Shown piece after piece: positions 1 through 64,000 of a DNA stretch of 64,000 bases. The position numbers and the translations under genes were made by a program. The notes below the pieces were generated by a model, which was not told the origin of the DNA, searched no databases, and was given only the letters and a program-made list of their open reading frames with translations. Each line of letters begins with the position of its first letter. The stretch's first letter is position 1. Source of the stretch: Oscillatoriales cyanobacterium (GTDB lineage: Bacteria > Cyanobacteriota > Cyanobacteriia > Cyanobacteriales > Laspinemataceae); the NCBI GenBank assembly GCA_011390955.1, contig JAABRM010000025.1:1-64000 (forward strand), written 5' to 3'.

Positions 1-80
1 AAAGTACCGTCGGATTCGGGAAGTTGAGTATGGTCGGGAAGGCTAGTAATTCCCAGTTCTAATGATTGGGCGATGGCCAT
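1..80 (-). CDS. Uma2-family endonuclease, 5' fragment cut by window edge
   Basis: This is the first 26 codons of a gene that runs off the left edge. Its DNA is identical, base for base, to the start of the complete Uma2 gene at 5698-6597, and the start ATG corresponds (position 80 here, 6597 there). It is therefore a second copy of a Uma2 (DUF820) gene, a PD-(D/E)XK-type nuclease family that is highly expanded in cyanobacteria. Whether the copy is intact cannot be told from the window. Confidence 0.75.
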   Translation of the reverse strand, partial: MAIAQSLELGITSLPDHTQLPESDGT

Positions 81-127
81 AGTTAATTGTTTCTCATCGC
101 AGTTTATAGAGGATATTATAGCATTTT
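1..127. repeat. 127-bp direct repeat, left copy
   Basis: Positions 1-127 match 6518-6644 without a mismatch, and the identity may continue beyond the window edge. The repeat covers the Uma2 start and 47 bp upstream of it. Beyond 127 the two sequences part, with scattered similarity up to the next HIP1 site. Both copies have the same orientation and are 6517 bp apart, bracketing the vWA/PP2C/kinase triad. Confidence 0.95.
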
Positions 128-147
128 AAGAGGATTTGATTGGGCGA

Positions 148-247
148 TCGCTATCTATTTTTGACCCGTCGGCGCTTCCTTTCAAAGCATCAACGGTAGA
201 CTATCCAAGTCTTACCCAGTTGAATCGCTCCACCTCTGACAATCCAT
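148..247 (-). pseudogene. decayed remnant of a VMAP-type HTH gene
   Basis: Read on the minus strand, this stretch resembles the 5' part of the intact gene at 4356-4886. The shared landmarks are the TATTTTTGACC block, the CCAGTT block and the start region around the CAT at 245-247. The upstream similarity continues to about 298 (GCCGAAACATC and CCATTA blocks). There are many substitutions and small indels, and no open frame remains. It is a fossil copy of the N-terminal HTH region. Confidence 0.6.
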
Positions 248-331
248 GCCTCTCAATTCCGCTGCCGAAACATCTTGTCCTCTACCATTAGAGGCAAGCA
301 TCCGAAAATTTTATATTTCTTAATAAAAGAA

Positions 332-364
332 CCGTCTTTTTCCGTCTTTTTCCGTCTTTTTCCG
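332..364. repeat. 10-bp tandem repeat CCGTCTTTTT
   Basis: Three perfect copies of CCGTCTTTTT plus a partial fourth, in the upstream region of the vWA gene. The rest of 300-480 is AT-rich with no promoter I can assign with confidence. An AAGGAG ribosome-binding site lies at 493-498, six bases before the ATG at 505. Confidence 0.85.
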
Positions 365-504
365 GCTTGTAATACTTTGATGATTGAATAATAATAAGTA
401 AGTCGGTACTAGCCTATCAATTACAGTATCTTGACAATATTGCTCAAAATCAATAAAAGCTGGGGGAATAAAGTTAATTCATCTCAATAATTAAGGAGAA
501 TTAC

Positions 505-1167
505 ATGAATTTTAAGCCCGAATATGCCAGGAACCCCGATCCTCGTTGTCCAGTTGTTTTGCTTCTGGACACATCAGGTTCAATGAGCGGTCAACCCATT
601 GAGGAATTAAATCGGGGATTAGTCACTCTTCAGCAAGAACTAAGCCAAGATAACTTGGCTGCTCGGCGTGTACAAGTGGCAATTGTCACCTTTGATAGTT
701 ATGTAAGTGTCGTTCAAGATTTTGTTGACTTTGATCAATTTAATCCTCCTCACCTGTCAGCCACAGGTACAACGGCAATGGGTCAAGGTATTGAAACAGC
801 GCTCAATCTGATCGAATCTCACAAGCAGATTCTTAAAGGTAATGACATTGATTATTATCGACCTTGGTTATTAATGATTACAGATGGCGCACCTACTGAT
901 AGTTGGCAAAATGCCGCTCAAATGCTCGATCAATTTTATGCTAATAAAAAGGTTGTTTTTTTTGCCGTTGCTGTTCAGGGTGCAGACATGAATACTCTGT
1001 CGCAAATTGTTCCCCCCGGTTCTATACCTCCTCAACAGCTAAAAGGATTGGCATTTAAGCAGTTATTTACCTGGTTGTCTAAGTCAATGGGATCGGTATC
1101 TCGAAGTCAAGGTAGTGGCGCTCAAGTGGCTTTGCCACCGGCAACAGAATGGGTAGTTGGCACTTAA
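505..1167 (+). CDS. vWA-domain protein, TerY-like
   Basis: A single von Willebrand factor A domain fills this 220-residue protein. The metal-ion-dependent adhesion site is visible: DTSGSM at residues 22-27, a TGTTAMG loop near 87-93 and ITDG near 127. There is no signal peptide, so the protein is probably cytosolic. It is the first gene of a tight triad (19 bp to the PP2C gene, 4 bp from PP2C to kinase), the arrangement known for TerY-P phosphorylation triads. In that family the vWA protein is thought to be a scaffold or substrate for the kinase/phosphatase pair. The start is supported by AAGGAG. No tellurite-resistance ter genes are visible in the window. Confidence 0.9.
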   Translation: MNFKPEYARNPDPRCPVVLLLDTSGSMSGQPIEELNRGLVTLQQELSQDNLAARRVQVAIVTFDSYVSVVQDFVDFDQFNPPHLSATGTTAMGQGIETALNLIESHKQILKGNDIDYYRPWLLMITDGAPTDSWQNAAQMLDQFYANKKVVFFAVAVQGADMNTLSQIVPPGSIPPQQLKGLAFKQLFTWLSKSMGSVSRSQGSGAQVALPPATEWVVGT

Positions 1168-1186
1168 TTATTAATAGGATTTTATC

Positions 1187-2551
1187 ATGCATTGGCAAGC
1201 AATTGGGTGTAGTGAAATAGGCTCAAGCCATATTAAAACAGGTATTCCGTGCCAGGATTTTTGCGATTATAAAATCATCTCAAATAATCAGGTAACTATT
1301 GGCGCTGTTTCTGATGGAATGGGGAGTGCCGCCCATTCTGATTTAGGTGCAAAAATAGCCGTGCAAACAACCCTTAACTGTCTCAATCAACGGGATTGGT
1401 TGAATAATTCTATAAATGAGAGTCAAGCCCAAGTCTTTTTTGAGAAATTATTGAAAACTGTAGTCACAGAAATTCAAACTGTGGCTAAAAAGGAAGGCTA
1501 CTCAGTTAGAGATATGGCTTGTACGCTATTGGCATTTATCGCCACACCTAATTTGCTTGTTGCTATGCAATGTGGTGATGGATTAATTGTAATCCGTCCC
1601 CACTCCTCTCAAAATTATCAACTTATATTCCAACCTCAAAAAGGAGAATATGCAAATGAGTACGTACCGATAACTTCTGCTTCTGCTTATCAGTATATGC
1701 AAGTTAAAGTTATTGCTGAACCGATTGATTTTATTTGTGCCGCTACTGATGGTATAGAACGTATTTCGTTGATTAAATCTAAACAATGGAAGGCTTACGA
1801 TCAGTTTTTTGAGCCGGTAGAAACACAAATTATGCGTTCCCCTAAAACCGAATTAGAGAAAAAAAAGATTGTCAGTGATTGGCTCAAATCTGACGATATC
1901 AATCAAAGAACTGATGATGACAAAACGGTATTGCTTTGCATTCAAAATGGCAATAACCATAACTTCTCATCAGGTCACACTCAATCATTAAACATCCAAC
2001 AAGCTCCCTCCCTCCCCCCTTCTGCTACTTCGACATCTTCATCTAAATCAGAAAAACCCATTGAGTCTCTTGAAGATGGTTCATTGAATAGCAAACCATA
2101 TAATATTCGTACAGAAGTCGAAAAAATTAAGCAAGACATTTATCGATTAACAAATCAGCAATACCCCAATATAGACTTAAAATTAAGTTTCACAAGAAAA
2201 AAATTAAAAATATCCGTCATCTCTGACAAACCAATTAATCAAAAACATTTCATTGATTTATTATTGGGAGAAATTGATTTTAATGGTTATCATTTGCCGA
2301 TTAAAAACGTAAACATCAATCATACAGACAATCTAAACCATGAATATTGGCAACACAAATTTAGTCTAGATTCTATTGCTCCTTGGGCAAAAAAGATTTT
2401 ATCCTTAATGCTGTTGGGAATTTTAATGACATTAATCAGCGTTTTAATAAGTATTTTATCCAATGGATTATTAACTACAATATTAATTTATTTTTTATAT
2501 AGCTTAATTTTAATTATTAGTATTGATATTTATGTAAATCAAACAAAATAG
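1187..2551 (+). CDS. PP2C-type Ser/Thr phosphatase with C-terminal membrane anchor
   Basis: Residues 1-255 form a PP2C phosphatase domain. Metal-binding and fold motifs are present: VSDGMGS near 44, CGDG near 128, ATDGIE near 185 and DDDKTV near 244. A low-complexity Ser/Pro linker follows, then an unassigned region, then two hydrophobic segments (about 402-424 and 428-448) that should anchor the protein in a membrane. Its place between vWA and kinase genes suggests that it reverses the kinase's phosphorylation. Codon use is AT-rich like its partners. Confidence 0.9.
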   Translation: MHWQAIGCSEIGSSHIKTGIPCQDFCDYKIISNNQVTIGAVSDGMGSAAHSDLGAKIAVQTTLNCLNQRDWLNNSINESQAQVFFEKLLKTVVTEIQTVAKKEGYSVRDMACTLLAFIATPNLLVAMQCGDGLIVIRPHSSQNYQLIFQPQKGEYANEYVPITSASAYQYMQVKVIAEPIDFICAATDGIERISLIKSKQWKAYDQFFEPVETQIMRSPKTELEKKKIVSDWLKSDDINQRTDDDKTVLLCIQNGNNHNFSSGHTQSLNIQQAPSLPPSATSTSSSKSEKPIESLEDGSLNSKPYNIRTEVEKIKQDIYRLTNQQYPNIDLKLSFTRKKLKISVISDKPINQKHFIDLLLGEIDFNGYHLPIKNVNINHTDNLNHEYWQHKFSLDSIAPWAKKILSLMLLGILMTLISVLISILSNGLLTTILIYFLYSLILIISIDIYVNQTK

Positions 2552-2555
2552 TATT

Positions 2556-4328
2556 ATGAATTATCTTAAATGCGAAAAAACCGGAGAGATAATTAGTCTT
2601 AAACAAGAAATTGCCAGAGGAGGAGAAGCAATAATTTATGAAACTAGCAAGACTGGTTTTGTAGCCAAGATATATCTTAAGCCAACACCCAGTGATACTT
2701 GGGATAAACTACGCTTAATGATTAGTAATCCTCCCCAGCAACCAACTTTAAAAAATGGCCATATTTCAATTGTTTGGCCGCAGTGTATTCTAACAGATAA
2801 AGGAATACCCCAAGGGTTTTTACTGCCTTATATTAGCGATACATTAGAATTTTCATTTCTATATAATCCTAAGGATCGCAAACAAAAAGCCCCAACTTTT
2901 AATTGGCTGTACTTACACGCTACAGCGATGAATATTGCGGCTTGTATTTCGTCTATTCATGCCAAAAAATATGTCATAGGAGATATTAATGATCAAAATA
3001 TTTTGGTAAAACGAAATACTTATGTTTCTATCATAGACACTGATTCTTTTCAAGTGACAAATCCTCGCAATTCAAAAGTCTATCGTTGTAATGTGGGAGT
3101 AGAATATTATACGCCGCCGGAAATGTATGGAAAAAATTTTCGCGATTGCGATAGGCATGAAGTACAAGATCGCTTTGGATTAGCTATTCTAATTTGGCAG
3201 TTACTTTTTAACGATCACCCGTTTTCAGGTAAATGGAATGACTCTGGAGATCCTCCAAGTTTAGGAGAAAAAATTGCTCAAGGACACTGGGTCTATGGTA
3301 AAAGATCTAAGGTTAAACCTGGTGTCAGAACCATATCATTTGATATAATACATCCTCAGCTACAAGTCTTATTTCGTCGCTGTTTTGATGATGGACATCG
3401 CAATCCTTATGCTCGACCTAGTGCGTCCGAATGGCAAAATTATTTAGAAGTGGCAATCAATGATTTAAAAAAATGTTCTGTTGCCGGAGACCAGCATTAT
3501 TATGCTAAAACCTATGGCAGATGTTACTGGTGCGAACGGAAAGCTAAAATTGGGGTTGATATATTTGAAAATCCTGCTGGATTCACTTGGCCTAATACCG
3601 TAATTTCATCTTTACCTAATATTATCAAAAATCGCGCTAATTCTAATCCAAATACGCCTAGGATTACTCCAAGTTATGGCTCACCTAATATCCCTTTAAG
3701 CCCATTGCCTAGAACCATATTCACATCACCTTTAACTATCCTTCCTACACCAACTCCACCTACTAATCCATTGCCACCCAGCAAACCCACTAATTCATTT
3801 TTGCAATTGATCCAATTAAAAGCCGCTCAATTTAAATCGTCAAAAACGCAAAAGTGGATTGCTGGAGCCTTGTGTGTTCTTACTGTTTCTACTTATTTTG
3901 TCTCTGTTTATTTCGGTTGGCAGTCCCAAATTCAAAAAACAACTTCGCAATCCTCTGTAAATCAAACGGCGGGGCTAAATTCAGATCCTAAACAAACAAT
4001 TTTTAGGTATTATCAGTTAGCCACAAGCAATAGAAAAGAAGCTATCAAGTTACTCAGCGACCCTTGGCGACGGGAAGCGGCAAAAAGGGTTAATGATAAT
4101 TGGTGGAATTCTGTCCGAAAAGTTGAGGTTTATGCCTTCCAGACCTTTGCTAAAAATAGTAGCAAAGCCAAAATTAAAGTGTGGTTGAAATACCACATGA
4201 AAAATGGTCAAACTCCCTGTGAAAGTTTGATATTTAATCTAATTTTCGATCAAAAGAAAAGTACCTGGCTTATGGATAGTGTAGAACCGAATAGCGTCAT
4301 CCAAAATCGGTATTGTGATGCCATATAA
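2556..4328 (+). CDS. Ser/Thr protein kinase of the vWA-PP2C triad, membrane-anchored
   Basis: Residues 15-300 are a divergent eukaryotic-type kinase domain. The Gly loop is RGGEAIIY (21-28) with Lys38 in VAK. The catalytic loop is GDINDQN (142-148) instead of HRDxKxxN, and the metal-binding Asp is in DTDSF (161-165) instead of DFG. After the kinase comes a short His/Cys motif (HYY then CYWC, about 315-327), typical of triad kinases. A Pro-rich linker, one membrane segment (about 434-452) and a roughly 110-residue C-terminal domain follow. It starts 4 bp after the phosphatase stop and is probably co-transcribed. Confidence 0.88.
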   Translation: MNYLKCEKTGEIISLKQEIARGGEAIIYETSKTGFVAKIYLKPTPSDTWDKLRLMISNPPQQPTLKNGHISIVWPQCILTDKGIPQGFLLPYISDTLEFSFLYNPKDRKQKAPTFNWLYLHATAMNIAACISSIHAKKYVIGDINDQNILVKRNTYVSIIDTDSFQVTNPRNSKVYRCNVGVEYYTPPEMYGKNFRDCDRHEVQDRFGLAILIWQLLFNDHPFSGKWNDSGDPPSLGEKIAQGHWVYGKRSKVKPGVRTISFDIIHPQLQVLFRRCFDDGHRNPYARPSASEWQNYLEVAINDLKKCSVAGDQHYYAKTYGRCYWCERKAKIGVDIFENPAGFTWPNTVISSLPNIIKNRANSNPNTPRITPSYGSPNIPLSPLPRTIFTSPLTILPTPTPPTNPLPPSKPTNSFLQLIQLKAAQFKSSKTQKWIAGALCVLTVSTYFVSVYFGWQSQIQKTTSQSSVNQTAGLNSDPKQTIFRYYQLATSNRKEAIKLLSDPWRREAAKRVNDNWWNSVRKVEVYAFQTFAKNSSKAKIKVWLKYHMKNGQTPCESLIFNLIFDQKKSTWLMDSVEPNSVIQNRYCDAI

Positions 4329-4355
4329 TATAATCCATAATTCTCAATATTTAAT

Positions 4356-4886
4356 TTACTCGATCCAGTTCTGAACTTCTGGTAAGGGTAAATCTAAAGA
4401 TTCGGCAATCTGTTCCGGGGTTAAACCCAGTTGACTTAGTTTATCTACGGCTTTAAATTTATTTTCTTGCAATATCTGTTCAACTCTGTTAGGTTCAAAT
4501 TTAGTATTTTTATCGTTAGATTCAGGGACGATTGGATCTCGATTGGCTAAATTGTATTTTTCAGGATTCGTGAAACAATTAATATTACTCATATTAACGG
4601 AGCTATTAACAATATGCTGATAATTTACAAATCCTAAGCGCTCAACTGTAGCGACTAAATTTGACTTATTTACCTCTTCCTCAAAGACTTTTGACAACAA
4701 CTTCCACAGTTCATATCCTTTGTCTTTGGCATGACCCGTACTGCATCCGTACTGCTTGGCGATCGCTACATATTTTTGACCACTGAGCACTCCCTTTAAA
4801 ATCGTCAATTGCAGGCTATTCAAGTGTTCCCCAGTTTTCTGAAATACAAACTCATCAACCGAACTAACCACCTCTTGCCACTCCAT
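4356..4886 (-). CDS. small HTH protein with VMAP-type N-terminal domain
   Basis: Residues 1-86 match, almost motif for motif, the N-terminus of the STAND protein at 43934-45412: a QEVV start, FQKTGEHL, a central LKGVLSGQKY helix and EEEVNKSNLVATVERL. I recognise this as the HTH domain that precedes vWA-MoxR-associated (VMAP) and NB-ARC proteins in cyanobacteria. The C-terminus (about 142-176) has the LGLTPEQIAESLDLP helix pair common at the tails of cyanobacterial Uma2/Rpn nucleases. No effector domain is present. It converges on the triad with a 27-bp gap. A decayed copy lies at 148-247. Confidence 0.8.
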   Translation of the reverse strand: MEWQEVVSSVDEFVFQKTGEHLNSLQLTILKGVLSGQKYVAIAKQYGCSTGHAKDKGYELWKLLSKVFEEEVNKSNLVATVERLGFVNYQHIVNSSVNMSNINCFTNPEKYNLANRDPIVPESNDKNTKFEPNRVEQILQENKFKAVDKLSQLGLTPEQIAESLDLPLPEVQNWIE

Positions 4887-4974
4887 CGCCGCTCAATTCT
4901 CCTTCCGAAACATCTCCTCTTTTGCCATTATCCATGATAATCCCCGGCTCAAATCGCTGCCCTAAAAGAATTAA

Positions 4975-5276
4975 GAGGTTATACCAAATCCGGTTTTCCT
5001 GTACGAGCGATTCGCTTGCTCGCCCCTACGCTCATCACCTAAAACGCTTGTGGATTCCCGCATTCGCGGGAATGACAGAGGTTATACCAAATCCGGTTTT
5101 CCTGTACGAGCGATTCGCTTGCTCGCCCCTACGCTCATCACCTAAAACGCTTGTGGATTCCCGCATTCGCGGGAATGACAGAGGTTATACCAAATCCGGT
5201 TTTCCTGTACGAGCGATTCGCTTGCTCGCCCCTACGCTCATCACCTAAAACGCTTGTGGATTCCCGCATTCGCGGG
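4975..5276. repeat. three tandem copies of a 103-bp unit
   Basis: Units start at 4975, 5078 and 5181. The first two look identical and the third diverges at its last few bases. Each carries ATACCAAATCCGGTT, a GAGCGATTCGCTTGCTC inverted pair and a GATTCCCGC/GCGGGAA palindrome. The reverse complement of the first motif closes the block at 5331-5345, so 4981-5345 is bounded by perfect 15-bp inverted repeats. Open frames here are products of the repeat. Confidence 0.95.
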
Positions 5277-5697
5277 CATAACACCTGACCCCCGTCGAAA
5301 AGGGGGCAGGCTTTATAAGTGGGTTTTGACAACCGGATTTGGTATTAGCAGGAGGAGGCGCGATCGCTTACGATCGCGCAGTGGCGCTAACATGGCTATA
5401 CTTATGACTAAAAAATCAACATTTACAGCCAGAAGTCTCAAGACGGTTGAATCCAAATCAGTCAGCGAGACGATCCTCCCAGCCCTACAGCGGTTTTCTT
5501 TCTTACTGAACCACGGTAGGGCGAAGCATTCCGTAGGGGCGAGCAAGCGAATCGCCCCTACAATCTTTTCAGCAATAATTTGTCTGCCGGAATGCTTCGC
5601 CCCTACAAAAATTTGTGGTTTACTCAACAGAAAATTGCTGTAAAAGGGTGGCTTCGCTAACCGAGTGGCTTGGCGATCGCCTTTCCGCCAGAGTTAT
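5277..5697. other. gene-free stretch of dispersed repeats
   Basis: No convincing gene. The stretch contains the closing inverted repeat (5331-5345), HIP1-like sites and a block at 5491-5536 (GCGGTTTTCTTTCTTACTGA onward) whose near-perfect inverted copy is at 42740-42785. Two divergent copies of a GTAGGGGCGAAGC-type repeat follow at about 5515-5606. Confidence 0.7.
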
Positions 5698-6597
5698 TTA
5701 CAGTTCATCCGGGTTAATTCCCTGCGATCGCAGTAACTCCGCGAGTCGTTCCGCCCGTTGGCGTTCCGCTTCCGCCCGTTGGCGTTCCTGGTGTAACTCC
5801 AATTCGGCTTGTTCGACCCGCTGTTCAGCTTGTTGAGCCCGCTGGCGTTCAGTTTCCGCCCGCTGACGTTCAGTTTCCGCCCGCTGGCGTTCAGTTTCCG
5901 CCCGGTGGCGTTCAATTCTTGCTCGTTCATCTCCGGTTAAGAGCAAATTACCTTGATTATCCCACCAGCGCAGCCACGGCAATTCTAAGTTGCCATATTG
6001 TCCGAGCCAAATGCCTAATTCTACACCCATTGGCTCAATGGGATAGTGACCTCTTTCATTCGCTGCCACTAACTCATAATGATTGGCGATTAGGCGATAG
6101 ACTTCTACACTGGCTTTTTGCACTTCATAAATTGCATAAAAAGCCGGACGGATCACTTGTTCATAGACCCAAAATTTACCGGGTTTCTGACGTTCTCCTG
6201 AAATTTGGGATAAGGGAGTGCGATCGCGTTCTTCTGAACCGTCTCCTGAGACAAATTCAATGGCAATTAAAGGGGGAATATATTCCTGCCATAACACATA
6301 AGAACGTCTGAATTGTCCATCGAGAGTTGGCGGAACGTTGGGAACATAAAACCAGTCGGGACATTCCGCCCCTTTTTCTGGGGGTTGGGTTAATCGCCAG
6401 TAAATACCACAGTCTTGACCGATCGCATATTGTTGGTCTGGATGCAGGTTATCCAGTGTCGATTGAATCGAATCAGTGAGTAAAATACTTTGGGGATGCT
6501 CCTGAAAGTTTTTCACAAAAGTACCGTCGGATTCGGGAAGTTGAGTATGGTCGGGAAGGCTAGTAATTCCCAGTTCTAATGATTGGGCGATGGCCAT
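5698..6597 (-). CDS. Uma2-family endonuclease with C-terminal coiled coil
   Basis: Residues 1-205 are a Uma2/DUF820 domain (PD-(D/E)XK nuclease superfamily). The PDWFYVPNVPP segment, the PLIAIEFVSGDGSEE core (Glu plus acidic cluster) and a KFWVYEQ strand fit the family. The last 80 residues are a charged coiled coil built from near-identical RAETERQ-type heptads, encoded by 21-bp DNA repeats (about 5750-5930). It ends in LLRSQGINPDEL, a tail frequent in this cyanobacterial family. Biological role is unknown; some members travel with mobile DNA. The 5' end is duplicated at the left edge of the window. Confidence 0.9.
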   Translation of the reverse strand: MAIAQSLELGITSLPDHTQLPESDGTFVKNFQEHPQSILLTDSIQSTLDNLHPDQQYAIGQDCGIYWRLTQPPEKGAECPDWFYVPNVPPTLDGQFRRSYVLWQEYIPPLIAIEFVSGDGSEERDRTPLSQISGERQKPGKFWVYEQVIRPAFYAIYEVQKASVEVYRLIANHYELVAANERGHYPIEPMGVELGIWLGQYGNLELPWLRWWDNQGNLLLTGDERARIERHRAETERQRAETERQRAETERQRAQQAEQRVEQAELELHQERQRAEAERQRAERLAELLRSQGINPDEL

Positions 6598-6644
6598 AGT
6601 TAATTGTTTCTCATCGCAGTTTATAGAGGATATTATAGCATTTT
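6518..6644. repeat. 127-bp direct repeat, right copy
   Basis: Identical to positions 1-127. It spans the first 80 bp of the Uma2 gene and 47 bp of upstream DNA, including TATAGAGGATATTATAGC, which probably holds the promoter. Confidence 0.95.
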
Positions 6645-6648
6645 GAGA

Positions 6649-7128
6649 TCATTTGAGAGGGCGATCGCTTTTTTCAGGATTATTCAGTTTAGCGCGGAGG
6701 ATTTGATGTTGAATCCCCCGCAACCAAGCCCAACCGAGAAAACTGCCAATAAAATAATAAGAAAAATCTGACCATTGGAATGTATTGCCCAAAACTAAAC
6801 GCCCGATTAAAGTAGCACGAATAGCTTGTAAAAATGGCGGCTGCCACAATTGGAGAAACTCTAACAAACAAGTAGCTATACAAACTCCCACCGCTGCCCA
6901 TAATGCGGAAAATTGCGGCCAAATAAATACCACGAGCAAAATCCAAAAAATCTCATAAGGCACTCCGCCAAAACTATTATTTAACCATTCTTGCCCCGGC
7001 CCGCGATAGAATTTCATCATTAAGCCCAAGGGAGCGATCGCCGCAATACTAATCAGCAGTGCTAGGCGATAACGAAAAAACCGATGTTGGGGAGAAAATG
7101 GGGCATTCATAAGGTTTATTTTGAGCAA
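6649..7128 (-). CDS. DUF2809 family membrane protein
   Basis: A small polytopic membrane protein of 159 residues with about four hydrophobic helices. Family landmarks are visible: PLGLMMKFYRGPG near 34, NNSFGGVPYEIFW near 50, CLLEFLQLWQPPFL near 87 and RATLIGRLVLG near 104. These are typical of DUF2809 proteins, whose function is unknown. A second ATG at 7110 (MNAPFS) is a plausible alternative start; neither has a clear ribosome-binding site. It is followed within 60 bp by the Uma2 upstream region, so it is probably transcribed alone. Confidence 0.85.
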   Translation of the reverse strand: MLKINLMNAPFSPQHRFFRYRLALLISIAAIAPLGLMMKFYRGPGQEWLNNSFGGVPYEIFWILLVVFIWPQFSALWAAVGVCIATCLLEFLQLWQPPFLQAIRATLIGRLVLGNTFQWSDFSYYFIGSFLGWAWLRGIQHQILRAKLNNPEKSDRPLK

Positions 7129-7130
7129 AT

Positions 7131-7216
7131 TTAATTGATAATTGATAATTGATAATTGATAATTGATAATTGATAATTAAAAATAATTATCAATTATCAA
7201 TTGTTAATTGTTAATT
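7131..7216. repeat. GATAATT heptamer repeat forming a long hairpin
   Basis: About six tandem GATAATT units are followed by their reverse complements (AATTATC, then AATTGTTAATTGTT). The stretch can fold into a long AT hairpin just upstream of the DUF2809 gene and downstream of the outer-membrane protein gene. The same structure occurs at 8093-8174 and 38212-38291. Confidence 0.9.
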
Positions 7217-7255
7217 TTTTCCCCTACACCACACTCCCCCGGTGAGCGATTCGCC

Positions 7256-7804
7256 TTAGAAGCTAAAGCCAGCACCCGCTTGAACCGAGAAGGCTAGTTC
7301 GTCATCACTATTGGTATTTTCATAAGCATTAATCCCCATTTTGCCATTACCAAAGATGACCACGTTGTTCCGCAACTGCATTTCTCCTCCGAGGGTGACG
7401 ACTGGGGCATTACGATTTCCCAGGGCGGTTAATTCATCTTCTTTGGTGATAAAAGAATAGCCTCCACCGACGTAAATATTAGCGTTATCTGTGACGGCTA
7501 AATCGTAAGTAATTTCCGGGATCAAGGCAGCGGCTTTATCATTAAATAAAGCGGCACCTCTTAAAGATATTGGGGCGTTCGGGGTGGTGATTCGACCTTG
7601 CAGACCGCCGGTGAAGACACTTTGATCGCTGTCTTCTACGGTGTTAAAGCTGCCACCGGCGCTACCACCGACGTAATTGGTGGTCACACCAAGTTTGCCG
7701 GTGACTGGATCCATTGCATTGGCGGCACCACTAGCGACCACTGCGGAACCCATAACGACGATTGATAAAGCAGAGATGGTGGCGGATTTAATTAAGCTTT
7801 TCAT
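7256..7804 (-). CDS. small outer-membrane beta-barrel-like protein
   Basis: The start at 7804 (MKSLIKS) is chosen because AAGGAA lies about nine bases upstream; a longer frame begins at 7849. An N-terminal signal peptide ends in AANA before MDP at about residue 30. The mature part (about 155 residues) is made of short alternating strands rich in Gly, Asn and Thr, and ends in AGAGFSF, with the terminal Phe typical of outer-membrane barrels. No substrate can be named. The neighbouring 7850-8305 stretch looks gene-free, so it is probably monocistronic. Confidence 0.8.
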   Translation of the reverse strand: MKSLIKSATISALSIVVMGSAVVASGAANAMDPVTGKLGVTTNYVGGSAGGSFNTVEDSDQSVFTGGLQGRITTPNAPISLRGAALFNDKAAALIPEITYDLAVTDNANIYVGGGYSFITKEDELTALGNRNAPVVTLGGEMQLRNNVVIFGNGKMGINAYENTNSDDELAFSVQAGAGFSF

Positions 7805-7849
7805 GGTGTTTGTTCCTTTTGAGTTGTATCTGAACTTTTGATATCTCAA

Positions 7850-8305
7850 CTCTAGGTGACTGGTTTGAGTTCAAGTGATGAGCTTGTGCAGGTTTGTGGG
7901 CTGACTACTTTTTTGCGGCGGACTGGTTGGCGCGATCGCCCCTTGGTTATAGAGAAAAAGTCTTGTATTGATTGGCTTTGATCCACTTCCAGGGATGCGC
8001 GATCGCCCTTGCTTATTCCGTAGAGCATGGGACAGTTTTTTGACTGGCAACAGGGGAGCGGAGGGGCTCTTGTGCAGGGGAGAGTGAATAATCGATAATT
8101 GATAATTGATAATTGATAATTGATAATTGATAATTCTGTTTAATTGTCAATTATCAATTGTTAATTGTTAATTATTCCCTACACCCTACACCCCACACCG
8201 ATAGATCGCGGATAGACGAAGAGAAGTTTATGCCGAAACAGCGATCGCGGCGATCCCAATCCAAGTTACGATGGTGGTTACTTTGGATTTACGTTTATCA
8301 GGTTT
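7850..8305. other. gene-free stretch with HIP1 sites and heptamer hairpin
   Basis: Upstream regions of the outer-membrane gene (minus) and psb27 (plus). It holds several GCGATCGC sites and a GATAATT heptamer hairpin at 8093-8174. A 31-codon frame from 8230 overlaps the psb27 start; it has no recognisable features and I do not call it. Confidence 0.6.
8093..8174. repeat. GATAATT heptamer hairpin, second copy
   Basis: Same design as 7131-7216: about six GATAATT units followed by AATTGTCAATTATC and AATTGTTAATTG. It lies between divergent genes. Confidence 0.9.
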
Positions 8306-8704
8306 ATGAAACAAATATTTTCTAAGCTTCTAGCCTTAGTCTTAGTTATGGCGATCGGTTTGGTGGGTTGTTCCGGGGGTACGGGAATTCTCACAGGGAA
8401 TTACAGCCAAGACACCCTCAATTTGGTGAACAGCTTAAGAACCGCCATTGAATTGCCGGAAGGTTCTGAGGAAAAAATCGCCGCTCAAGCAGAAGCACGT
8501 CAAGTCATCAATGAATATGCCTCTCGCTATGTCCGCGATCCGAATATCGCCAAACTGCCATCTTTCACCACTATGCGTACCGCTTTAAATGGTTTGGCTG
8601 GTCATTACAATTACTATCCCAACCGTCCAGTGCCAGAGAAATTAAAGAATCGCTTAGAGCAAGAGTTTAAACAGGTAGAAGCGTCTTTGAGACAAGGGGC
8701 TTAA
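8306..8704 (+). CDS. psb27: photosystem II assembly lipoprotein Psb27
   Basis: A 132-residue lipoprotein. The signal peptide ends in the lipobox LVGC (Cys22), so the protein should be anchored on the lumenal face of the thylakoid. The mature part has the four-helix Psb27 pattern: NYSQDTLNLVNSLR, EARQVINEYASRY, SFTTMRTALNGLAGHY and PVPEKLKNRLEQEF. Psb27 binds CP43 in assembling or repairing photosystem II and keeps the manganese site accessible. Length and motifs match the family. No close neighbour suggests an operon. Confidence 0.95.
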   Translation: MKQIFSKLLALVLVMAIGLVGCSGGTGILTGNYSQDTLNLVNSLRTAIELPEGSEEKIAAQAEARQVINEYASRYVRDPNIAKLPSFTTMRTALNGLAGHYNYYPNRPVPEKLKNRLEQEFKQVEASLRQGA

Positions 8705-8849
8705 TCTGGAAACCCAGAGCAGTAGGTGGCAATTCATTATCTGCGATCTGTAGACACTAATTAAAACCTGCTGTCTCTGCTATATGGTTATGCGATCGAT
8801 GATTTTTAATGATGAAACTATTCAGTAATTCAGATAATCTTGCTATTAT

Positions 8850-8891
8850 ATAATTTTGATATAATTTTGATATAATCTTGATATAATTTTG
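8850..8891. repeat. 11-bp tandem repeat ATAATTTTGAT
   Basis: Almost four copies with one substitution, about 90 bp before the TPR gene. The rest of the 8705-8980 gap shows nothing I can name. Confidence 0.85.
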
Positions 8892-8980
8892 TCGCTTATT
8901 TATCTTCTGTCGTCACATTTAAAGTGGAATTGAATGTTAGATTGTGCTAAAATTTGATATTATCTTATGGTGATTAAACT

Positions 8981-9454
8981 ATGATGAATCATCCATCCCT
9001 AGAAAAGTTACTGCAAGACTTAAAAAATCCCGAAGAACAAGTTAGAGTTAATGCCACCCATCAGTTGTGGCATATTTGGTTTCACCAAAAAGGCGCCTAT
9101 GGCTTAGAATTTCTTCAGCGATCGCAAACGTTATTAGAGTTGGGCAAAATACAAGAAGCCGAAGCGATTCTGAATGAATTGATTCAAGACCAACCGGATT
9201 TTGCGGAAGCATGGAATCGACGAGCGGTGCTGTATTACAGTGTGGGCAAATATCAGAAAGCCATCAAAGACTGCGAAATGGTTTTACAACTGAATCCGGT
9301 TCATTTTGGGGCGCTGCATGGGCTGGGATTGTCTTATGCAGCGGTGGGAGACTATCGAGCCGCGATCGCAGCTTTTCGTCAAGCTTTAGAGGTTCAGCCT
9401 TATTCACTGATCGACCAAAAACTGATCCTAGAATGCACCGCTCGTCTAAGTTAG
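8981..9454 (+). CDS. TPR-repeat protein
   Basis: A 157-residue protein. Residues 38-150 contain three tetratricopeptide repeats with the expected A/G/F/Y spacing: the segments around ELGKIQEAEAILNELI, SVGKYQKAIKDCEMVLQLNP and AVGDYRAAIAAFRQALEVQP. The first 37 residues are a helical cap. TPRs bind partner proteins; the partner is unknown. It is soluble with no signal peptide. An ATG pair at the start (MMNH) leaves the exact codon open. Confidence 0.85.
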   Translation: MMNHPSLEKLLQDLKNPEEQVRVNATHQLWHIWFHQKGAYGLEFLQRSQTLLELGKIQEAEAILNELIQDQPDFAEAWNRRAVLYYSVGKYQKAIKDCEMVLQLNPVHFGALHGLGLSYAAVGDYRAAIAAFRQALEVQPYSLIDQKLILECTARLS

Positions 9455-9652
9455 TTTTGAATTAAAAGCTTTAGTCATATACCATAAAATATCCGTTAAA
9501 TCTTATGGTAATAATTTACCAAAAATTAGGGTTTAACATGGGCAATTTCCGGTCAGCGAGTCAGGAAAATTGCTCCCTATTTTTTGCTATATTTTCTCGA
9601 TCGATGAATTCCGAGAACTTGAGTCCGAGAACTTGAGTCCGATAACTTCAGC

Positions 9653-9856
9653 TTAATCGATGATTTGCAACCATCCGCGCCGCACCGCATGGAGGATGCG
9701 ATCGATGGTAGACAGTTCTTCTTCGCACAGGGTGGTTTTCAGGAGGGCAAACATCAGTCGTTGGCGATCGCTCGCAGTCAAACCGCCTTGACTCCAGATT
9801 TTGCTAAATAACTTACTTACCTGAGAATAGATGAAATAACTTTGATCTGGCATCAT
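9653..9856 (-). CDS. small conserved-looking hypothetical protein
   Basis: A 67-residue soluble protein with no domain I recognise. It has two helical segments (around LFSKIWSQGG and RQRLMFALLKTTLCEEEL) and a basic, aromatic tail (VRRGWLQIID). HIP1 sites and coding-like third positions suggest a real gene. The 9455-9652 region downstream carries two CCGAGAACTTGAGT repeats and no gene. Confidence 0.55.
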   Translation of the reverse strand: MMPDQSYFIYSQVSKLFSKIWSQGGLTASDRQRLMFALLKTTLCEEELSTIDRILHAVRRGWLQIID

Positions 9857-10108
9857 GATCGTGACTTCAATTGACTATTCACCATATATTGTCTAACATT
9901 TTTTTAATAATTCTGGTGATTTTAAGCAGCCACCCTGGTGATTTTAGGCAGTAAATTTTGTGACATAAATCCAAGGTTTATGTGATGGGGATCATTAGAT
10001 ATACTGATTTTAATCACCATTAAACCAAGACAAAATCAAACCCAAGGCAATTATAAAGAAAATATAAAAAAACATCAGACTAAAACAAAATAAAATAAAG
10101 AGGACAAA

Positions 10109-11119
10109 ATGACAAAAAAAGCCACAAAAACCACGCGCCGGTCTTTTTTGACCCTAAGTATGATGGCTGCTGGAGGGGCGATCGCTTGTTCTGCCTGGAG
10201 TCAGCCGGAACAATCCGCGAATGTCCCCCCCAGCAGCAACTTACCTTTAACTCTGCCGGTCAACCCAACCATGCCAGAACGATTATTAGGTAATACGGGG
10301 CAGTCCCTGCCGATTTTTGGCCTTGGCGGTTCTTCTCGACAAACCCCTTTATCTAAATTGGATCGAGAATCAGCCGCCGTCCAAATCATTGAGCGAGCCT
10401 TAGAATTAGGCATTCGCTACTTTGATACGGCACCAAGTTATGGGCCGAGTGAAGATTATTTAGGAAAAGTCTTGCCACCGGATCGATCGCAGATATTCCT
10501 CGCCTCAAAAACTTCTGCCCGAGATCGGGATGGGGCTTGGCGCGAATTAGAGCGATCGCTGCAACGCTTGAACTCGGATTATCTCGACCTGTGGCAACTG
10601 CACCATGTATCCTTTGACGGGGAATTAGACCAAATTTTTCAGTCTAACGGGGCAATCAAAGCGATCGAAGAAGCCAAAGCCCAAAAAATTATCCGGTTTA
10701 GCGGCATCACCGGACACCACGAACCGGATATTATTGTCAAAGGATTAGAGCGGTATCCGTTTGACACCACATTAATTCCCGTGAATGCCGCCGAACGCCA
10801 TCATCCTCGGTCTTTTATTTCCCAAGTCTTACCCGTTGCCCAACGGAAAAATATTGGCGTCATTGCCATGAAAGTTCCCGCTTACGGCAAACTTTTAACC
10901 TCTGGGGTTCTCGATGGCATGGCGCAAGCAATGGGCTATAGCCTCTCTCAGCCCGGAGTGCATTGTTGTATCGTCGCCGCAGATACTGTGGAACAATTGG
11001 CGGCGAATGTGGCGGTTGCCCAAGGGTTTAAACCCCTGAGTCAGACCGCGATCGCCCAAATTGAACAACGCACCGCCGCCCAATGGGAAGACAACACCTT
11101 TTTCCGGGCTTGGACTTAA
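10109..11119 (+). CDS. Tat-exported aldo/keto reductase family protein
   Basis: The N-terminus carries a twin-arginine signal (TTRRSFLTL, residues 9-17) and a hydrophobic stretch ending in AIAC, so export is likely and lipidation possible. Residues 55-330 are an aldo/keto reductase barrel: GLGGSSR, the RYFDTAPSYGPSE segment with the catalytic Asp and Tyr, a Lys in LASKTS and LWQLHHV. Members reduce carbonyl compounds with NAD(P)H; the substrate is unknown. An AGAGGA ribosome-binding site precedes the ATG. Export of a cofactor-dependent reductase by Tat is consistent with folding before transport. Confidence 0.9.
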   Translation: MTKKATKTTRRSFLTLSMMAAGGAIACSAWSQPEQSANVPPSSNLPLTLPVNPTMPERLLGNTGQSLPIFGLGGSSRQTPLSKLDRESAAVQIIERALELGIRYFDTAPSYGPSEDYLGKVLPPDRSQIFLASKTSARDRDGAWRELERSLQRLNSDYLDLWQLHHVSFDGELDQIFQSNGAIKAIEEAKAQKIIRFSGITGHHEPDIIVKGLERYPFDTTLIPVNAAERHHPRSFISQVLPVAQRKNIGVIAMKVPAYGKLLTSGVLDGMAQAMGYSLSQPGVHCCIVAADTVEQLAANVAVAQGFKPLSQTAIAQIEQRTAAQWEDNTFFRAWT

Positions 11120-11136
11120 AACAATTTCAAGGGAAT

Positions 11137-12786
11137 TTAAAGGGGAGGCATCGGGATAACCGGCATTCGACGGAGCACTCCGAGTCCTAAGTCTTTTTCT
11201 GAGAGCGATCGCACCTCAAACAGGCCCATCATATCCTTCAGTTGGGGATTGCCTCGGGAAGCCCCGGTTAAACCCATCGCAATCAATAACCCACAATAGC
11301 CCTTAGTTTTTTGGCAGCGATCGTCCCACTTTTTGCGAGCCCCTTGATGAACCGGGTCATCCTCTAAAAATTCCCCAAACAAATGCAAATCACCATTCTT
11401 GCTCTGTAAAATACCCAGGTCATAACGCCGATCTGTCGTCGGTTCCTCTCCCTGATTAAAACCAATTCCTTGAGGAACCACCCGATTCAAATCAGAAATC
11501 AGCTTTTTCGCCTTCGGTCGAGTGGTTTGAATTAAAATCACCGGCAACCCATCCCCACCTTCAGTCATTTCCGCGCGTTGATAACAACTCAACCTTTGCC
11601 GCAGCAAATCTAACGTCTCCCAAGGAATTACCCCTAAACCCAAAAAAGAATTTTCCGGCACCAGGTCATCTTGTAACCGAGGCGGCGCCTCCGCTTCTTC
11701 CCGTTGACGTTGAGCAATCAGACTCATTTGATAGAGTTCTGCCGACACCTCTGGCAGGGTAGTCACTTGCACCGATATGTCCTTTTTGCCCAACTCTGCT
11801 TCTGGGGGCACCGGAATTTTATAGCGACTACTTAACGTCGGGAACTCATCATCGGTCAACTTGCGGCGATGGGATTTAATAAAGCGATGCAAAGCTTCCA
11901 GAGACACCAAGGTAATCAGGGCTTCATCATCATAGAGAATAGACCGCAGTCCTTCCAGGGGATGCAAATTGCCAAAAGACGGCTCAATATCTTCTATATC
12001 TGCATCCGCTAAATCGATCTCATCATCCTCGTCATCTAATTCTTCAGCGCTCTCAAAGGTGACAAATAAACAATCTTGGGAGAGAAAAGCTTCTTCGATA
12101 TCTTCTCCAGAGTCGCGTTCGATCGCTCTTTGGCGAAACTGCTTCAGGGAATCCAAAGACCGATAGAACAAAATGCCATAATCGAGACCCAGCATCCCCA
12201 TCACGCAAATATAAACATTGTCCACATCCCACTGATTCAGTTCCACTGCCAAAATTTGGTGATCTCCGAGGAATTCCCAGGGGGCATCTTGCCAAATTTG
12301 GTAACTTTTCTCTAGCAATAAGCTGGCATACTTCCGGGGTAAGGCTTCCGGTCGATTATCCATCGCCTCGGAAAACCCGCGAAAGATTTCATCAATTAAA
12401 GGTAAGTCCGGGACATATTCAATATCAATGTCCAGTTCTTGCAACACTCCCCGTAAGAAAAACTGAATTTCCCGGTCTTTGACCACAATTTTTTGCGGAC
12501 GGGCCGGGTTTCCCGGACTGTGAGGATGTTCCATCGCTCGCAACAACGTGCGGACTACCGCCGCAGGGCCGATTTGCGGGGAAACCACATCCATTGCTCT
12601 GACAATTCCTTGGGATCCATCGACCCACAAAATACAGTCCCCGCCACCGTCTGGATTTTGTGGGTCATCTAAATAGCCCATCGGTAACGGTTGCGCTAAC
12701 CGACGGCGATCGCCCTCCCACACGCTGTTGGGAATTTGTGGCAGTTTTTTTAAGCGACGACGAGTGGAGCGATTCAATGCAGCCAT
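11137..12786 (-). CDS. conserved cyanobacterial protein, possibly DUF6930-type
   Basis: A 549-residue soluble protein without transmembrane segments. It opens with a basic stretch (NRSTRRRLKKLP). A domain follows with ILWVDGSQGIVRAMDVV and PQKIVVKDREIQFFLRGVL segments. An acidic low-complexity stretch (about 240-265) follows the middle domain, which contains QILAVELNQW and GILFYRS. I associate this pattern with uncharacterised DUF6930-like proteins common in cyanobacteria, but the family name is from memory. No catalytic motif can be assigned. It converges on the aldo/keto reductase gene with a 17-bp gap. Confidence 0.75.
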   Translation of the reverse strand: MAALNRSTRRRLKKLPQIPNSVWEGDRRRLAQPLPMGYLDDPQNPDGGGDCILWVDGSQGIVRAMDVVSPQIGPAAVVRTLLRAMEHPHSPGNPARPQKIVVKDREIQFFLRGVLQELDIDIEYVPDLPLIDEIFRGFSEAMDNRPEALPRKYASLLLEKSYQIWQDAPWEFLGDHQILAVELNQWDVDNVYICVMGMLGLDYGILFYRSLDSLKQFRQRAIERDSGEDIEEAFLSQDCLFVTFESAEELDDEDDEIDLADADIEDIEPSFGNLHPLEGLRSILYDDEALITLVSLEALHRFIKSHRRKLTDDEFPTLSSRYKIPVPPEAELGKKDISVQVTTLPEVSAELYQMSLIAQRQREEAEAPPRLQDDLVPENSFLGLGVIPWETLDLLRQRLSCYQRAEMTEGGDGLPVILIQTTRPKAKKLISDLNRVVPQGIGFNQGEEPTTDRRYDLGILQSKNGDLHLFGEFLEDDPVHQGARKKWDDRCQKTKGYCGLLIAMGLTGASRGNPQLKDMMGLFEVRSLSEKDLGLGVLRRMPVIPMPPL

Positions 12787-13259
12787 AAAATTATAAATAA
12801 AGTAGAGAAAATTACCGAAAATTACCGAAAATTACAGAATTATGGAATCACTTAGCGAATAAATCCCGGAGTTTGTAGAGGGCAACAACACACCTAGTGA
12901 GGATATTTTTCCGCAGAAAGTGTTGCTACGTCTAATGATGGAACCAGATGCACTGACATTTTTACCTAACATCCTACAAATTGGTTCAAAATTACAATCA
13001 GTATCCAATCAGTATGATTGACATTATTGACGACTTCTGCTGTTTTGCCTAGTCCAGTTGGGCAAAACACCAATAAACTAGGGGTTACTCAGCTAAGGGT
13101 TGACGCCAAAATCTCAACCATTCTTTCTCCTTTCACCATTCGATGGGGTTAAGGAACCGCTTTCATTTTGACATATCGAGTCCAGTGGCACAAAGCAGCA
13201 ATGGGGCTAAAATGAAAATAGCTCATTATCCTATATTCAAGAAGGAGTCTTAGAACCTG
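12787..13259. other. gene-free stretch between DUF6930-like gene and sufA
   Basis: Holds a short ACCGAAAATT tandem repeat (about 12810-12835) next to the minus-strand start, then unremarkable AT-rich sequence. The sufA promoter should lie in the last 100 bp, but I cannot assign boxes. No open frame of interest is seen. Confidence 0.55.
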
Positions 13260-13616
13260 ATGGCAACAGCAACTCAGTCGCCCCAAAAAGGCATCCAAAT
13301 GACCGAAAGCGCTCTCCAGCAGATTCAGCTACTGCGTAAGCAACAAGAAAAAGACCTCTGCTTGCGTGTGGGAGTCCGTCAAGGGGGTTGCTCTGGAATG
13401 TCCTACACAATGGACTTTGAAGACGCCAGCCAAATCACCGACAAAGACGAAGTTTACGATTACGAGGGCTTTAAGGTGGTTTGCGACCCTAAAAGTTTAC
13501 TTTATCTCTATGGCCTTGTCCTGGATTATAAAAATGCCATGATTGGCGGTGGTTTCCAGTTTACCAACCCCAATGCCACCCAAACTTGTGGCTGTGGTAA
13601 TTCCTTTTCGGCTTAA
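13260..13616 (+). CDS. sufA: A-type Fe-S cluster carrier protein (SufA/IscA family)
   Basis: A 118-residue HesB/IscA-fold protein. The three conserved cysteines are present: one in GGCSGM (about residue 44) and two in the C-terminal CGCG motif (about 111-113). These bind or pass on a [2Fe-2S]/[4Fe-4S] cluster to apo-proteins. The N-terminus ([11 protein letters not shown]) is a short unstructured extension. The AAGGAG ribosome-binding site 12 bases before the ATG supports the start. The assignment to SufA rather than IscA follows cyanobacterial usage and is not certain. It is followed 200 bp later by a TPR gene in the same direction. Confidence 0.88.
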
Positions 13617-13630
13617 ATCTGGTATCTTGA

Positions 13631-13770
13631 CTGTTGGTTGTTGACCGCGATCGCGGTTATCGTTATTGGTTGGTTGTTGGTTGTTGTTGGTTGTTTGTGA
13701 TTGGATTTTCAAAACGAACAACGAATAACCAATAACCAATAACCAATAACCAACAACAATCAACAAATAA
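13631..13770. repeat. TTGGTTGT / ACCAATA array forming a hairpin
   Basis: A left arm of TTGTTGGTTG-type units is followed by a right arm of AACCAATAACCAATA units. The arms are complementary and can fold back. It lies between sufA and the following TPR gene. Equivalent arrays occur at about ten other intergenic sites in this window. Confidence 0.88.
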
Positions 13771-13816
13771 CCAGACCAGAAAAATTATCCACGAATCGAA
13801 TTATCTAATTAAAGAC

Positions 13817-14230
13817 ATGACTCAAATCGACGAACTTTTTAATGAGGGTTTACAACGCTATCAAGCGGGGGAAGACCCAGCTACTCTGATTCCTATATTT
13901 AAAGACCTGTGCGATCGCACCCCCAAAAATAGCAATGCTTGGACTTGTTTAGCTTGGCTATACTTATTAGTCGATAAACCGAAAAATGCTTATAAAGCGG
14001 CTCAAAAAGCCGTAAAACTGAATCCTCAAGATCCACAAGCCCGGGTAAACCTAGCGGTAGCCATGCTCGACAGTGGCGAAAAAGGGGTTCGTCCGCATAT
14101 TGAATTAGTCCAACAATTAATCATCGCTTCCTCAGAATTGCACGATGAAGTGAAAGAAAATATCGCCGATGGCTTGACCAGAAAACCGGAATGGAAAAGC
14201 TTACTTCAAGTGCAAAAATGGCTATTTTAG
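13817..14230 (+). CDS. TPR-repeat protein downstream of sufA
   Basis: A 137-residue all-helical protein with two to three TPR units (GLQRYQAGED, SNAWTCLAWLYLLVDKPKNAYKAAQKAVKLNP and the following DPQARVNLAVAMLDSG). The C-terminal 45 residues are helical without a TPR signature and end in LQVQKWLF. Function unknown. It follows the Fe-S carrier gene, so a link to cluster delivery is possible but only inferred from position. Confidence 0.85.
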   Translation: MTQIDELFNEGLQRYQAGEDPATLIPIFKDLCDRTPKNSNAWTCLAWLYLLVDKPKNAYKAAQKAVKLNPQDPQARVNLAVAMLDSGEKGVRPHIELVQQLIIASSELHDEVKENIADGLTRKPEWKSLLQVQKWLF

Positions 14231-14339
14231 CCAAATAAAGAAACTAAAATTTTTGCTAATTTTAGACAAAAGCACCATTGATTTGCTCTGATTTGTTTGA
14301 CAAAAATCATCAATTGTCCATCGGAGTATATCGATGAAT

Positions 14340-14410
14340 TCAAGATTCGCAAAAACATAAATAAAACATAGATAAAACACAAATTATCTATGTATGTATG
14401 CGAATCTTGA
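14340..14410. terminator. long hairpin between convergent genes
   Basis: TCAAGATTCGCA (14340-14351) pairs with TGCGAATCTTGA (14399-14410), and the interior adds ACATAGATA/TATCTATGT. The gene on the left ends at 14230 and the raf1 stop is at 14443 on the other strand. A two-way terminator or an RNA-stabilising hairpin is likely, although no U-tract follows. Confidence 0.6.
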
Positions 14411-14442
14411 AGGCTACTGGCTAGTTAATTGCTAGTTAACCT

Positions 14443-15528
14443 TTAATCATCCATTTGCCAAGGTTCAGTCACGGCATTCTCATCAAAAATCTTTTTCGGT
14501 CGTAAAACCACGATAACTTGTCCGAGAATGGGACTTTCTGGGGCAGAATCAAACCAGTTAATTTCTAATTTGTCCCCATTAGCGACTAAGAAATAACTCT
14601 GACTACTCCATTCCCGTAAAGTGCGATCGACCACCACCAAAATCTCTTCCGGTTTTCCGGGCAGTGGTTGAGGCAACTGTTCGCTAGAGCATAATATGCC
14701 CACGGGTTCACTGATATTCAAAATCACTTGCCATCCTGGTAAGGAAACCAAAGCACAAGACCCGGAGAAATTCACCACCATAAAATCGCCAGTTTTCTCT
14801 AAAATTGGCATAGCGGCAAATTCTTGGGGAGACACAGACAGCGATCGCAACACGGGAATTATCTGAGATAAATCGTCGTCAGACTCTAAGCGATAAACCG
14901 GCAACAAAGGGGCTTTCCGGGTGGGCACCACGGTAAAATCTAACAGCAGTTTCTCAATTTCTTGTCGGGCTGTTTGAGAATAGGCAAACTTTAAACCTTT
15001 GGCAATTAAAACCGATCGCTGTTGCAGATCCTTTTTTTCTCGCGCAACTTTCCAATATTGATAAGCCATTGTATCCCCAGGATGTGCCGAAAATCCCGCT
15101 GGTTTTTTGGCCAAAGCCGCATATTCTTTCATCGCTTTGGCCATTTCATGGGCTGCATCCACATCCAGATTTTTTTCCATCGCAAATTCTGCCGCTGTCA
15201 CGCGATCGGCCTGGTTCAAAACCCGCAACTCATGCAAAACATCACTGCGTGGCCCCAGGAAATATTCAGCCACCGCTTCAGACACTTGCCCTTTAATTAA
15301 ACTATCATAGACTTGGGAGGCAACGATAATTAAATTTTGCTGCTGCGGTTGAAATCCTGTTTCTTCAAAAATCTTTTGTGGCGTATAGCCAGCTTTTTTT
15401 AACTGTTGACAAGCATTTCCCCAATCTACCCAAGTTCCTTGTTTATAAATCAGGAGTTGTAATAACTCAGCGATCGTTTCTTCCGAGGGTTGAGAATTTG
15501 CCGAAGTGTCGTGAGGCATTTGAGTCAT
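14443..15528 (-). CDS. raf1: RuBisCO accumulation factor 1
   Basis: A 361-residue protein with Raf1 organisation: an N-terminal helical domain (about 18-200; ELLQLLIYKQGTWVDWGNAC, EETGFQPQQQN, FLGPRSDVLHELRVLN) and a C-terminal beta domain (about 220-350; VPTRKAPLLPVYRLESDDD, VNFSGSCALVSLPGWQ). Raf1 dimers hold RbcL dimers during assembly of form I RuBisCO. The cyanobacterial length (about 355-365) fits. It is divergent from the carboxysome gene ccmO, 204 bp apart, which links enzyme assembly with shell building. Confidence 0.95.
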   Translation of the reverse strand: MTQMPHDTSANSQPSEETIAELLQLLIYKQGTWVDWGNACQQLKKAGYTPQKIFEETGFQPQQQNLIIVASQVYDSLIKGQVSEAVAEYFLGPRSDVLHELRVLNQADRVTAAEFAMEKNLDVDAAHEMAKAMKEYAALAKKPAGFSAHPGDTMAYQYWKVAREKKDLQQRSVLIAKGLKFAYSQTARQEIEKLLLDFTVVPTRKAPLLPVYRLESDDDLSQIIPVLRSLSVSPQEFAAMPILEKTGDFMVVNFSGSCALVSLPGWQVILNISEPVGILCSSEQLPQPLPGKPEEILVVVDRTLREWSSQSYFLVANGDKLEINWFDSAPESPILGQVIVVLRPKKIFDENAVTEPWQMDD

Positions 15529-15594
15529 AAAACGAAGAGAAAAACAATACCTCTTTCAGTTTCTCACAGCCAGTCCTCATCCGCAGAGAAAAAA

Positions 15595-15675
15595 TTTATC
15601 ACAAATAACAAATAACAAATCACCAACAACCAACAACTAACAATCAACAACCAACAACAACCAACAACCAACCAG
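15595..15675. repeat. AACCAACAACA-type array
   Basis: A one-armed array of CAAATAACAAATAAC and CAACCAACAACAAC units in the raf1-ccmO divergent intergenic region. There is no long opposite arm here, unlike the other arrays. Confidence 0.85.
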
Positions 15676-15732
15676 AAAATTAATTCAAATTTGACCAGTC
15701 TAAGATATTTTTATAAGTAAGGTAATACGTCA

Positions 15733-16566
15733 ATGTCTATGAAAGTACAAAGGAAACTCCCAGGTAATTCCCGGCGAATCAGACAAATCGAAAATATTCG
15801 CGAAAGTGCGTTAGGTTTAGTCTCAACCAGGAGTTTCCCGGCAATTATTGGCACAGCGGATATGATGTTAAAGTCCGCTGGTGTAATCCTCGTGGGTTAT
15901 GAGAAAATTGGCAGCGGTTATTGTACGGCAATTATCCGAGGCAAAGTCGCCGACGTGCGTTTGGCGGTGGAAGAAGGCGCCAGAGTTGCCGAACAGTTTG
16001 GCCAATTTGTTTCTAAGTCCGTGATTCCTCGACCAATGCCAAATATGGAAGTGGTGTTTCCTCTAGGGAGTCGCTTGGCGGAGTTGGCTTTTGAACAGCA
16101 AGGGTCATCCCGTTTAAGTAATCAGGCGATCGGGCTGTTGGAAACTCGCGGATTTCCGGCAATGGTCGGCGCTGCTGATGCCATGCTGAAGGCTGCCAAC
16201 GTGCAAATGGCTGCTTATGAAACCATTGGGGATGGCTTATGTACGGCAATTATTCGGGGTCCCGTGGCGGATGTAGCAGTCGCGGTGGAAGCGGGGATGT
16301 ATGAAGCGGAGAGGATTGGCGAATTGAACGCGGTGATGGTGATTCCTCGACCGTTGGAAGACTTAGAACATACTTTACCCATAGCAAGCTGCTGGATCGA
16401 AAAACCGGAACCTTTGCCCGTGTTAACCCCGAAAGCGCTTAAGCAAGAAGTGGAAAAACAACCGTTAAAACTTCCCGAAATCGAAAAAGTTCCCTTGGCG
16501 ATCGAGGAGTCAAAACCTGTTCCGCAAAAGAAAAAACAATATTTAGATCGCTCAGAATTACTTTAA
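15733..16566 (+). CDS. ccmO: carboxysome shell protein CcmO (tandem BMC domains)
   Basis: Two bacterial-microcompartment domains in tandem: residues about 26-103 (ALGLVSTRSFPAIIGTADMM ... VIPRP) and 131-207 (AIGLLETRGFPAMVGAADAM ... VIPRP). The linker and about 65 residues of charged C-terminal tail are variable. Double-BMC CcmO forms pseudo-hexameric trimers that join the shell facets to the beta-carboxysome core. ccmK/L/M/N are not in the window, so ccmO lies apart from the main operon, as in many cyanobacteria. The raf1 gene is divergently placed upstream. Confidence 0.95.
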   Translation: MSMKVQRKLPGNSRRIRQIENIRESALGLVSTRSFPAIIGTADMMLKSAGVILVGYEKIGSGYCTAIIRGKVADVRLAVEEGARVAEQFGQFVSKSVIPRPMPNMEVVFPLGSRLAELAFEQQGSSRLSNQAIGLLETRGFPAMVGAADAMLKAANVQMAAYETIGDGLCTAIIRGPVADVAVAVEAGMYEAERIGELNAVMVIPRPLEDLEHTLPIASCWIEKPEPLPVLTPKALKQEVEKQPLKLPEIEKVPLAIEESKPVPQKKKQYLDRSELL

Positions 16567-16604
16567 GGGACAAGAAACCCCAGGCAAAAGAAACCCCAGG
16601 GACA

Positions 16605-16737
16605 AGAAACCGGGTTTCTTTAGACAACCTTTGCCTCCCCACCAGCCCCTACATAGAAACCCGGTTTCTAACCGCTTCAGGTGTTGGGGCCTTTCGACTT
16701 CGGCAAAGAAGAAACCAGGGCAAGAAACCCGGTTTCT
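16605..16737. repeat. three copies of the AGAAACCCGGTTTCT palindrome
   Basis: Copies at 16605-16619, 16655-16669 and 16723-16737, in alternating GGG/CCC forms (each is the reverse complement of the other). They sit between ccmO and the FHA-kinase gene. The same palindrome flanks the RAYT gene at 18249-18809. Confidence 0.95.
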
Positions 16738-16761
16738 AACGTCTCTCTCAGAAAGGAAATT

Positions 16762-18129
16762 ATGTCAGCAAAAGTTATTTTAACCATCACCAAAGGCAAC
16801 CTAACGGGACAAAAATTTGAGTTTGATTCCCGCGCTACTTGTATTATCGGTCGGGCTGATGATTGCTATCCGAAAATACCCGATGATGAATACCATCGCC
16901 CGATTTCCCGTTATCATTGTTTGCTGGATATTAACCCCCCAAATCTCCGGGTGCGGGATTTTGGCAGCAAAAATGGCACCTTTGTTAATGACCAAAAAAT
17001 TGGCCAACGAGAAGCAAATCAAAGCCCCGAAGAAGGGGCAAAAATCAAGTTTCCTGAATATGATTTAAATTCAGGGGATCAAATTAAACTCAGTAATACG
17101 ATTTTTTCGGTGGGTATTGTCTCCGACCCGGAATTTTTACCAACCCCGAATGTGGCTAAAGTGCCGCTTTATCGTGCTACGGTTCATTCTCCTAAACCGA
17201 ATTTATGGGACTGGTTAAAAGGTTTATTAAAGCGGGCAAAAGCTGGAGAAGAAAATTTAAGGTCGATTAAACATTATACCCTATTGCGTAAATTGGGTGA
17301 GGGCGGTTTTGGGGAAGTTTATTTAGCAAAAAATGAGCAAACTGGGGAAGAAGTTGCCCTAAAAATCATGTTGCCACAAGTAGCAGCCAGTCCCCGCGCC
17401 GTGGAAATGTTTCAGCGAGAAATTGAAAATACTAGGGTGTTAAATCATCCCAATATTGTTAAACTGAAAGATGCGGGTTTTGCCGATGGCAATTTCTTTT
17501 TTACTCTAGAATATTGTAACGGTGGCAATATTTGTGATTGGATGCAACAACTTGGCCGAAATTTATCAATTGATGAAGCTTTGGCAATTACTCGACAAGT
17601 TCTGGATGGGTTAATTTATGCTCATCAAGCCGAAATTCCTGCGGTAAAATTGGCCGGTGGTGGTTTTGGTAAAGGTCGCGGTTTGGTGCATCGGGATATT
17701 AAGCCGCCGAATATTTTTTTAGTGCATGAAGGGGGAAAATTTCAGGCCAAAATCGGCGATTATGGGTTATCAAAAGCGTTTGATTTGGCGGGGTTAAGTG
17801 GTTTTACCATGAGTGGTGATAAAGCAGGTTCTCCGGCGTTTATGCCCCGACAACAAGTGATTGATTTTAAGTATGCAGATCCGGCGGTTGATGTGTGGGC
17901 TGTGGCGGCTTGTTTGTATTTTATGTTAACAGGTTTTATTCCCCGCGATTTGAGTGGGCAAGACCCATTTTTGGCGGTGTTGAAAAATAATCCGGTGCCC
18001 ATTCGCGATCGCGCTTCCTGGCTTCCCGAATCTCTGGCCAAAATAATAGATCGCGCCTTATTAGATCAACCAGAATTATATTATAAAACGGCGGCAGAAT
18101 TTAAACAGGCGATCGAAAAAGAAACCTAA
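16762..18129 (+). CDS. FHA-domain Ser/Thr protein kinase
   Basis: A longer frame begins at 16681 inside the palindromic repeats, but the ATG at 16762 follows a GAAAGGAAAT ribosome-binding site and gives a normal FHA start. Residues 5-120 are an FHA phosphothreonine-binding domain (GRADDCYP, SRYHCLL, NGTFVN). Residues 171-450 are a Hanks-type kinase: GEGGFGEVY, Lys201, HRDIKPPN (310-317), DYG (333-335) and AGSPAFMPRQQ. DYG replaces the usual DFG. No transmembrane segment, so a soluble signalling kinase of 455 residues. Targets are unknown. Confidence 0.92.
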   Translation: MSAKVILTITKGNLTGQKFEFDSRATCIIGRADDCYPKIPDDEYHRPISRYHCLLDINPPNLRVRDFGSKNGTFVNDQKIGQREANQSPEEGAKIKFPEYDLNSGDQIKLSNTIFSVGIVSDPEFLPTPNVAKVPLYRATVHSPKPNLWDWLKGLLKRAKAGEENLRSIKHYTLLRKLGEGGFGEVYLAKNEQTGEEVALKIMLPQVAASPRAVEMFQREIENTRVLNHPNIVKLKDAGFADGNFFFTLEYCNGGNICDWMQQLGRNLSIDEALAITRQVLDGLIYAHQAEIPAVKLAGGGFGKGRGLVHRDIKPPNIFLVHEGGKFQAKIGDYGLSKAFDLAGLSGFTMSGDKAGSPAFMPRQQVIDFKYADPAVDVWAVAACLYFMLTGFIPRDLSGQDPFLAVLKNNPVPIRDRASWLPESLAKIIDRALLDQPELYYKTAAEFKQAIEKET

Positions 18130-18162
18130 CCCCAGGGACAAGAAACCAGGGACACAGGGACA

Positions 18163-18227
18163 AGAAACCGGGTTTCTTTAGACAACCCTTGTCACCCCAC
18201 CGGCCCTTACATAGAAACCCGGTTTCT
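18163..18227. repeat. palindrome pair downstream of the RAYT gene
   Basis: AGAAACCGGGTTTCT at 18163-18177 and its reverse-complement form at 18213-18227. The pair and the spacer (TTAGACAACC, then CACCCCAC and CCGGCCC blocks) repeat the arrangement at 16605-16669 and 21119-21183. Confidence 0.95.
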
Positions 18228-18248
18228 AACCGCTTCAGGTTTCTAAGG

Positions 18249-18809
18249 CTACTCTTCAAAAGTTAAATCCTCGCTTATATTCTCCATATTTACATCTTCT
18301 AAAAAATCCCGATAAGCATCCGCTGAAACCAACTCCAATCCATCCAATTTCGGCAAACTACCCCGACGCAAATCAACATATTCTTGATAACTGGAAAACT
18401 CCCAATCCTCTGCTTTCTCCACTAAATTAGCCTCGACGGGATTTAAGTGAATATAGCGAGTTAGGTTTAATAAATATTCGTCTTTATCTACATGAATCGC
18501 CTGAAACCGTCCTTGAAATAGTGACCCTACCCTTTTATACCGTTGATTAATCGCCTTAGCATAAGACAAAGTAAATGCCTGCATCAGCTTAGAAAAATTC
18601 TCAGTTTTCAGATACACTAATAAATGATAGTGATTGGGCATCAAACAATACGCAATAATATCCACGCCGCGATGAATCAAATGGGTTCTTAATTGGCGTA
18701 AAAAATAAACATAGTTATCTCGTTCAAAGAAGATTAGCTGACGGTTATTACCTCGGTTATAAACATGGTAATAATTACCCGCTTGAAAGATAACTTCGCG
18801 ACGTGGCAT
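18249..18809 (-). CDS. REP-associated tyrosine transposase (RAYT, IS200-like Y1 domain)
   Basis: A 186-residue Y1_Tnp protein. The start MPRREVIFQAGNYYHVYNRG is typical of RAYTs. The HUH metal-binding motif is HYH (60-62, in MPNHYHLLV), followed by YAKAINQRY (83-91), the QGRF motif (99-102) and a YIHLNPVEA segment. RAYTs are single-copy, domesticated IS200 relatives that bind and nick the REP palindromes around them. Here an AGAAACCCGGTTTCT palindrome array lies on both sides (18163-18227 and 18850-19123). The frame is intact and the last residues are acidic. Confidence 0.93.
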   Translation of the reverse strand: MPRREVIFQAGNYYHVYNRGNNRQLIFFERDNYVYFLRQLRTHLIHRGVDIIAYCLMPNHYHLLVYLKTENFSKLMQAFTLSYAKAINQRYKRVGSLFQGRFQAIHVDKDEYLLNLTRYIHLNPVEANLVEKAEDWEFSSYQEYVDLRRGSLPKLDGLELVSADAYRDFLEDVNMENISEDLTFEE

Positions 18810-18849
18810 ATCAGGATTTAGGATAAGAAAACCGAGAAAAATTATCGCA

Positions 18850-19123
18850 TCAAACCGGGTTTCTTGTCCAGGGGTCCTGGGGTGAAAAACCTGAAGCGGT
18901 TAGAAACCGGGTTTCTATGGAGGGGTCGGTGGGGTGGCAGAGGTTAACGCAAGAAACCCGGTTTCTTGTCCCTGTGTCCCTGGGGCGGAGGGAAGCCTGG
19001 AGAGGTTAGAAACCGGGTTTCTATGGAGGGGCCGGTGGGGTGGCAGAGGTTAACGCAAGAAACCCGGTTTCTTGTCCCTGGGGCGGTGGGGTGGCAGAGG
19101 TTTCTTAGAGAAACCCGGTTTCT
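18850..19123. repeat. palindromic repeat array upstream of the RAYT gene
   Basis: Five full copies (18902, 18952, 19008, 19058, 19109) and one partial copy near 18853. Spacers carry GGGGTGGCAGAGGTTAACGC and TGTCCCTGGGGCGG-type blocks, giving a repeating pair unit of about 106 bp. Open frames across this stretch arise from the repeats. The remainder to 19212 has two TTGATTTTTTAGTCAACAT copies. Confidence 0.93.
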
Positions 19124-19212
19124 TGCCCCTGCATTAATACTTGATTTTTTAGTCAACATAATATTGATTTTTTAGTCAACATGATTGTTCTTAAAACTTT
19201 ACAAAACTTTAC

Positions 19213-19242
19213 AAAAAAAAAAAAAAAAAGGCGCTTCGCGCC
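19213..19242 (-). terminator. strong intrinsic terminator after the kinase-FGE gene
   Basis: Read on the minus strand, GGCGC-GAA-GCGCC is followed by 17 uninterrupted T. It begins 34 bp after the stop codon. In DGR targets a GC hairpin just beyond the variable region assists retrohoming, so the same hairpin could have a second role. Confidence 0.9.
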
Positions 19243-19275
19243 AAAAGGGAAAAAGAGAAAAAGAGTAGAGGGAAA

Positions 19276-21027
19276 TTAAGTTCTCGGCAGGGAGACGGCA
19301 ACACGAAACCCAATGTAGGAGAGCCGAACGCCGGGACTGTTGCAGCCCCGAAACGCCGAACGGCAGTACCTCGGAACGTCGTTCCAGCTACCACCGCGAA
19401 ACAGCTTATTATTTTTATGGGTAAAAATTTCTTTCAACCAATGGATCCAATTACGCTCGGAATGATAATCATTATCATTCTCATTTGGCCGCGCCAACCC
19501 ATTAGTCGGGGCGCCAGTATAGCTGTCGTGCCAATCGTCTAAACACCACTCCCAAACATTCCCGTGGATGTCATACAAGCCAAAAGCATTGGCGTGTTGA
19601 AAATGACCGACGGGAGTAGTTTTTTCGCGGTAAACGCCTTTAGCACCTGAGCCATAGGTATAATTGCCATCATAGTTGGCCAGGTCGGTTGTCAGGGTTT
19701 CGCCGATGTGAAAGGCTGTGGTCGTTCCGGCTCGTGCCGCATATTCCCACTCAGCTTCACTGGGCAGGCGATAGTTTTTCTCAGTTTTTTGACTTAACCG
19801 CGCACAAAATTCGATGCAGTCATACCATGAAACACATTCAACGGGAAGATTTTCTCCTTTAAATCTTGACGGGTTGGGGTCGAGGTCTATTTGCAGCTTG
19901 GGAAAACTGGCCACTTGCCGCCATTGGGCTTGGGTGACGGGATATTTGCCCATCAGGAAAGGCTTGATGGTGACTTGATGCTGCGGCTTTTCATAATGAT
20001 CCCAACGAGGATCTCCTTCACCAGCAGGGGAACCCATTGTGAAGGTGCCCCCTGGGATAAGTACCATTTCCAGGGTGACGCCATTGCCCAGGTCGGTGAT
20101 GATTTGTTTTGCTTGCCCTTGACTGCGGCTGATTTCTTTCCCCTGGGCGTTGACTTTGACGATGTTAAAGGTAAAGGTGGTAAAAGGACCTAGTAATTTT
20201 AACCACTCAGCGACGGACTGGGGACGGTTTGCTGCTTCTAATTCCAAGCCTTTGAGAATGGCGGCATTTTCCCAGTCAGGGATTTGCGGATTATGCTGTT
20301 TCGGTTCCTGCAAGGGAAGTTGCAACTCATCCCGAAAATTAGCGGGTATCGGGCTTTTACCTGTCCGCAAATTATATAGCGTAGCGGCCAAGGCATAGAC
20401 ATCAGTATATGGGCCGAATTTTCCTTGACTTTTATATTGCTCAATGGGAGCATAACACTCGGTTCTGGAGTTGGTCATGGTGCCGGTTTGTCCGTAGGCA
20501 AACTGTCTGGCTAACCCAAAGTCAATTAACACCGCGCTACTATCACTACGGCGCAACATTATATTGTGGGGTTTAATGTCCCGGTGTAATAACTCTTGGC
20601 TATGTACCAAGGTCAAAGCTGCCCCAATTTGCTCCATAATTTTTAGGGCTTGCTGTTGGGACATGGGGCCATTGTCTTCTACGAGTTCCGCTAGGTTCTG
20701 CCCTTGGATATATTCCATGACCATGCCCATGAGTCCTTGAGATTCCACCACTTCATACACTTGGACAATGTGGGGATGAGGGCATTTTGCCAGCCGTAAT
20801 GCTTCGTTGACAAAACTGACCTGGAGGCTGGTAAATTCGGTGATGGTTTTGTTGGTTTGTTGTTGGGTGTTGAGGGTTTTGATGGCGAAGGTTTTGCCGC
20901 TTTTGTTTTCCGTTGCGGTGTAGGTGCTGCCGAACCCACCGCCACCGAGGATGCCGGTGATGGTGTATTTGCCGTTGTTGAGTTGCTGGTTGGGTTGCCA
21001 GATGACGGGTTGCCAGATTTGGGTCAT
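19276..21027 (-). CDS. Ser/Thr kinase fused to a formylglycine-generating-enzyme-type domain
   Basis: Residues 20-285 are a Hanks kinase (GGGGFGSTY, Lys50, HRDIKPHN near 147, DFGLARQF, then a CYAPIEQY activation segment). A short linker leads to an FGE-sulfatase/SUMF1-type domain (about 315-583): IPGGTFTMGS, MGKYPVTQAQW, RLPSEAEWEYAARAG, YDIHGNVWEW, RGGSW and IGFRV. Such domains adopt the C-type-lectin fold and are the usual variable proteins of DGRs. Kinase-FGE fusions are known DGR targets in filamentous cyanobacteria. Residues 549-571 carry the expected variable-codon pattern. A palindrome array precedes the gene and a strong terminator follows it. Confidence 0.93.
   Translation of the reverse strand: MTQIWQPVIWQPNQQLNNGKYTITGILGGGGFGSTYTATENKSGKTFAIKTLNTQQQTNKTITEFTSLQVSFVNEALRLAKCPHPHIVQVYEVVESQGLMGMVMEYIQGQNLAELVEDNGPMSQQQALKIMEQIGAALTLVHSQELLHRDIKPHNIMLRRSDSSAVLIDFGLARQFAYGQTGTMTNSRTECYAPIEQYKSQGKFGPYTDVYALAATLYNLRTGKSPIPANFRDELQLPLQEPKQHNPQIPDWENAAILKGLELEAANRPQSVAEWLKLLGPFTTFTFNIVKVNAQGKEISRSQGQAKQIITDLGNGVTLEMVLIPGGTFTMGSPAGEGDPRWDHYEKPQHQVTIKPFLMGKYPVTQAQWRQVASFPKLQIDLDPNPSRFKGENLPVECVSWYDCIEFCARLSQKTEKNYRLPSEAEWEYAARAGTTTAFHIGETLTTDLANYDGNYTYGSGAKGVYREKTTPVGHFQHANAFGLYDIHGNVWEWCLDDWHDSYTGAPTNGLARPNENDNDYHSERNWIHWLKEIFTHKNNKLFRGGSWNDVPRYCRSAFRGCNSPGVRLSYIGFRVAVSLPRT
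19315..19383 (-). other. candidate DGR variable region (VR)
   Basis: Codons 549-571 of the kinase-FGE gene lie between the conserved RGGSW and IGFRV motifs. Fourteen residues sit at positions where family members commonly have Asn: N, D, V, Y, F, G, C, N, S, G, V, L, S, Y. All fourteen codons end in C or T, as expected if each derives from an AAC or AAT template codon with A substituted at positions one and two. The fixed codons between them (Pro, Arg, Cys, Arg, Ser, Ala) are the conserved ones. No template repeat or reverse transcriptase is seen in the window. Confidence 0.65.
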
Positions 21028-21094
21028 GGGAGTGAGAAGGTGGGCTGGTTTAGATCGGCTTTGCTACATGGTCTAGAGTAGCATAGAAGGGGTG

Positions 21095-21605
21095 AGAAAC
21101 CGGGTTTCAGGGGGGACAAGAAACCGGGTTTCTTTAGACAACCTTTGCCTCCCCACCGGCCCCTACATAGAAACCCGGTTTCTAACCGCTTCAGGTGTTG
21201 GGACCCTTTGACTTCGGCAAACAAGAAACCGGGTTTCTATGATGTTTGTTGGTGGGTGGCAAGGGTTGACGCAAGAAACCCGGTTTCTGGGGTTCTTGGG
21301 GCCATTTGACTTCGGCAAAGAAGAAACCGGGTTTCTATGATGTTTGTTGGTGGGTGGCAGAGGTTGACGCAAGAAACCCGGTTTCTGGGGAAGAAGAAAC
21401 CGGGTTTCTATGATGTTTGTTGGTGGGTGGCAGAGGTTGACGCAAGAAACCCGGTTTCTGGGGAAGAAGAAACCGGGTTTCTATGATGTTTGTTGGTGGG
21501 TGGCAAGGGTTGACGCAAGAAACCCGGTTTCTGGGGAAGAAGAAACCGGGTTTCTATGAGAGTTGTTGGTTGGTGGCAAGGGTTGACGCAAGAAACCCGG
21601 TTTCT
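21095..21605. repeat. BIME-like array of paired palindromes, 73-bp unit
   Basis: Thirteen copies of the 15-bp palindrome. From 21322 to 21541 the unit is exactly 73 bp (starts 21322, 21395, 21468, 21541). Each unit has one GGG-form and one CCC-form palindrome separated by a 35-bp spacer with GTTTGTTGGTGGGTGGC. An earlier unit at 21224 carries a 25-bp insertion. Copies at 21095, 21119 and 21169 are in a different spacer context. This fills the gap between proC and the kinase-FGE gene. Confidence 0.95.
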
Positions 21606-21623
21606 GGGCCGGTTTCTGGGGCT

Positions 21624-22427
21624 CTAGCTGCCGAGTTCTTGGGACCTTTGGGCGGCTTTGCGGACGGCTTCAATTAAGGCGGAACGAAATCCGGCGCTTT
21701 CTAGTTGGGAAATTCCGGCAATGGTGGTGCCCCCTGGACTGGTGACTCGATCTTTGAGTTCTGCTGGGTGCATTTCCGTTTCTTTGAGTAGTTGCGCGGT
21801 GCCCAAGACGGTGTTTAAGGCTAATTTGGCGGCGATCGCCCGTGGTAAACCAGCCGCAACACCGCCGTCAGTTAAGGCTTCAATGGCGATCGCGACATAA
21901 CCAGGGCCAGAACCAGAAAGTCCCGTGACTGCATCCATCATGGATTCGGGGACTTCCACCACATCCCCCACTGCTTGCAAAATCTGCTGACCTTGTTGCA
22001 AGTGAGACGGTGTAACCAGTTTCCCAGGGGCGATCGCGGTAATACCTGCCCCCACCGTTGCCGGAGTATTGGGCATTGCCCGAATCACAGGCTGTTGGGG
22101 AAATGCCGCCTCCAATTTCCGCAGAGGCACCCCGGCGAGAATAGACAACACCAACTGGTCTTTAGCATCACCGGCAGATAATTGGGCCACCACTGCATCA
22201 AATACTTGGGGCTTAATTGCCAATAAGAGCACCCGATTTGCCAAGGCGACAGCCTGATTATCAGATGTCACCTGAACCTGATATTTTTCACTTAAATATT
22301 CTCTTCGCTGAGGTAGGGGATCGCTAACGATGACCTCTTGAGGCGCATAGACGCTTTGGGCGATTAACCGGGATAAAAGCGCCTCTCCCATTACCCCACC
22401 GCCAATCATGCCTAATTTTATGGACAA
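21624..22427 (-). CDS. proC: pyrroline-5-carboxylate reductase
   Basis: Last enzyme of proline synthesis: it reduces pyrroline-5-carboxylate to proline with NAD(P)H. The N-terminal Rossmann motif GMIGGGVMGEALL (residues 6-18) binds the cofactor. The C-terminal dimerisation and active-site part has GLSGSGPGYVAIAIEAL and a TSPGGTTIAG motif. The 267-residue length is normal. The start codon is TTG (MSIKLGM), which matches the family N-terminus better than the internal ATG. It is the last gene of the pipX-pipY-sepF-proC series, separated from sepF by 52-bp repeats. Confidence 0.95.
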   Translation of the reverse strand: MSIKLGMIGGGVMGEALLSRLIAQSVYAPQEVIVSDPLPQRREYLSEKYQVQVTSDNQAVALANRVLLLAIKPQVFDAVVAQLSAGDAKDQLVLSILAGVPLRKLEAAFPQQPVIRAMPNTPATVGAGITAIAPGKLVTPSHLQQGQQILQAVGDVVEVPESMMDAVTGLSGSGPGYVAIAIEALTDGGVAAGLPRAIAAKLALNTVLGTAQLLKETEMHPAELKDRVTSPGGTTIAGISQLESAGFRSALIEAVRKAAQRSQELGS

Positions 22428-22454
22428 TTTTCTCTAATCCTTTCTGCTAATTAT

Positions 22455-22662
22455 GGATAATTTTAAAACAGTAAGGTGGGCAAAACTTTGCCCACCCTAC
22501 GAATATCGGTAATTTTAAAACAGTAAGGTGGGCAAAACTTTGCCCACCCTACGAATATCGGTAATTTTAAAACAGTAAGGTGGGCAAAATCTTGCCCACC
22601 CTACGAATATGGATAATTTTAAAACAGTAGGGTGGGCAAAACTTTGCCCACCCTAAGAATAG
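22455..22662. repeat. four tandem 52-bp units, each with a GGTGGGCAAA hairpin
   Basis: The GTAAGGTGGG block recurs at 22471, 22523, 22575 and 22627 (the last with GTAGGG), exactly 52 bp apart. Each unit holds GGTGGGCAAA ... TTTGCCCACC, a 10-bp stem. The array lies between sepF and proC. Single copies of the hairpin occur at 42684, 46142 and 46708. Confidence 0.95.
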
Positions 22663-22686
22663 ACTGACTAGCAAAAAGCCAGAAAC

Positions 22687-23328
22687 TTACTGAGAAGCCA
22701 TCCGCATTTGGTCATCATTCCAGTTTCCGGTCGGCGCTATTGGCTGACGCGAAGAGCGGATATGATGTTGCAGGACATCATGGACAACACCAGACTGAGT
22801 GCTGACTTGAACACAGTTCGGTGTAAACAAAAAGATGCTTTCACCAATTCTTTCTTGGTGGCCATCGAGGGCATAAGTGCCACCGGCAATAAAATCGACG
22901 GCTCTTTGAGCTTGGTCGGGATCCATCATGGTGAGATTCAACACCACAGATTTGCGTTCCCGCAGACCTTGGATGGCTTGGGGCATCTCTTCAAAAGAGC
23001 GCGGTTCCATCACCACGACTTCGGTAATCCCATTAGCGGCACCGGGCATTCCAATCACATTACTCATCCCCTTTAAATTTGTATTCATTCCTGTGTCTGC
23101 TCCACCCATACCAATATTTGAAGAACTCATGCCAACAGCACTAACTGTTCTGTCTCGAAGTCTACTACGGGTCTGGCTATTATCGGCAGGGGCGGCTGGG
23201 GCCGGAGGTTGTTCTGAGTACAAATTTTGATAGCCTTGTCCCTCCGTATCTCCATCATAGTATTCATCGTATTCGTCGCCTGGGGTGCCGGTGACGAAAT
23301 CTCGTAACTTAGAAAAAAGGTTGTTCAC
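22687..23328 (-). CDS. sepF: cell division protein SepF (Cdv2)
   Basis: SepF polymers bind FtsZ and the membrane to organise the division septum. The N-terminus ([12 protein letters not shown]) is the amphipathic membrane-binding helix. A long acidic and Gln/Pro/Gly-rich linker covers about 15-100. The conserved C-terminal core (about 105-190) has [20 protein letters not shown], LDPxxAQR-type [20 protein letters not shown] and FLFTPNCV. The GTG start agrees with the family's N-terminus. 213 residues fits cyanobacterial Cdv2. It belongs to the pipX-pipY-sepF-proC order. Confidence 0.95.
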
Positions 23329-23580
23329 GGTTCACGCTCCCTCATTACATAATGATTCACTCAAGGCCAGAGCTTTCCTGATTAAAACGCCGATTTGATC
23401 TTACAAGTCGATGACTTACTCGTAACTCTGTCCCCTGTTCTTTGCTTGCTCGCGATCGCGGTGTCGCAATTCTTTCCATCCTAACTGGTGGTTGACTGCA
23501 CCTTTTTATCTGCTTTAATCACTTACCCGTAAAGGCTCCCAAACCTGCCGGGATTTCACTACTGTCTTTAGATTAACAGT

Positions 23581-23669
23581 AGGACTTACGCACCAACACA
23601 TAGGGGCAACCACCGCTTTCCGGTTGAGCCCCTACAAACCACCAAATATGGATGTTTTGCGTAAGTCCT
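23581..23669. mobile_element. MITE-like element A, AGGACTTACGCA ends
   Basis: Perfect 12-bp terminal inverted repeats: AGGACTTACGCA (23581-23592) and TGCGTAAGTCCT (23658-23669). The 65-bp core contains a GGGGC ... GCCCC inverted pair. AACAGT occurs just outside both ends, directly on the left and one base away on the right, so it may be a target-site duplication. No coding capacity. Relatives at 25250-25345 and 52976-53063. Confidence 0.75.
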
Positions 23670-23867
23670 GAACAGTATATTTATTATGCCTAGATCGCCA
23701 GCAAGCACCCGTTTTTTGAGTATTGGCAAAGTCCTAGGCTGTAACAATAGGGTACAGGATGCTTTTAATATAGTATAAGTGTCTCGGCGGTTTTGGCATT
23801 TCTGGATCAATTATCTTAAGTTTTTTATTTTTTTGCTAAGTACCTGTGGCAGTTAGCGATCGGGTTG

Positions 23868-24062
23868 TTGTTAGTTGGTTGTTGGTTGTTGGTTGGTGGT
23901 TGGTGGTTGTTGGTTGTTGGTTGTTGGTTGGTTGTTGTTGGTTGTTGGTTATTTGTTATTCGCATATTCGCAATAATGACACCAAATAACTAGCAACAAA
24001 TAACTAACAACGAATAACTAACAACGAATAACTAACAACGAATAACTAACAACAAATAACAA
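23868..24062. repeat. TTGTTGG / AACAACGAATAACT hairpin array
   Basis: A left arm of GGTTGTTGGTTGTTGG units (to about 23950) and a right arm of CTAACAACGAATAA units ending at the pipY stop codon. The arms are complementary. Same family as the arrays at 13631 and 27993. Confidence 0.88.
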
Positions 24063-24063
24063 T

Positions 24064-24726
24064 CTACCTAAATAAAATTTGTCCCAAGCGGACGATAGTG
24101 GCACCTGCTTGGACGGCTAAGGGGTAGTCCCCGGACATTCCCATTGATAAATCTGCCATAGAAATATGCGACCAATTTTGTTGCGCGATCGCTTCACTCA
24201 AATGACGAGCTTGCTGAAAAAAATCTAGATTTTCGGTTTCATTTAAGCCCAAAGGGGCAATGACCATTAAGCCTCTAATATTTAAATTTGTGCAATCATT
24301 TAAAGCGGGTAAGTCTTCCATGAGTTGCGGGATTTCCCAGCCAAACTTATTCGGATCTGGTAATATTTTTACCTGTAAAAGTATTTGCGGCTGCCTAGAT
24401 AATTCCCCCGCTATTCGGTTTAATTTTTCGGCTAAAGCTAAACTATCAACGGAGTGAATCCAGTCAAATAGTTCTAAGGCTTTTTTGGCTTTATTGGTTT
24501 GCAGATGACCGATTAAGTGCCAGGTAATGTCTGATAAATCTGGTAATTGAGCTTTTTTTGCCTCCATATCTTGAATTTTGTTTTCCCCAAAATCTCTAAT
24601 CCCAGCATCATAAGCCGCTCTAATTTCCTCAACGGAAACATATTTGCTGACGGCCATTAGTCGCACTTTGGCGGGCAAGGTTTGGCGAACATTGGTAATG
24701 TTTTCTCTGATGGCTTGACTCATCAT
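24064..24726 (-). CDS. pipY: PLP homeostasis protein PipY (YggS family)
   Basis: A 220-residue fold-type III pyridoxal-phosphate-binding protein without enzymatic activity, needed for vitamin B6 and amino-acid balance. The PLP lysine is in LMAVSKYVS (about residue 28). Other family motifs are FGENKIQDMEAKK, WHLIGHLQTNKAKKAL, GLMVIAPLG and the phosphate-binding SMGMSGDYPLAV plus GATIVRLGQ at the end. The open frame begins with a TTG at 24732; the ATG at 24726 is the natural start. In cyanobacteria pipY lies next to and is functionally linked with pipX, as here. Confidence 0.95.
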   Translation of the reverse strand: MMSQAIRENITNVRQTLPAKVRLMAVSKYVSVEEIRAAYDAGIRDFGENKIQDMEAKKAQLPDLSDITWHLIGHLQTNKAKKALELFDWIHSVDSLALAEKLNRIAGELSRQPQILLQVKILPDPNKFGWEIPQLMEDLPALNDCTNLNIRGLMVIAPLGLNETENLDFFQQARHLSEAIAQQNWSHISMADLSMGMSGDYPLAVQAGATIVRLGQILFR

Positions 24727-24947
24727 TATCAAATATTTAAATAGGGGTTAAAGTGATTTAAATTGGCTGATTGACTAATCTTGATTAAAACTATTAATAT
24801 ATTGAGCAATCATCGGATGGCAATTATCAATAATTAATAGACTGATATCGACAGGATTTTTACAGGAATATGAGAGTTATGAGAAGGCGATCGCGCTCAA
24901 AATATTACCTGTTTAGCGAAAATCCTGAAGGTTGCCTGAAGTTTTAA

Positions 24948-25214
24948 TTAAAAATTCCGCTGATGAACTTTCATTAGCTCTTGATATTCACTCATTTGTC
25001 GATTTCGCCGCAACATTCGCAATCGGTTTTCTACATTAATTCTCGCCTCATTCCGGGTAATGGGTTGAAATTGCAAACCATCGGGGTGGTTAGAGACTAA
25101 AAAATAGAGACGTTGGGCATAGAGAGTTGTGAATAATTCTTGATTATCCGCAATCAGACAAATTCGATAAAGCAGGCCAAAGTTAGGATGATTGATATAA
25201 GTTTCAGTGCTCAT
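24948..25214 (-). CDS. pipX: PII-interacting protein PipX
   Basis: An 88-residue cyanobacteria-specific regulator. It either activates NtcA or is captured by PII (GlnB), depending on 2-oxoglutarate, and so connects carbon/nitrogen balance with transcription. The N-terminal Tudor-like domain (YINHPNFGLLYRICLIADNQELFTTLYAQRLYFLV) and the two C-terminal helices (NVENRLRMLRRNRQ, EYQELMKVH) match the family and its usual 89-residue length. pipY follows after 221 bp. Confidence 0.96.
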   Translation of the reverse strand: MSTETYINHPNFGLLYRICLIADNQELFTTLYAQRLYFLVSNHPDGLQFQPITRNEARINVENRLRMLRRNRQMSEYQELMKVHQRNF

Positions 25215-25249
25215 TCAAGGTTTGATCCAGCAATTGGTCTAAATTTTAC

Positions 25250-25345
25250 AGAACTTACGCAAAGAGTCTCTAATTGGGGCAACCACCGCCACGGGAGAGC
25301 ACCTACCAACTGCTCTTGCGGATATATCCGCGCTGCGTAAGTCCT
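25250..25345. mobile_element. MITE-like element B
   Basis: Ends AGAACTTACGCA (25250-25261) and TGCGTAAGTCCT (25334-25345), one mismatch between the arms. The core shares GGGGCAACCACCG with element A and then differs. It lies between pipX and the chorismate-synthase-type gene. Confidence 0.7.
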
Positions 25346-25374
25346 ATTTTAAGTGAAATGACAAAGAAATCTTA

Positions 25375-26955
25375 TCAGGTATTTGGATCGCTAATTCTCG
25401 CAATTTGTAAAGCGGCTAATTGAGCTTGGGCTTTATGCAGGGACTCATGCCACTCTTTTTCTGGATCGCTGTCGGCGACAATTCCCGCACCCACTTGCCC
25501 AAATACGCGGGAGGATGCGGAGGCTGAGGCTTTGGTAGAAGTGGCGAGGGGGCTGTTGGCATCAGGAGAGGTTTCCCCGTGAGTACATAATAATGTTCTA
25601 ATTAAGATGTTGAGGTCGAGATTTCCCCGCCAATCGAGATAACCACAAGATCCATAGAATAAACTGCGCCGGACAGGTTCGAGTTCTTCGATGATTTCCA
25701 TGCAACGAACTTTTGGACAGCCGGTGATGGTGCCACCGGGAAACATGGCCCGGATCAGGTCGATGCCATTGCAGTCGGGACGCAAAGTGCCGATCGCATT
25801 ACTGACTAAGTGCATTACATGAGAATATCGCTCGATGGTCAAGAGTTCATCCACTTGCACGGAACCCCATTGACAAACTCGCCCCAGGTCGTTCCGTTCC
25901 AGATCCACCAGCATTATATGTTCAGCCCGTTCTTTGGTGTTGGTCAAGAGTTCTTGGGCAAGTTGGAGATCCTTTTCTGGGGTGACTCCGCGCGATCGCG
26001 TCCCGGCAATGGGTCGAGTTTCTGCTTGCTTATCGTGCAACTTAACCAACCGTTCGGGAGAACAACTAATCATTTCGCCCCAGGGGGTTTGCCAGTAACT
26101 CGCAAAGGGAGAAGGATTAATGTTTTGTAAGGCTTGATAAATCTGCCAACTGTTGCGGCTAATTTCCGCTTCAAAGCGTAAGGACAAATTCGCCTGAAAA
26201 ATATCTCCCGCTTGAATATATTTTTTGGCTTGACGCACCATCTGTTCATAGTCCCCTTGGTTTACCTGAAAATGGGGATCGACCGATGATTCACCCGTGA
26301 CTAAGGGCGGGGCTGTGAAGAAATTTGGTGCTAACTTTTCTGCCTTGATAGTTTCTAATCGCTGTTCCATACCATCAAGATTCCTGGGTTCACTAGCGGC
26401 TAACCAAAGGATTTGTTCCTGGTGGTCTAAGATGGCAAATTCTGCGGGTTCATACCAATAAGCCACGGGAAAAGGTAGGGGATCTGAGTTCATTTTGGGC
26501 AGTTTTTCCACTTCCCAAGCGAGGTCATATCCTAGCCAACCTAACCAACCGCCGGTAAAAGGCAATGATGGGTCTGGCAATAAACCGGGCAACACCGCAG
26601 ACTTGTGAAAAAATTTGCCTTGTTTGCGGGCTTCAATTTGCTGCCAAAGTTGCTGCAAAAAGGGAAATATTTCTCCTAATGGCGGTGTCCAAATTTGTGG
26701 CTGATTTTGTACGATTCGAGGGGTTCCAGCGCAGATGGAATATCTGGCTAATGCCTGACTTTCTACTGGTTTTGTTGCCGGACTTTCTAATAAGGTGGCG
26801 ATGTTGCCGTTGGTGCGAAATAAGGCGGCAAAAACTTGGGATCCGGTGCGCTTTTGCAAAGGGAGCGATCGCCAATACCACGGCTGAATTTCCTGTATTT
26901 TTGGCTGTATTTGTGGCTGGATTTGTTGTTTTTTTTGCTGTATTTGTTGATTCAT
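25375..26955 (-). CDS. chorismate-utilising enzyme: anthranilate/aminodeoxychorismate synthase component I
   Basis: A TrpE/PabB-family enzyme that turns chorismate into anthranilate or aminodeoxychorismate. The chorismate-binding half (about 250-515) has GDIFQANLSLRF, SCSPERLV, the RPIAGTRSRG motif, LLTNTKERAEHIMLVDLERNDLGR, FPGGTITGCPKVR and GQVGAGIVADS. PIAGTR with Ala rather than Lys favours anthranilate synthase, but some PabBs share it. The N-terminus is a Gln/Ile low-complexity run. The ATG at 26955 is chosen because it overlaps the ecfT stop in ATGA; a longer frame reaches 27018. 526 residues. Confidence 0.88.
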   Translation of the reverse strand: MNQQIQQKKQQIQPQIQPKIQEIQPWYWRSLPLQKRTGSQVFAALFRTNGNIATLLESPATKPVESQALARYSICAGTPRIVQNQPQIWTPPLGEIFPFLQQLWQQIEARKQGKFFHKSAVLPGLLPDPSLPFTGGWLGWLGYDLAWEVEKLPKMNSDPLPFPVAYWYEPAEFAILDHQEQILWLAASEPRNLDGMEQRLETIKAEKLAPNFFTAPPLVTGESSVDPHFQVNQGDYEQMVRQAKKYIQAGDIFQANLSLRFEAEISRNSWQIYQALQNINPSPFASYWQTPWGEMISCSPERLVKLHDKQAETRPIAGTRSRGVTPEKDLQLAQELLTNTKERAEHIMLVDLERNDLGRVCQWGSVQVDELLTIERYSHVMHLVSNAIGTLRPDCNGIDLIRAMFPGGTITGCPKVRCMEIIEELEPVRRSLFYGSCGYLDWRGNLDLNILIRTLLCTHGETSPDANSPLATSTKASASASSRVFGQVGAGIVADSDPEKEWHESLHKAQAQLAALQIARISDPNT

Positions 26956-27989
26956 GCTTGCCATCCCCAGGTTAATCGGAGTCCCCACAATAAAAACAAA
27001 CCGGCTACGGCTAACCAATCAACTCTTTTGAGGCGCAATTGATGCCACTGCACCCGATGCTCATTGGGACTGGTAAAGCCGCGTACTTGCATACTATTAG
27101 CAATTTGAGAGGCTCGCAAAAGCAGGTTTTCTAATAACCGTTCTACCACCGTTAACCAAACTTTCACGGAACGACGCCAACCGAGTTTTTTCCAGTTAAT
27201 TGCCCTAGTGCTAACGGCTCTAATTAAGTTTTGCACTTCTTCTAAAACTAAGGGAATAAATCGCAAAGATAAAGTTAAGGTTAGGGTGATTTCTGTGACT
27301 GGCAACTTGAAGCGTTGTAACGGACTCATTAAATCTTCCAGTCCGGCGGTGATTTCTTCTGGGGCGGTGGTGAGTAAATAAAGATTGGTGCTGTAAATTA
27401 AGGTAAATAATAATGTGCTGACTCGAATACCTAAGTCTAAAGAACGACGGGTAATTTTCACTGGCCCTCGATCGAAAATAACATAACGATAATCCGTGGG
27501 CTGGGGTAAATCAATCTCCGATGATAATTCCTGATTTTTGTCAGTTTTTTTGGTCGCGTCTGTGCCATCTTTTGGCTGTTTGGCTTCAGAATTGGTAAAC
27601 CAACCAAAGGGATCGTACCACGGTTGACGAGTGGCAGTGGTTGGCTGGGTTGGGGCTGTGGTGACGAAGGTAATTTCCGAGGCAGGAAGACGCCTTTGGT
27701 GTTCAATGGCTAATCCATCTGGGGCGATCGCTGTAATGAAAAATACCATGATACTAAAGATTAATAACCAGCCCATTTGTTGTCGCCAAACCCGCATGGG
27801 AATCAATGCGGTGAAGGTTAAAAAAATCAGCAACCCAACTAAAGCAATTCGACAAGGAATATTTCCTAACAACGGGGCTAAAAGAAAACTCAGCAACCAG
27901 ATTAATTTTACCCGTGCATCTAAGGAATGTAGCCAGGTAATTGGTTGTTCTAAATAAAGTCCCAGAGGCAGCGATCGCAATAAATCCAT
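26952..27989 (-). CDS. ecfT: energy-coupling factor (ECF) transporter transmembrane protein EcfT
   Basis: A CbiQ/EcfT-type membrane protein of 345 residues. It couples the ECF ATPases to a substrate-binding S component for vitamin or metal uptake. Five to six hydrophobic helices are visible (such as LIWLLSFLLAPLLG and LLIFSIMVFFITAI), with the two cytoplasmic coupling motifs near AVSTRAIN and SMQVRGF in the C-terminal half. A charged Thr/Lys-rich loop (about 110-165) is longer than usual. No ATPase or S component is nearby. It overlaps the next gene by ATGA. Confidence 0.9.
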   Translation of the reverse strand: MDLLRSLPLGLYLEQPITWLHSLDARVKLIWLLSFLLAPLLGNIPCRIALVGLLIFLTFTALIPMRVWRQQMGWLLIFSIMVFFITAIAPDGLAIEHQRRLPASEITFVTTAPTQPTTATRQPWYDPFGWFTNSEAKQPKDGTDATKKTDKNQELSSEIDLPQPTDYRYVIFDRGPVKITRRSLDLGIRVSTLLFTLIYSTNLYLLTTAPEEITAGLEDLMSPLQRFKLPVTEITLTLTLSLRFIPLVLEEVQNLIRAVSTRAINWKKLGWRRSVKVWLTVVERLLENLLLRASQIANSMQVRGFTSPNEHRVQWHQLRLKRVDWLAVAGLFLLWGLRLTWGWQA

Positions 27990-27992
27990 TTT

Positions 27993-28172
27993 CTAAATGT
28001 TATTGGTTGTTGGTTGTTGGTTATTGGTTGTTGGTTGTTGGTTATTGGTTGGTGGTTGGTGGTTATTGGTTGGTGGTTGGTGGTTGGTGGTTGGTGGTTG
28101 GTTGATGAACTTGCCAACAAACAACAAACAACTTGCCAACAAACAACTTGCCAACAAACAACCAATAACCAG
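27993..28172. repeat. TTGTTGG / CCAACAA array between der and ecfT
   Basis: A long left arm of GTTGGTTGTTGGTTATT and GGTTGGTGG units (27998-28105) followed by CTTGCCAACAAACAA units (28109-28172). It separates the two genes by almost 200 bp. Confidence 0.9.
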
Positions 28173-28184
28173 CAACTATAAATA

Positions 28185-29546
28185 TTACACTCGCACGGCC
28201 CGATTAGCACCGGAAAATTCCCCGTCACGGGCTTTTTTGCCGCGCCAAATAAACCGAACGGGTGTCCCTTCAAAGCCTAACTGATCGCGAAATTGTCGTT
28301 CTAAATAAGTGCGATAGTTATCTTTAAAGCGTTTCGGGTCGTTGACAAATAGGGCGATCGTGGGTGGTTGGCTTCTGATTTGAGTTCCATAGTAAATCTT
28401 ACCTTGACGCCCTTGCCGCGAGGTCGGTGGACTATGCCAACGCACGGATTCTTCGAGGACTTCATTAATCACTGAAGTAGAGACGCGACGGCGATGTTGA
28501 GCCACCACTCGATCCACTAAATCTAGAATATTCGGCACTCGCTTGCCGGTCAAGGCACTGGTAAAAATCGTCGGTGCCCAATTGACAAAATAGAGACGAT
28601 CTTTAATATCTCGTTCATAGTCATAAATGGTCGCAGAATCTTTTTCAATTAAATCCCATTTATTCACCACGATCGCACAAGCGCGACCTTCATCTTCAAT
28701 CCGTCCAGCCAGTTTTTGGTCTTGTTCCGTGACTCCATCTGCCGCATCAACCACCAGCAACACCACATCAGACCGGCGAATAGCTTTAAATGCCCGATTA
28801 ATGCTAAAAAATTCCACTCCGTAATCGATATTTTTCTTTTTGCGAATTCCCGCTGTATCAATCAGGCGATAAACCTGATCGTCCCGTTGCACCACCATAT
28901 CAATAGTATCGCGAGTAGTGCCGGAAATTGGGCTAACAATTGCCCGTTGTTGACCGACTAAGCTATTTAATAAACTGGATTTACCGACATTCGGACGCCC
29001 CACAATGGCAATTTTAATTTCTTCGATTTCGGGAATTGCATCGACCGGGGGAAAATAGGTAATCAATTTGTCTAAAAGTTCACCAGTCCCATTGCCGTGA
29101 ATACTGGAAATGGCAAAAGGTTCGCCCAGTCCTAAATTCCAAAATTCGGCGGCTTGAGTCAGACCCATTGTTTCTGATTCACATTTATTCACTGCCAACA
29201 ATATGGGCACTTTTTGTTGTCGTAACCATTGGGCAATTTCTTCATCCCCAGAGGTTAAACCCGCTTGACCATCGACCACAAAAATGGCGGCAACTGATTC
29301 CGTGAGGGCAGTCAAGGCTTGTTCTCTAATTAACGGCAAGAATTCCGTGTCGTCGGCAAAGACTAAACCCCCGGTATCGACGACCTGAAAATCCCGATCG
29401 CCCCAAAAGGCTTGTTTGTAGGTGCGATCGCGGGTGACTCCCGGTTCATCATGGACGATCGCATCTCGCGTACTCGCCAAACGATTCACCAGGGTGGACT
29501 TACCGACATTCGGTCGGCCAATAATAGCTACTATAGGCAGAGGCAT
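28185..29546 (-). CDS. der: ribosome-assembly GTPase Der (EngA)
   Basis: A 453-residue essential GTPase with two G domains in tandem, acting in 50S subunit maturation. G1 motifs: GRPNVGKST (residues 9-17) and GRPNVGKSS (about 182). G3: DTGG near 57 and DTAG near 230. G4: NKCE near 118 and NKWD near 296. The C-terminal KH-like domain starts near 350 ([14 protein letters not shown]) and ends in PVRFIWRGK. Length and layout are typical. Confidence 0.97.
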
Positions 29547-29729
29547 TCTTTAATAGTTCCTGCTAAACGAATAAAAAATAGCAATTATCTAATTATACTA
29601 TTTTTTATCAAAATTTTGGTAATTTATCAGGTTTATTTAATATTTTTCGATCGATTGGTTCAGCGAGTGACCATTGAGGGTGCGGTTTTACACCCTCCCA
29701 CTCTATCTCCAAAATTGCGCGATTCCCGC
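29547..29729. other. intergenic region upstream of der
   Basis: AT-rich sequence with a GGGTGCGGTTTTACACCCTCCC hairpin-like block near 29678-29700. Probably contains the der promoter and the end of the lipoprotein transcript. No gene seen. Confidence 0.5.
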
Positions 29730-30128
29730 CTACTGACAAGTTAAAAACTGATTCACGGCAGCAAATCCTTTTGGTTTTTCCTCCCCTACTAGCTGGGTAA
29801 AATATGGCTTATTTTGCAGCAAAATTACCCTGGCTGTATCTAACTGGGTATGCTGAAAAACTAATTCCCTTTTCGCATTCAGAGTAATATTTTCCGCCAC
29901 CGGAACCGAGGGTAAAGACTGGTAAGTAAAGATTGTATCGCCTCCTTGTTCTTGGACGATCAATGTTGCATTTTGTCCCAGGCTTTTTTCCGGGTCTTTT
30001 GTGGCATCATAAGTGCAAATTCGCCCTAGGTTACTTGTTGGTGCGCTGATACATCCCGCTAAGGCAGCTAAGAGAGAGGCGATCGCTAAATTTAGACTTA
30101 GTTTTAGACTCGGTTTTAGTTTAATCAT
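29730..30128 (-). CDS. conserved-looking hypothetical lipoprotein
   Basis: A 132-residue lipoprotein. The signal peptide ends in the lipobox LAGC (Cys26), so it is predicted to be lipid-anchored. The mature part has two further cysteines (ICTYD near 38 and the penultimate Cys) that could form a disulphide, and an all-beta-looking pattern (TLIVQEQGGDTIFTYQSLP, ARVILLQNKPYFTQL). I do not recognise the family. The neighbouring mazG gene is 160 bp upstream and separated by repeats. Confidence 0.8.
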   Translation of the reverse strand: MIKLKPSLKLSLNLAIASLLAALAGCISAPTSNLGRICTYDATKDPEKSLGQNATLIVQEQGGDTIFTYQSLPSVPVAENITLNAKRELVFQHTQLDTARVILLQNKPYFTQLVGEEKPKGFAAVNQFLTCQ

Positions 30129-30162
30129 TTTTGTCTGATTTGTCTGATAAATTGACTTGAAG

Positions 30163-30263
30163 AAAGAAACCGGGTTGGTTCTATAAATATTGGTTTGGTA
30201 TCGGAGAAGATACCCCCAACCCCCCTTAATAAGGGGGGCTTTTGTCGCAGAAACCCGGTTTCT
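30163..30263. repeat. AGAAACC palindromes with an enclosed CCCCCCTT hairpin
   Basis: A half-site GAAACCGGGTT near 30166 and a full palindrome at 30249-30263. Between them lies ACCCCCCTTAATAAGGGGGG, another repeat type also present near 41250 and 43020. This is an outlying copy of the RAYT-linked palindrome, more than 8 kb from its main array. Confidence 0.85.
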
Positions 30264-30287
30264 GTTTTCTAACTTAGGGGAGATGAT

Positions 30288-31139
30288 TTAACTTTTGCTG
30301 GCTGACTTTTGCTGGGCGATTTGGGCTTTGGCTTTTGCCCAAAGTCGATCTAATTCTTCTAAAGAATAATCAGATAAGGGGCGATCGCTAAATGCCTCCA
30401 CTTTCGATAACCGCTGAATAAACTTTTCATTGGTAATTTGTAAAGCCTCTTCGGGTTCCAAATCATACCAACGCGCCAAATTAATCAACACAAAAAGAAT
30501 ATCTCCCAGTTCAGCTTTTTGCTCTTCTTTGGTTTCATGTTCGACGGCGTGTTTAAACTCATTTAATTCCTCATGTAATTTCGCCCAAACTCCTGCCACA
30601 TCATCCCATTCAAAGCCCGCTGCTGCGGCTTTTTTAGAAATTTTCATTCCCGCCACTAATGGGGGAAATGTCCGGGCATAACGGCTGAGTTTATCACTGA
30701 GTAATTGGCTTTCTGAGTTGGTTTCGCCCTTTTCTGAAGCCTTGATTTGCTCCCAATTTTGGTGAACTTCTTCGATACTGTTCACTTTCAGATCCCCAAA
30801 GACATGAGGATGGCGGCGAATTAATTTTTCACTGATGCCTTGGGCGATTTCGGCGATGGTAAATTGACCAGATTCTTGGGCAATTTGCGCTTGCAAAACT
30901 ACTTGTAACAGCAAGTCTCCTAATTCTTCGGCGATCGCCTTTGGATCGCCCTGCCGAATGGCATCAACGACCTCATAAGCTTCTTCGATGATATAGGGAA
31001 TCAGGCTTTCTGGGGTTTGTGCCAAGTCCCAGGGGCAACCGCCATCAGGCGATCGCAATTTAGCCACCACGGAAATCAATTGTTGCATGGCCGCAAGTTC
31101 TGGAGTCAGATTAGCTGGAGATGTTTCGGGAGTGGACAT
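30288..31139 (-). CDS. mazG: nucleoside triphosphate pyrophosphohydrolase MazG
   Basis: Hydrolyses NTPs to NMP and pyrophosphate, cleaning damaged nucleotides. Two MazG domains in tandem: the first has the LRSPDGGCPWDLAQTPESL start, EEAYEVVDAI and EELGDLLLQVVLQA (about 30-115); the second has FEWDDVAGVWAKLHEELNE and KAELGDILFVLINLAR (about 170-240). The metal-binding EExxE/ExxD pattern is intact in both. 283 residues is near the normal length. It lies upstream of the lipoprotein gene. Confidence 0.95.
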   Translation of the reverse strand: MSTPETSPANLTPELAAMQQLISVVAKLRSPDGGCPWDLAQTPESLIPYIIEEAYEVVDAIRQGDPKAIAEELGDLLLQVVLQAQIAQESGQFTIAEIAQGISEKLIRRHPHVFGDLKVNSIEEVHQNWEQIKASEKGETNSESQLLSDKLSRYARTFPPLVAGMKISKKAAAAGFEWDDVAGVWAKLHEELNEFKHAVEHETKEEQKAELGDILFVLINLARWYDLEPEEALQITNEKFIQRLSKVEAFSDRPLSDYSLEELDRLWAKAKAQIAQQKSASKS

Positions 31140-31242
31140 AATATAAGTGATGTAAGTGCAAAATGTAAGTGCAAAATATAAGTGCAGATTAGCCCGGACT
31201 TTCTTACCATCTTAGAATTTTTATTTCGGTTTTACTTGCCCT

Positions 31243-31914
31243 TTATTTGCGTTTCGGTGTGGGGGCTTTTCTGCCACTGCTGCCGCGACCCTTGGACTGA
31301 CCCTTCGGTTGGCTGGATTTGCTAGACGGACGCGGGGGTTTTCTGGACTTGCGGGACTGCCGTTTCCCTAGTTGGGAGGTGACAGACTTGGGCAACACCG
31401 CTATCCAACCGCGAGATTTTATTTGTTTATAAGTGGAACCCCCCCAGTCACTTAGGGAGTGACTCATGGCCCCCAACTCGAAACCAATCAATAGGGCAAT
31501 TAAGTCTGGGTAATAAATGAGGAGCGATCGCGCCCCCCATTGAATCATCATCTCCACAGTCCAGGGCATACCCCGGACCACATACATGACCAGCAAAAGC
31601 GCGATCGCCACCATGCCGATCCAAGTCATCAAATAAACAACTCGTAACACCGTGCCAATCACCGGGCCGTGAGACAGAAATGAGCGATGGTGCAAACTCT
31701 TTTGGTAAGGCAGCCAAATCCAACGCAACCACCCCCACCGGAGAAACTGCTGGGAATAGATGTCTAGATCCGGGCCAAACATCAGCCCACTGAATAAAAA
31801 ACCTCCCGAAACAAATAAAGTTAAATGGCTGCTACGGGTGAAAACCCAGGTGATACCTGCCACCCAGGGCAAGCTCCATAAAGTAATTTCGTCATGGGTG
31901 CGACCAGATGGCAT
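31243..31914 (-). CDS. DUF2227 putative metal-binding membrane protein
   Basis: A 223-residue protein. It begins MPSGRTHDEITLWSLPW, the start typical of DUF2227, with conserved His/Asp residues (HDE; GPDLDIYSQQ near 48; LHHRSFLSHGPVIGT near 74) and later HSLSDW, suggesting a metal-dependent hydrolase fold at the membrane. Three to four hydrophobic segments follow. The last 45 residues are an extreme Lys/Arg/Ser/Pro tail (SRKSRKPPRP), probably disordered. Function unknown. Its start is 44 bp from the divergent tRNA gene. Confidence 0.87.
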   Translation of the reverse strand: MPSGRTHDEITLWSLPWVAGITWVFTRSSHLTLFVSGGFLFSGLMFGPDLDIYSQQFLRWGWLRWIWLPYQKSLHHRSFLSHGPVIGTVLRVVYLMTWIGMVAIALLLVMYVVRGMPWTVEMMIQWGARSLLIYYPDLIALLIGFELGAMSHSLSDWGGSTYKQIKSRGWIAVLPKSVTSQLGKRQSRKSRKPPRPSSKSSQPKGQSKGRGSSGRKAPTPKRK

Positions 31915-31957
31915 AAATTGAAAAAAGTGTGCTATAGTAGATTCGGTTACAAAAACC

Positions 31958-32029
<72 letters not shown>

Positions 32030-32037
32030 TTCCCGGA

Positions 32038-32094
32038 AACCTTATCATAACAAGGTTTTTACCCCTGTCACCAAATTGGTTGCAGGGGTTTTTA
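32038..32094 (+). terminator. two tandem hairpins after tRNA-Val
   Basis: AACCTT ... AAGGTTTTT (32038-32060) and ACCCCTG ... CAGGGGTTTTT (32061-32092), both followed by T runs. They look like tandem intrinsic terminators of the tRNA transcript. The second also faces the minus-strand gene ending at 32099. Confidence 0.8.
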
Positions 32095-32098
32095 ATTA

Positions 32099-32362
32099 TT
32101 AAGTCGGGATGCAAGTCGGGATGTAAGTGGCGGTGTAGGTGGCAACATAGTCACCGGCAAAATCCCCGGCAAAGTCACCGGCGCCGGAAACATCCTCGGA
32201 ATTTTCCTGAGATTTGATGTCCCGGTCAAACCAGTAAGCAAAAATCCGATCCACGTCTATGCCGTCAAATTTGGGCACGGCAAAATAGTGGCGGATAGCA
32301 TCCCGGCCCGTACCCATCCGGGCAAGCATATTTTTTCTGGTAGCCAATAAGTAGGTGAACAT
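32099..32362 (-). CDS. possible small protein with C-terminal repeats
   Basis: An open frame continues upstream to 32551, but its upstream part is a dispersed DNA repeat (32350-32489). Starting at the ATG at 32362 gives 87 residues with coding-like third positions. After VDRIFAYWFDRDIKSQEN come short peptide repeats (GDFAGDFAGDY, then ATYTATY and IPTCIPT), encoded by near-repeats in the DNA. I do not recognise it. It may be a decayed or fused fragment. Confidence 0.3.
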   Translation of the reverse strand: MFTYLLATRKNMLARMGTGRDAIRHYFAVPKFDGIDVDRIFAYWFDRDIKSQENSEDVSGAGDFAGDFAGDYVATYTATYIPTCIPT

Positions 32363-32489
32363 AATTAATTGCACTTTTCTTTCCCCGCCGATAGGCTGTG
32401 GATTCCCGTCGGAGTTTACCCCCGCGAATGCGTGGGGCGGGAATGACAGTTTTCTTCTGATATGGTCTGTGGTGCATTTATTTCTGCCC
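32350..32489. repeat. dispersed element, copy also at 60427-60552
   Basis: The reverse complement of this stretch aligns with 60427-60552: GGCAGAAATAAATGCACCA, AAAACTGTCATTCCCGC, GGGAATCCACAG, CTATCGGCGGGGAA and AAAAGTGCAATTAATTATG blocks in the same order. The copy here has about 20 extra bases around the internal CCCGC palindrome. Confidence 0.85.
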
Positions 32490-32529
32490 GTAAACTTAAG
32501 ATCCAAAATGACATTTATGCGATCGCCCG

Positions 32530-33108
32530 TCAACAACCGGGATAACCCCAACGGAACTGGGATGACAGTTCAGACAGTAACTCTGCATACTTTTGCTTGA
32601 TTTGTCCTAAGAAATCAGCCACGTTAAAACCAAATTGAGATACATAAATATAGAGTTCTTTATTTATCTCAGTAACGACTAAAAAACACTCTGGATTATC
32701 CCTTATTTCCAGTTGATAATTTTTCGGATAAACTTTTTTGAAACGAACGGAATAAAAGGAAATTTCAGAGTTACTCAACTCATCTATATTTTTAGCGATT
32801 TCTATTAATCGCCATTGCTGACCTGACTCTCTGGGTAATTTGGGCAACACCCTGAGAAATTTGTCTGGACTTGTTACTTGAAAACGGTAATCACTTAGCA
32901 CGGTTTTTGCTAAGTCAGGGACTAAAGAACCGTAATAATCATCAAGAACTCGGATGATTTCAGCCTTAGTTAACCGTGACCAGTCCCGCTTGACGATGCC
33001 AAGTCTGGACTGGAAAAAGTTGCGAGTGATTTTGAAGGCAGTCCGACTTAGACGGGACACCTTAGCCTTTAACTGACGGATGGTGAGGGTGACATACAGT
33101 CTTTTCAT
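32530..33108 (-). CDS. hypothetical protein behind a leader-peptide module
   Basis: A 192-residue soluble protein with no motif I recognise. The N-terminus is very basic (KAKVSRLSRTAFKITRNFF). The rest alternates helices and strands (RVLDDYYGSLVPDLAK, PECFLVVTEINKELYIYVS). The ATG overlaps the stop of a 15-codon reading frame (33105-33152) in ATGA, so translation is probably coupled to that leader. It is the only complete gene behind the minus-strand module that recurs in the array up to 34452, so it may be the original cargo of the repeated unit. Confidence 0.65.
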   Translation of the reverse strand: MKRLYVTLTIRQLKAKVSRLSRTAFKITRNFFQSRLGIVKRDWSRLTKAEIIRVLDDYYGSLVPDLAKTVLSDYRFQVTSPDKFLRVLPKLPRESGQQWRLIEIAKNIDELSNSEISFYSVRFKKVYPKNYQLEIRDNPECFLVVTEINKELYIYVSQFGFNVADFLGQIKQKYAELLSELSSQFRWGYPGC

Positions 33109-33152
33109 ACCGCGTCCCCCCCGTGATTAATGTCGTTTTGTGCTATGCTCAT
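33105..33152 (-). CDS. 15-codon leader peptide ORF upstream of the 192-aa gene
   Basis: MSIAQNDINHGGDAV, too short for usual gene calling. AAGGA (33159-33163) lies six bases before the ATG, and the stop TGA overlaps the next gene's ATG. The ribosome-binding site forms one arm of a hairpin (CCTTG-AAAAA-CAAGG), so access may be regulated. Its first 13 residues recur (MSIAQNHVNHGGD) in the two later modules. Confidence 0.55.
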   Translation of the reverse strand: MSIAQNDINHGGDAV

Positions 33153-33376
33153 AAGTAATCCTTGTTTTTCAAGGTTTTGAATAACCCGTGTCAGCGAGTT
33201 CGGCCAAGAATCAGCGTTGATGCGGGTTTTTGCGTTTATGGATATATCTTAACTTTATAGTCTAATAATGTCAATAGTGCAGTTAAACCTTTTCCTTTAC
33301 TATTGATATACATATAACCAATATGGTACTATATACATAGCGAGATATATTTTTAAGGTTTAATAGAGGTAGGGAA

Positions 33377-33607
33377 ATGAATGGTAAAGCTATGATGGAA
33401 TTTAGACTCAGAGTTGTGATGGCCGAAAAAAACATCTCCAATAAAAAACTTGCATCACTTACAGGTCTAGCATATGGTACGATTTCCAAGCTAAAAACCT
33501 CTACCCCTACTAGGATCGAGGTTGAGACGATGGAAAAACTTTGTGCAGCATTAAAATGTCAACCCGGAGATTTATGGCGATATATGCCAGACAACAACGC
33601 GGCATAA
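33377..33607 (+). CDS. small Xre/Cro-type HTH regulator 1
   Basis: A 76-residue protein consisting of one Cro/CI-type helix-turn-helix: RLRVVMAEKNISNKKLASLTGLAYGTISKLK is the helix 1-3 region, and METMEKLCAALKCQPGDLW the closing helices. A GAGGTAGGGAA ribosome-binding site precedes the ATG. It is divergent from the leader and 192-aa gene (225 bp between starts), a typical setting for autoregulation and repression of the neighbour. It ends in the NNAA tail seen as NDAA and FDDAA in its two relatives. Confidence 0.88.
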   Translation: MNGKAMMEFRLRVVMAEKNISNKKLASLTGLAYGTISKLKTSTPTRIEVETMEKLCAALKCQPGDLWRYMPDNNAA

Positions 33608-33627
33608 CCGCAACGCGCGATCGCTTA

Positions 33628-33759
33628 CTACTTGCCTACCTCTAACTGGGTAGGTTTTTTGTTGGAAGGGGCGGTGGAGGTGAGATGCGGATGAGTTGTC
33701 ACCGCGTTTGACGGTGCCGGATCTCCCCCATGATTAACGTGGTTTTGTGCTATGCTCAT
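33628..33759 (-). CDS. 43-codon conserved small ORF, module B
   Basis: MSIAQNHVNHGGD followed by a Thr/Pro/Ser-rich tail ending in QLEVGK. It shares its first residues and upstream hairpin/ribosome-binding site with the leader at 33105-33152. The copy at 34234-34365 differs by one residue (Ala to Gly at residue 19). The frame ends inside the terminator of the opposing HTH gene. It may be a real micro-protein, a regulatory leader that lost its cargo, or antisense RNA to the HTH transcript. Confidence 0.4.
   Translation of the reverse strand: MSIAQNHVNHGGDPAPSNAVTTHPHLTSTAPSNKKPTQLEVGK
33635..33660 (+). terminator. intrinsic terminator of HTH regulator 1
   Basis: CCTACC-TCTAACTG-GGTAGG followed by TTTTTT. 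The same hairpin, with compensating changes, follows each of the three HTH genes. Confidence 0.88.
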
Positions 33760-33973
33760 AAGTAATCCTTGTTTTTCAAGGTTTTGAATAACCCGTGTCA
33801 GCGAGTCTGCCAAGAACTAACGCTGATGCGGGTTTTAACGTTTTTAGAGTCAAAACTAAAATAACCCTATGAATAGGGTAGTCGAAATGGCGACATAAGT
33901 CAATATAATTATCGAAAAAAGTCGGTCAAAATGCTACAGTGTATAGATAATCAATTTGAATGCTACACTAAAT

Positions 33974-34213
33974 ATGTCAATAACCTTACTTAATATGCCG
34001 ATGAAATGGCGACTAGCGGTTGTCATGGCTGAAAAAGATATGGGGGTTAACGATTTGGCTGCAATAACTGGGTTGCACCGTGCTACCATCAGCAACTTAA
34101 AAAACAACCTGCCTAGTCATATCAGAATGAAAACCTTGCAAAAAATATGTACAGCACTCGAATGTCAACCCGGTGAGTTACTTCAGTGGGTCCCAGACAA
34201 TGACGCGGCATAA
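33974..34213 (+). CDS. small Xre/Cro-type HTH regulator 2
   Basis: A 79-residue protein from the ATG at 33974, chosen because its N-terminal overhang then resembles the two relatives; the frame is open from an ATG at 33956. HTH core: WRLAVVMAEKDMGVNDLAAITGLHRATISNLK, then MKTLQKICTALECQPGELL. Similar to regulator 1 mainly in the first and last helices. ATGCTACA occurs twice upstream (33931 and 33959) and once before regulator 3 (34563), a possible operator. It is divergent from the module-B small ORF. Confidence 0.85.
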   Translation: MSITLLNMPMKWRLAVVMAEKDMGVNDLAAITGLHRATISNLKNNLPSHIRMKTLQKICTALECQPGELLQWVPDNDAA

Positions 34214-34233
34214 CCGCAACGCTCGATCGCTTA

Positions 34234-34365
34234 CTACTTGCCTACCTCTAACTGGGTAGGTTTTTTGTTGGAAGGGGCGGTGGAGGTGAGATGCGGATGA
34301 GTTGTCACCCCGTTTGACGGTGCCGGATCTCCCCCATGATTAACGTGGTTTTGTGCTATGCTCAT
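34234..34365 (-). CDS. 43-codon conserved small ORF, module C
   Basis: Nearly identical to the module-B frame (Gly instead of Ala at residue 19). AAGGG, in the arm of the CCTTG/CAAGG hairpin, lies six bases before the ATG. In this copy the frame is open further upstream to a TTG at 34458, because the one-base deletion of module B is absent. Whether it is translated is uncertain. Confidence 0.4.
   Translation of the reverse strand: MSIAQNHVNHGGDPAPSNGVTTHPHLTSTAPSNKKPTQLEVGK
34241..34266 (+). terminator. intrinsic terminator of HTH regulator 2
   Basis: CCTACC-TCTAACTG-GGTAGG and six T, identical to the terminator after regulator 1. Confidence 0.88.
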
Positions 34366-34599
34366 AAGTAACCCTTGTTTTTCAAGGTTTTGAATAACCC
34401 GTGTCAGCGTGTTCCGCCAAGAATCAGCGTTGATGCGGGTTTTAACGTTTTTGGGCAAGTTTAATTGCTTGCCATAAATTCATCATATACCTTGCGATCG
34501 TATAAGTCAACACTCTGATGGTTGTTTTTATATTCCTTAACGTGCAATAATAGCTTTACTAGATGCTACACATAAAAAAATGATATTCTAGAGGTAAAT

Positions 34600-34869
34600 A
34601 TGTCCAACTACACTGTTGATATGATTAGATGGCGACTAAACGCTGTCATGGCTGAATACTTTATCGGTACAAGTGAACTGGCTGAAGAACTAGGCAAGTT
34701 ACCTCACCATGTTTCAAACCTTAAAAACCGTAGTGATGTTCCCAGACTTAGCGGTAAACAATTAGCCAATATCTGTAATGCGCTAAATAGAATTTTGATA
34801 AAGAAAAATCAGCAACCATCTGTCACCATTGCGGATTTAATTGATTATCAATTTGATGACGCGGCATAA
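34600..34869 (+). CDS. small Xre/Cro-type HTH regulator 3
   Basis: An 89-residue protein, the most divergent of the three. The N-terminus is MSNYTVDMIRWRLNAVMAEYFI, the recognition region TSELAEELGKLPHHVSNLKN, and the C-terminus a longer helix with ANICNALNRILIKKNQQPSVTIADLIDYQ. AGAGGTAAAT precedes the ATG. It ends FDDAA like its relatives. It is divergent from the module-C small ORF. Confidence 0.87.
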   Translation: MSNYTVDMIRWRLNAVMAEYFIGTSELAEELGKLPHHVSNLKNRSDVPRLSGKQLANICNALNRILIKKNQQPSVTIADLIDYQFDDAA

Positions 34870-34896
34870 CCGCAACCCTCGATCGCTTACCACTTG

Positions 34897-34922
34897 CCTA
34901 CCCCTAACCGGGTAGGTTTTTT
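34897..34922 (+). terminator. intrinsic terminator of HTH regulator 3
   Basis: CCTACCC-CTAACC-GGGTAGG and six T. A T-G pair of the other two copies is a C-G pair here, a compensating change that keeps the stem. Confidence 0.88.
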
Positions 34923-34925
34923 GTT

Positions 34926-35173
34926 GGAAGGACGGATAAAAGCGTGCTGCATAGCGGAGGAAACTGCTGTAATTAGTGGGATTTATCCGACTTGCGCGAC
35001 ATTAGGCGGGGAATTCCCGTACCCGACGGCTGTGGCTTACTCAGTAGAAAGCTGCTGTCACCTTTAACGGAAGAATGCGATCGCCACAAGACCTAGATCC
35101 TGATTTTGGTGACAATCGATGCAAAAATTAGTCAGATCACACCAAAATTGAAAGTGCTTCTCACACCAAACCA
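34926..35173. other. structured non-coding stretch, possible transposon-RNA relic
   Basis: On the minus strand 35085-34930 reads through CTACTGAGTAAGCCACAG, CCGTCGGGTACGGG, AATTCCCCGCCTA and GCGCAAGTCGGATAAATCCC. I associate GTCGGGTACGGG ... CCCCG sequences with the right ends (guide-RNA regions) of IS200/IS605 TnpB elements of cyanobacteria. No tnpB frame is present. The rest up to 35173 should hold the promoter of the K+ channel gene. Confidence 0.3.
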
Positions 35174-36253
35174 GTGCATTCAATCCTAGAACAAAAATAC
35201 CGACGGATTAGGAAAGAACTGATTACCAGTGTCAGTTTACTTGGGGGTGTTTTTTTACTAGGCACCTTGGGATACTGGTCAATGGAAGGATGGTCTTTAT
35301 CCGAAGCCGCCTATATGACTGCAATTACCCTCTCAACCGTGGGATTTACTGAGGTGCGACCTCTCGACCCTGGGGGGCGACTGTTCACGATGGGTTTAAT
35401 TGCCTTGGGTTTAATTACCATCGGCTACATTGTGAATCGGTTTACAGAAGCGATTATTGCAGGATATTTTCAAGACGTTATTCGACTAAGGCAACAGAAA
35501 CGATTGATAGATACATTATCAGAACACTATATCCTCTGTGGATTTGGTCGCACCGGACGCCAAATTGCTTTGGAATTCAAAGCAGAAGGCATTCCTTTCT
35601 TAGTCCTAGAAACCGATCCAGAAGAATTGCAGGCAGCAGAACAGCTTGATTGTACTGCGGTTCTAGCTGATGCAACTTTGGATTCGACTTTAATTCAGGT
35701 AGGAATTGAACGGGCAGTTTGTTTAATCACCGCCCTCCCCTCCGATGCGGAAAATCTTTATACTTTGATTTCCGCAAAAACTCTCAATCCCAAATTGCGA
35801 GTTATTGCCCGGGCAAACACCGAGGACGCGGTGAGAAAGTTGCAACGGGCTGGCGCCGATACGGTGATTTCACCTTATATTACGGGGGGACGACGGATGG
35901 CAGCAGCAGCTTTAAGACCAGAGGTGATGGATTTTGTCGATGGGATTATTACTGGGGCCGATCGCACCTTATATCTGGAAGAATATAAAGTTAACTCAGA
36001 GACTTGTCCCTTTGTTGGTCATACGGTCAAAGATGCGGATCTACGGGGTCAGACGGGCGCCTTAATTCTGGCAATTCGCCGTGAGGATGGGACTCTGATC
36101 GGTGGCCCCACTGCGGATACACAATTACTAGCCGAGGATGTCTTGATTTGTATGGGCACCCCCGAACAGTTACGCCGGATGAATCAAATTCTTAGTCCCC
36201 TGCGTTCTCAGCCCCGGTTTCGCCGACCCAAGCAATTGCCCCCAAACCGATAA
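35174..36253 (+). CDS. potassium channel protein with RCK (TrkA-N/TrkA-C) domain
   Basis: Two membrane helices (about 18-35 and 73-92) flank a pore loop with selectivity sequence TLSTVGFTEV (50-59). This is followed by a Rossmann-type RCK N domain (YILCGFGRTGRQIALEF near 117-133, ETDPEEL, DATLDSTLIQVGI) and a TrkA-C domain (about 265-345). TVGF replaces the classical TVGYG, as in several bacterial RCK channels. The start is GTG. Probably a ligand-gated K+ channel in the cytoplasmic membrane. 359 residues. Confidence 0.92.
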   Translation: MHSILEQKYRRIRKELITSVSLLGGVFLLGTLGYWSMEGWSLSEAAYMTAITLSTVGFTEVRPLDPGGRLFTMGLIALGLITIGYIVNRFTEAIIAGYFQDVIRLRQQKRLIDTLSEHYILCGFGRTGRQIALEFKAEGIPFLVLETDPEELQAAEQLDCTAVLADATLDSTLIQVGIERAVCLITALPSDAENLYTLISAKTLNPKLRVIARANTEDAVRKLQRAGADTVISPYITGGRRMAAAALRPEVMDFVDGIITGADRTLYLEEYKVNSETCPFVGHTVKDADLRGQTGALILAIRREDGTLIGGPTADTQLLAEDVLICMGTPEQLRRMNQILSPLRSQPRFRRPKQLPPNR

Positions 36254-36300
36254 GCCAGGTTTTTCTACAGGCAAAGATGCAGTCTGTAGGGCAGAAAAAA

Positions 36301-36337
36301 AAGACAGGTGTTTAATAAAAAATACCTGTCTTTTTCT
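36301..36337. terminator. bidirectional intrinsic terminator
   Basis: AAGACAGGT (36301-36309) pairs with ACCTGTCTT (36324-36332), with A residues before and T residues after. It serves the K+ channel gene (plus) and the small gene ending at 36383 (minus). Confidence 0.88.
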
Positions 36338-36382
36338 GTGCTTTTTTGATTATTTGAAGATGAGTTGAAGATGAGTTGAAGG

Positions 36383-36589
36383 TTAGTTTAATTTTAAGGC
36401 ACTGACTGGCACTTCATCCCATGAAGCGACCGTTCGCTTCCTAGTTAGCCAACCTTGCACTCTTTGCGATTCACTTAAATTTTCCTCAAAAGAATCATAA
36501 CATTCTTGGGCCTGGGTTTCATCGCAGCAGGCAATACAGGCATACAGCATTCCGCTAGGATCGAGTTGTTCATTCACCCAAATTTTCAT
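36383..36589 (-). CDS. small hypothetical protein
   Basis: A 68-residue acidic soluble protein (MKIWVNEQLDPSGMLYACIACCDE...). It contains three Cys close together (CIACC near 18-22, one more near 30) and ends in a VPVSALKLN segment. GGAGGA lies about nine bases before the ATG, so expression is likely. I do not recognise the family. Confidence 0.7.
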   Translation of the reverse strand: MKIWVNEQLDPSGMLYACIACCDETQAQECYDSFEENLSESQRVQGWLTRKRTVASWDEVPVSALKLN

Positions 36590-37140
36590 GGTTGATATTC
36601 CTCCACTGTTTCGACAAGATTTATTTCCACTGCTTTGAGAAATTCTGACAATTCATTCTCTATAAGCGGTCATTTTTCTTAGCTAACTAACTATTTCACC
36701 GATAATGACGCGATCGCTTTTTTACGGTTTCGCCCATTTTAACATATTTTAATAAAGTTTTGTTAAGCTTTTAGCCATCTGTGCGCTAGATTATGACCTA
36801 AACCCTTGATTTTCCGGCAAAAATCCGCTGTTTGTAGTGGAAATTTAACCAATTATGTTAATATTTTATGACTTTTAACGCAATGTATTTGTATATACAG
36901 ATGTAACGATTAAGCAGTCAATTAATCCCAAATTCATGCATATTATGCAGGCGATCGCACTTTAAGCCCTCGATATATATCCCCAACTATCCGGGCGGCA
37001 ACGGGGCTGTTTACCAGGCATTTTTCTCTATATTATTTTTTATATTATTATCTATGATTATATCTAGGATTATGTTTGGACTATTTGAACATAATCGGTT
37101 AAACTATAGATGATAGAACTCACTGAATTTCCGCTGAATT
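36590..37140. other. 551-bp gene-free region upstream of ldh
   Basis: Very AT-rich, with TTTTAACATATTTTAATAAAG and TATATTATTTTTTATATTATTA runs. It must contain the promoters of the divergent 68-aa gene and ldh, but no box or operator is clear. No repeat family seen elsewhere in the window is present, which is unusual here. Confidence 0.55.
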
Positions 37141-38163
37141 ATGTTTGAAAATTTATTCACCCCCCAAATCGATCTCACATCACCGATCGCCAAAAAAGAT
37201 GGCACCAAAGCTGCAATTATTGGCATCGGTCAAGTGGGCATGGCTTGTGCCTATTCCATGCTGATTCAAAATACCTTGGATGTCATTACATTAATAGACA
37301 TTAATCAGCAAAAATTAGAAGGGGAGGTGATGGACTTACAACATGGCTTGCCTTTTGTCGAACCGACCTTAGTTTATGCCGGAAAAACCTTGGCAGATGC
37401 AGCGGGTGCAGATATTGTGATTATTACCGCTGGGGCAAAACAGCAACCGGGAGAAAGTCGCCTGGATCTGGTGCAACGCAATGTGGAAATCTTTAAGAAA
37501 TTAATTCCCGAATTAGTTCAATACTGCCCTGATGCAATTTTCTTAATTGTCAGTAATCCGGTGGATATTATGACTTATATCACTGGGAAACTTTCTGGTT
37601 TTCCCAGTTGTCAGGTGATTGGCAGTGGCACCGTATTAGATACGGCGCGGTTTCGTTATTTGTTAGCCGATCGATTAAATCTAGACCCCCGGAGTGTTCA
37701 TGGATTAATTATTGGCGAACATGGGGATAGTGAGGTGCCGGTCTGGAGTCAGGTGAATATTGCCGGAACTAAATTATGTGGTGAAATATGTGATGAAATA
37801 TGTGATGGCAATTGGCCGGAAAGTCCCAGTTGTAATGAGCCATTTTTGCAGGAAATTTTTGCTCAGGTGAAAAATGCGGCTTATGATATTATCCAACGAA
37901 AAGGAGCAACCAGTTATGCGATCGGTTTGGGTGTGACCCAAATTGTCCAGGCAATTTTAAGAAATCAGAATCGGGTGATGACGGTGAGTAGTTTAATTGA
38001 GGATTTCCACGGCATCCAAGATGTTTGTTTAAGTTTACCGATGGTGGTAAATCGTCAAGGGGCAACCAAGATGCTGAATATAAATTTGACCGATACCGAA
38101 TTATCTCAGTTGCAGCATTCGGCCAATGTTTTAAAAGATATTATTGCCAAGTTAAATCTGTAG
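37141..38163 (+). CDS. ldh: L-lactate dehydrogenase
   Basis: A 340-residue LDH/MDH-family enzyme that interconverts pyruvate and lactate with NAD(H). NAD motif [14 protein letters not shown] (residues 27-40). The substrate-specificity loop [18 protein letters not shown], with Gln before the mobile-loop Arg, favours LDH over malate dehydrogenase. Catalytic His in [14 protein letters not shown] (about 198), Arg in the TARFRYLL segment. A 20-residue N-terminal extension is typical of bacterial LDH. In cyanobacteria it functions in fermentation of stored glycogen; adhE at the right edge fits the same role. Confidence 0.93.
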
Positions 38164-38211
38164 AATTTCTGTGGAGTTTGTGGGGGCTTTTGGGGTGTAG
38201 GGAAGAGAGAA

Positions 38212-38291
38212 TAATTGATAATTGATAATTGATAATTGATAATTGATAATTAAACGTAATTATCAATTGTTAATTATCAATTGTTAATTGT
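38212..38291. repeat. GATAATT heptamer hairpin, third copy
   Basis: About five GATAATT units followed by AATTATCAATTGTTAATTATC. It lies between the convergent ldh and ispF genes, where it could aid termination of both. Confidence 0.9.
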
Positions 38292-38320
38292 TTCCCCCCC
38301 CACACCCTACACCCTACACC

Positions 38321-38806
38321 CTAAACCCTGACGAGTAAGGCTACGGCATAAGCGGAAATCCCTTCTTCCCGCCCTTCGGGGCCGAGTTTTTCGTTGGTGG
38401 TGGCTTTGACTCCTACTTGGTCAGGGTCGATCCCCAAGACTGTGGAGAGGCGATCGCGCATTTTGCTAATATGCGGTTTTAATTTAGGCCGTTCTGCCAC
38501 CACCACCGAGTCAATATTGCTGACTTGCCACCCTTTGTCTTTGATTAACTGGTTAACTTGGGCTAATAACACTAAACTATCGGCACCTTTCCAGCGATCG
38601 TCCGTGGGCGGAAAGTAGTGACCAATGTCTCCTAAACTGAGGGCACCCAGCATGGCGTCCGCGATCGCATGAGTGAGCACGTCTGCATCACTGTGACCCA
38701 CTAATCCCAAGGAATGCTCAATTTTGACTCCCCCCAGAATTAATGCGCGATCGCTTCCTAAGCGGTGGATATCATAGCCATTGCCAATTCTGATTTGAAC
38801 CGTCAT
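38321..38806 (-). CDS. ispF: 2-C-methyl-D-erythritol 2,4-cyclodiphosphate synthase
   Basis: Fifth step of the MEP isoprenoid pathway. Zinc ligands in GYDIHRL (about 10-16) and the matching His in the [12 protein letters not shown] segment; SHSDADV-type substrate motif ([20 protein letters not shown]); C-terminal [25 protein letters not shown]. The ATG at 38806 ([10 protein letters not shown]) gives a normal 161-residue enzyme; the open frame starts two codons earlier with TTG. Confidence 0.96.
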
Positions 38807-39096
38807 CACCAAAAATCCTCAAAAAATCCTCATTCGTCTTACCGGGCAAATTTTATCGGAAATAGGGAACAGGGAGGCGGAAACGACGAACTGAGATCGT
38901 TTATATAGCATTCTGTTTAAAGACAATTAATTGCCTCTAATCAGAAACAGTTAGATCCGGAAGTCACCAGGGTTTTGTTTGCAAAGAGGACAGAGGTATG
39001 TGCGCGATGGTATGTGCGCGATCGTGTCTCGTGTCATTATAGATCGATGGAAGAAATCACCTTCCTTAGCTGGAAAGAAAAGCTCAACATCGCCTT

Positions 39097-40578
39097 ATGA
39101 CTTTATCTCTTTACAATACCCTGACTCGTCGCCAAGAACCTTTTGAACCCGTGGAACCGCCAAAGGTGCGGATGTATTGCTGTGGTGTCACCGTTTACGA
39201 TTATTGTCACCTCGGTCATGCGCGATCGTACATTGCTTGGGATACGGTTCGCCGCTATCTGATTTGGCGCGGTTATGACGTGCGATATGTGCAAAATTTT
39301 ACCGATATTGACGATAAAATTCTGAATCGGGCTAGACAAGAGGGTTCCACAATGGAGGAAGTGGCCGATCGCTACACTCAAGCCTATTTTGAAGATATGG
39401 CCCGGTTGAATATCCTCGAAGCGGACGAATATCCCCGCGCTACTCATACCCTGGACGGGATTAAGCGCTTGATTCACGAGTTAGAACATCGCGGCTATGC
39501 TTATGCTGCCGGGGGCGATGTCTATTATAAAGTCCGCAAGTTTCAGGACTATGGTCAGTTGTCGGGCCGCAAGTTAGAAGAGATGAAGGCAGGGGCCAGC
39601 GGTCGGGTGGAGGATGACCCGGAGGCCCAAAAGAAAGAAGATCCGTTTGATTTTGCGTTGTGGAAAGAGGCAAAACCGGGCGAACCCGCGTGGGAGTCGC
39701 CGTGGGGTTCCGGTCGTCCCGGTTGGCATATTGAATGTTCGGCAATGGTGCGCGATCGCCTAGGGGAAACTATTGATATTCATGCGGGTGGGGCAGATTT
39801 GGTATTTCCCCACCATGAAAATGAGATCGCCCAATCCCAAGCAGTGACGGGTAAGCCCTTGGCGAAATATTGGATGCACAATGGGTTTGTGACTATTAAT
39901 GGGGAAAAAATGTCCAAGTCTTTGGGCAATTTTACCACGATTCGTCAATTATTAGATGAGGGAAATGTGCCGCCGATGGTGGTGCGATTGTTTGTCCTGC
40001 AAGCCCAATATCGCAAGCCGATTGATTTTACCGATGAGGCGATCGCTTCTGCTACCCAAGGGTGGAATACCCTGAAAGAAGCCTTATTATTTGCCAATCA
40101 ATATGGGGAAAAATTAGGCTGGACGTTCCCAGGCGGGAGCCTAGGAACGAGGGAAGTTTCAGCGGCACCTTTAGCCGAATTTGTGGAACGCTTCCAAGCC
40201 GCAATGGATGATGATTTTAATACTTCCAGTGCCTTGGCAGTCTTATTTGAAATTGCCAAAGAAATTCGGCGCGATCGCAACCTTTTAGTCCATGAAGGTA
40301 AAACCGACACTGCCCCAGAATTGCTCAAACAACAGTGGCAAACCTTAGTCACTTTAGCCAATGTTCTCGGATTAGAAGCGGATGCGGATGCGGAAACCAC
40401 CGAACAACAATCTAATGGTCTGAGTGATGCCGAAATTGAAGCTTTAATCGAACAGCGAAAAGCAGCCCGAAAAGCGAAAAACTTTGCGGAAGGCGATCGG
40501 ATTCGTGACGAATTGCAAGCCCAAGGAATTACCCTAATTGATAAACCCGGTGGCGTCACTCAATGGCATCGTAATTAA
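39097..40578 (+). CDS. cysS: cysteinyl-tRNA synthetase
   Basis: A 493-residue class I synthetase that charges tRNA-Cys. The start contains the zinc-binding Cys and the HIGH-equivalent motif ([19 protein letters not shown], about 27-45). The second zinc cluster is near WHIECSAMV and [19 protein letters not shown]. The KMSKS motif is at about 269 ([11 protein letters not shown]). The C-terminal anticodon-binding helices contain [11 protein letters not shown] and [14 protein letters not shown]. Its upstream region (38813-39096) has a short TATGTGCGCGAT repeat and no other features. Confidence 0.97.
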
Positions 40579-40580
40579 TT

Positions 40581-40840
40581 TTGTTGTTTGTTGTTTGTTG
40601 TTTGTTGTTTGTTGGTTGTTGGTTGTTGGTTGTTGGTTGTTGGTTGTTGGTTGTTGTTTGTTGTTTGTTGTTTGTTGTTTGTTGTTTGTGAAAATTCAAC
40701 CATTAACAATCAACCATCAACAATCAACCATAGAATCCCTACCCATCAACAATCAACCAATAACCATCAACCACCAACCATCAACCCCCAACCATCAACA
40801 ATCAACAAACAACAATCAACAAACAACAACCAACAATCAA
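40581..40840. repeat. TTGTTGTTTG / CAATCAACC hairpin array
   Basis: About 110 bp of GTTTGTTGTTTGTTG and GGTTGTTGGTTGTTG units, then a complementary arm of AACAATCAACCATCAAC units. It starts right after the cysS stop and ends six bases before the four-helix protein gene, so the 5' end of that gene would be inside the structure. Confidence 0.92.
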
Positions 40841-40845
40841 TAATT

Positions 40846-41223
40846 ATGACAAGCTTTCAAGAATTAAGAGTTTACCAACTAGCAGAACAACTGTCTAATC
40901 AAATTTGGTTTATTGTGAAAGACTGGGATTTTTTTACGAAAGACACTATCGGTAAGCAAATTGTGCGATCGGCAGATAGTATTGGTGCCAACATTGCGGA
41001 AGGAGTAGGGCGTTATAATCTGCAAGATAATCAACGGTTTGTCAAAATTGCTAGAGGGTCGTTAAATGAAACTAGACACTGGTTAAGATTAGCTTATTCT
41101 AGAAAGTTATTAAACCAACAACAAATTGATAGTCTCAAACTCATTGTTGATGAACTTTCTCCCAAGTTAAATGCTTATCTAAATTCGCTGAAAGCAACTC
41201 CCGACCAAAAACTCAACCGTTAA
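40846..41223 (+). CDS. four-helix-bundle protein (23S rRNA IVP / S23 family)
   Basis: A 125-residue protein of the S23 (PF05635-type) four-helix fold: FQELRVYQLAEQLSNQIWFI, IGKQIVRSADSIGANIAEGVGR, FVKIARGSLNETRHWLRLAY and SLKLIVDELSPKLNAYLNSL. The start at 40846 (MTSFQE) is clear; the frame is open further upstream only because the repeat array lacks stops. Proteins of this family were first noted in intervening sequences of 23S rRNA, and DGR accessory protein Avd shares the fold. Repeat arrays enclose the gene on both sides, suggesting that it moves or persists with them. Confidence 0.9.
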   Translation: MTSFQELRVYQLAEQLSNQIWFIVKDWDFFTKDTIGKQIVRSADSIGANIAEGVGRYNLQDNQRFVKIARGSLNETRHWLRLAYSRKLLNQQQIDSLKLIVDELSPKLNAYLNSLKATPDQKLNR

Positions 41224-41392
41224 CAACCCCCAACAAACAACCACCAACAACACCCCCCCAACCCCCCCTTCAAGGGGGGGCAAACAACAAACAACAAACA
41301 ACAAACAACCACCAACAAACAACAAACAACCACCAACAAACAACAAACAACAAACAACAAACAACAAACAACAAACAACAAACAACAAAAAT
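41224..41392. repeat. CAACAAACAAC array downstream of the four-helix gene
   Basis: CAACAAACAACCACCAAC units interrupted by ACCCCCCTTCAAGGGGGGG (near 41260), then over 100 bp of AACAACAAACAACAAAC up to three bases before the next start codon. Open frames on the minus strand are repeat products. Confidence 0.92.
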
Positions 41393-41394
41393 AT

Positions 41395-42462
41395 ATGTCC
41401 ACCCAACGTATTACCATTTCGGTTAGTAACTTACTCCTGGTATTAGCCACAGGATTTCTATTAGTTTTACTCTGGCAACTGCGGAGTTTACTAATTACTG
41501 TAATGATTTCTGTCGTCCTTGCCGCATCCATTTCTCCTGCTATTGAATGGGCAGAAAAACGCCATATTCCCCGCTGGTTAGCCGCTATTTTAACCTATTT
41601 GCTTTTGATTGGCGGTTTCACTGGAGTTATGTTATTAATCGGCCCAACAGTTTTTGACCAAATTGAACTGATTATTAGTCAGTTACCTCTTTATTTAGAA
41701 ACCTTGCAAGATATTACCGAACAGTTAGTTAGCCGACTGAGTGATAATAGTTCCGAGTTGGTCAGTGAATATTTTAATACTCAAGCCATCACCGGCTGGG
41801 TATTTCGTTCTAGTCAACAGGTGATTATCCGTTCTTATAGCATTACACGAGGAATTATTGGGGCAATTTTTACCCTGGTTTTATGTTTGTTCATTTCCGG
41901 CTATATGTTAGCGGATAGTCAGACTTTAATTAAAAGTTTGGTGCAACTATTTCCTGCCCCGTGGAACGATCGCCTAGAAGCCCAAGTTCATACCGTTACC
42001 AACCGAATGGGGGGTTATATTCGGGGTCGTTTTTTGGTTTCCGCTATTTTAGGAGTTGCGACTGCTGCCGGGTTATCTTTTTTAGGATTAGCAGATTTTG
42101 CCCTAGGTTTAGGGGCGATCGCTGGGGTGACGAATTTAATCCCATTTATTGGCCCTATTCTTGGCGCTGTTCCGGCTTTAATTGTCGCGATCGTCAAAGG
42201 AGGTTGGGTATTTCTCTGGGTTTTAATCCTATTTGTGATTATCCAAAATGTTGAGACTTATGTCTTAGACCCATTATTAGTAGGTAGTTCCGTAGGCATC
42301 CATCCTTTATATCAGTTATTAGCGGTATTGGGAGGAGTTCAACTATTAGGAATATTCGGGGCAATTTTGATTCCACCCTGGTTTGCGGGAACCGCTGCCT
42401 TAGTCGAAAATCTCTATCTCAAACCAAAGTTAGAAGCGGAGAAAACATTGGCCAAAGAATAG
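41395..42462 (+). CDS. AI-2E family transporter (PerM-like)
   Basis: A 355-residue polytopic membrane protein of the AI-2E/PerM exporter family. Hydrophobic segments fall near 12-30, 33-55, 62-85, 150-175, 210-235, 240-260, 268-290 and 305-335. Family landmarks are LVLATGFLLVLLWQLRSLLI, the long periplasmic-type loop with VFDQIELIISQLP, GRFLVSAILGV and GVTNLIPFIGPILGAVPALIVA. Substrates are unknown in cyanobacteria. The start codon follows directly after a repeat array, with no ribosome-binding site visible. Confidence 0.92.
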   Translation: MSTQRITISVSNLLLVLATGFLLVLLWQLRSLLITVMISVVLAASISPAIEWAEKRHIPRWLAAILTYLLLIGGFTGVMLLIGPTVFDQIELIISQLPLYLETLQDITEQLVSRLSDNSSELVSEYFNTQAITGWVFRSSQQVIIRSYSITRGIIGAIFTLVLCLFISGYMLADSQTLIKSLVQLFPAPWNDRLEAQVHTVTNRMGGYIRGRFLVSAILGVATAAGLSFLGLADFALGLGAIAGVTNLIPFIGPILGAVPALIVAIVKGGWVFLWVLILFVIIQNVETYVLDPLLVGSSVGIHPLYQLLAVLGGVQLLGIFGAILIPPWFAGTAALVENLYLKPKLEAEKTLAKE

Positions 42463-42996
42463 AACAAAAATTACGCATAAACTCTATTATCCGTAGGGTG
42501 TTGTTCCGAGCAGTAACGCACCAATACATTATACCATTTCCAAAAATTCATGCATCTGTAGGGGCGCAAGCATTGCGCCCCTACATAATCTGTTGATTTC
42601 CTGTAGGGGCGCAATGCTTGCGCCCAAATAAACCTCGGAATTGTAGCAAAATTTTTTAAATTTGGTATTATATATAGAGAGAGTAGGGTGGGCAAAATTT
42701 TGCCCACCCTACAATGCTTAGAATATTAAATTGAGTCCCGGAATGCTTCGCCCTACCGTGGTTCATTAAGAAAGAAAACCGCTGTAATAAGAGTGTGATA
42801 TTTACCAGATAAGAGGGCGAAGCATGACCGCAGTAGGGGCGAAGCATTCCGGCAGTCCACTTAATATTTTAAGCAATAAGCTATCTGCCGGAATGCTTCG
42901 CCCGTACAATATTTTAAGCAATAAATTATCTGCGGTCATGCTTCGCCCCTACAGGTATATTCGGTGTATTTGTCGATATACAATTAGGTTTTTAAA
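42463..42996. repeat. mosaic of dispersed palindromic repeats
   Basis: No gene. The mosaic contains an element at about 42528-42660 (GTAGGGGCGCAAG / TTGCGCCCCTAC hairpins), inverted and related to 62993-63090; a GTAGGGTGGGCAAA hairpin at 42684-42713; a block at 42740-42785 that is the inverse of 5491-5536; and tandem GGAATGCTTCGCCC / TATTTTAAGCAATAA units (42825-42955). Confidence 0.85.
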
Positions 42997-43076
42997 AGAC
43001 CTCTTGCAAAATTCTTAAAAGCCCCCCTTTTTAAGGGGGGTTGGGGGGATCGAAATATTTATTTTGCAAGAGGTCT
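42997..43076. mobile_element. 80-bp MITE-like element with 16-bp inverted ends
   Basis: AGACCTCTTGCAAAAT (42997-43012) and ATTTTGCAAGAGGTCT (43061-43076) are perfect inverted repeats. The core has CCCCCCTTTTTAAGGGGGG. It has no coding capacity. Immediately to its right begins a copied fragment of the GST gene 3' end. Confidence 0.8.
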
Positions 43077-43113
43077 AAACTTTACCAAAATTAGCGGGGT
43101 TTTGATCGCCGCG
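43077..43113 (-). pseudogene. duplicated 3' end fragment of the GST-like gene
   Basis: AAACTTTACCAAAATTAGCG and the following GGGTTTTGATCGC repeat the last 12 codons ([11 protein letters not shown] and stop) and 3' flank of the gene at 46746-47966. The match then ends. A relic of duplication or aberrant transposition next to the MITE. Confidence 0.75.
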
Positions 43114-43175
43114 AACTGTTAAGATCGGAATTTATGGCAAAACCTCCCCTACCCTGATTCGCCAATATGCGTTAA

Positions 43176-43649
43176 TTATGGTAAACCACCACAAGGGGGT
43201 GTGGGACTAATATATGTTTCACCGTTAAGAGCGCTTACCGTTTCGTCGATAGTATCAAACAGCTTCTCCCTCGCACATTGTGCCGCTGGACAAAGACTTA
43301 GCTCAGAAATAGAATAAGCCTGACTGCCACGACATCGAGCATTTTCAGGTATAATGATGTAGTCCCCTTGACCTGGACATGGCGCCCAGAATCCTGATGA
43401 ATAGAAACAAAGAACTTGTCCAGTATCAGGATTCCTGTAAGTTTGGCGACTCGCGATTTGACCCCAGGGACTACCGCCATACTGTGCTATAATGTCAAAA
43501 TTCTCTAATTGTGGATTAATACTTGTATGATTGGCTTCGATCGCACTGGTTTCTGGTAGATTGGCATTAGCGTTTTGATCTCCTTTGAGAACAGCCCCAC
43601 TCACGGCCAAAACAGTACCAAGCAATAAGATCACTGCTTTTCTGTTCAT
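43176..43649 (-). CDS. secreted Cys-containing hypothetical protein
   Basis: A 157-residue protein. A signal peptide (MNRKAVILLLGTVLAVSGAVLKG) is cleaved near residue 28. The mature part holds eight cysteines-or-fewer in short motifs (VLCFYSSG, APCPGQG, RCRGS, LCPAAQC, PPCGG), suggesting disulphides outside the cytoplasm. The central YRNPDTGQVLCFYSSGFWAPCPGQGD could be a small domain but I do not recognise it. GGAGGT lies seven bases before the ATG. Function unknown. Confidence 0.75.
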   Translation of the reverse strand: MNRKAVILLLGTVLAVSGAVLKGDQNANANLPETSAIEANHTSINPQLENFDIIAQYGGSPWGQIASRQTYRNPDTGQVLCFYSSGFWAPCPGQGDYIIIPENARCRGSQAYSISELSLCPAAQCAREKLFDTIDETVSALNGETYISPTPPCGGLP

Positions 43650-43787
43650 TGATTTACCTCCGATATTTACACATTGCCTTTAACTTTTGTCGATTGGCAA
43701 AAACATAAATCTCTCAACTGACTAAAGCCGAAAGGAAGTGATGGTAAGAACTAATATTGATATTATTTCCCAGGGGGAAATTTTTGT

Positions 43788-43906
43788 CAGTCGGATATTG
43801 TCGGTAATTTAATGTCGGAAATTGTCGGTAATTTAATGTCGGAAATTGTCGGATATTGTCGGATATTGTCGGATATTGTCGGAAATTGTCGGATATTGTC
43901 GGATTT
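43788..43906. repeat. TTGTCGGATA / TTGTCGGAAA tandem repeat
   Basis: About twelve degenerate 10-14-bp units (TGTCGGATAT, TGTCGGAAAT, TGTCGGTAATTTAA) end 27 bp before the STAND gene's likely start. The spacing of TGTCGG is near one helical turn, so a repeated protein-binding site is possible. Confidence 0.9.
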
Positions 43907-43933
43907 TTTGACCCTTATCAAGATTATGCATAT

Positions 43934-45412
43934 ATGGATATTCAAGAGGTTTTAAAAATAGCCGATCGCTTGGTTTTTCATCATACGGGAAAACACTTAG
44001 ATAATCTGCAAAAAACTATTCTGCAAGGGGTTTGGCAAGGGAAAAAATATACTGATATTGCGGAAAACATGGCTTACACTGAAGGTTATGTGAGAGATAC
44101 CGCTTCAGATTTATGGAAAATCTTATCAGAGTTGGCTGGGGAAGAAATTAATAAATCTAATTTTTGTTCGGCTTTAGAGAGATTAGAACTTTCGGTTTCT
44201 TCCACAATGTCTAATTTTTCTAATGTAAGAATTAATAAAATTCATAATAACTTAATATGTGGCGATCGCACCTCATCTCCCCTGGGTGAACAATCAGAGA
44301 ATAGTAAAAATTCAGACAATGGACAGAAATCAGGGAACAATCAATCAGAAAATCCTCTCAAAAATTTACCGATTCAAGATATAAGAGAAGCCCCAGTTCG
44401 AGGCAAAATATGGGGTCGAGTTAATGAAATATCAACCCTAGAGAATTGGCTATTGTCAGAAAACAGTCGATTAGTGGGAATATTAGGAATCAGCGGTATC
44501 GGTAAAACCACATTATCCCGTCATCTGCTGGGAAAAATCCAACATAACTTTGATTATATTATTTGGAAAAATCTGCATCATGCTCCCAGCTTATCAACAA
44601 TGCTGAGACAATTAATTTTATCTTTAGCCAATGCCTCCGATCTAACTTTGCAATTACCGGAAACCCCAGAGAAAAATTTCCTATTAGATTTAGAGATAGA
44701 AGAATTATTTTCAATCCTTTGCGAATATTTGCGCGAGTATCGCTGTTTAATTATATTGGATCATGTCCAGTCCATCTTGGCAGAAAATAAGTTGGCGGGT
44801 AATTATCGCAGTCATTTAACTAACTATAGTAATTTTTTCAAAAATATCGGGGAAATTGCTCACCAAAGTTGTTTAGTATTCAACAGTTGGGAATCTCCCT
44901 TAGAAATTATTGATTTAACGGGGGTCAATACACCCGTTAAAATATTATCATTAAATGGAATTGGGGAAACAGCCAGAGAAATTTTTCAAGAACACAATTT
45001 ATTAGATGAGGAAAACTGGCCAGAATTAATTAATGCCTATGGCGGTAATCCTTACTGGTTAAAAACCGTGGCGCGAATGATTCAGGAATTATTTAATGGC
45101 CAAGTCAAAGATTATTTAAAATATAATGCCCTGTTTCTGGGTGATGAAATGATGGCTCAATTAAATCAGCATTTTCAACGATTATCCCCATTAGAAACAC
45201 AGGTAATCTCTCAATTCAGCCAAATCAATACCCCGGTAACGATTGCCGAACTGTTACAAAATTTAACCCTGTCACCCACTGAGTTGTTGCAGGGGATTCA
45301 ATCGTTGAGCAGACGTTCATTAATTGAAAAGATTACCCAAGATAAATTAACATTATTTACGGTATCACCTGTGATTAAGGAATATCTAAAAAATATCCAT
45401 AAAAATATCTAA
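43934..45412 (+). CDS. STAND NTPase: VMAP-type HTH plus NB-ARC
   Basis: The start at 43934 (MDIQEV) is chosen over 43856, which lies within the tandem repeat, because the N-terminus then aligns with the HTH protein at 4356-4886. Residues 1-86 are that HTH domain. A linker with low complexity follows, then an NB-ARC ATPase (about 155-420): RGKIWGRVNEISTLENWLL, P-loop GISGIGKTT, Walker-B-like CLIILDHV, and GGNPYWLKTVA. The end (about 425-492) is a winged-helix segment. No WD40 or TPR sensor repeats follow, so the protein is short for a STAND switch. Role unknown; defence or signalling is possible. Confidence 0.87.
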   Translation: MDIQEVLKIADRLVFHHTGKHLDNLQKTILQGVWQGKKYTDIAENMAYTEGYVRDTASDLWKILSELAGEEINKSNFCSALERLELSVSSTMSNFSNVRINKIHNNLICGDRTSSPLGEQSENSKNSDNGQKSGNNQSENPLKNLPIQDIREAPVRGKIWGRVNEISTLENWLLSENSRLVGILGISGIGKTTLSRHLLGKIQHNFDYIIWKNLHHAPSLSTMLRQLILSLANASDLTLQLPETPEKNFLLDLEIEELFSILCEYLREYRCLIILDHVQSILAENKLAGNYRSHLTNYSNFFKNIGEIAHQSCLVFNSWESPLEIIDLTGVNTPVKILSLNGIGETAREIFQEHNLLDEENWPELINAYGGNPYWLKTVARMIQELFNGQVKDYLKYNALFLGDEMMAQLNQHFQRLSPLETQVISQFSQINTPVTIAELLQNLTLSPTELLQGIQSLSRRSLIEKITQDKLTLFTVSPVIKEYLKNIHKNI

Positions 45413-45485
45413 ATAAAAACCATACAAATTTTTATATTATATGATCGATGATAATCAACTACAAACAAATTAGGAGCATAAAAAT

Positions 45486-46139
45486 ATGACCACATTTAAA
45501 CCTATTGCCCCTCCGGTAAAGATGCCTCCTTTAGAAAACGGCGATCGGCTCACTCGTTATGAATTTGAACGGCGTTATCACGCCATGCCCGATGGAAAAA
45601 AAGCTGAATTAATTGAAGGAATTGTATATATGGCATCTCCAGTACGCATTACCAAACATGGCCTACCACACGCTTATATCATTGGCTGGTTAACTACATA
45701 TCAAGCTTCTACCCCAGGAGTGCAAGTAGGGGATAATGCTACGGTAATTTTTGATATGGATAATGAACCCCAACCGGACGCTTTATTAAGAAAAAAAGAA
45801 GGGGGTTCATCACGAATTACTGCCGATGATTATGTAGCCGGTGCGCCAGAATTAATCGTAGAAATTGCCGCGTCTACCGCATCCATTGACCGCCATAAAA
45901 AATTGCACGTTTATCGGCGTAATGGCGTGCAAGAATATATTATCTGGCGCGTTGATGATGGGGAATTAGATTGGTTTTATTTAAAAGATGGGGAATATTT
46001 GCCACTTTCAGCCAACTCATCGGGGATAATTTGTTCTGAAGTTTTCCCCGGTTTATGGTTAGATACAGCCGCGTTATTATCCGGTGATATAGCCAAGGTT
46101 TTGGCGGTATTACAACAGGGTTTAGCCAGTAAAGTTTAG
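45486..46139 (+). CDS. Uma2-family endonuclease
   Basis: A 217-residue Uma2/DUF820 protein. Landmarks: LTRYEFERRYHAMPDGKKAELIEGIVYMASPV at the start, VGDNATVIFDMDNEPQPDALL with the catalytic Asp, and APELIVEIAASTASIDRHKKLHVYRRNGVQEYIIWR with Glu/Lys. It is a different subgroup from the gene at 5698-6597 and lacks the coiled-coil tail. AGGAGCATAAAA precedes the ATG. Function unproven. Confidence 0.92.
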   Translation: MTTFKPIAPPVKMPPLENGDRLTRYEFERRYHAMPDGKKAELIEGIVYMASPVRITKHGLPHAYIIGWLTTYQASTPGVQVGDNATVIFDMDNEPQPDALLRKKEGGSSRITADDYVAGAPELIVEIAASTASIDRHKKLHVYRRNGVQEYIIWRVDDGELDWFYLKDGEYLPLSANSSGIICSEVFPGLWLDTAALLSGDIAKVLAVLQQGLASKV

Positions 46140-46141
46140 TG

Positions 46142-46171
46142 GTAGGGTGGGCAAATTTTTGCCCACCCTAC
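46142..46171. repeat. GGTGGGCAAA hairpin, single copy
   Basis: GTAGGGTGGGCAAA and TTTGCCCACCCTAC form a 14-bp stem, four bases after the Uma2 stop. It may act as a terminator. Confidence 0.85.
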
Positions 46172-46222
46172 TAATACAATAGGTCAGCATTAAGCAGATT
46201 TTTAGGCAAAGGGACAAATGTT

Positions 46223-46672
46223 ATGATAACTCTGACAAATTTAAAACACCTCTATGAAATCGATGATTCTCAATGGCTAGAGGAAACCGTTAAATTATTG
46301 AAAAATCAGCAATTCAAAGAAATAGACTGGGAAAATTTAATTGAGGAGTTGGAAGATTTGGGCAAGGAAAAGAAAAATGCTGTGGTCAGCCTTTTAGAAC
46401 AAGTGATTCGTCATTTATTATTGCTGGAATACTGGCATTCTGAACGAGAATATAATCAAGTACATTGGCAAGAAGAAATTTATAATTTTAGAATCCAGTT
46501 AAAACGCAGGTTGACGACTAATCTCCGCAATTATTTAGAGTCGGAACTCAATTCGATTTATCAAGATGCCCTGGGTTTTGTTCAGATTAAGACGCAAAAA
46601 ACCGTAAAATTTCCCCCAGACAGCCCTTATTCTCTTGACCAATTACTTGATATCGATTGGTTGCCTAATTAA
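46223..46672 (+). CDS. DUF29 family protein
   Basis: A 149-residue all-helical protein with the DUF29 pattern: LYEIDDSQWLEETVKLLKNQQF, the EIDWENLIEELEDLGKEKKNAV segment, LEQVIRHLLLLEYW and the W-H-EI pattern before the IQLKRRL helix. DUF29 proteins are very frequent in cyanobacteria next to Uma2 genes and mobile DNA. Function unknown. It follows the Uma2 gene after 83 bp in the same direction. Confidence 0.92.
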   Translation: MITLTNLKHLYEIDDSQWLEETVKLLKNQQFKEIDWENLIEELEDLGKEKKNAVVSLLEQVIRHLLLLEYWHSEREYNQVHWQEEIYNFRIQLKRRLTTNLRNYLESELNSIYQDALGFVQIKTQKTVKFPPDSPYSLDQLLDIDWLPN

Positions 46673-46707
46673 CTGGAATTATTTTAATGATGTAAATATA
46701 TTTCTTC

Positions 46708-46738
46708 GTAGGGTGGGCAAGATTTTGCCCACCCTACA
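46708..46738. repeat. GGTGGGCAA hairpin between convergent genes
   Basis: GTAGGGTGGGCAA and TTGCCCACCCTAC with a short loop, between the DUF29 stop and the GST-like gene's stop. Confidence 0.85.
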
Positions 46739-46745
46739 GCTAACT

Positions 46746-47966
46746 TTAAACTTTACCAAAATTAGCGGGGTTTTGATCGCGTCGATCGCGAGTGGAAAGA
46801 GGACGACCCTGGCGATCGCCGGCCTTAGCTGCGGTTTTTTCCAAAGCTTCCCGGAGATGTTTTGCCGCATAAATAGACATATCCCGTGGGACACTAATGC
46901 GATCGCGTAAATAGCGCAAAGCCTCATCCGCACCTTCGGGGGGTTGGCAGACTTTTCCTGTCATCATCAAAGTCAGAGCACAACGCAAAGCTTCATCAAA
47001 TAATTGCGAATCAGCCGGATTCACTTTAGTCAAATTTTCCCGGTGTTTAATAATTCGTTGCAAAGCTTCCTGACGAGAATTTTCCGGTTCTGGATAAGTC
47101 ACATCCGGCAATCCGAACCAAGGGCCACAATCCACCCGTTGCTGATTAATTGAAGTCTGCGGTTCGCCATTTTCCCAACATCCTCCCATTTGGGGCGGTA
47201 AATCATGGGCATGGGTGTGAAAATCGCTTTGAGTACCGCGATAAGTGGGGCGAGTTTCCATCGCATCAAACCAAGCGGATAAACGGGGGTTTTCTTCCCG
47301 GAGAGAATAGCCTTTATAATAATAAAGACTGGCATTCATCCGCTCAACGTATGGGGTAAAAATTACGTCAGCGGTGCTAAATTCTTCCAGGAAATACGGC
47401 CCAGGAGTGGCGGCTAGGGCTGCCTCAACTTTCGCCACTACTTCGGTAAACTGACGGCGATTTTTTTGTTCTCGATCGAAGGGAATGGGGCGATAGCAAA
47501 GCCAGCTACACCAAGCCCGAAATAGCATTCTTTCTAGTTGTCGCAGTGGCAAAACCCTGGGGTCTTGCATCCCGAAAACCAAGGGGCCAAATACCTCTTC
47601 TAAGGCAATTAAAATATCATCACTTTCGGTGATGAGGCGATCGTCAATTTCCAGGGCGGGCAACATTCCCGATGGCACTTTTTGTTTATACCAACTCTCT
47701 TTTTCCCCATAACAAAACATCGTGACTTTTTTGATCCGATAAGGGATTTGCTTTTCCTCTAACCACAGCCAGACTTTCTGACAGTAAGGGCACCAAGCAT
47801 GGCGATCGCGATATAATGTCACGCGAACATCGGATTCAGCATGGCCAAATAAACGCAATAGAGACTGAGGGTTAGTCGGTCCGTTGACCGGATCGACTTC
47901 AAAGTTTGTCAGGGCTTGCAGTTCTGCCCAAGTTAAAGGGGCGATCGCGCTATGGTTTGATGTCAT
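46746..47966 (-). CDS. glutathione S-transferase family protein
   Basis: A 406-residue protein. Residues about 47-130 are a thioredoxin-fold GST N-terminal domain with a CPYC motif (in [11 protein letters not shown]), followed by the [22 protein letters not shown] segment that binds glutathione. Helical C-terminal GST domain about 150-250 ([21 protein letters not shown]). An extra C-terminal region of about 140 residues (from [22 protein letters not shown]) is typical of this plant/cyanobacterial type and unassigned. The gene's 3' end is copied at 43077-43113. Confidence 0.9.
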
Positions 47967-48136
47967 TGTTCACCTAAAATTCTCAGATAATTAATTATAA
48001 TTGGTGTAATGAAATTTGCCAAGATGATTTACCCAAAAAAATCAGGTCTGGGTAAGTCCTACTTTTCTACTGGGTAAACCATAAATTTCTGCCATTATAA
48101 ACCAGATATATATGGTATTATATTAGTATTAGATTT

Positions 48137-48272
48137 GGTGGGCAATGCCCACCCTACGTTTAACTATTATAATTGGTGGGCAATGCCCACCCTACGTTTA
48201 AAGAGTTTCGAGGGTAATTTTTGGTGGTAATTATTCAACCAATAACCAACAACCAACAACCAATAACCAATC
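48137..48272. repeat. GGTGGGCAATGCCCACC repeat pair and AACCAACAACC array
   Basis: Two GGTGGGCAATGCCCACC palindromes with CTACGTTTAA (48140-48200), then AACCAATAACCAACAACC units up to the histidine kinase stop. This occupies the 311-bp region 47967-48277; the rest shows no gene. Confidence 0.85.
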
Positions 48273-48277
48273 ACAAT

Positions 48278-50218
48278 TTAATTATGTTTAATTGGCAGGG
48301 AAATCACAAAGGAAATCCCTCGGTCTGATGATGACTCACAGAATAGTTTGCCTCCATGTTTTTCTACCACAATTTGATAGCTAATTGATAGCCCTAATCC
48401 AGTGCCTTTGCCCACATCTTTGGTGGTGAAAAAGGGATCGAAAATGCGCGATCGCAGTTCTTCGGGAATGCCTGGGCCATTATCCAAAATTATAATATTC
48501 ACCCAATTTTCTGGGATCACTTCTGTAGCAATCTCGATCCACAGAGGATCCGCTTGATTTTCCTCAAAACTGCGTTGAGAACTTAATTTATCTAAAGCAT
48601 CAATCCCATTCGCCAAAATATTCATAAACACTTGATTCAGTTGTCCAGCATAGCATTCCACCAGGGGCAATTCAGCATATTCTTTAATAATAGCAATTTC
48701 CGGGCGTTGGGAATTTTCATGCAACCGGGATTGCAAAATCAGCAAGGTACTATCAATTCCTTCGTGAATATTCACCGCTTTTAAGTCCGCTTCATCCAGT
48801 CGCGAAAAATTCCGCAGGGAAAGGACAATTGCCCGAATGCGATCGGTTCCCCCGCGCATGGATTGGAGGATTTTCGGCAGGTCGTCTTTTAAATAATCTA
48901 ACTCTATTTCTGCTATTTCTTCTTGCATTTCGGGAGAAATCTCAGGGCATTCCGCTTCATAGAGATTAATCACTTGCAGTAAATCATCGGTGTACTGCTT
49001 AACATAAGTAAGATTGCCATGAATAAAGTTAACGGGGTTATTAATTTCATGGGCAATTCCGGCAATCATAAGTCCCAAACTGGACATCTTTTCACTTTGT
49101 ACCAGATAAGCTTGGGTTTCTTGCAATTTTTTGAGAGTCTGATTCAGTTCCTCTAATTGATGTTGAATTTGCCGATCGCGCTGAGTCAGTTGTTCCGCCA
49201 TCGCATTAAAACCTTCGGCTAAAATACCAATTTCATCCGGGCTATCAATCTTAATGTGAATGCTTAAATTACCGGCGGCAAATTGTTGCATTGCATTGGT
49301 TAAAATCCGAATGCGTCGATTTAACCAGCGAGAAAAATAAAAGCAGAGAAAAAGGGCGATCGCACCGCCAATCAATGCCAGAAACTTAATCGTAAAAAAT
49401 AATCGTTTTTCGGCTTGTTCTAAAGGGGCTGTGGGATTCAGCATCACCACTTTTAGCTCCTCATTAAGACTGCCCAGAGTTACAGTTTTCACGATATATC
49501 CCTGACCGGCAATCTGGGTGTAAGTTGTCGGGGAATTGGGACTGGGGGGCTGCCAATTTGGATCGTAAATCGGTAGAGTGGCCGTTTTAATTTGTGACCC
49601 TTGGAAAACCACCAAATGTATGGGAGTATCTCCGCGAATTTCATTCAGGATTTGTTCCGTAAAGGCAAAACCAACAATAATACTACCAACTACCTTTTCA
49701 CTATTTTTCAAAGAAATTAAACTAATCAAAACAGAAGGGGCATCACCTTCGGTGGCAATCACATCGGATAATTGTAACCCCGCTTTAGCCGCTTGAGTCA
49801 CTTTTTGGTCTTGGAGTTGAATATCTGTCAGAATCGGTTGGCGTAAATCTATCAAGACTGAATCATTCGCGATAACTTGAATTAAATCAAGCTTTAATCC
49901 ATATTGAATCGGCAACAATTCTTGGAATAACATTCCACTATTATTTGACGCAATCGCTGGGGAAATATTGTTGCCATCAGCCAACCATTTTGCTTTTGAC
50001 TGCAATAGGTTTTGTCTTTGCTCTATATTGCTGAGAAGCACTGAGGTAAATGCCTCAGTTTCCCGCCGCAAATTTTGCTCAAAAAACTTGCGGAAAAACA
50101 GATAGGTTCCGGTTGTCCATAGTCCTAAAAATATCATAAATAGGACAGATAAAGGGAGAAATAGTTTAACGGCAACCGGAATTTTGAGCAGACCTGCAAT
50201 GGGTCGGCGTGGTTTCAT
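48278..50218 (-). CDS. membrane sensor histidine kinase with HAMP domain
   Basis: A 646-residue hybrid-free sensor. A first helix (about 14-40) and a second (about 275-295) bracket an extracytoplasmic sensor domain of Cache-like size. A HAMP domain (about 296-350; SRWLNRRIRILTNAM) and coiled coil follow. The phosphoacceptor box is GLMIAGIAHEINNPVNF (His near 392). The ATPase part has VFMNILANGIDAL, LDNGPGIP, FDPFFTTKDVGKGTGLGLSIS. It begins three bases after the stop of the substrate-binding-protein gene, so the two are co-translated. No response-regulator gene is adjacent. Confidence 0.93.
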   Translation of the reverse strand: MKPRRPIAGLLKIPVAVKLFLPLSVLFMIFLGLWTTGTYLFFRKFFEQNLRRETEAFTSVLLSNIEQRQNLLQSKAKWLADGNNISPAIASNNSGMLFQELLPIQYGLKLDLIQVIANDSVLIDLRQPILTDIQLQDQKVTQAAKAGLQLSDVIATEGDAPSVLISLISLKNSEKVVGSIIVGFAFTEQILNEIRGDTPIHLVVFQGSQIKTATLPIYDPNWQPPSPNSPTTYTQIAGQGYIVKTVTLGSLNEELKVVMLNPTAPLEQAEKRLFFTIKFLALIGGAIALFLCFYFSRWLNRRIRILTNAMQQFAAGNLSIHIKIDSPDEIGILAEGFNAMAEQLTQRDRQIQHQLEELNQTLKKLQETQAYLVQSEKMSSLGLMIAGIAHEINNPVNFIHGNLTYVKQYTDDLLQVINLYEAECPEISPEMQEEIAEIELDYLKDDLPKILQSMRGGTDRIRAIVLSLRNFSRLDEADLKAVNIHEGIDSTLLILQSRLHENSQRPEIAIIKEYAELPLVECYAGQLNQVFMNILANGIDALDKLSSQRSFEENQADPLWIEIATEVIPENWVNIIILDNGPGIPEELRSRIFDPFFTTKDVGKGTGLGLSISYQIVVEKHGGKLFCESSSDRGISFVISLPIKHN

Positions 50219-50221
50219 GGT

Positions 50222-51130
50222 TCATGGGGTCATGTTAGCAGGAGCATAACCAGCCTGAGCGAGCAATGCGATCGCCTCTGGACTGGAAAGAAAATCGAGA
50301 AAACTTTGTACCTGTGGGGCAGGGGATTTTTTAAACACCAAATTAATCGGGCGAACCATCAGATATTTGCCCGATTTAATATTATCCAAAGTCGGGGCAA
50401 TGCCGTTTAAGCTTAAGTGATTCACCGGCACTTTTTCATAAATTGAAGTCGCTAAAGAAAAAGTGCCAATACTATAAGGAGTGCTTTGCAAAGCGCTGAC
50501 CAGTTCACCTTGTTTGCGGAGAATCACCGCATCCGGTGAGGTGACTAAATCTTTGCCCAAATAATATTCTCGCAAAAGACGTTTTGCCGATTCATCTTCC
50601 GGGCGATCGAGGACGACAATGGTGGCATCGGGACCGCCAAACTCTTGCCAGTTTTTTGCTTGACCACTATAAATCGCTTTTAGATTATCTGTAGTTAAAT
50701 TTGTCACCCCCTCCACACTAGGGTTAGTTGCCACAACTAGACCGTCTTGGGCAATAACTTGTTGGGCTAAATCATCAGTTATTTCTGTCGGTTTGAGGGT
50801 TTTACTTAAGCTGCCAATATCTAGTAATCCTGCTTGAATTCCCGCAAGGGTACTTTCTGATTGACTTGCAGGCAAAAAATTGGCTTGGGTATTCGTTACT
50901 TTTTTAGTATAAGCATCCATTAAAAGCTGCAATACCCCAATGGTACTACTACCACCGCTGGCGCGAATTATTTGCTGCTGTTGCTCAGTTTCCGGGGTGG
51001 TAGATGGGGCTGTAGCTTCTGAATTAGGGCTGGGAGTACAACTGGTCAGGGGCAGGAGGGCGATTCCCACAGGGATCGCGAAGCGAATCGCGCTGACCAA
51101 GAAAAGCGTACCAGAGTAAAATTTCCGCAT
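50222..51130 (-). CDS. PstS-like substrate-binding lipoprotein
   Basis: A 302-residue lipoprotein. The signal peptide ends in LTSC (Cys31), followed by a Ser/Thr/Pro linker. Residues 55-300 resemble phosphate-type periplasmic binding proteins (PBP-like_2): RASGGSSTIGVLQLLMDAYTKK, a second SQSESTLAGIQAGLLDIGSLS loop and IVLD-type segments. SGS(S/T)T-like ligand loops are partly kept. The next gene is a sensor kinase three bases downstream, so it may present its ligand to that kinase instead of a transporter. Confidence 0.88.
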   Translation of the reverse strand: MRKFYSGTLFLVSAIRFAIPVGIALLPLTSCTPSPNSEATAPSTTPETEQQQQIIRASGGSSTIGVLQLLMDAYTKKVTNTQANFLPASQSESTLAGIQAGLLDIGSLSKTLKPTEITDDLAQQVIAQDGLVVATNPSVEGVTNLTTDNLKAIYSGQAKNWQEFGGPDATIVVLDRPEDESAKRLLREYYLGKDLVTSPDAVILRKQGELVSALQSTPYSIGTFSLATSIYEKVPVNHLSLNGIAPTLDNIKSGKYLMVRPINLVFKKSPAPQVQSFLDFLSSPEAIALLAQAGYAPANMTP

Positions 51131-51270
51131 AAAAAATCTTAGCTGACTAACTTTTTATTATACCTCATTTCAGGCGAAATTACCTAGATTTTGCTAGATT
51201 TTGCTAAATTATGATATTTTGGATATTGGCAGTCTTTTATTTATTTTAAGCAGATATTTTAATCAGAGAT

Positions 51271-52971
51271 ATGGCGCGGATTAATTTACTCGATACTCGG
51301 ACTACGAACTTTGGGGAAATCATCGGTAATGGCAAAATTTATCAAGTGCCCCTTTTTCAGCGGGATTATTCTTGGACAGAGGAAAATTGGGAAGACCTCT
51401 GGCAAGATATTATGGCACTTTATACTAACCAGGAGTTTAGTCATTATATGGGAGCAATTGTGTTACAAAGATCCCCGACTTCCGATCGAGAGTTTACGAT
51501 TATTGATGGACAACAACGATTAGCCACTCTTAGTCTGATTGCCATTGCAGCGATCGCCAAAATTCAAGCCCTAATCGATCGCGAACAAGACCCAGAAGCT
51601 AACCGCGATCGCCAAGAAATCCTCAAACGGACTTATCTGGGCGATCGCGACCCGCGTTCCCTCCGCTACTCCAGTAAATTACGGTTAAATCAAAATAATA
51701 ATGACTTCTATCAAAGTAACTTAATTAATCTCCGTAAACCTAGAAATATTCGCGCTTTGGCTAAATCTAATCAACTCATTTGGCAAGCAGTTGAATACTT
51801 TGGTCGGCAGCTAGAGACGGTTGAAGAAGTGATAAAAACCGGCGAAAAATTAGCCACTTTTCTGACCGACACCATTGCCAAACAACTGCTATTTATTCAA
51901 ATTAACGTTGAAGATGATTTAAGCGCTTATACAGTGTTTGAAACCTTAAATGCTAGAGGCATTGAACTCAGTTCAACGGATTTACTAAAAAATTATTTAT
52001 TTTCTCTGTTCCAAGGGCCTGATGACTTGGCAGAAGCCCAAAGACAATGGAGACGAATTATCAATACAGTGCAGATGGAAAAATTTCCAGAGTTTCTGCG
52101 TTATTATCTGAGTTTAAAAGAGACGAGGGTGAGACGGGAAAGGCTATTTAAACTCGTCCGGGCATCGGTGAAAAATGCTCAACAAGCCTTTGACTTACTT
52201 GATGAATTAGAAAATTATAGTAGTCTGTTTATTGCCCTGGAAAATGCTAATGATGAATTCTGGCGAGACACCCCAGGAAATCAACCTTATATTCGCGAAT
52301 TAGCGTTATTTAAAGTCAAGCAAGCTTATCCAACTTTATTCGCGGCTTACTCTAAGTTTTCGCCGGATAACTTTACCCGACTGCTGAAACTTGTGGCGGT
52401 GCTTTCCTTTCGCTATACGGTGGTCAGTGGTCTGAATCCTAACGAATTAGAATCCTATTACACCCAAGTGGCGATCGCTATTAACCAGGGTCAGATATCC
52501 ACCCCTAAACAAGTCTTTGAACGGCTACGTCCGATTTATGTTTCTGATGAGAAGTTTAAACAAGATTTTGCTTTGCTGTCAATTTCGACCAAAGGACAAA
52601 AGAAAAAACTGGTGCGATATATTCTGGGGAAACTGGAGATGGATGCGGCGAACCGAACCGATATTAATGAAGATAGTTTTTCCATCGAGCATATTTTACC
52701 GGAATCACCCAACAATGCTTGGAGAAAACATTTCCCCGATAGTCAGATAGAAGAGATGGTTTATCGCCTCGGTAATTTAACGCCATTGGAGCCAAATTTT
52801 AATCGGGAAATAGGCAAGGAGGTTTATGCACTTAAGCAGAACAAGTATCAGGAAAGTGTTTATGCTTTAACTAAGAATATTCTGGCAGAAGCATGGACAA
52901 TAGATACTATAGTTCAACGTCAAAATGATTTAGCAAAGCGTGCAGTGCATATTTGGCGATCGGACTTTTAA
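51271..52971 (+). CDS. DUF262/DUF1524 protein (GmrSD-like nuclease)
   Basis: A 566-residue protein. N-terminal DUF262 (ParB-like NTPase fold): YQVPLFQRDYSWTEENWEDLW (23-43) and the FTIIDGQQRLATLSLI motif (about 75-90). C-terminal DUF1524 HNH-type nuclease: SIEHILPESPNNAW (about 468-481), RLGNLTPLEPNFNREIG. The combination defines the GmrSD family of type IV restriction enzymes, which cut modified (glucosylated) phage DNA, and several related defence proteins. No other restriction gene is next to it, but an AAA/TOPRIM-like pair follows on the opposite strand. Confidence 0.92.
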   Translation: MARINLLDTRTTNFGEIIGNGKIYQVPLFQRDYSWTEENWEDLWQDIMALYTNQEFSHYMGAIVLQRSPTSDREFTIIDGQQRLATLSLIAIAAIAKIQALIDREQDPEANRDRQEILKRTYLGDRDPRSLRYSSKLRLNQNNNDFYQSNLINLRKPRNIRALAKSNQLIWQAVEYFGRQLETVEEVIKTGEKLATFLTDTIAKQLLFIQINVEDDLSAYTVFETLNARGIELSSTDLLKNYLFSLFQGPDDLAEAQRQWRRIINTVQMEKFPEFLRYYLSLKETRVRRERLFKLVRASVKNAQQAFDLLDELENYSSLFIALENANDEFWRDTPGNQPYIRELALFKVKQAYPTLFAAYSKFSPDNFTRLLKLVAVLSFRYTVVSGLNPNELESYYTQVAIAINQGQISTPKQVFERLRPIYVSDEKFKQDFALLSISTKGQKKKLVRYILGKLEMDAANRTDINEDSFSIEHILPESPNNAWRKHFPDSQIEEMVYRLGNLTPLEPNFNREIGKEVYALKQNKYQESVYALTKNILAEAWTIDTIVQRQNDLAKRAVHIWRSDF

Positions 52972-52975
52972 GATT

Positions 52976-53063
52976 AGGACTTACTCATAAACGCTATCCG
53001 TAGGGTGTGTTAGCGAAGCGTAACGCACCATAACCCCATATATAGAATCGCTGCGTAAGTCTT
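52976..53063. mobile_element. MITE-like element C
   Basis: Ends AGGACTTACTCA (52976-52987) and TGCGTAAGTCTT (53052-53063), inverted with a few mismatches. The core carries GTAGGGTGTGTTAGCGAAGC, also seen near 42493. It lies between the two convergent defence-type genes. Confidence 0.65.
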
Positions 53064-53078
53064 AGAATATCAAGATTG

Positions 53079-53810
53079 CTAACCACAAAAATCCCGCAGA
53101 TAGTTGTAAAATTCTCTAAAAATAGGACATTTTTGCTGAATCACTTCTGGGTTGAGCATCTTTAACAGTTCAGGAGTATGATTTTTTTTGGAGAAAGGGG
53201 GTTGTTTGACATTACTATCATCGATTCTCGTGGTTGATAAAATCAACAAATCTGATAATTTTTCTTCACAACTATCTCGCTGCGGGTCATAAGTGCTGAA
53301 TGATTCAGGAGCGTCAAAAGGAAGGTGGCATTGTTGACTTAACCACCAACGCATCTGTTCATGTCTGCGGCGAAAATCTGTATATTTGGCAATTGAATTG
53401 TCCCAATCGGCAATAATCCAAGCTTCTAATTCGGGAGCAGCAAAAGCTACAAATTTAGGAATTGTTGCACAATTTGGGATGAGATTAATCGCCGCTAAAA
53501 ACTTTTGTTTTTGCGCTTGATAATTCCGACAATCTAAGTCATCAATAACGAGAATAAGCTGACAATTCTCTGGCTCATTCCTGAGCGAGATCGCTAGTTC
53601 TCGGTTGATTTGTGCAATTAAACTATCCCCAGTTCTGCCATAACCACTGGTAGAACCTCGATTTGGTTGATTGGCTTTTGGCCCCGGTTTTTGCCTAGCG
53701 GGAGTTTTCCGTTTAAATACACATTGAGGAAAACATTTTTCTAAAAATGGGATTAAACCGGCGACTTCCGCTTCTCCTCCTCCTGCAAATACCCAAACTA
53801 CCACGGCCAT
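53079..53810 (-). CDS. TOPRIM-like partner of the AAA ATPase (DUF4276/RloB-like)
   Basis: About 243 residues. An N-terminal VFAGGGEAEV segment (acidic Glu), then VIDDLDCRN (about 120) and FAAPELEAWIIADWD (about 150) give an acidic-residue pattern like TOPRIM/RloB/DUF4276 proteins. It overlaps the ATPase gene by 13 bp. The ATG at 53810 directly abuts GGAGG; a GTG at 53804 has better spacing (six bases) and may be the true start. Such nuclease-type proteins usually act with an OLD-like ATPase in phage defence. The family assignment is tentative. Confidence 0.7.
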   Translation of the reverse strand: MAVVVWVFAGGGEAEVAGLIPFLEKCFPQCVFKRKTPARQKPGPKANQPNRGSTSGYGRTGDSLIAQINRELAISLRNEPENCQLILVIDDLDCRNYQAQKQKFLAAINLIPNCATIPKFVAFAAPELEAWIIADWDNSIAKYTDFRRRHEQMRWWLSQQCHLPFDAPESFSTYDPQRDSCEEKLSDLLILSTTRIDDSNVKQPPFSKKNHTPELLKMLNPEVIQQKCPIFREFYNYLRDFCG

Positions 53811-55087
53811 CCTCCAATACTCGGATCCCCAATTCGATACAAATCCCCCAATTCCCATCCTTCTGCCAGTTTTGCTTCAAGATGTTCTGGTGATAAATTT
53901 TCTGTGGAAAAATGGATTTTATCTGAAGAAGAAAAACACAATACATTTTCTAAACAATCGGTAAAGTTATCCAATAAATCTGGACTATGAGTGGCAATGA
54001 TGATTTGGGTGTTTCTAGAAGCTTTTTTAATCCACCCTGCCAAAATTCGCATCCAAGCAACGTGCAAGCCTAATTCCGGTTCATCAATGACTAATAATGA
54101 GGGTAATTTAGGAGAATGTAAAATCACTGCCCAACATAACATTCTGACTGTGCCATCGGACATTTCTCTTAAATAAAATGGTTCTTTAATTCCTTCAAAA
54201 TGCCATTCAATCGTTATCCCATATTGACCCGATCGCATTGGTCTAATCCGACGAGTTTTGGGCAGGATAGCTTTCATGGCTTCATTAATACTATCCTCAA
54301 AGTCAATATTTTGTTGAATTAAATTCTCAAAAACCAACGGTAAATTCTCACCGGATGAAGATAAATGAATATCCGACGAGCCGATTTTCGGTTCTGAAGT
54401 TCTGATTTGATGTAAATCCATATTATTGGCATTATAAAATTGCCAATCAGCCACAGATTCTAAGAGTTCTCGTCTCACCTCATAAACTGTTGTATTTTTC
54501 GGAGTAAATGAAGTATTTTCTAATAAACTGGGAATGATATTTACTCCTAAAGTATTAATCGGAATATTTGCTAATCTTTCAAACCTCGTTGTACGTTGCT
54601 CTTCGTCATAAATACTAATTAAACCTTTGCCAATTTCTTCTCCGTGAAATTTATAATAGAAAAAAGGTGGTTCTAGCCCCCGATCGCAAGATAAATTTTC
54701 TTCGGCTAGATTAGCTCTTGATTTGATTAATGATTGGTCAACCCAGAGTTTCAAAGAAAGATTAACCGTGTCATTTTCACGGCGATCTAGTTTAGCAAAA
54801 CTATCTAGATTAGAAAAACTATAGTTAAAGAATATATACGCGGGACTCGCCACCGTATTATCTAAAATCCGATTTCCACCTAAGATAGAAATTGCATCTT
54901 CAAAGCTACTAACTCCCCTGACTGGATCCCAAATTGGAGTGAGGCAATTTTTCAGGAATTGTATATAATTAATTAAATTGCTTTTTCCCGAACCATTAGA
55001 ACCAATAAAAATATTCAGCTTGTTGAGTTTAATTTCCCCGACTAAATTTTTATAATTTTGAGTTTTAATGGAATTCAGAATTGCCAT
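53798..55087 (-). CDS. AAA-family ATPase (OLD/RecF-like)
   Basis: A 429-residue SMC/RecF-type ATPase. Walker A is FIGSNGSGKSNLINYIQFL (about 28-46) after the FKNL-like start NYKNLVGEIKLNKLN. The ABC signature is near EMSDGTVRMLCWAVIL (about 305), and Walker B with D-loop is LLVIDEPELGLHVAW. A switch His is in IIATHSPDLLDNF (about 374). The insert between (about 90-290) is unassigned. The layout matches ATPases of two-gene OLD-type systems. It is translationally coupled to the TOPRIM-like gene by overlap. Confidence 0.9.
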   Translation of the reverse strand: MAILNSIKTQNYKNLVGEIKLNKLNIFIGSNGSGKSNLINYIQFLKNCLTPIWDPVRGVSSFEDAISILGGNRILDNTVASPAYIFFNYSFSNLDSFAKLDRRENDTVNLSLKLWVDQSLIKSRANLAEENLSCDRGLEPPFFYYKFHGEEIGKGLISIYDEEQRTTRFERLANIPINTLGVNIIPSLLENTSFTPKNTTVYEVRRELLESVADWQFYNANNMDLHQIRTSEPKIGSSDIHLSSSGENLPLVFENLIQQNIDFEDSINEAMKAILPKTRRIRPMRSGQYGITIEWHFEGIKEPFYLREMSDGTVRMLCWAVILHSPKLPSLLVIDEPELGLHVAWMRILAGWIKKASRNTQIIIATHSPDLLDNFTDCLENVLCFSSSDKIHFSTENLSPEHLEAKLAEGWELGDLYRIGDPSIGGWPW

Positions 55088-55423
55088 AATTTATTTAAAT
55101 TTTATAATCTAAGATATATCCAATTATTGCCTAGATAAGTATAAGTATAGCGTTTATTGTCCCTTCGGAAGTACAGAGGTTTTCTGGATTCTAGCGGGCG
55201 CGGGAATGACAGGTTTTTTTGTAGTTCATAAATATGACAATTGAAATATATCATCATCCCCCGTCGCTCAGGCAGAAATGTAACATCTTTTAATAATAAC
55301 CTGCTATATTTCCGGGTTTGAATAGAAAAAACGATCGCCTCTGCTCCCGAAGAAAACAAAAGCGATCGCTTTTCAATTTTTTCCTAATTTTCTGGCACAA
55401 AAGTTACAGAGAAAATCCCCTAA
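55088..55423. other. gene-free stretch with a dispersed CGCGGGAATGACA repeat
   Basis: The region upstream of the AAA gene. It contains TTCTGGATTCTAGCGGGCGCGGGAATGACAG (55181-55211), a decayed copy of the GGATTCCCGC/GCGGGAATGACA repeat seen at 5052, 5155, 32398, 60475 and 60950. An 85-codon minus frame crosses it and looks spurious. Confidence 0.6.
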
Positions 55424-57547
55424 TTAAGGAGCTAAACGCCACATTTTGATCGTGTCATCAAAACCGCCGCTAATCATGGTTGTTCCGTCCGCAGAAAAAC
55501 CGATTTCTACGGAATCTGTATGACCTTTAAGAGTGCCTTTTTGACAACCATTGCGTGTACTCCACAGTTTAATAGTGCCATTTAAGTCCCCACTGGCTAA
55601 GGTGCGACCATCGGGACTAAAGGCAACTGAATAAACTTGCTTGGAGTGACCGTGTAGAGTCCGCCGAAGTGTGCCGGTTTCCAAGTTCCAGAGTTTGACC
55701 GTGCGATCCCAACTGCCACTAGCGAGGGTTTTGCCATCAGGGGCGATCGCAATTGACCAAACTGAATCCGTATGACCGGACAAAGTGCGAAATGCCTTAC
55801 CCGTGTTGACATTCCAGAGTTTCACCGTGCCATCGGTACTGCCACTGGCGAGGGTTTGACCATCGGGACTAAACTTAACGGATTGCACTTCTTGGGTATG
55901 ACCGACTAAAGTTTGCTGGAGGTATCCCTGAGAAGAGTCTGAGGAATATTTCTGAGAATATTGCCCAGAATATTGCCCAGAATATTGCCCAGAATATTGC
56001 CCAGAGTTGCGATGAGTATATCCTTTGGCATACTCGTTACTATAACCCTTGAAATATTCGGGATATAGCTCAGATTTGTTCCGATTAATATTCCACAATT
56101 TAATCGTTTTATCAAAGCTGCCACTGGCGACTAAAGAGTTATCCGGGCTAAAAGCTACAGAAAAGATTCCGGCATCATGGCCTTTGAGGGTGTTCAACAA
56201 TTCCCCTGTCCGCAAATCCCAAATTTTTACGGTCCGATCGGCACTGCCACTGGCCAACAATTTGCCATCAGAACTAATCGCCACTGACCAAACGGCACCC
56301 GTATGCCCTGCTAAAGTTTGGATGGGAATTCGGGCATTATCGATGCTGACGTGCCACAGTTGAATGGTGCCATCCCAACTGCCACTGGCGATGGTTTTGC
56401 CATTGGGGCTGACCGCTACAGACCAGACCGGACCGGAGGTAGTGGCCAAAGTCCGCATCGGTGGCAGATTGTCAGAAGAGTAATCAGGCTTGACGCTGTG
56501 ATGTTTTGGCGGTTGATTGTGGTATTCGAGAACCGAATATGGGACTGGTTCAGTTGTGATGGTGGTTCGTGGCACTGGTGAAGGTAAACGAGTTGTCACC
56601 AGGAGAGATAACAGGGCGACGGTTGCCCCACCGATCGCCGTGACTAAGCGAGTATTTTGAGTGACGGGTAACGAGGGCAGGGAGACTTTTTTCAGGTCTT
56701 TGAGGATTGTCTCGGCCCGATTGTAGCGCAGTTTCCAATCCCGTTGAACCATTTTGTCCAGGATTTGCCCAAGTTGAAGACTGACGGGGGTTTTCAAATA
56801 ATCCCGCCAAACCCAGGTTTCTGATTTCGGATCGAAGAGGTCAAAGGCTGAAAGTCCGGTGAGCAGATGCAAGCAAATTAGCCCTAGGCTATAAAAGTCG
56901 CTGGCAATCACCGCTTTGCCTTTGGTTTGTTCCGGGGCCGCATATTCGGCAGATCCGGTGACTGTTCCCGGTTGAATTTGGCGAAAACGGTTATAAGTTT
57001 CCGCTGTACCAAAATCAACTAAGATGAGTTGATTGGTTTGGTGGCTGCGAATGATATTTTCTGGTTTGATATCCCGGTGAATCAGATTGAAGCTATGGAC
57101 AAAATCGATCGCTGGGAGCAAATCATAAAGTAGTTTGCGAATTTGCGCTTCGTTAAATGTGCCTGCTTCGGTTAATTCTTGCTCCAGATTTTGTCCTTCA
57201 ATATATTCTTGGATGATATATTGACTGCCCTCTTGCTCAAATGAGGCGAGTAATGAGGGGATTTGCGGATGTTTGCCGATTTCTGCAAGCTGTTCGGCGT
57301 AGATTTGAAATGCCCCAGTCTTGTTCGGTTTGGCATCAGAGTCAATGAATTGCTTGATGACGCAAGGGGGATGGGACGGTTGATCTTCGTCTACGGCTAA
57401 AAAAGTGTTGCCCGATGTCCCTTTGCTGAGTGGCGCGATCGCCCGGTAGCGGTTTTTTAACAGCAATTTCGCCCCGCAACTGCTACATAACTCAGCGTGG
57501 TCAGAATTTGCAGGATTCTGGCAATCAGGATTAATACAGTATGTCAT
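55424..57547 (-). CDS. Ser/Thr kinase with WD40 propeller, SpkB-type
   Basis: The start at 57547 (MTYCINPDC) is chosen; the frame opens at 57646 without support. A four-Cys zinc ribbon (CINPDCQNP, LCSSCGAK) is at 4-27. The kinase domain (about 34-300) has Lys68, HRDIKPENII, LVDFGTAETYNR and GSAEYAAPEQTKG. One membrane segment (about 310-328) is followed by a seven-bladed WD40 propeller (about 355-707; repeated LASGSxDxTVKLW). An insertion between blades 3 and 4 has GQYS repeated four times (12-bp DNA repeats at about 55957-56004). A membrane kinase sensing through the propeller. 707 residues. Confidence 0.93.
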   Translation of the reverse strand: MTYCINPDCQNPANSDHAELCSSCGAKLLLKNRYRAIAPLSKGTSGNTFLAVDEDQPSHPPCVIKQFIDSDAKPNKTGAFQIYAEQLAEIGKHPQIPSLLASFEQEGSQYIIQEYIEGQNLEQELTEAGTFNEAQIRKLLYDLLPAIDFVHSFNLIHRDIKPENIIRSHQTNQLILVDFGTAETYNRFRQIQPGTVTGSAEYAAPEQTKGKAVIASDFYSLGLICLHLLTGLSAFDLFDPKSETWVWRDYLKTPVSLQLGQILDKMVQRDWKLRYNRAETILKDLKKVSLPSLPVTQNTRLVTAIGGATVALLSLLVTTRLPSPVPRTTITTEPVPYSVLEYHNQPPKHHSVKPDYSSDNLPPMRTLATTSGPVWSVAVSPNGKTIASGSWDGTIQLWHVSIDNARIPIQTLAGHTGAVWSVAISSDGKLLASGSADRTVKIWDLRTGELLNTLKGHDAGIFSVAFSPDNSLVASGSFDKTIKLWNINRNKSELYPEYFKGYSNEYAKGYTHRNSGQYSGQYSGQYSGQYSQKYSSDSSQGYLQQTLVGHTQEVQSVKFSPDGQTLASGSTDGTVKLWNVNTGKAFRTLSGHTDSVWSIAIAPDGKTLASGSWDRTVKLWNLETGTLRRTLHGHSKQVYSVAFSPDGRTLASGDLNGTIKLWSTRNGCQKGTLKGHTDSVEIGFSADGTTMISGGFDDTIKMWRLAP

Positions 57548-58668
57548 AATAGCTTTTCCCTGCTTTAGATATTGTCTATGATAAGTCTTCTGGCAAAGAA
57601 GACCCACTGTCCGGCGCCCGAAGTCCACCTCACTGCATGACTTCACCGAAACAGATTCGTCCCCTTTGAGTATAGACCGTTGAGCCTAAACCCGGTGGTT
57701 TCCGAAAACCAGAGGGTTTTGGTAGTGGTTGATATTTTATTTTTGCCCCTAATCGAGAAAATCAGCGATCGCTCCCAGTCGGAATGTCGCAAAATACCCT
57801 GGCAATGGTTCCTTGGTTCCTTGGTTCCTGTGATTTTGGCTGGCTGGTAGTCGATCCCGTTGACCCTGACACTTTTTAATCTTACTGCTGAAATCTTACT
57901 GCGGATCGGATTTTAGGCGATCGCACGGGAATATATCCCCCTGAAATCAGTTCAATGGCTGTTGTTTCCTAATTATCAACTACAGTCATTGCTCAAATGA
58001 TTCATAATTTTTTACTTTTCTTAACAATTCTTGAAAAGTCTGGGATGTCGCGGGAAAACTTACATCGCCGCAAGTCTGGGGCGATCGAGTTAGATTAGCC
58101 GCAGCCAGAGACAAGAACCGAAAAATCGCTGATATCCGCGCTACCCAAGCTACCCAAGCTACCCAATAGCCGACCGAAATCCTCCCAAATATCGTTGATT
58201 AATTTCTTCGATCCACAAAAATTAGTTATTTGTTTCGTTTTATCCTCTTGCATTATTGAGAAAATATGCTATTATTTTACCATAAATTATCCCCCAAATT
58301 ACCGGGATAAATTTAAATATTTTTTCTCTAGCATCCCTAATAATTACCATCACTTATATTATGTTATTTTGCCTAACTTTATCAATGAATAGTGAATAGT
58401 TAAAAGTGAATATTTAAAAACAACCAACCAACAACAACCAACAACCAACCAACAACAACCAACAACCAACAACAACCAACAACCAACAACCAACAACCAA
58501 CAACCAACAACAACCAACAACCAACAACCAACAAATAACAAATAACAAATAACAAATATAATAGTGCCAATATGCCGGAAAGAATCAGCCGATCTGGGAA
58601 AAGCTTTCGCAACCTTGCTAAAGTTAAAGAAAAGATAGAAACAAAACGATCCAAACAAGGGGTGAACG
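57548..58668. other. 1.1-kb gene-free stretch between kinase and rre1-like gene
   Basis: Contains GGTTCCTTGGTTCCTTGG triplets near 57806, CTACCCAAG triplets near 58140, an AT-rich stretch with a 65-codon frame (58195) of membrane-like composition that I do not call, and a CAACCAACAAC array (58418-58556). The promoter of the response regulator should lie after 58560. Confidence 0.55.
58418..58556. repeat. CCAACAACAACCAAC array
   Basis: A one-armed array of AACCAACAACAACC units ending in CAAATAACAAATAAC. It lies about 110 bp before the response-regulator gene. Confidence 0.9.
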
Positions 58669-59355
58669 ATGGCACAAAAGTTGTTGCTGGTGGATGATGA
58701 ACCAGGTTTACGGGAAGCCGTACAAGCCTATTTGGAAGATAGTGGCTTTGAGGTGAATGTTGCGCCGAATGCGAAACAGGGCTGGGAACTGCTGCAAACT
58801 ACCCTACCTGACTTGGTAATTACAGATATTATGATGCCCCAGGTGGATGGTTATCAGTTTTTGAAACAGATGCGAGAGGATCCTCGGTTTAAGGCGCTGC
58901 CGGTGGTGTTTTTGACAGCTAGGGGGATGACAAGCGATCGCATCTTGGGGTATCAAGCGGGTTGTGATGTCTATATTTCCAAACCCTTTGACCCGGATGA
59001 GTTAGTGGCGATCGTGCAAAATTTGCTGCAACGTCGTGCAGCGCAAAATAGTGAAGAGGGCGATGAAACGGGAATGGCGGATTTAGCCCGTCAAATTGCG
59101 GAAATTAAAGCATTGCTCACGGGAACTACGGGAATTGTCCAGACCCCTCCACCGATTAAAGTCGATTTAACTCCCAGAGAACAAAGTGTTTTGGATTTGG
59201 TCGCCCAAGGGTTAATGAATAAAGAAATTGCCCGCCGTTTAGAAACCAGCGTGCGGAACGTAGAAAAGTATGTCAGTCGCTTATTTAGTAAGACGGGCAC
59301 CAACAGTCGAACTGAGTTGGTGCGGTATGCGTTGGAACACGGATTAACGAATTAG
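58669..59355 (+). CDS. rre1: NarL-family response regulator, Rre1/Ycf29-like
   Basis: A 228-residue response regulator. Receiver domain 1-120: DDE (about 9-11), phosphoacceptor Asp53 in VITDIMMP, Thr in FLTARG and Lys in ISKPFDPDE. A linker follows, then a LuxR-type HTH (about 165-228): LTPREQSVLDLVAQGLMNKEIARRL and VRNVEKYVSRLFSKTGTNSRTELVRYA. The NVEKYVSRLF pattern is that of cyanobacterial Rre1 and plastid Ycf29, stress regulators paired with Hik2/Hik34. The identity is from pattern memory; the domain call is firm. Confidence 0.85.
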   Translation: MAQKLLLVDDEPGLREAVQAYLEDSGFEVNVAPNAKQGWELLQTTLPDLVITDIMMPQVDGYQFLKQMREDPRFKALPVVFLTARGMTSDRILGYQAGCDVYISKPFDPDELVAIVQNLLQRRAAQNSEEGDETGMADLARQIAEIKALLTGTTGIVQTPPPIKVDLTPREQSVLDLVAQGLMNKEIARRLETSVRNVEKYVSRLFSKTGTNSRTELVRYALEHGLTN

Positions 59356-59422
59356 CACCTTATTCAACCGTGAAGAACATCAAAGCAAATGGACATGAAC
59401 ACTCAACCAGTGAACCCCCTCT

Positions 59423-60169
59423 CTAGAGACGCAGGAGCAAGTTATTTCCATGAGTATCGGTGCCGCAGGTGGTCAATAAATGATATTCTGCGGCTAACTC
59501 TTTCACCTGTTGAGTTTGCGCGGGACTAGGTTGCCAAGGATCGGGATTGCCATAAGCATAATAAGTTTCTACCCCATCAATCCCCAGGTTCGCCCCTGCC
59601 CGAATTAAGTCAACGGGCGATCGCCGATAGCGGACTGGATGCGCTAATACCGCTAATCCTCCCGCTGCTTGAATGGCGGCAATTACCTGGGATGCTTGAT
59701 AATCCAGACCTTTGGGGGCTTGTCGTTGCAGATAAGGCGACATACTCGGATGTCCGGGATCAAAAGCATAGCCGAGAATGTGAACTTCAGTGCCCATCAG
59801 ATTGGAAGTAATTTCTACCCCAGTCCATAAATGGGGCTGCGGCGCTGGGTTTGCTTCATCCCGATCGCTTAAATGATTCTGACTTTGATTCTGACTTTGC
59901 CAGCGATCGAGCCATTGCTGTGCCACTTGATAGCCACCAATGCTGTGGTGATCGGTGATTGCCAGTCCTTGCAGTCCAATGTTTACCGCTTGGGTCATAA
60001 TCTCTTCCGGTTTTAACTGACCATCGGAGAAAGTTGAGTGGAGATGGAAGTTGTAAGTTAGTGGGCAACTGTTGCCGTGAATGGTTTGGAAAACTTTTTT
60101 GAGTGCTGACTTATTTTGTGCCGCACTTCGGGTCAAGGTTGACGGTTCCGCAAGAAGATTCAGATTCAT
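59423..60169 (-). CDS. PHP-domain phosphoesterase
   Basis: About 248 residues from the ATG at 60169 (MNLNLLAEP); the frame is open from 60217. PHP motifs bind three metals: YNFHLHSTFSDG (about 40), GLAITDHHSIGG, the GVEITSN segment with Glu, AVLAHPVRYRR and the closing TCGTDTHGN. Members hydrolyse phosphoesters such as RNA/DNA ends or nucleotides; the substrate is unknown. Convergent to the rre1-like gene. Confidence 0.88.
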   Translation of the reverse strand: MNLNLLAEPSTLTRSAAQNKSALKKVFQTIHGNSCPLTYNFHLHSTFSDGQLKPEEIMTQAVNIGLQGLAITDHHSIGGYQVAQQWLDRWQSQNQSQNHLSDRDEANPAPQPHLWTGVEITSNLMGTEVHILGYAFDPGHPSMSPYLQRQAPKGLDYQASQVIAAIQAAGGLAVLAHPVRYRRSPVDLIRAGANLGIDGVETYYAYGNPDPWQPSPAQTQQVKELAAEYHLLTTCGTDTHGNNLLLRL

Positions 60170-60224
60170 AGATCCATTACGAATGGTTGATCTTTTTCTA
60201 GGATATCTAATCTGCATTTATTTA

Positions 60225-60800
60225 GTTTTATTATTTTTTTATTTTACCGTTAGTTATTAGTTATTGGTTATTAGTTATTGGTTATTAGTTATTGGTTGAT
60301 TGTTGATGGTTGTTAGTTGTTTGTTATTAGTTGTTTGTTGGTGGTTATTGGTTAATGGTTATTGGTTTTTAGTTGTTGGGTAGGGATTATGCATGTTGTT
60401 TGTTGGTGGTTATTGGTTGTTAAGTAGGTGGGCAGAAATAAATGCACCAGAGACCAGATCGGGAGAAAAACTGTCATTCCCGCGAATGCGGGAATCCACA
60501 GTCTATCGGCGGGGAACGAAAAGTGCAATTAATTATGTTCACTTACTTAGTTGTTGGTTGTTAGTTGTTGGTGGGTAGGGATTATGCATGTTGTTAGTTG
60601 TTGGTGGGTAGGGATTATGCATGTTGGTTATTGGTTGTAAATCATCAACAATCAACAAACAACCATCAACAAACAACCATCAGCAAACAACCATCAGCAA
60701 ACAACCATCAACAAACAACCATCAACAAACAACCATCAACAAACAACAATCAACAATATTTATTTAATTTTATTATGTGGTGACTAATTATTTTTTATTT
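60225..60800. repeat. long mosaic of TTGTTGG arrays and a dispersed element
   Basis: TTATTGGTTATTAG units (60245-60420), the element shared with 32350-32489 (60427-60552), three GGGTAGGGATTATGCATGTTG units (near 60376, 60574 and 60605), and a right arm of CAACAAACAACCATCA units (60650-60755). The arms can pair. No gene. Confidence 0.9.
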
Positions 60801-61080
60801 CCGAGAAAGTTATTGGTGACAGGGCAAATCCGCCGCATCAAGAATCACCAATAACTTGCTTGCCAAATTCGAGTAAAGAGGAGCGATCGCCTATCATATC
60901 AAGTCCGATAAATCGGTGACAAAAACAATCCTCTCTGGTTAAGATGGATTCCCGCATACGCGGGAATGACAGCGCTTTGCAGATAATCAGAGGATAGACG
61001 GACTCGATCTCATGGGGTTTCGGCATGGGATTTGGGCGATCGCGTTGCCCGTAAAAATTGCTCATCATACTCACCAAACC
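60801..61080. other. short gap after hetZ with palindromic repeat
   Basis: GGATTCCCGCATACGCGGGAATGACAG (60947-60973) is another copy of the dispersed repeat. A 79-codon minus-strand frame follows hetZ; its middle is repeat-coded, so it is not called. Confidence 0.55.
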
Positions 61081-62343
61081 CTAAGAATTATTTTGGGCAT
61101 TCCGTGTTTCCCATGCGGTTTGTAAAATAGCAGACCAGCGTTTTTGTGCTTGTTTGACAGTACATTTAATCGCGGCAGCAATTTCTTGATCGCTGGCATG
61201 GTTGCGCTTGAGTTGCAACATTTGGCGTTGTTCTGGGGAAAGTTGCACCAGAAAAGTTTGCCACTCTTGTAAAGACATTCCCAAGTTTTGATCTAAATCT
61301 GCCCCTAACCATTGATGCACCAACTTCCATTGACTAGAAGACCGCGCAAATTTTTCCACATGGTACTTAAAGCGTTGTTGTAAATAGTCCCGTTCGCGAG
61401 GAGTCAAACCGAGAATGCGATCGATATCTGGAGCGGACAAATCTTTTAATTTCAATAGCAGATAATTCACACAATCCGTTTGATCTTGGTCTTTCAAGTA
61501 TTGAATCAGTTCAATCACCACGCGATCGCGTAAAACTGCATCCGCTGGATCCACCGTCTCAGAAATCATTTGCTCGCGCACTTGTTGAGCGGCATAAGAA
61601 CGACTGTGCTTTTCGGCTTCTTCTCCCTTGGGAAATTCCACGGTTTGTTCAATATCCATCACCGTTTCCTGGGGCTGACCGTAGGCAAAGCCTTGAGCCC
61701 GTAAAATAACCAACTGTTGATTGCGACAACCGGGTAAATTAATCCGACGCTTGGCATATTGCTCCGTAAAAGCCATATACTCTGCCAGTTGCAATTGAGT
61801 CCGGGGGGTATAGTCTTCCGGGACATCATGTTCCCGACGGAAAGCCCGCAACACTTCGATATAAAAGTTTTGTAAGAAATCTTCGATTAAATTGTAACGA
61901 GCTTGGAAAGTCAGATATTGATTAGAGGAAATATGCCGATAGACCATCGAGCTCAGTTGAGCGTGTAACTCCACTCGTCCTTGTCTCGAACCTAGGCGGA
62001 AATATTCCACACACTTTTGCAAGCGCTGACGGCCCAGGTTGATTTGCCAATATTGCACCTTACCGGACTTTTGGATGCGATCGCTCTTGGTGCAGATCCG
62101 ATTCACCTCTTCGGCAATCCGTCTCGCTACTTCGGGAGCGCTATTCGAGCCAGTTTTCAGCTTGCCTAAAAGTTCGCTCAACAATTCATTAGTTAAATTT
62201 TCCAGATCCATCCCTTCTACTTCCGTTTCAGTAGAGAGAGTTGGTAAATTCACACTTTGGTCATCGTTAACGGTCATTGTTTCTTGGGTAGCAGTTTTGG
62301 TTCCGGCATTACGATTCACAGAATTTGCAAGTTTGACGTTCAT
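61081..62343 (-). CDS. hetZ: HetZ-family regulator
   Basis: A 420-residue soluble protein. The ATG at 62343 (MNVKLANS) is chosen because AGAGG lies about eight bases upstream; a GTG at 62367 is less supported. After a disordered N-terminus (about 1-45), the conserved body includes EVARRIAEEVNRICTKSDRIQ, LGSRQGRVELHAQLSSMVYRHI, NLIEDFLQNFYIEVLRAFRRE, LAEYMAFTEQYAKRRINLPG and LGLTPRERDYLQQRFKYHVEKFA. I recognise this as HetZ, a DNA-binding regulator of early heterocyst differentiation in Anabaena; homologues occur in non-heterocystous filamentous species. The end resembles sigma-like helices (SDQEIAAAIKCTVKQAQKRW). Confidence 0.8.
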   Translation of the reverse strand: MNVKLANSVNRNAGTKTATQETMTVNDDQSVNLPTLSTETEVEGMDLENLTNELLSELLGKLKTGSNSAPEVARRIAEEVNRICTKSDRIQKSGKVQYWQINLGRQRLQKCVEYFRLGSRQGRVELHAQLSSMVYRHISSNQYLTFQARYNLIEDFLQNFYIEVLRAFRREHDVPEDYTPRTQLQLAEYMAFTEQYAKRRINLPGCRNQQLVILRAQGFAYGQPQETVMDIEQTVEFPKGEEAEKHSRSYAAQQVREQMISETVDPADAVLRDRVVIELIQYLKDQDQTDCVNYLLLKLKDLSAPDIDRILGLTPRERDYLQQRFKYHVEKFARSSSQWKLVHQWLGADLDQNLGMSLQEWQTFLVQLSPEQRQMLQLKRNHASDQEIAAAIKCTVKQAQKRWSAILQTAWETRNAQNNS

Positions 62344-63573
62344 GATTAAAGCCTCTGGTGGCGACACACCTAATACAACAGATGTTTGAATTTATGAGCC
62401 TTGTTCGGCAGAGGAATTTTTTTCCCATCCGCTTCACATCGCTCAACTGTCCCCAATCTACGAGGCTTTCATTGGGTTTAGCGCTTCCAGGTTGCCACTA
62501 TCCCAACTGCCTAATTTGACGATAGCCACCGGAAAAACTGACCCCCAGTTATCCCAGGATTCAAACCCGTGCTAACCGTTGCCTCATAAGTGTCTTCGGC
62601 CATTTACACCACAAAATTTTATTTCTCCCCAAACAAAATCCGGGATGCCACCCCGGGCAGCAGTGGACAATTTCACAACTGGCTGTCCGAGCAGTGAATG
62701 CTTGGTCAACTGGCACAATATTTGCGATCGGTAAATTGGCTATAAAAACACAAATTTTCATACGGGCAGACTCCGAACCGATCCGGAGAGAAAAAAAACC
62801 TTCCGATCCGCGCCATCTTTCTCTCTGCCATCTTTCTCTCTGCCATCTTTCTCTCTATCTGCCAAATCATCTATAACGTATAAGTAACTAATTATCCTGA
62901 CTAGGGAGGGCTTTCCCGCCACCAAGGATCCAGTACCAGGATTTAGATCGTTACATCAATTTTTAAAATTATTGCTACAATTTCTAGATTAATTTGGGCG
63001 CTTCGGCTTGCGCCCAAATAAGCAAATCAACAGATTATGTAGGGGCGCTTCGGCTTGCGCCCCTACAGATGCATGAATTTTTGTAAATGGTACTACATCA
63101 ATAGAAAGCCTAAGCCCGGGCATCACCCCGATGGTTTCCACCGGAAAAGATTTGTCATCATCTCTTCGTATCTTGAGGAATTTGTGGCGATTTCCTCACT
63201 TTCAGAAAACCTTTTTCTCTGCCTAAATGAATACCGTATTTACTGTCAGCCAAATCACGAGATTTTTTTCCGGATCTGCCAAATAATAAACCCTGACTCG
63301 CGGCAACGGTGATAGTATGTTGGATTAGCAACAGAATTTATTCACGATGATTCACAATTTTTTATCGGTTAATTGACAGAAAATAGATATAAAATATATT
63401 GTAGCACATTATTTTAGCATACTTTTTGTAAAAAAAATATTTGCCAGATTAAAATTTAATTAATTTTTGAGCGACCGCGATCGCCTAGCACATTTCAGAA
63501 ATTAGCTGGTTATAATCTGAGTAGAGATCAAATACCTAGTGATTTCATCCCTAGGAGACAAGACATAACAGAA
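62344..63573. other. 1.2-kb divergent regulatory region between hetZ and adhE
   Basis: No convincing gene. It contains a GCCATCTTTCTCTCT 15-bp repeat in three copies (62812-62856), the inverted relative of the 42528-42660 element (62993-63090) and AT-rich DNA near 63340-63470. Its length suggests elaborate regulation of hetZ, but no binding site can be assigned. Confidence 0.6.
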
Positions 63574-64000
63574 ATGAAGACAGTTAAGCCCATGAAAGTC
63601 ACGAATCAAGCCGAACTTGAAGCCCTCATTCAGCGAGTCAAAGCGGCTCAAGAAGAGTATGCCACCTATAGTCAAGCCCAAGTTGACGAAATTTTCAAAA
63701 AAGCAGCCTTAGCCGCCAATTCGGTGCGGATCGCCCTGGCGAAAATGGCTGTGGCTGAGACAGGGATGGGCATCATTGAGGATAAAGTGATTAAAAACCA
63801 CTTTGCCTCGGAATACATTTACAACAAATACAAGCACGAAAAAACCTGCGGCATCATCGAAGAAGACAAATCTTTTGGCTTCCAGAAAATTGCTGAACCT
63901 GTAGGAATTCTCGCGGGAATTGTTCCCACCACCAACCCCACATCTACGGCAATTTTTAAAGCCCTGATTGCCTTAAAAACTCGTAATGGCATCATCTTTT
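63574..64000 (+). CDS. adhE: bifunctional acetaldehyde-CoA/alcohol dehydrogenase, 5' part
   Basis: The first 142 codons of a gene cut by the right edge. The translation matches the N-terminal aldehyde dehydrogenase half of AdhE: MAVAETGMGIIEDKVIKNHF, EYIYNKYKHEKTCG and GILAGIVPTTNPTSTAIFK. AdhE converts acetyl-CoA to ethanol through acetaldehyde, regenerating NAD+ in dark fermentation. It is consistent with ldh elsewhere in the window. ATG at 63574 is used; a second in-frame ATG at 63592 (MKVTNQ) is possible. A stand-alone acetaldehyde dehydrogenase cannot be excluded without the 3' end. Confidence 0.87.
   Translation, partial: MKTVKPMKVTNQAELEALIQRVKAAQEEYATYSQAQVDEIFKKAALAANSVRIALAKMAVAETGMGIIEDKVIKNHFASEYIYNKYKHEKTCGIIEEDKSFGFQKIAEPVGILAGIVPTTNPTSTAIFKALIALKTRNGIIF

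What the first reader, a model, noticed from the sequence alone, without database searches (positions are those of the whole stretch)
19276..19400. Kinase-FGE gene carries the codon signature of a DGR variable region
Between the conserved RGGSW and IGFRV motifs, 14 codons are read at positions where FGE-type DGR targets vary. All 14 end in C or T and can each be derived from AAC or AAT by substitutions at the two A positions. The intervening codons are conserved residues. Kinase-FGE fusions are an established class of DGR targets in filamentous cyanobacteria. No reverse transcriptase or template repeat is visible here, so this would be a remote target, diversified from elsewhere in the genome.
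Basis: partly seen in the sequence, partly recalled or inferred. Interest (0 to 1): 0.75.

Follow-up and report, generated by a model that had tools for sequence, protein, structure and literature searches.

The report
Remote target of cyanobacterial hypermutation element
A kinase gene of a filamentous cyanobacterium carries a patch that a distant error-prone reverse-transcription machine rewrites from an adenine-rich template, and a repeated short DNA tag just behind such patches may mark the genes to be rewritten.

Summary
The window is from a Planktothricoides-like cyanobacterium (G000). Its kinase-FGE gene (19276-21027, minus) is a remote target of a diversity-generating retroelement (DGR) whose Avd, reverse transcriptase and template repeat (TR) lie on contig C65. 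The variable region (VR, 19283-19405) differs from that TR at 18 of 30 adenines and 0 of 93 other bases; three other kinase-FGE genes match the same TR. Orthologues in two sister genomes differ by 2-4% outside and 16-33% inside the VR. At all 13 template-distinguishing sites the window VR matches its own genome's TR and both orthologues match the other TR (G001's).
Beyond the finding: (1) the machinery has swapped, moved and, in G002, vanished independently of the targets. (2) Behind each of the genus's 12 VRs lies a phased array of CYCTTT-like units (window 19243-19275), in 9 of 12 followed at once by a GC hairpin (19230-19242). In three whole genomes this array occurs only at those 12 targets. 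It recurs in the RT clade, and CT at 7-8 nt spacing recurs in more distant DGRs. The hairpin is known; I found no description of the array in the papers searched. The gene is a new member of a known kind; the array's function is inferred.

The parts
19276..21027 (-). Remote DGR target gene: Ser/Thr kinase fused to an FGE-type C-type-lectin domain, 583 aa
   Evidence: ORF; Pfam; TR match
20326..20967 (-). Protein kinase domain (residues 21-234; HRD, DFG and VAIK-like motifs read by eye)
   Evidence: Pfam Pkinase 1.4e-44
19297..20070 (-). FGE-sulfatase / C-type lectin domain (residues 320-577)
   Evidence: Pfam 2.4e-54; AlphaFold2 mean pLDDT 92.5; Foldseek to DGR variable protein TvpA 2y3c, E 3.5e-18
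19283..19405 (-). Variable region (VR), 123 nt
   Evidence: 18 differences from own TR, all at the 30 adenines, 0 of 93 elsewhere
19243..19275 (-). Phased pyrimidine array TTTCCCTC TACTCTTT TTCTCTTT TTCCCTTT T (8-nt register), between stop codon and hairpin; absent 3' of the TR
19230..19242 (-). GC hairpin GGCGC-GAA-GCGCC, candidate DGR hairpin/cruciform
   Evidence: only match to GGCGCNNNGCGCC in the window; chance mean 0.05
19213..19229 (-). T-run after the hairpin; with it the hairpin could also act as an intrinsic terminator
   Evidence: sequence

Best explanation
The gene is a remote (trans) target of a DGR. RNA of the template repeat on contig C65 is copied by the DGR reverse transcriptase with Avd into cDNA mutated at adenines. 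The cDNA then replaces 123 nt at the end of this gene, whose 3' edge is where TR/VR identity ends (CTGCCGAG). The phased pyrimidine array plus GC hairpin 3' of the VR is probably the target-side tag that lets the machinery find this and the other targets wherever they lie. The protein product is a Ser/Thr kinase with a C-terminal lectin-fold binding domain whose binding residues are varied, so what is diversified is most likely ligand recognition that controls a kinase. Shown: anatomy, adenine-only variation, the template's fixed bases in each target, sister-strain divergence, exclusive presence of the array at targets in three genomes. Inferred: the enzymatic steps (from BPP-1 work), current activity, tag function, ligand sensing.
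For: DGR core in the genome: Avd 111 aa (NCBIfam NF033474, 127 bits against cut-off 80; Pfam bAvd), RT 351 aa with GLPIGNLTSQ, TR 3' of the RT. Window VR: 18/30 A and 0/93 non-A changed. Over 12 VRs in three genomes, each compared with the template it fits better (TR0 for the G000 four and G002_6469k, TR1 for the other seven): 179 of 346 template-A cells changed against 15 of 1130 others. Sister test: 4.3% outside and 30.8% inside the VR against G001; 2.2% and 15.8% between G001 and G002, all 19 VR differences at template A. At 13 sites where the two templates differ without an A on either side, the window VR matches TR0 13/13 and its two orthologues match TR1 13/13. Array: 12 hits in three whole genomes, all at targets, none for the reversed pattern. 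CLec fold: TvpA 2y3c.
Against: No reads or populations were available, so present-day activity is not shown. The core sits on another contig of a draft assembly (113 contigs). The tag's role is correlational: across the clade, VRs without a detected hairpin have no more non-A changes than those with one (1.48 against 1.60, n = 23 and 42, P = 0.98), and the hairpin is missing or displaced behind 3 of the 12 VRs of the genus. One G000 target (C11) has 5 non-A changes in 93.
Confidence: 0.95

Rival explanations
1. Former target, now frozen: the VR was written by the DGR in the past and is only inherited today.
For: G002 shows that this state exists: four targets with open frames and no DGR RT, Avd or TR found. 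G000 target C11 shows decay (5 of 93 non-A changes).
Against: The window VR has 0 of 93 non-A changes against the resident TR, while the gene differs by 3.5-4.3% from its orthologues. RT and Avd frames of G000 are open and the 3' tag is complete.
Confidence: 0.15
2. Ordinary diversifying selection or gene conversion among paralogous FGE genes makes the variable codons; no retroelement is needed.
For: There are six other FGE-domain matches in G000 (C65 twice, C11, C14, C67, C5), so gene conversion is possible.
Against: Changes fall only on adenines of a non-coding template near an RT (P = 5.8e-14). Identity ends at the TR edges. All four targets keep the TR's diagnostic fixed bases, including silent ones.
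Confidence: 0.02
3. The array plus hairpin is a transcription terminator or RNA-processing signal of these genes, not a DGR target tag.
For: In 7 of the 12 Planktothricoides flanks the hairpin runs straight into a T-run, in 3 more after AAA. In the clade 37 of 43 detected hairpins have a TTTT within the next 16 nt. The pyrimidine array resembles a Rho-loading site (recalled).
Against: In the clade the T-run starts within 2 nt of the stem in only 3 of 43 hairpins, which is unlike an intrinsic terminator. The array tracks VRs: 59 of 60 cross-validated hits lie behind a TR-like VR, three of them weak ones. The three kinase-FGE genes looked at in G000 that do not match the TR (C65 second copy, C67, C5) have nothing above the background range (0.53-0.63 against mean 0.57, maximum 0.66). 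Cyanobacteria are said to lack Rho (recalled).
Confidence: 0.25
4. The 3' element is only hitch-hiking: targets arose by duplication of one ancestral 3' end.
For: The Planktothricoides targets are paralogues and their 3' flanks are near-identical in sequence. For the pair C65/C11 the flank (0.69) is less conserved than the FGE (0.85) and kinase DNA (0.91).
Against: In G000 the flank is 84-91% identical between three targets (C113, C65, C14) whose FGE and kinase DNA is 61-70% identical. Across the clade unit sequence and hairpin arms differ but the 7-8 nt phase persists, and it recurs in outgroup DGRs.
Confidence: 0.2

Closest known systems
Cyanobacterial DGRs with kinase-CLec variable proteins and remote targets (Vallota-Eastman et al. 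2020, PMC7517822; abstract, passages and section 6 read)
   Same: Kinase fused to a lectin-fold domain, C-terminal VR, cyanobacterial DGR RT (their RTs form one clade; I did not place mine on their tree), dispersed remote targets
   Different: No Planktothricoides in the text. That paper infers remote targets from similarity; here orthologues in three genomes show the template's fixed bases written into them. No phased 3' array is mentioned in what I read; cis-acting features such as cruciforms are only supposed
Treponema denticola DGR and TvpA (PMC4891356, passages and section 11 read; structure 2y3c)
   Same: FGE-type lectin fold; template types 81% identical; targets left behind in strains without core; one strain with a target of another template type
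   Different: HRDC protein in place of Avd; no kinase fusion stated in what I read. There the odd remote target kept the other template type; here the window gene's orthologues carry the template type of their lineage
Bordetella phage BPP-1 DGR (Guo et al. 2011, PMC3240598, passages read)
   Same: Adenine mutagenesis, 3' VR, GC hairpin beyond the end of TR/VR identity
   Different: VR-hairpin spacer 4 bp (4-34 bp in phage relatives), 4-nt loop GRNA; here about 40 nt from VR end in 9 of this genus's 12 targets and a median of 57 nt in the clade, filled by a phased array
Thiohalocapsa PB-PSB1 DGRs (PMC10907252, passages and section 7 read)
   Same: Trans diversification considered; MITE-like repeats have replaced core parts
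   Different: Other host and targets; there several DGR loci in one genome

Membership tests
Diversity-generating retroelement (DGR) | RT of the DGR type with (I/V/L)GxxxSQ motif | tested here: met
   RT L007:9731-10786 has GLPIGNLTSQ, RVT_1 1.2e-20; motif definition read in PMC3521204 passages
Diversity-generating retroelement (DGR) | Accessory protein Avd | tested here: met
   NF033474 DivGenRetAVD 127 bits, cut-off 80
Diversity-generating retroelement (DGR) | TR/VR pair differing at template adenines only | tested here: met
   18/30 A, 0/93 non-A
Diversity-generating retroelement (DGR) | VR at the 3' end of a C-type-lectin-fold gene | tested here: met
   VR ends 4 bases before the stop codon; fold match TvpA 2y3c
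Diversity-generating retroelement (DGR) | GC hairpin 3' of the VR | tested here: met
   GGCGC-GAA-GCGCC at 19230-19242
Diversity-generating retroelement (DGR) | IMH function and RT-dependent retrohoming in vivo | not testable with these tools
   needs a bench assay or reads
Remote kinase-FGE target of cyanobacterial DGRs | Kinase + FGE/CLec gene, VR matches a TR located elsewhere in the same genome | tested here: met
Formylglycine-generating enzyme (catalytic) | Both catalytic cysteines present | not tested
   In alignment A1 only C270 of the aligned piece is near-invariant within the VR stretch; no residue-level alignment to a catalytic FGE was read. Fold match only

The most novel reading that the evidence does not exclude
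DGR targets carry a phased ssDNA- or protein-readable address: an array with a CT step every 7-8 nt between VR and hairpin (TNCYCTTT octamers in the cyanobacterial clade, ATCTGA-like units in some phage DGRs). The machinery or a host factor reads it in multiples, and it is enough to define targets in trans. Machinery cores can therefore be exchanged or moved while the address-bearing target genes stay, and a newcomer core takes the resident targets over and overwrites them with its own template.
Probability: 0.5. Interest if true: 0.8.

Novelty: new member of a known kind. Interest (0 to 1): 0.6.

Why it matters
How a DGR finds targets far away in the genome is open (in G002's single chromosome the counterparts of the window gene and of the G000 core locus lie about 339 kb apart). 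Here the same remote gene carries different templates in different lineages, which is natural genetic evidence for writing in trans. The conserved phased array plus hairpin gives a concrete, testable target address, usable to find remote targets by sequence. The core-versus-target histories show that writer and written genes are separately inherited modules.

Tried and rejected
Terminator reading of the 3' hairpin: not excluded. My first count (hairpin plus T-run in 3 of 66 clade flanks) used an 80-nt window that cuts off many tails. The recount gives a T-run directly after the stem in 3 of 43 hairpins but a TTTT within 16 nt in 37 of 43. I raised that rival from 0.20 to 0.25 for this. Hairpin loss predicts decay: in G000+G001 six targets with the canonical hairpin have 0 non-A changes and the two without it have 4 and 5 (post hoc, P = 0.036); the clade-wide test is negative (P = 0.98; its hairpin detection misses imperfect ones), so this stays a lead. 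The ORF control is impure: its top 'other ORFs' look like further targets, so '21 of 66 targets above its 99th percentile' is likely an underestimate (median scores 25 for targets, 7 for TR flanks, 6 for 463 other ORFs). A search for the G001 cassette locus in G000 gave short, mostly repeat-like hits (40 of 303 candidates were scored). Outgroup TR flanks also show lag-7 and lag-15 peaks (z 5.3, 4.9) though not lag 8, and clade TR flanks a lag-14 peak (z 4.2), perhaps from mis-assigned TR/VR pairs; not resolved. Literature: DGR with pyrimidine (10 papers, none about a DGR element by title or abstract start), polypyrimidine (0), pyrimidine-rich and similar terms (531 papers hold at least 2 of 6 terms; only 8 were listed, none of them with a DGR mention), DGR with concerted evolution (0), Planktothricoides with retroelement (0). 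The library holds open-licence papers only, so absence from print is not shown.

Full report
Observation. The ORF at 19276-21027 (-) is a 583-aa kinase-FGE protein. Searching the window's own genome (G000, 7.12 Mb, 113 contigs) with its last 145 bases found itself, four close copies and one weak chance-level match. Contig C65 holds a kinase-FGE gene, an Avd gene, a 351-aa RT and, 3' of the RT, the non-coding template repeat (TR). The five other RT matches of the genome lie in frames of 544-600 aa, which I take to be group II type from their length. Avd scores 127 bits against a cut-off of 80 in NCBIfam.

TR against VR. The window VR (19283-19405) differs from the TR at 18 positions, all at the TR's 30 adenines, and at 0 of 93 other positions (P = 5.8e-14 on 122 nt). 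The other targets: C65 16/30 and 0/93, C14 13/30 and 0/93, C11 15/30 and 5/93.

Sister genomes. Two other genomes of the genus were available. G001 is taken to be Planktothricoides sp. SR001, because its contig C88 has the length of NZ_LIUQ01000030.1 (81723), the best named RT match at 88%. Both carry the window gene (93% aa). Window against G001: 69 nt differences in 538 codons outside the VR (4.3%), 37 in 40 codons inside (30.8%); against G002 3.5% and 33.3%. G001 against G002: 2.2% and 15.8%, with all 19 VR differences at the 28 template adenines. Two further orthologous pairs between G001 and G002 have 21 of 24 and 23 of 23 VR differences at template adenines; the fourth pair (C88/6469k), whose members carry different template types, has 18 of 35.

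Template takeover. The TRs of G000 (TR0) and G001 (TR1) differ at 21 of 123 sites, 13 of them without an adenine on either side. At these 13 the four G000 VRs match TR0 (13 each). The G001 VRs match TR1 at 13, 13, 13 and 11. In G002 three VRs are TR1-like (13, 13, 11) and one is TR0-like (12). So a fixed remote gene carries the template type of its lineage's DGR. This is natural evidence of writing in trans. The less perfect pair (G001 C159, G002 2148k; 4 and 5 non-A differences from TR1) varies at sites 64 and 85, where TR1 has C and TR0 has A, as if written by an older template that still had A there (inference).

Core and targets have separate histories. Between G000 and G001, avd has dS 0.92 and RT 1.00. 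Backbone genes of the window have dS 0.035-0.17 (six genes against G002, four of them also against G001), and target genes up to the VR 0.12-0.23 against G001 (three pairs) and 0.09 for the window gene against G002. In G000 the core lies between a target and a second kinase-FGE gene; G001 C159 and G002 carry that gene pair without the core. In G001 the core lies at C88; G002 lacks that stretch (about 2.07 kb) and has about 0.53 kb of other sequence, with a tandem repeat visible by eye, instead. G002 (one contig) has only RT matches 27-31% identical to the query among the rows shown, in frames of 456-587 aa, no Avd hit at E 0.01, and no TR match beyond its four targets. Exchange between strains, or unequal loss of old duplicates, both fit; a core of TR0 type probably once existed in the G001/G002 lineage. 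T. denticola is a precedent for template types and left-over targets (PMC4891356, section 11), and Thiohalocapsa for MITE-like arrays replacing core parts (PMC10907252, section 7).

The 3' tag. After the stop codon all 12 Planktothricoides targets share a pyrimidine array; C11 keeps only its first half. In 9 of 12 a GC hairpin starts 33-36 nt after the stop (GGCGC arms in six, TTCGCGC in three). C11 has a different one at 53, and C159/2148k have none by the stricter rule. The TR lacks the array. The pattern TTAATTTCYCTYTRCTCTTTTTCYCT with up to 3 mismatches hits the three genomes 12 times, exactly at the 12 targets, and the reversed pattern 0 times (the pattern was written from these 12, so exclusivity is the test). 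Of the 80 relatives' loci fetched by RT (99 confirmed, best 80 kept), 66 gave a TR/VR pair de novo and 14 did not; one of the 66, L043, is G001's own locus. Their VR 3' flanks are 78% pyrimidine against 41% behind the TR (P = 1.6e-12). 'C' recurs at lags 7-8 and 15-16. A profile trained on half of 65 loci (L043 left out) and tested on the other half, both ways, gave 60 hits at E 1e-3: 40 at the known VR (recall 40 of 65), 16 behind a second VR with 91-100% non-A identity to the local TR, 3 behind weaker ones (69-81%), and 1 (L090, 37%) too close to the contig start to judge. A GC hairpin lies within 110 nt of 42 of 65 VRs, against 6 of 65 TRs and 3% of shuffles, at a median of 57 nt.

Beyond the clade. 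Of 80 viral-contig DGR loci (RT 32-47% identical; 592 confirmed, best 80 kept), 68 gave a TR/VR pair; 59 remained after removing near-copies. Their flanks are not pyrimidine-rich (0.48), and many look like coding sequence by eye. Yet CT recurs at lags 7-8 (z 5.8, 7.4) as in the cyanobacterial clade (z 8.4, 10.4; 59 loci after removing near-copies). Two or more TCTG units occur in 12 of 59 VR flanks against 1 of 59 TR flanks. Outgroup TR flanks also peak at lag 7 and 15 (z 5.3, 4.9), which weakens this part. In BPP-1 the VR-hairpin spacer is only 4 bp (PMC3240598 passages), so the array is not universal.

Function. AlphaFold2 gives the FGE part a mean pLDDT of 92.5. Foldseek's best solved matches include PvdO, the DGR protein TvpA (2y3c, 3.5e-18) and formylglycine-generating enzymes. 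The kinase half keeps HRD and DFG by eye. I infer a kinase with a diversified binding domain, as proposed for cyanobacteria in PMC7517822.

Verdict. A real remote DGR target and a new member of a known class. The surprise lies in the phased 3' array and in the independent movement of core and targets.

Noticed in passing
G002:C1 around 6469060-6469592 (L127:8060-8592): The DGR core present at the same locus in G001 is missing in G002 and replaced by other sequence with a tandem repeat; four orphan targets remain in G002, one of TR0 type and three of TR1 type.
   Followed up: yes
L007:11280-13184 (G000 C65): Second kinase-FGE gene beside the core, 96.6% nt identical to its G001 copy; its C-terminus resembles a VR by eye but does not match the TR and lacks the 3' array.
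   Followed up: partly
window 18249-18809 (-): IS200-like Y1 transposase gene next to the target, with several GAAACCSGGTTTC palindromes around it; also present in G001 and G002 at about 98% aa. Possibly a REP-associated transposase.
   Followed up: no
G001_C159 / G002_2148k VRs (L172, L173): VR sites 64, 84 and 85 point to an earlier template with A at 64 and 85; the GGCGC hairpin behind these VRs appears broken.
   Followed up: partly
L202, L203, L206, L218, L234 (viral contigs): ATCTGA-like units repeated about every 8 nt behind the VR, in L202 and L203 followed by a perfect hairpin and in L206 by an imperfect one, in DGRs with distant RTs.
   Followed up: partly
L007:10858-11085 / L123:7996-8223: About 80 nt 3' of the TR are conserved between the two cores (228-nt stretch with the TR, 86% identical); possibly the RNA part bound by RT-Avd.
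   Followed up: no
window 16681-18129 (+): FHA-kinase gene two genes away from the DGR kinase target.
   Followed up: no
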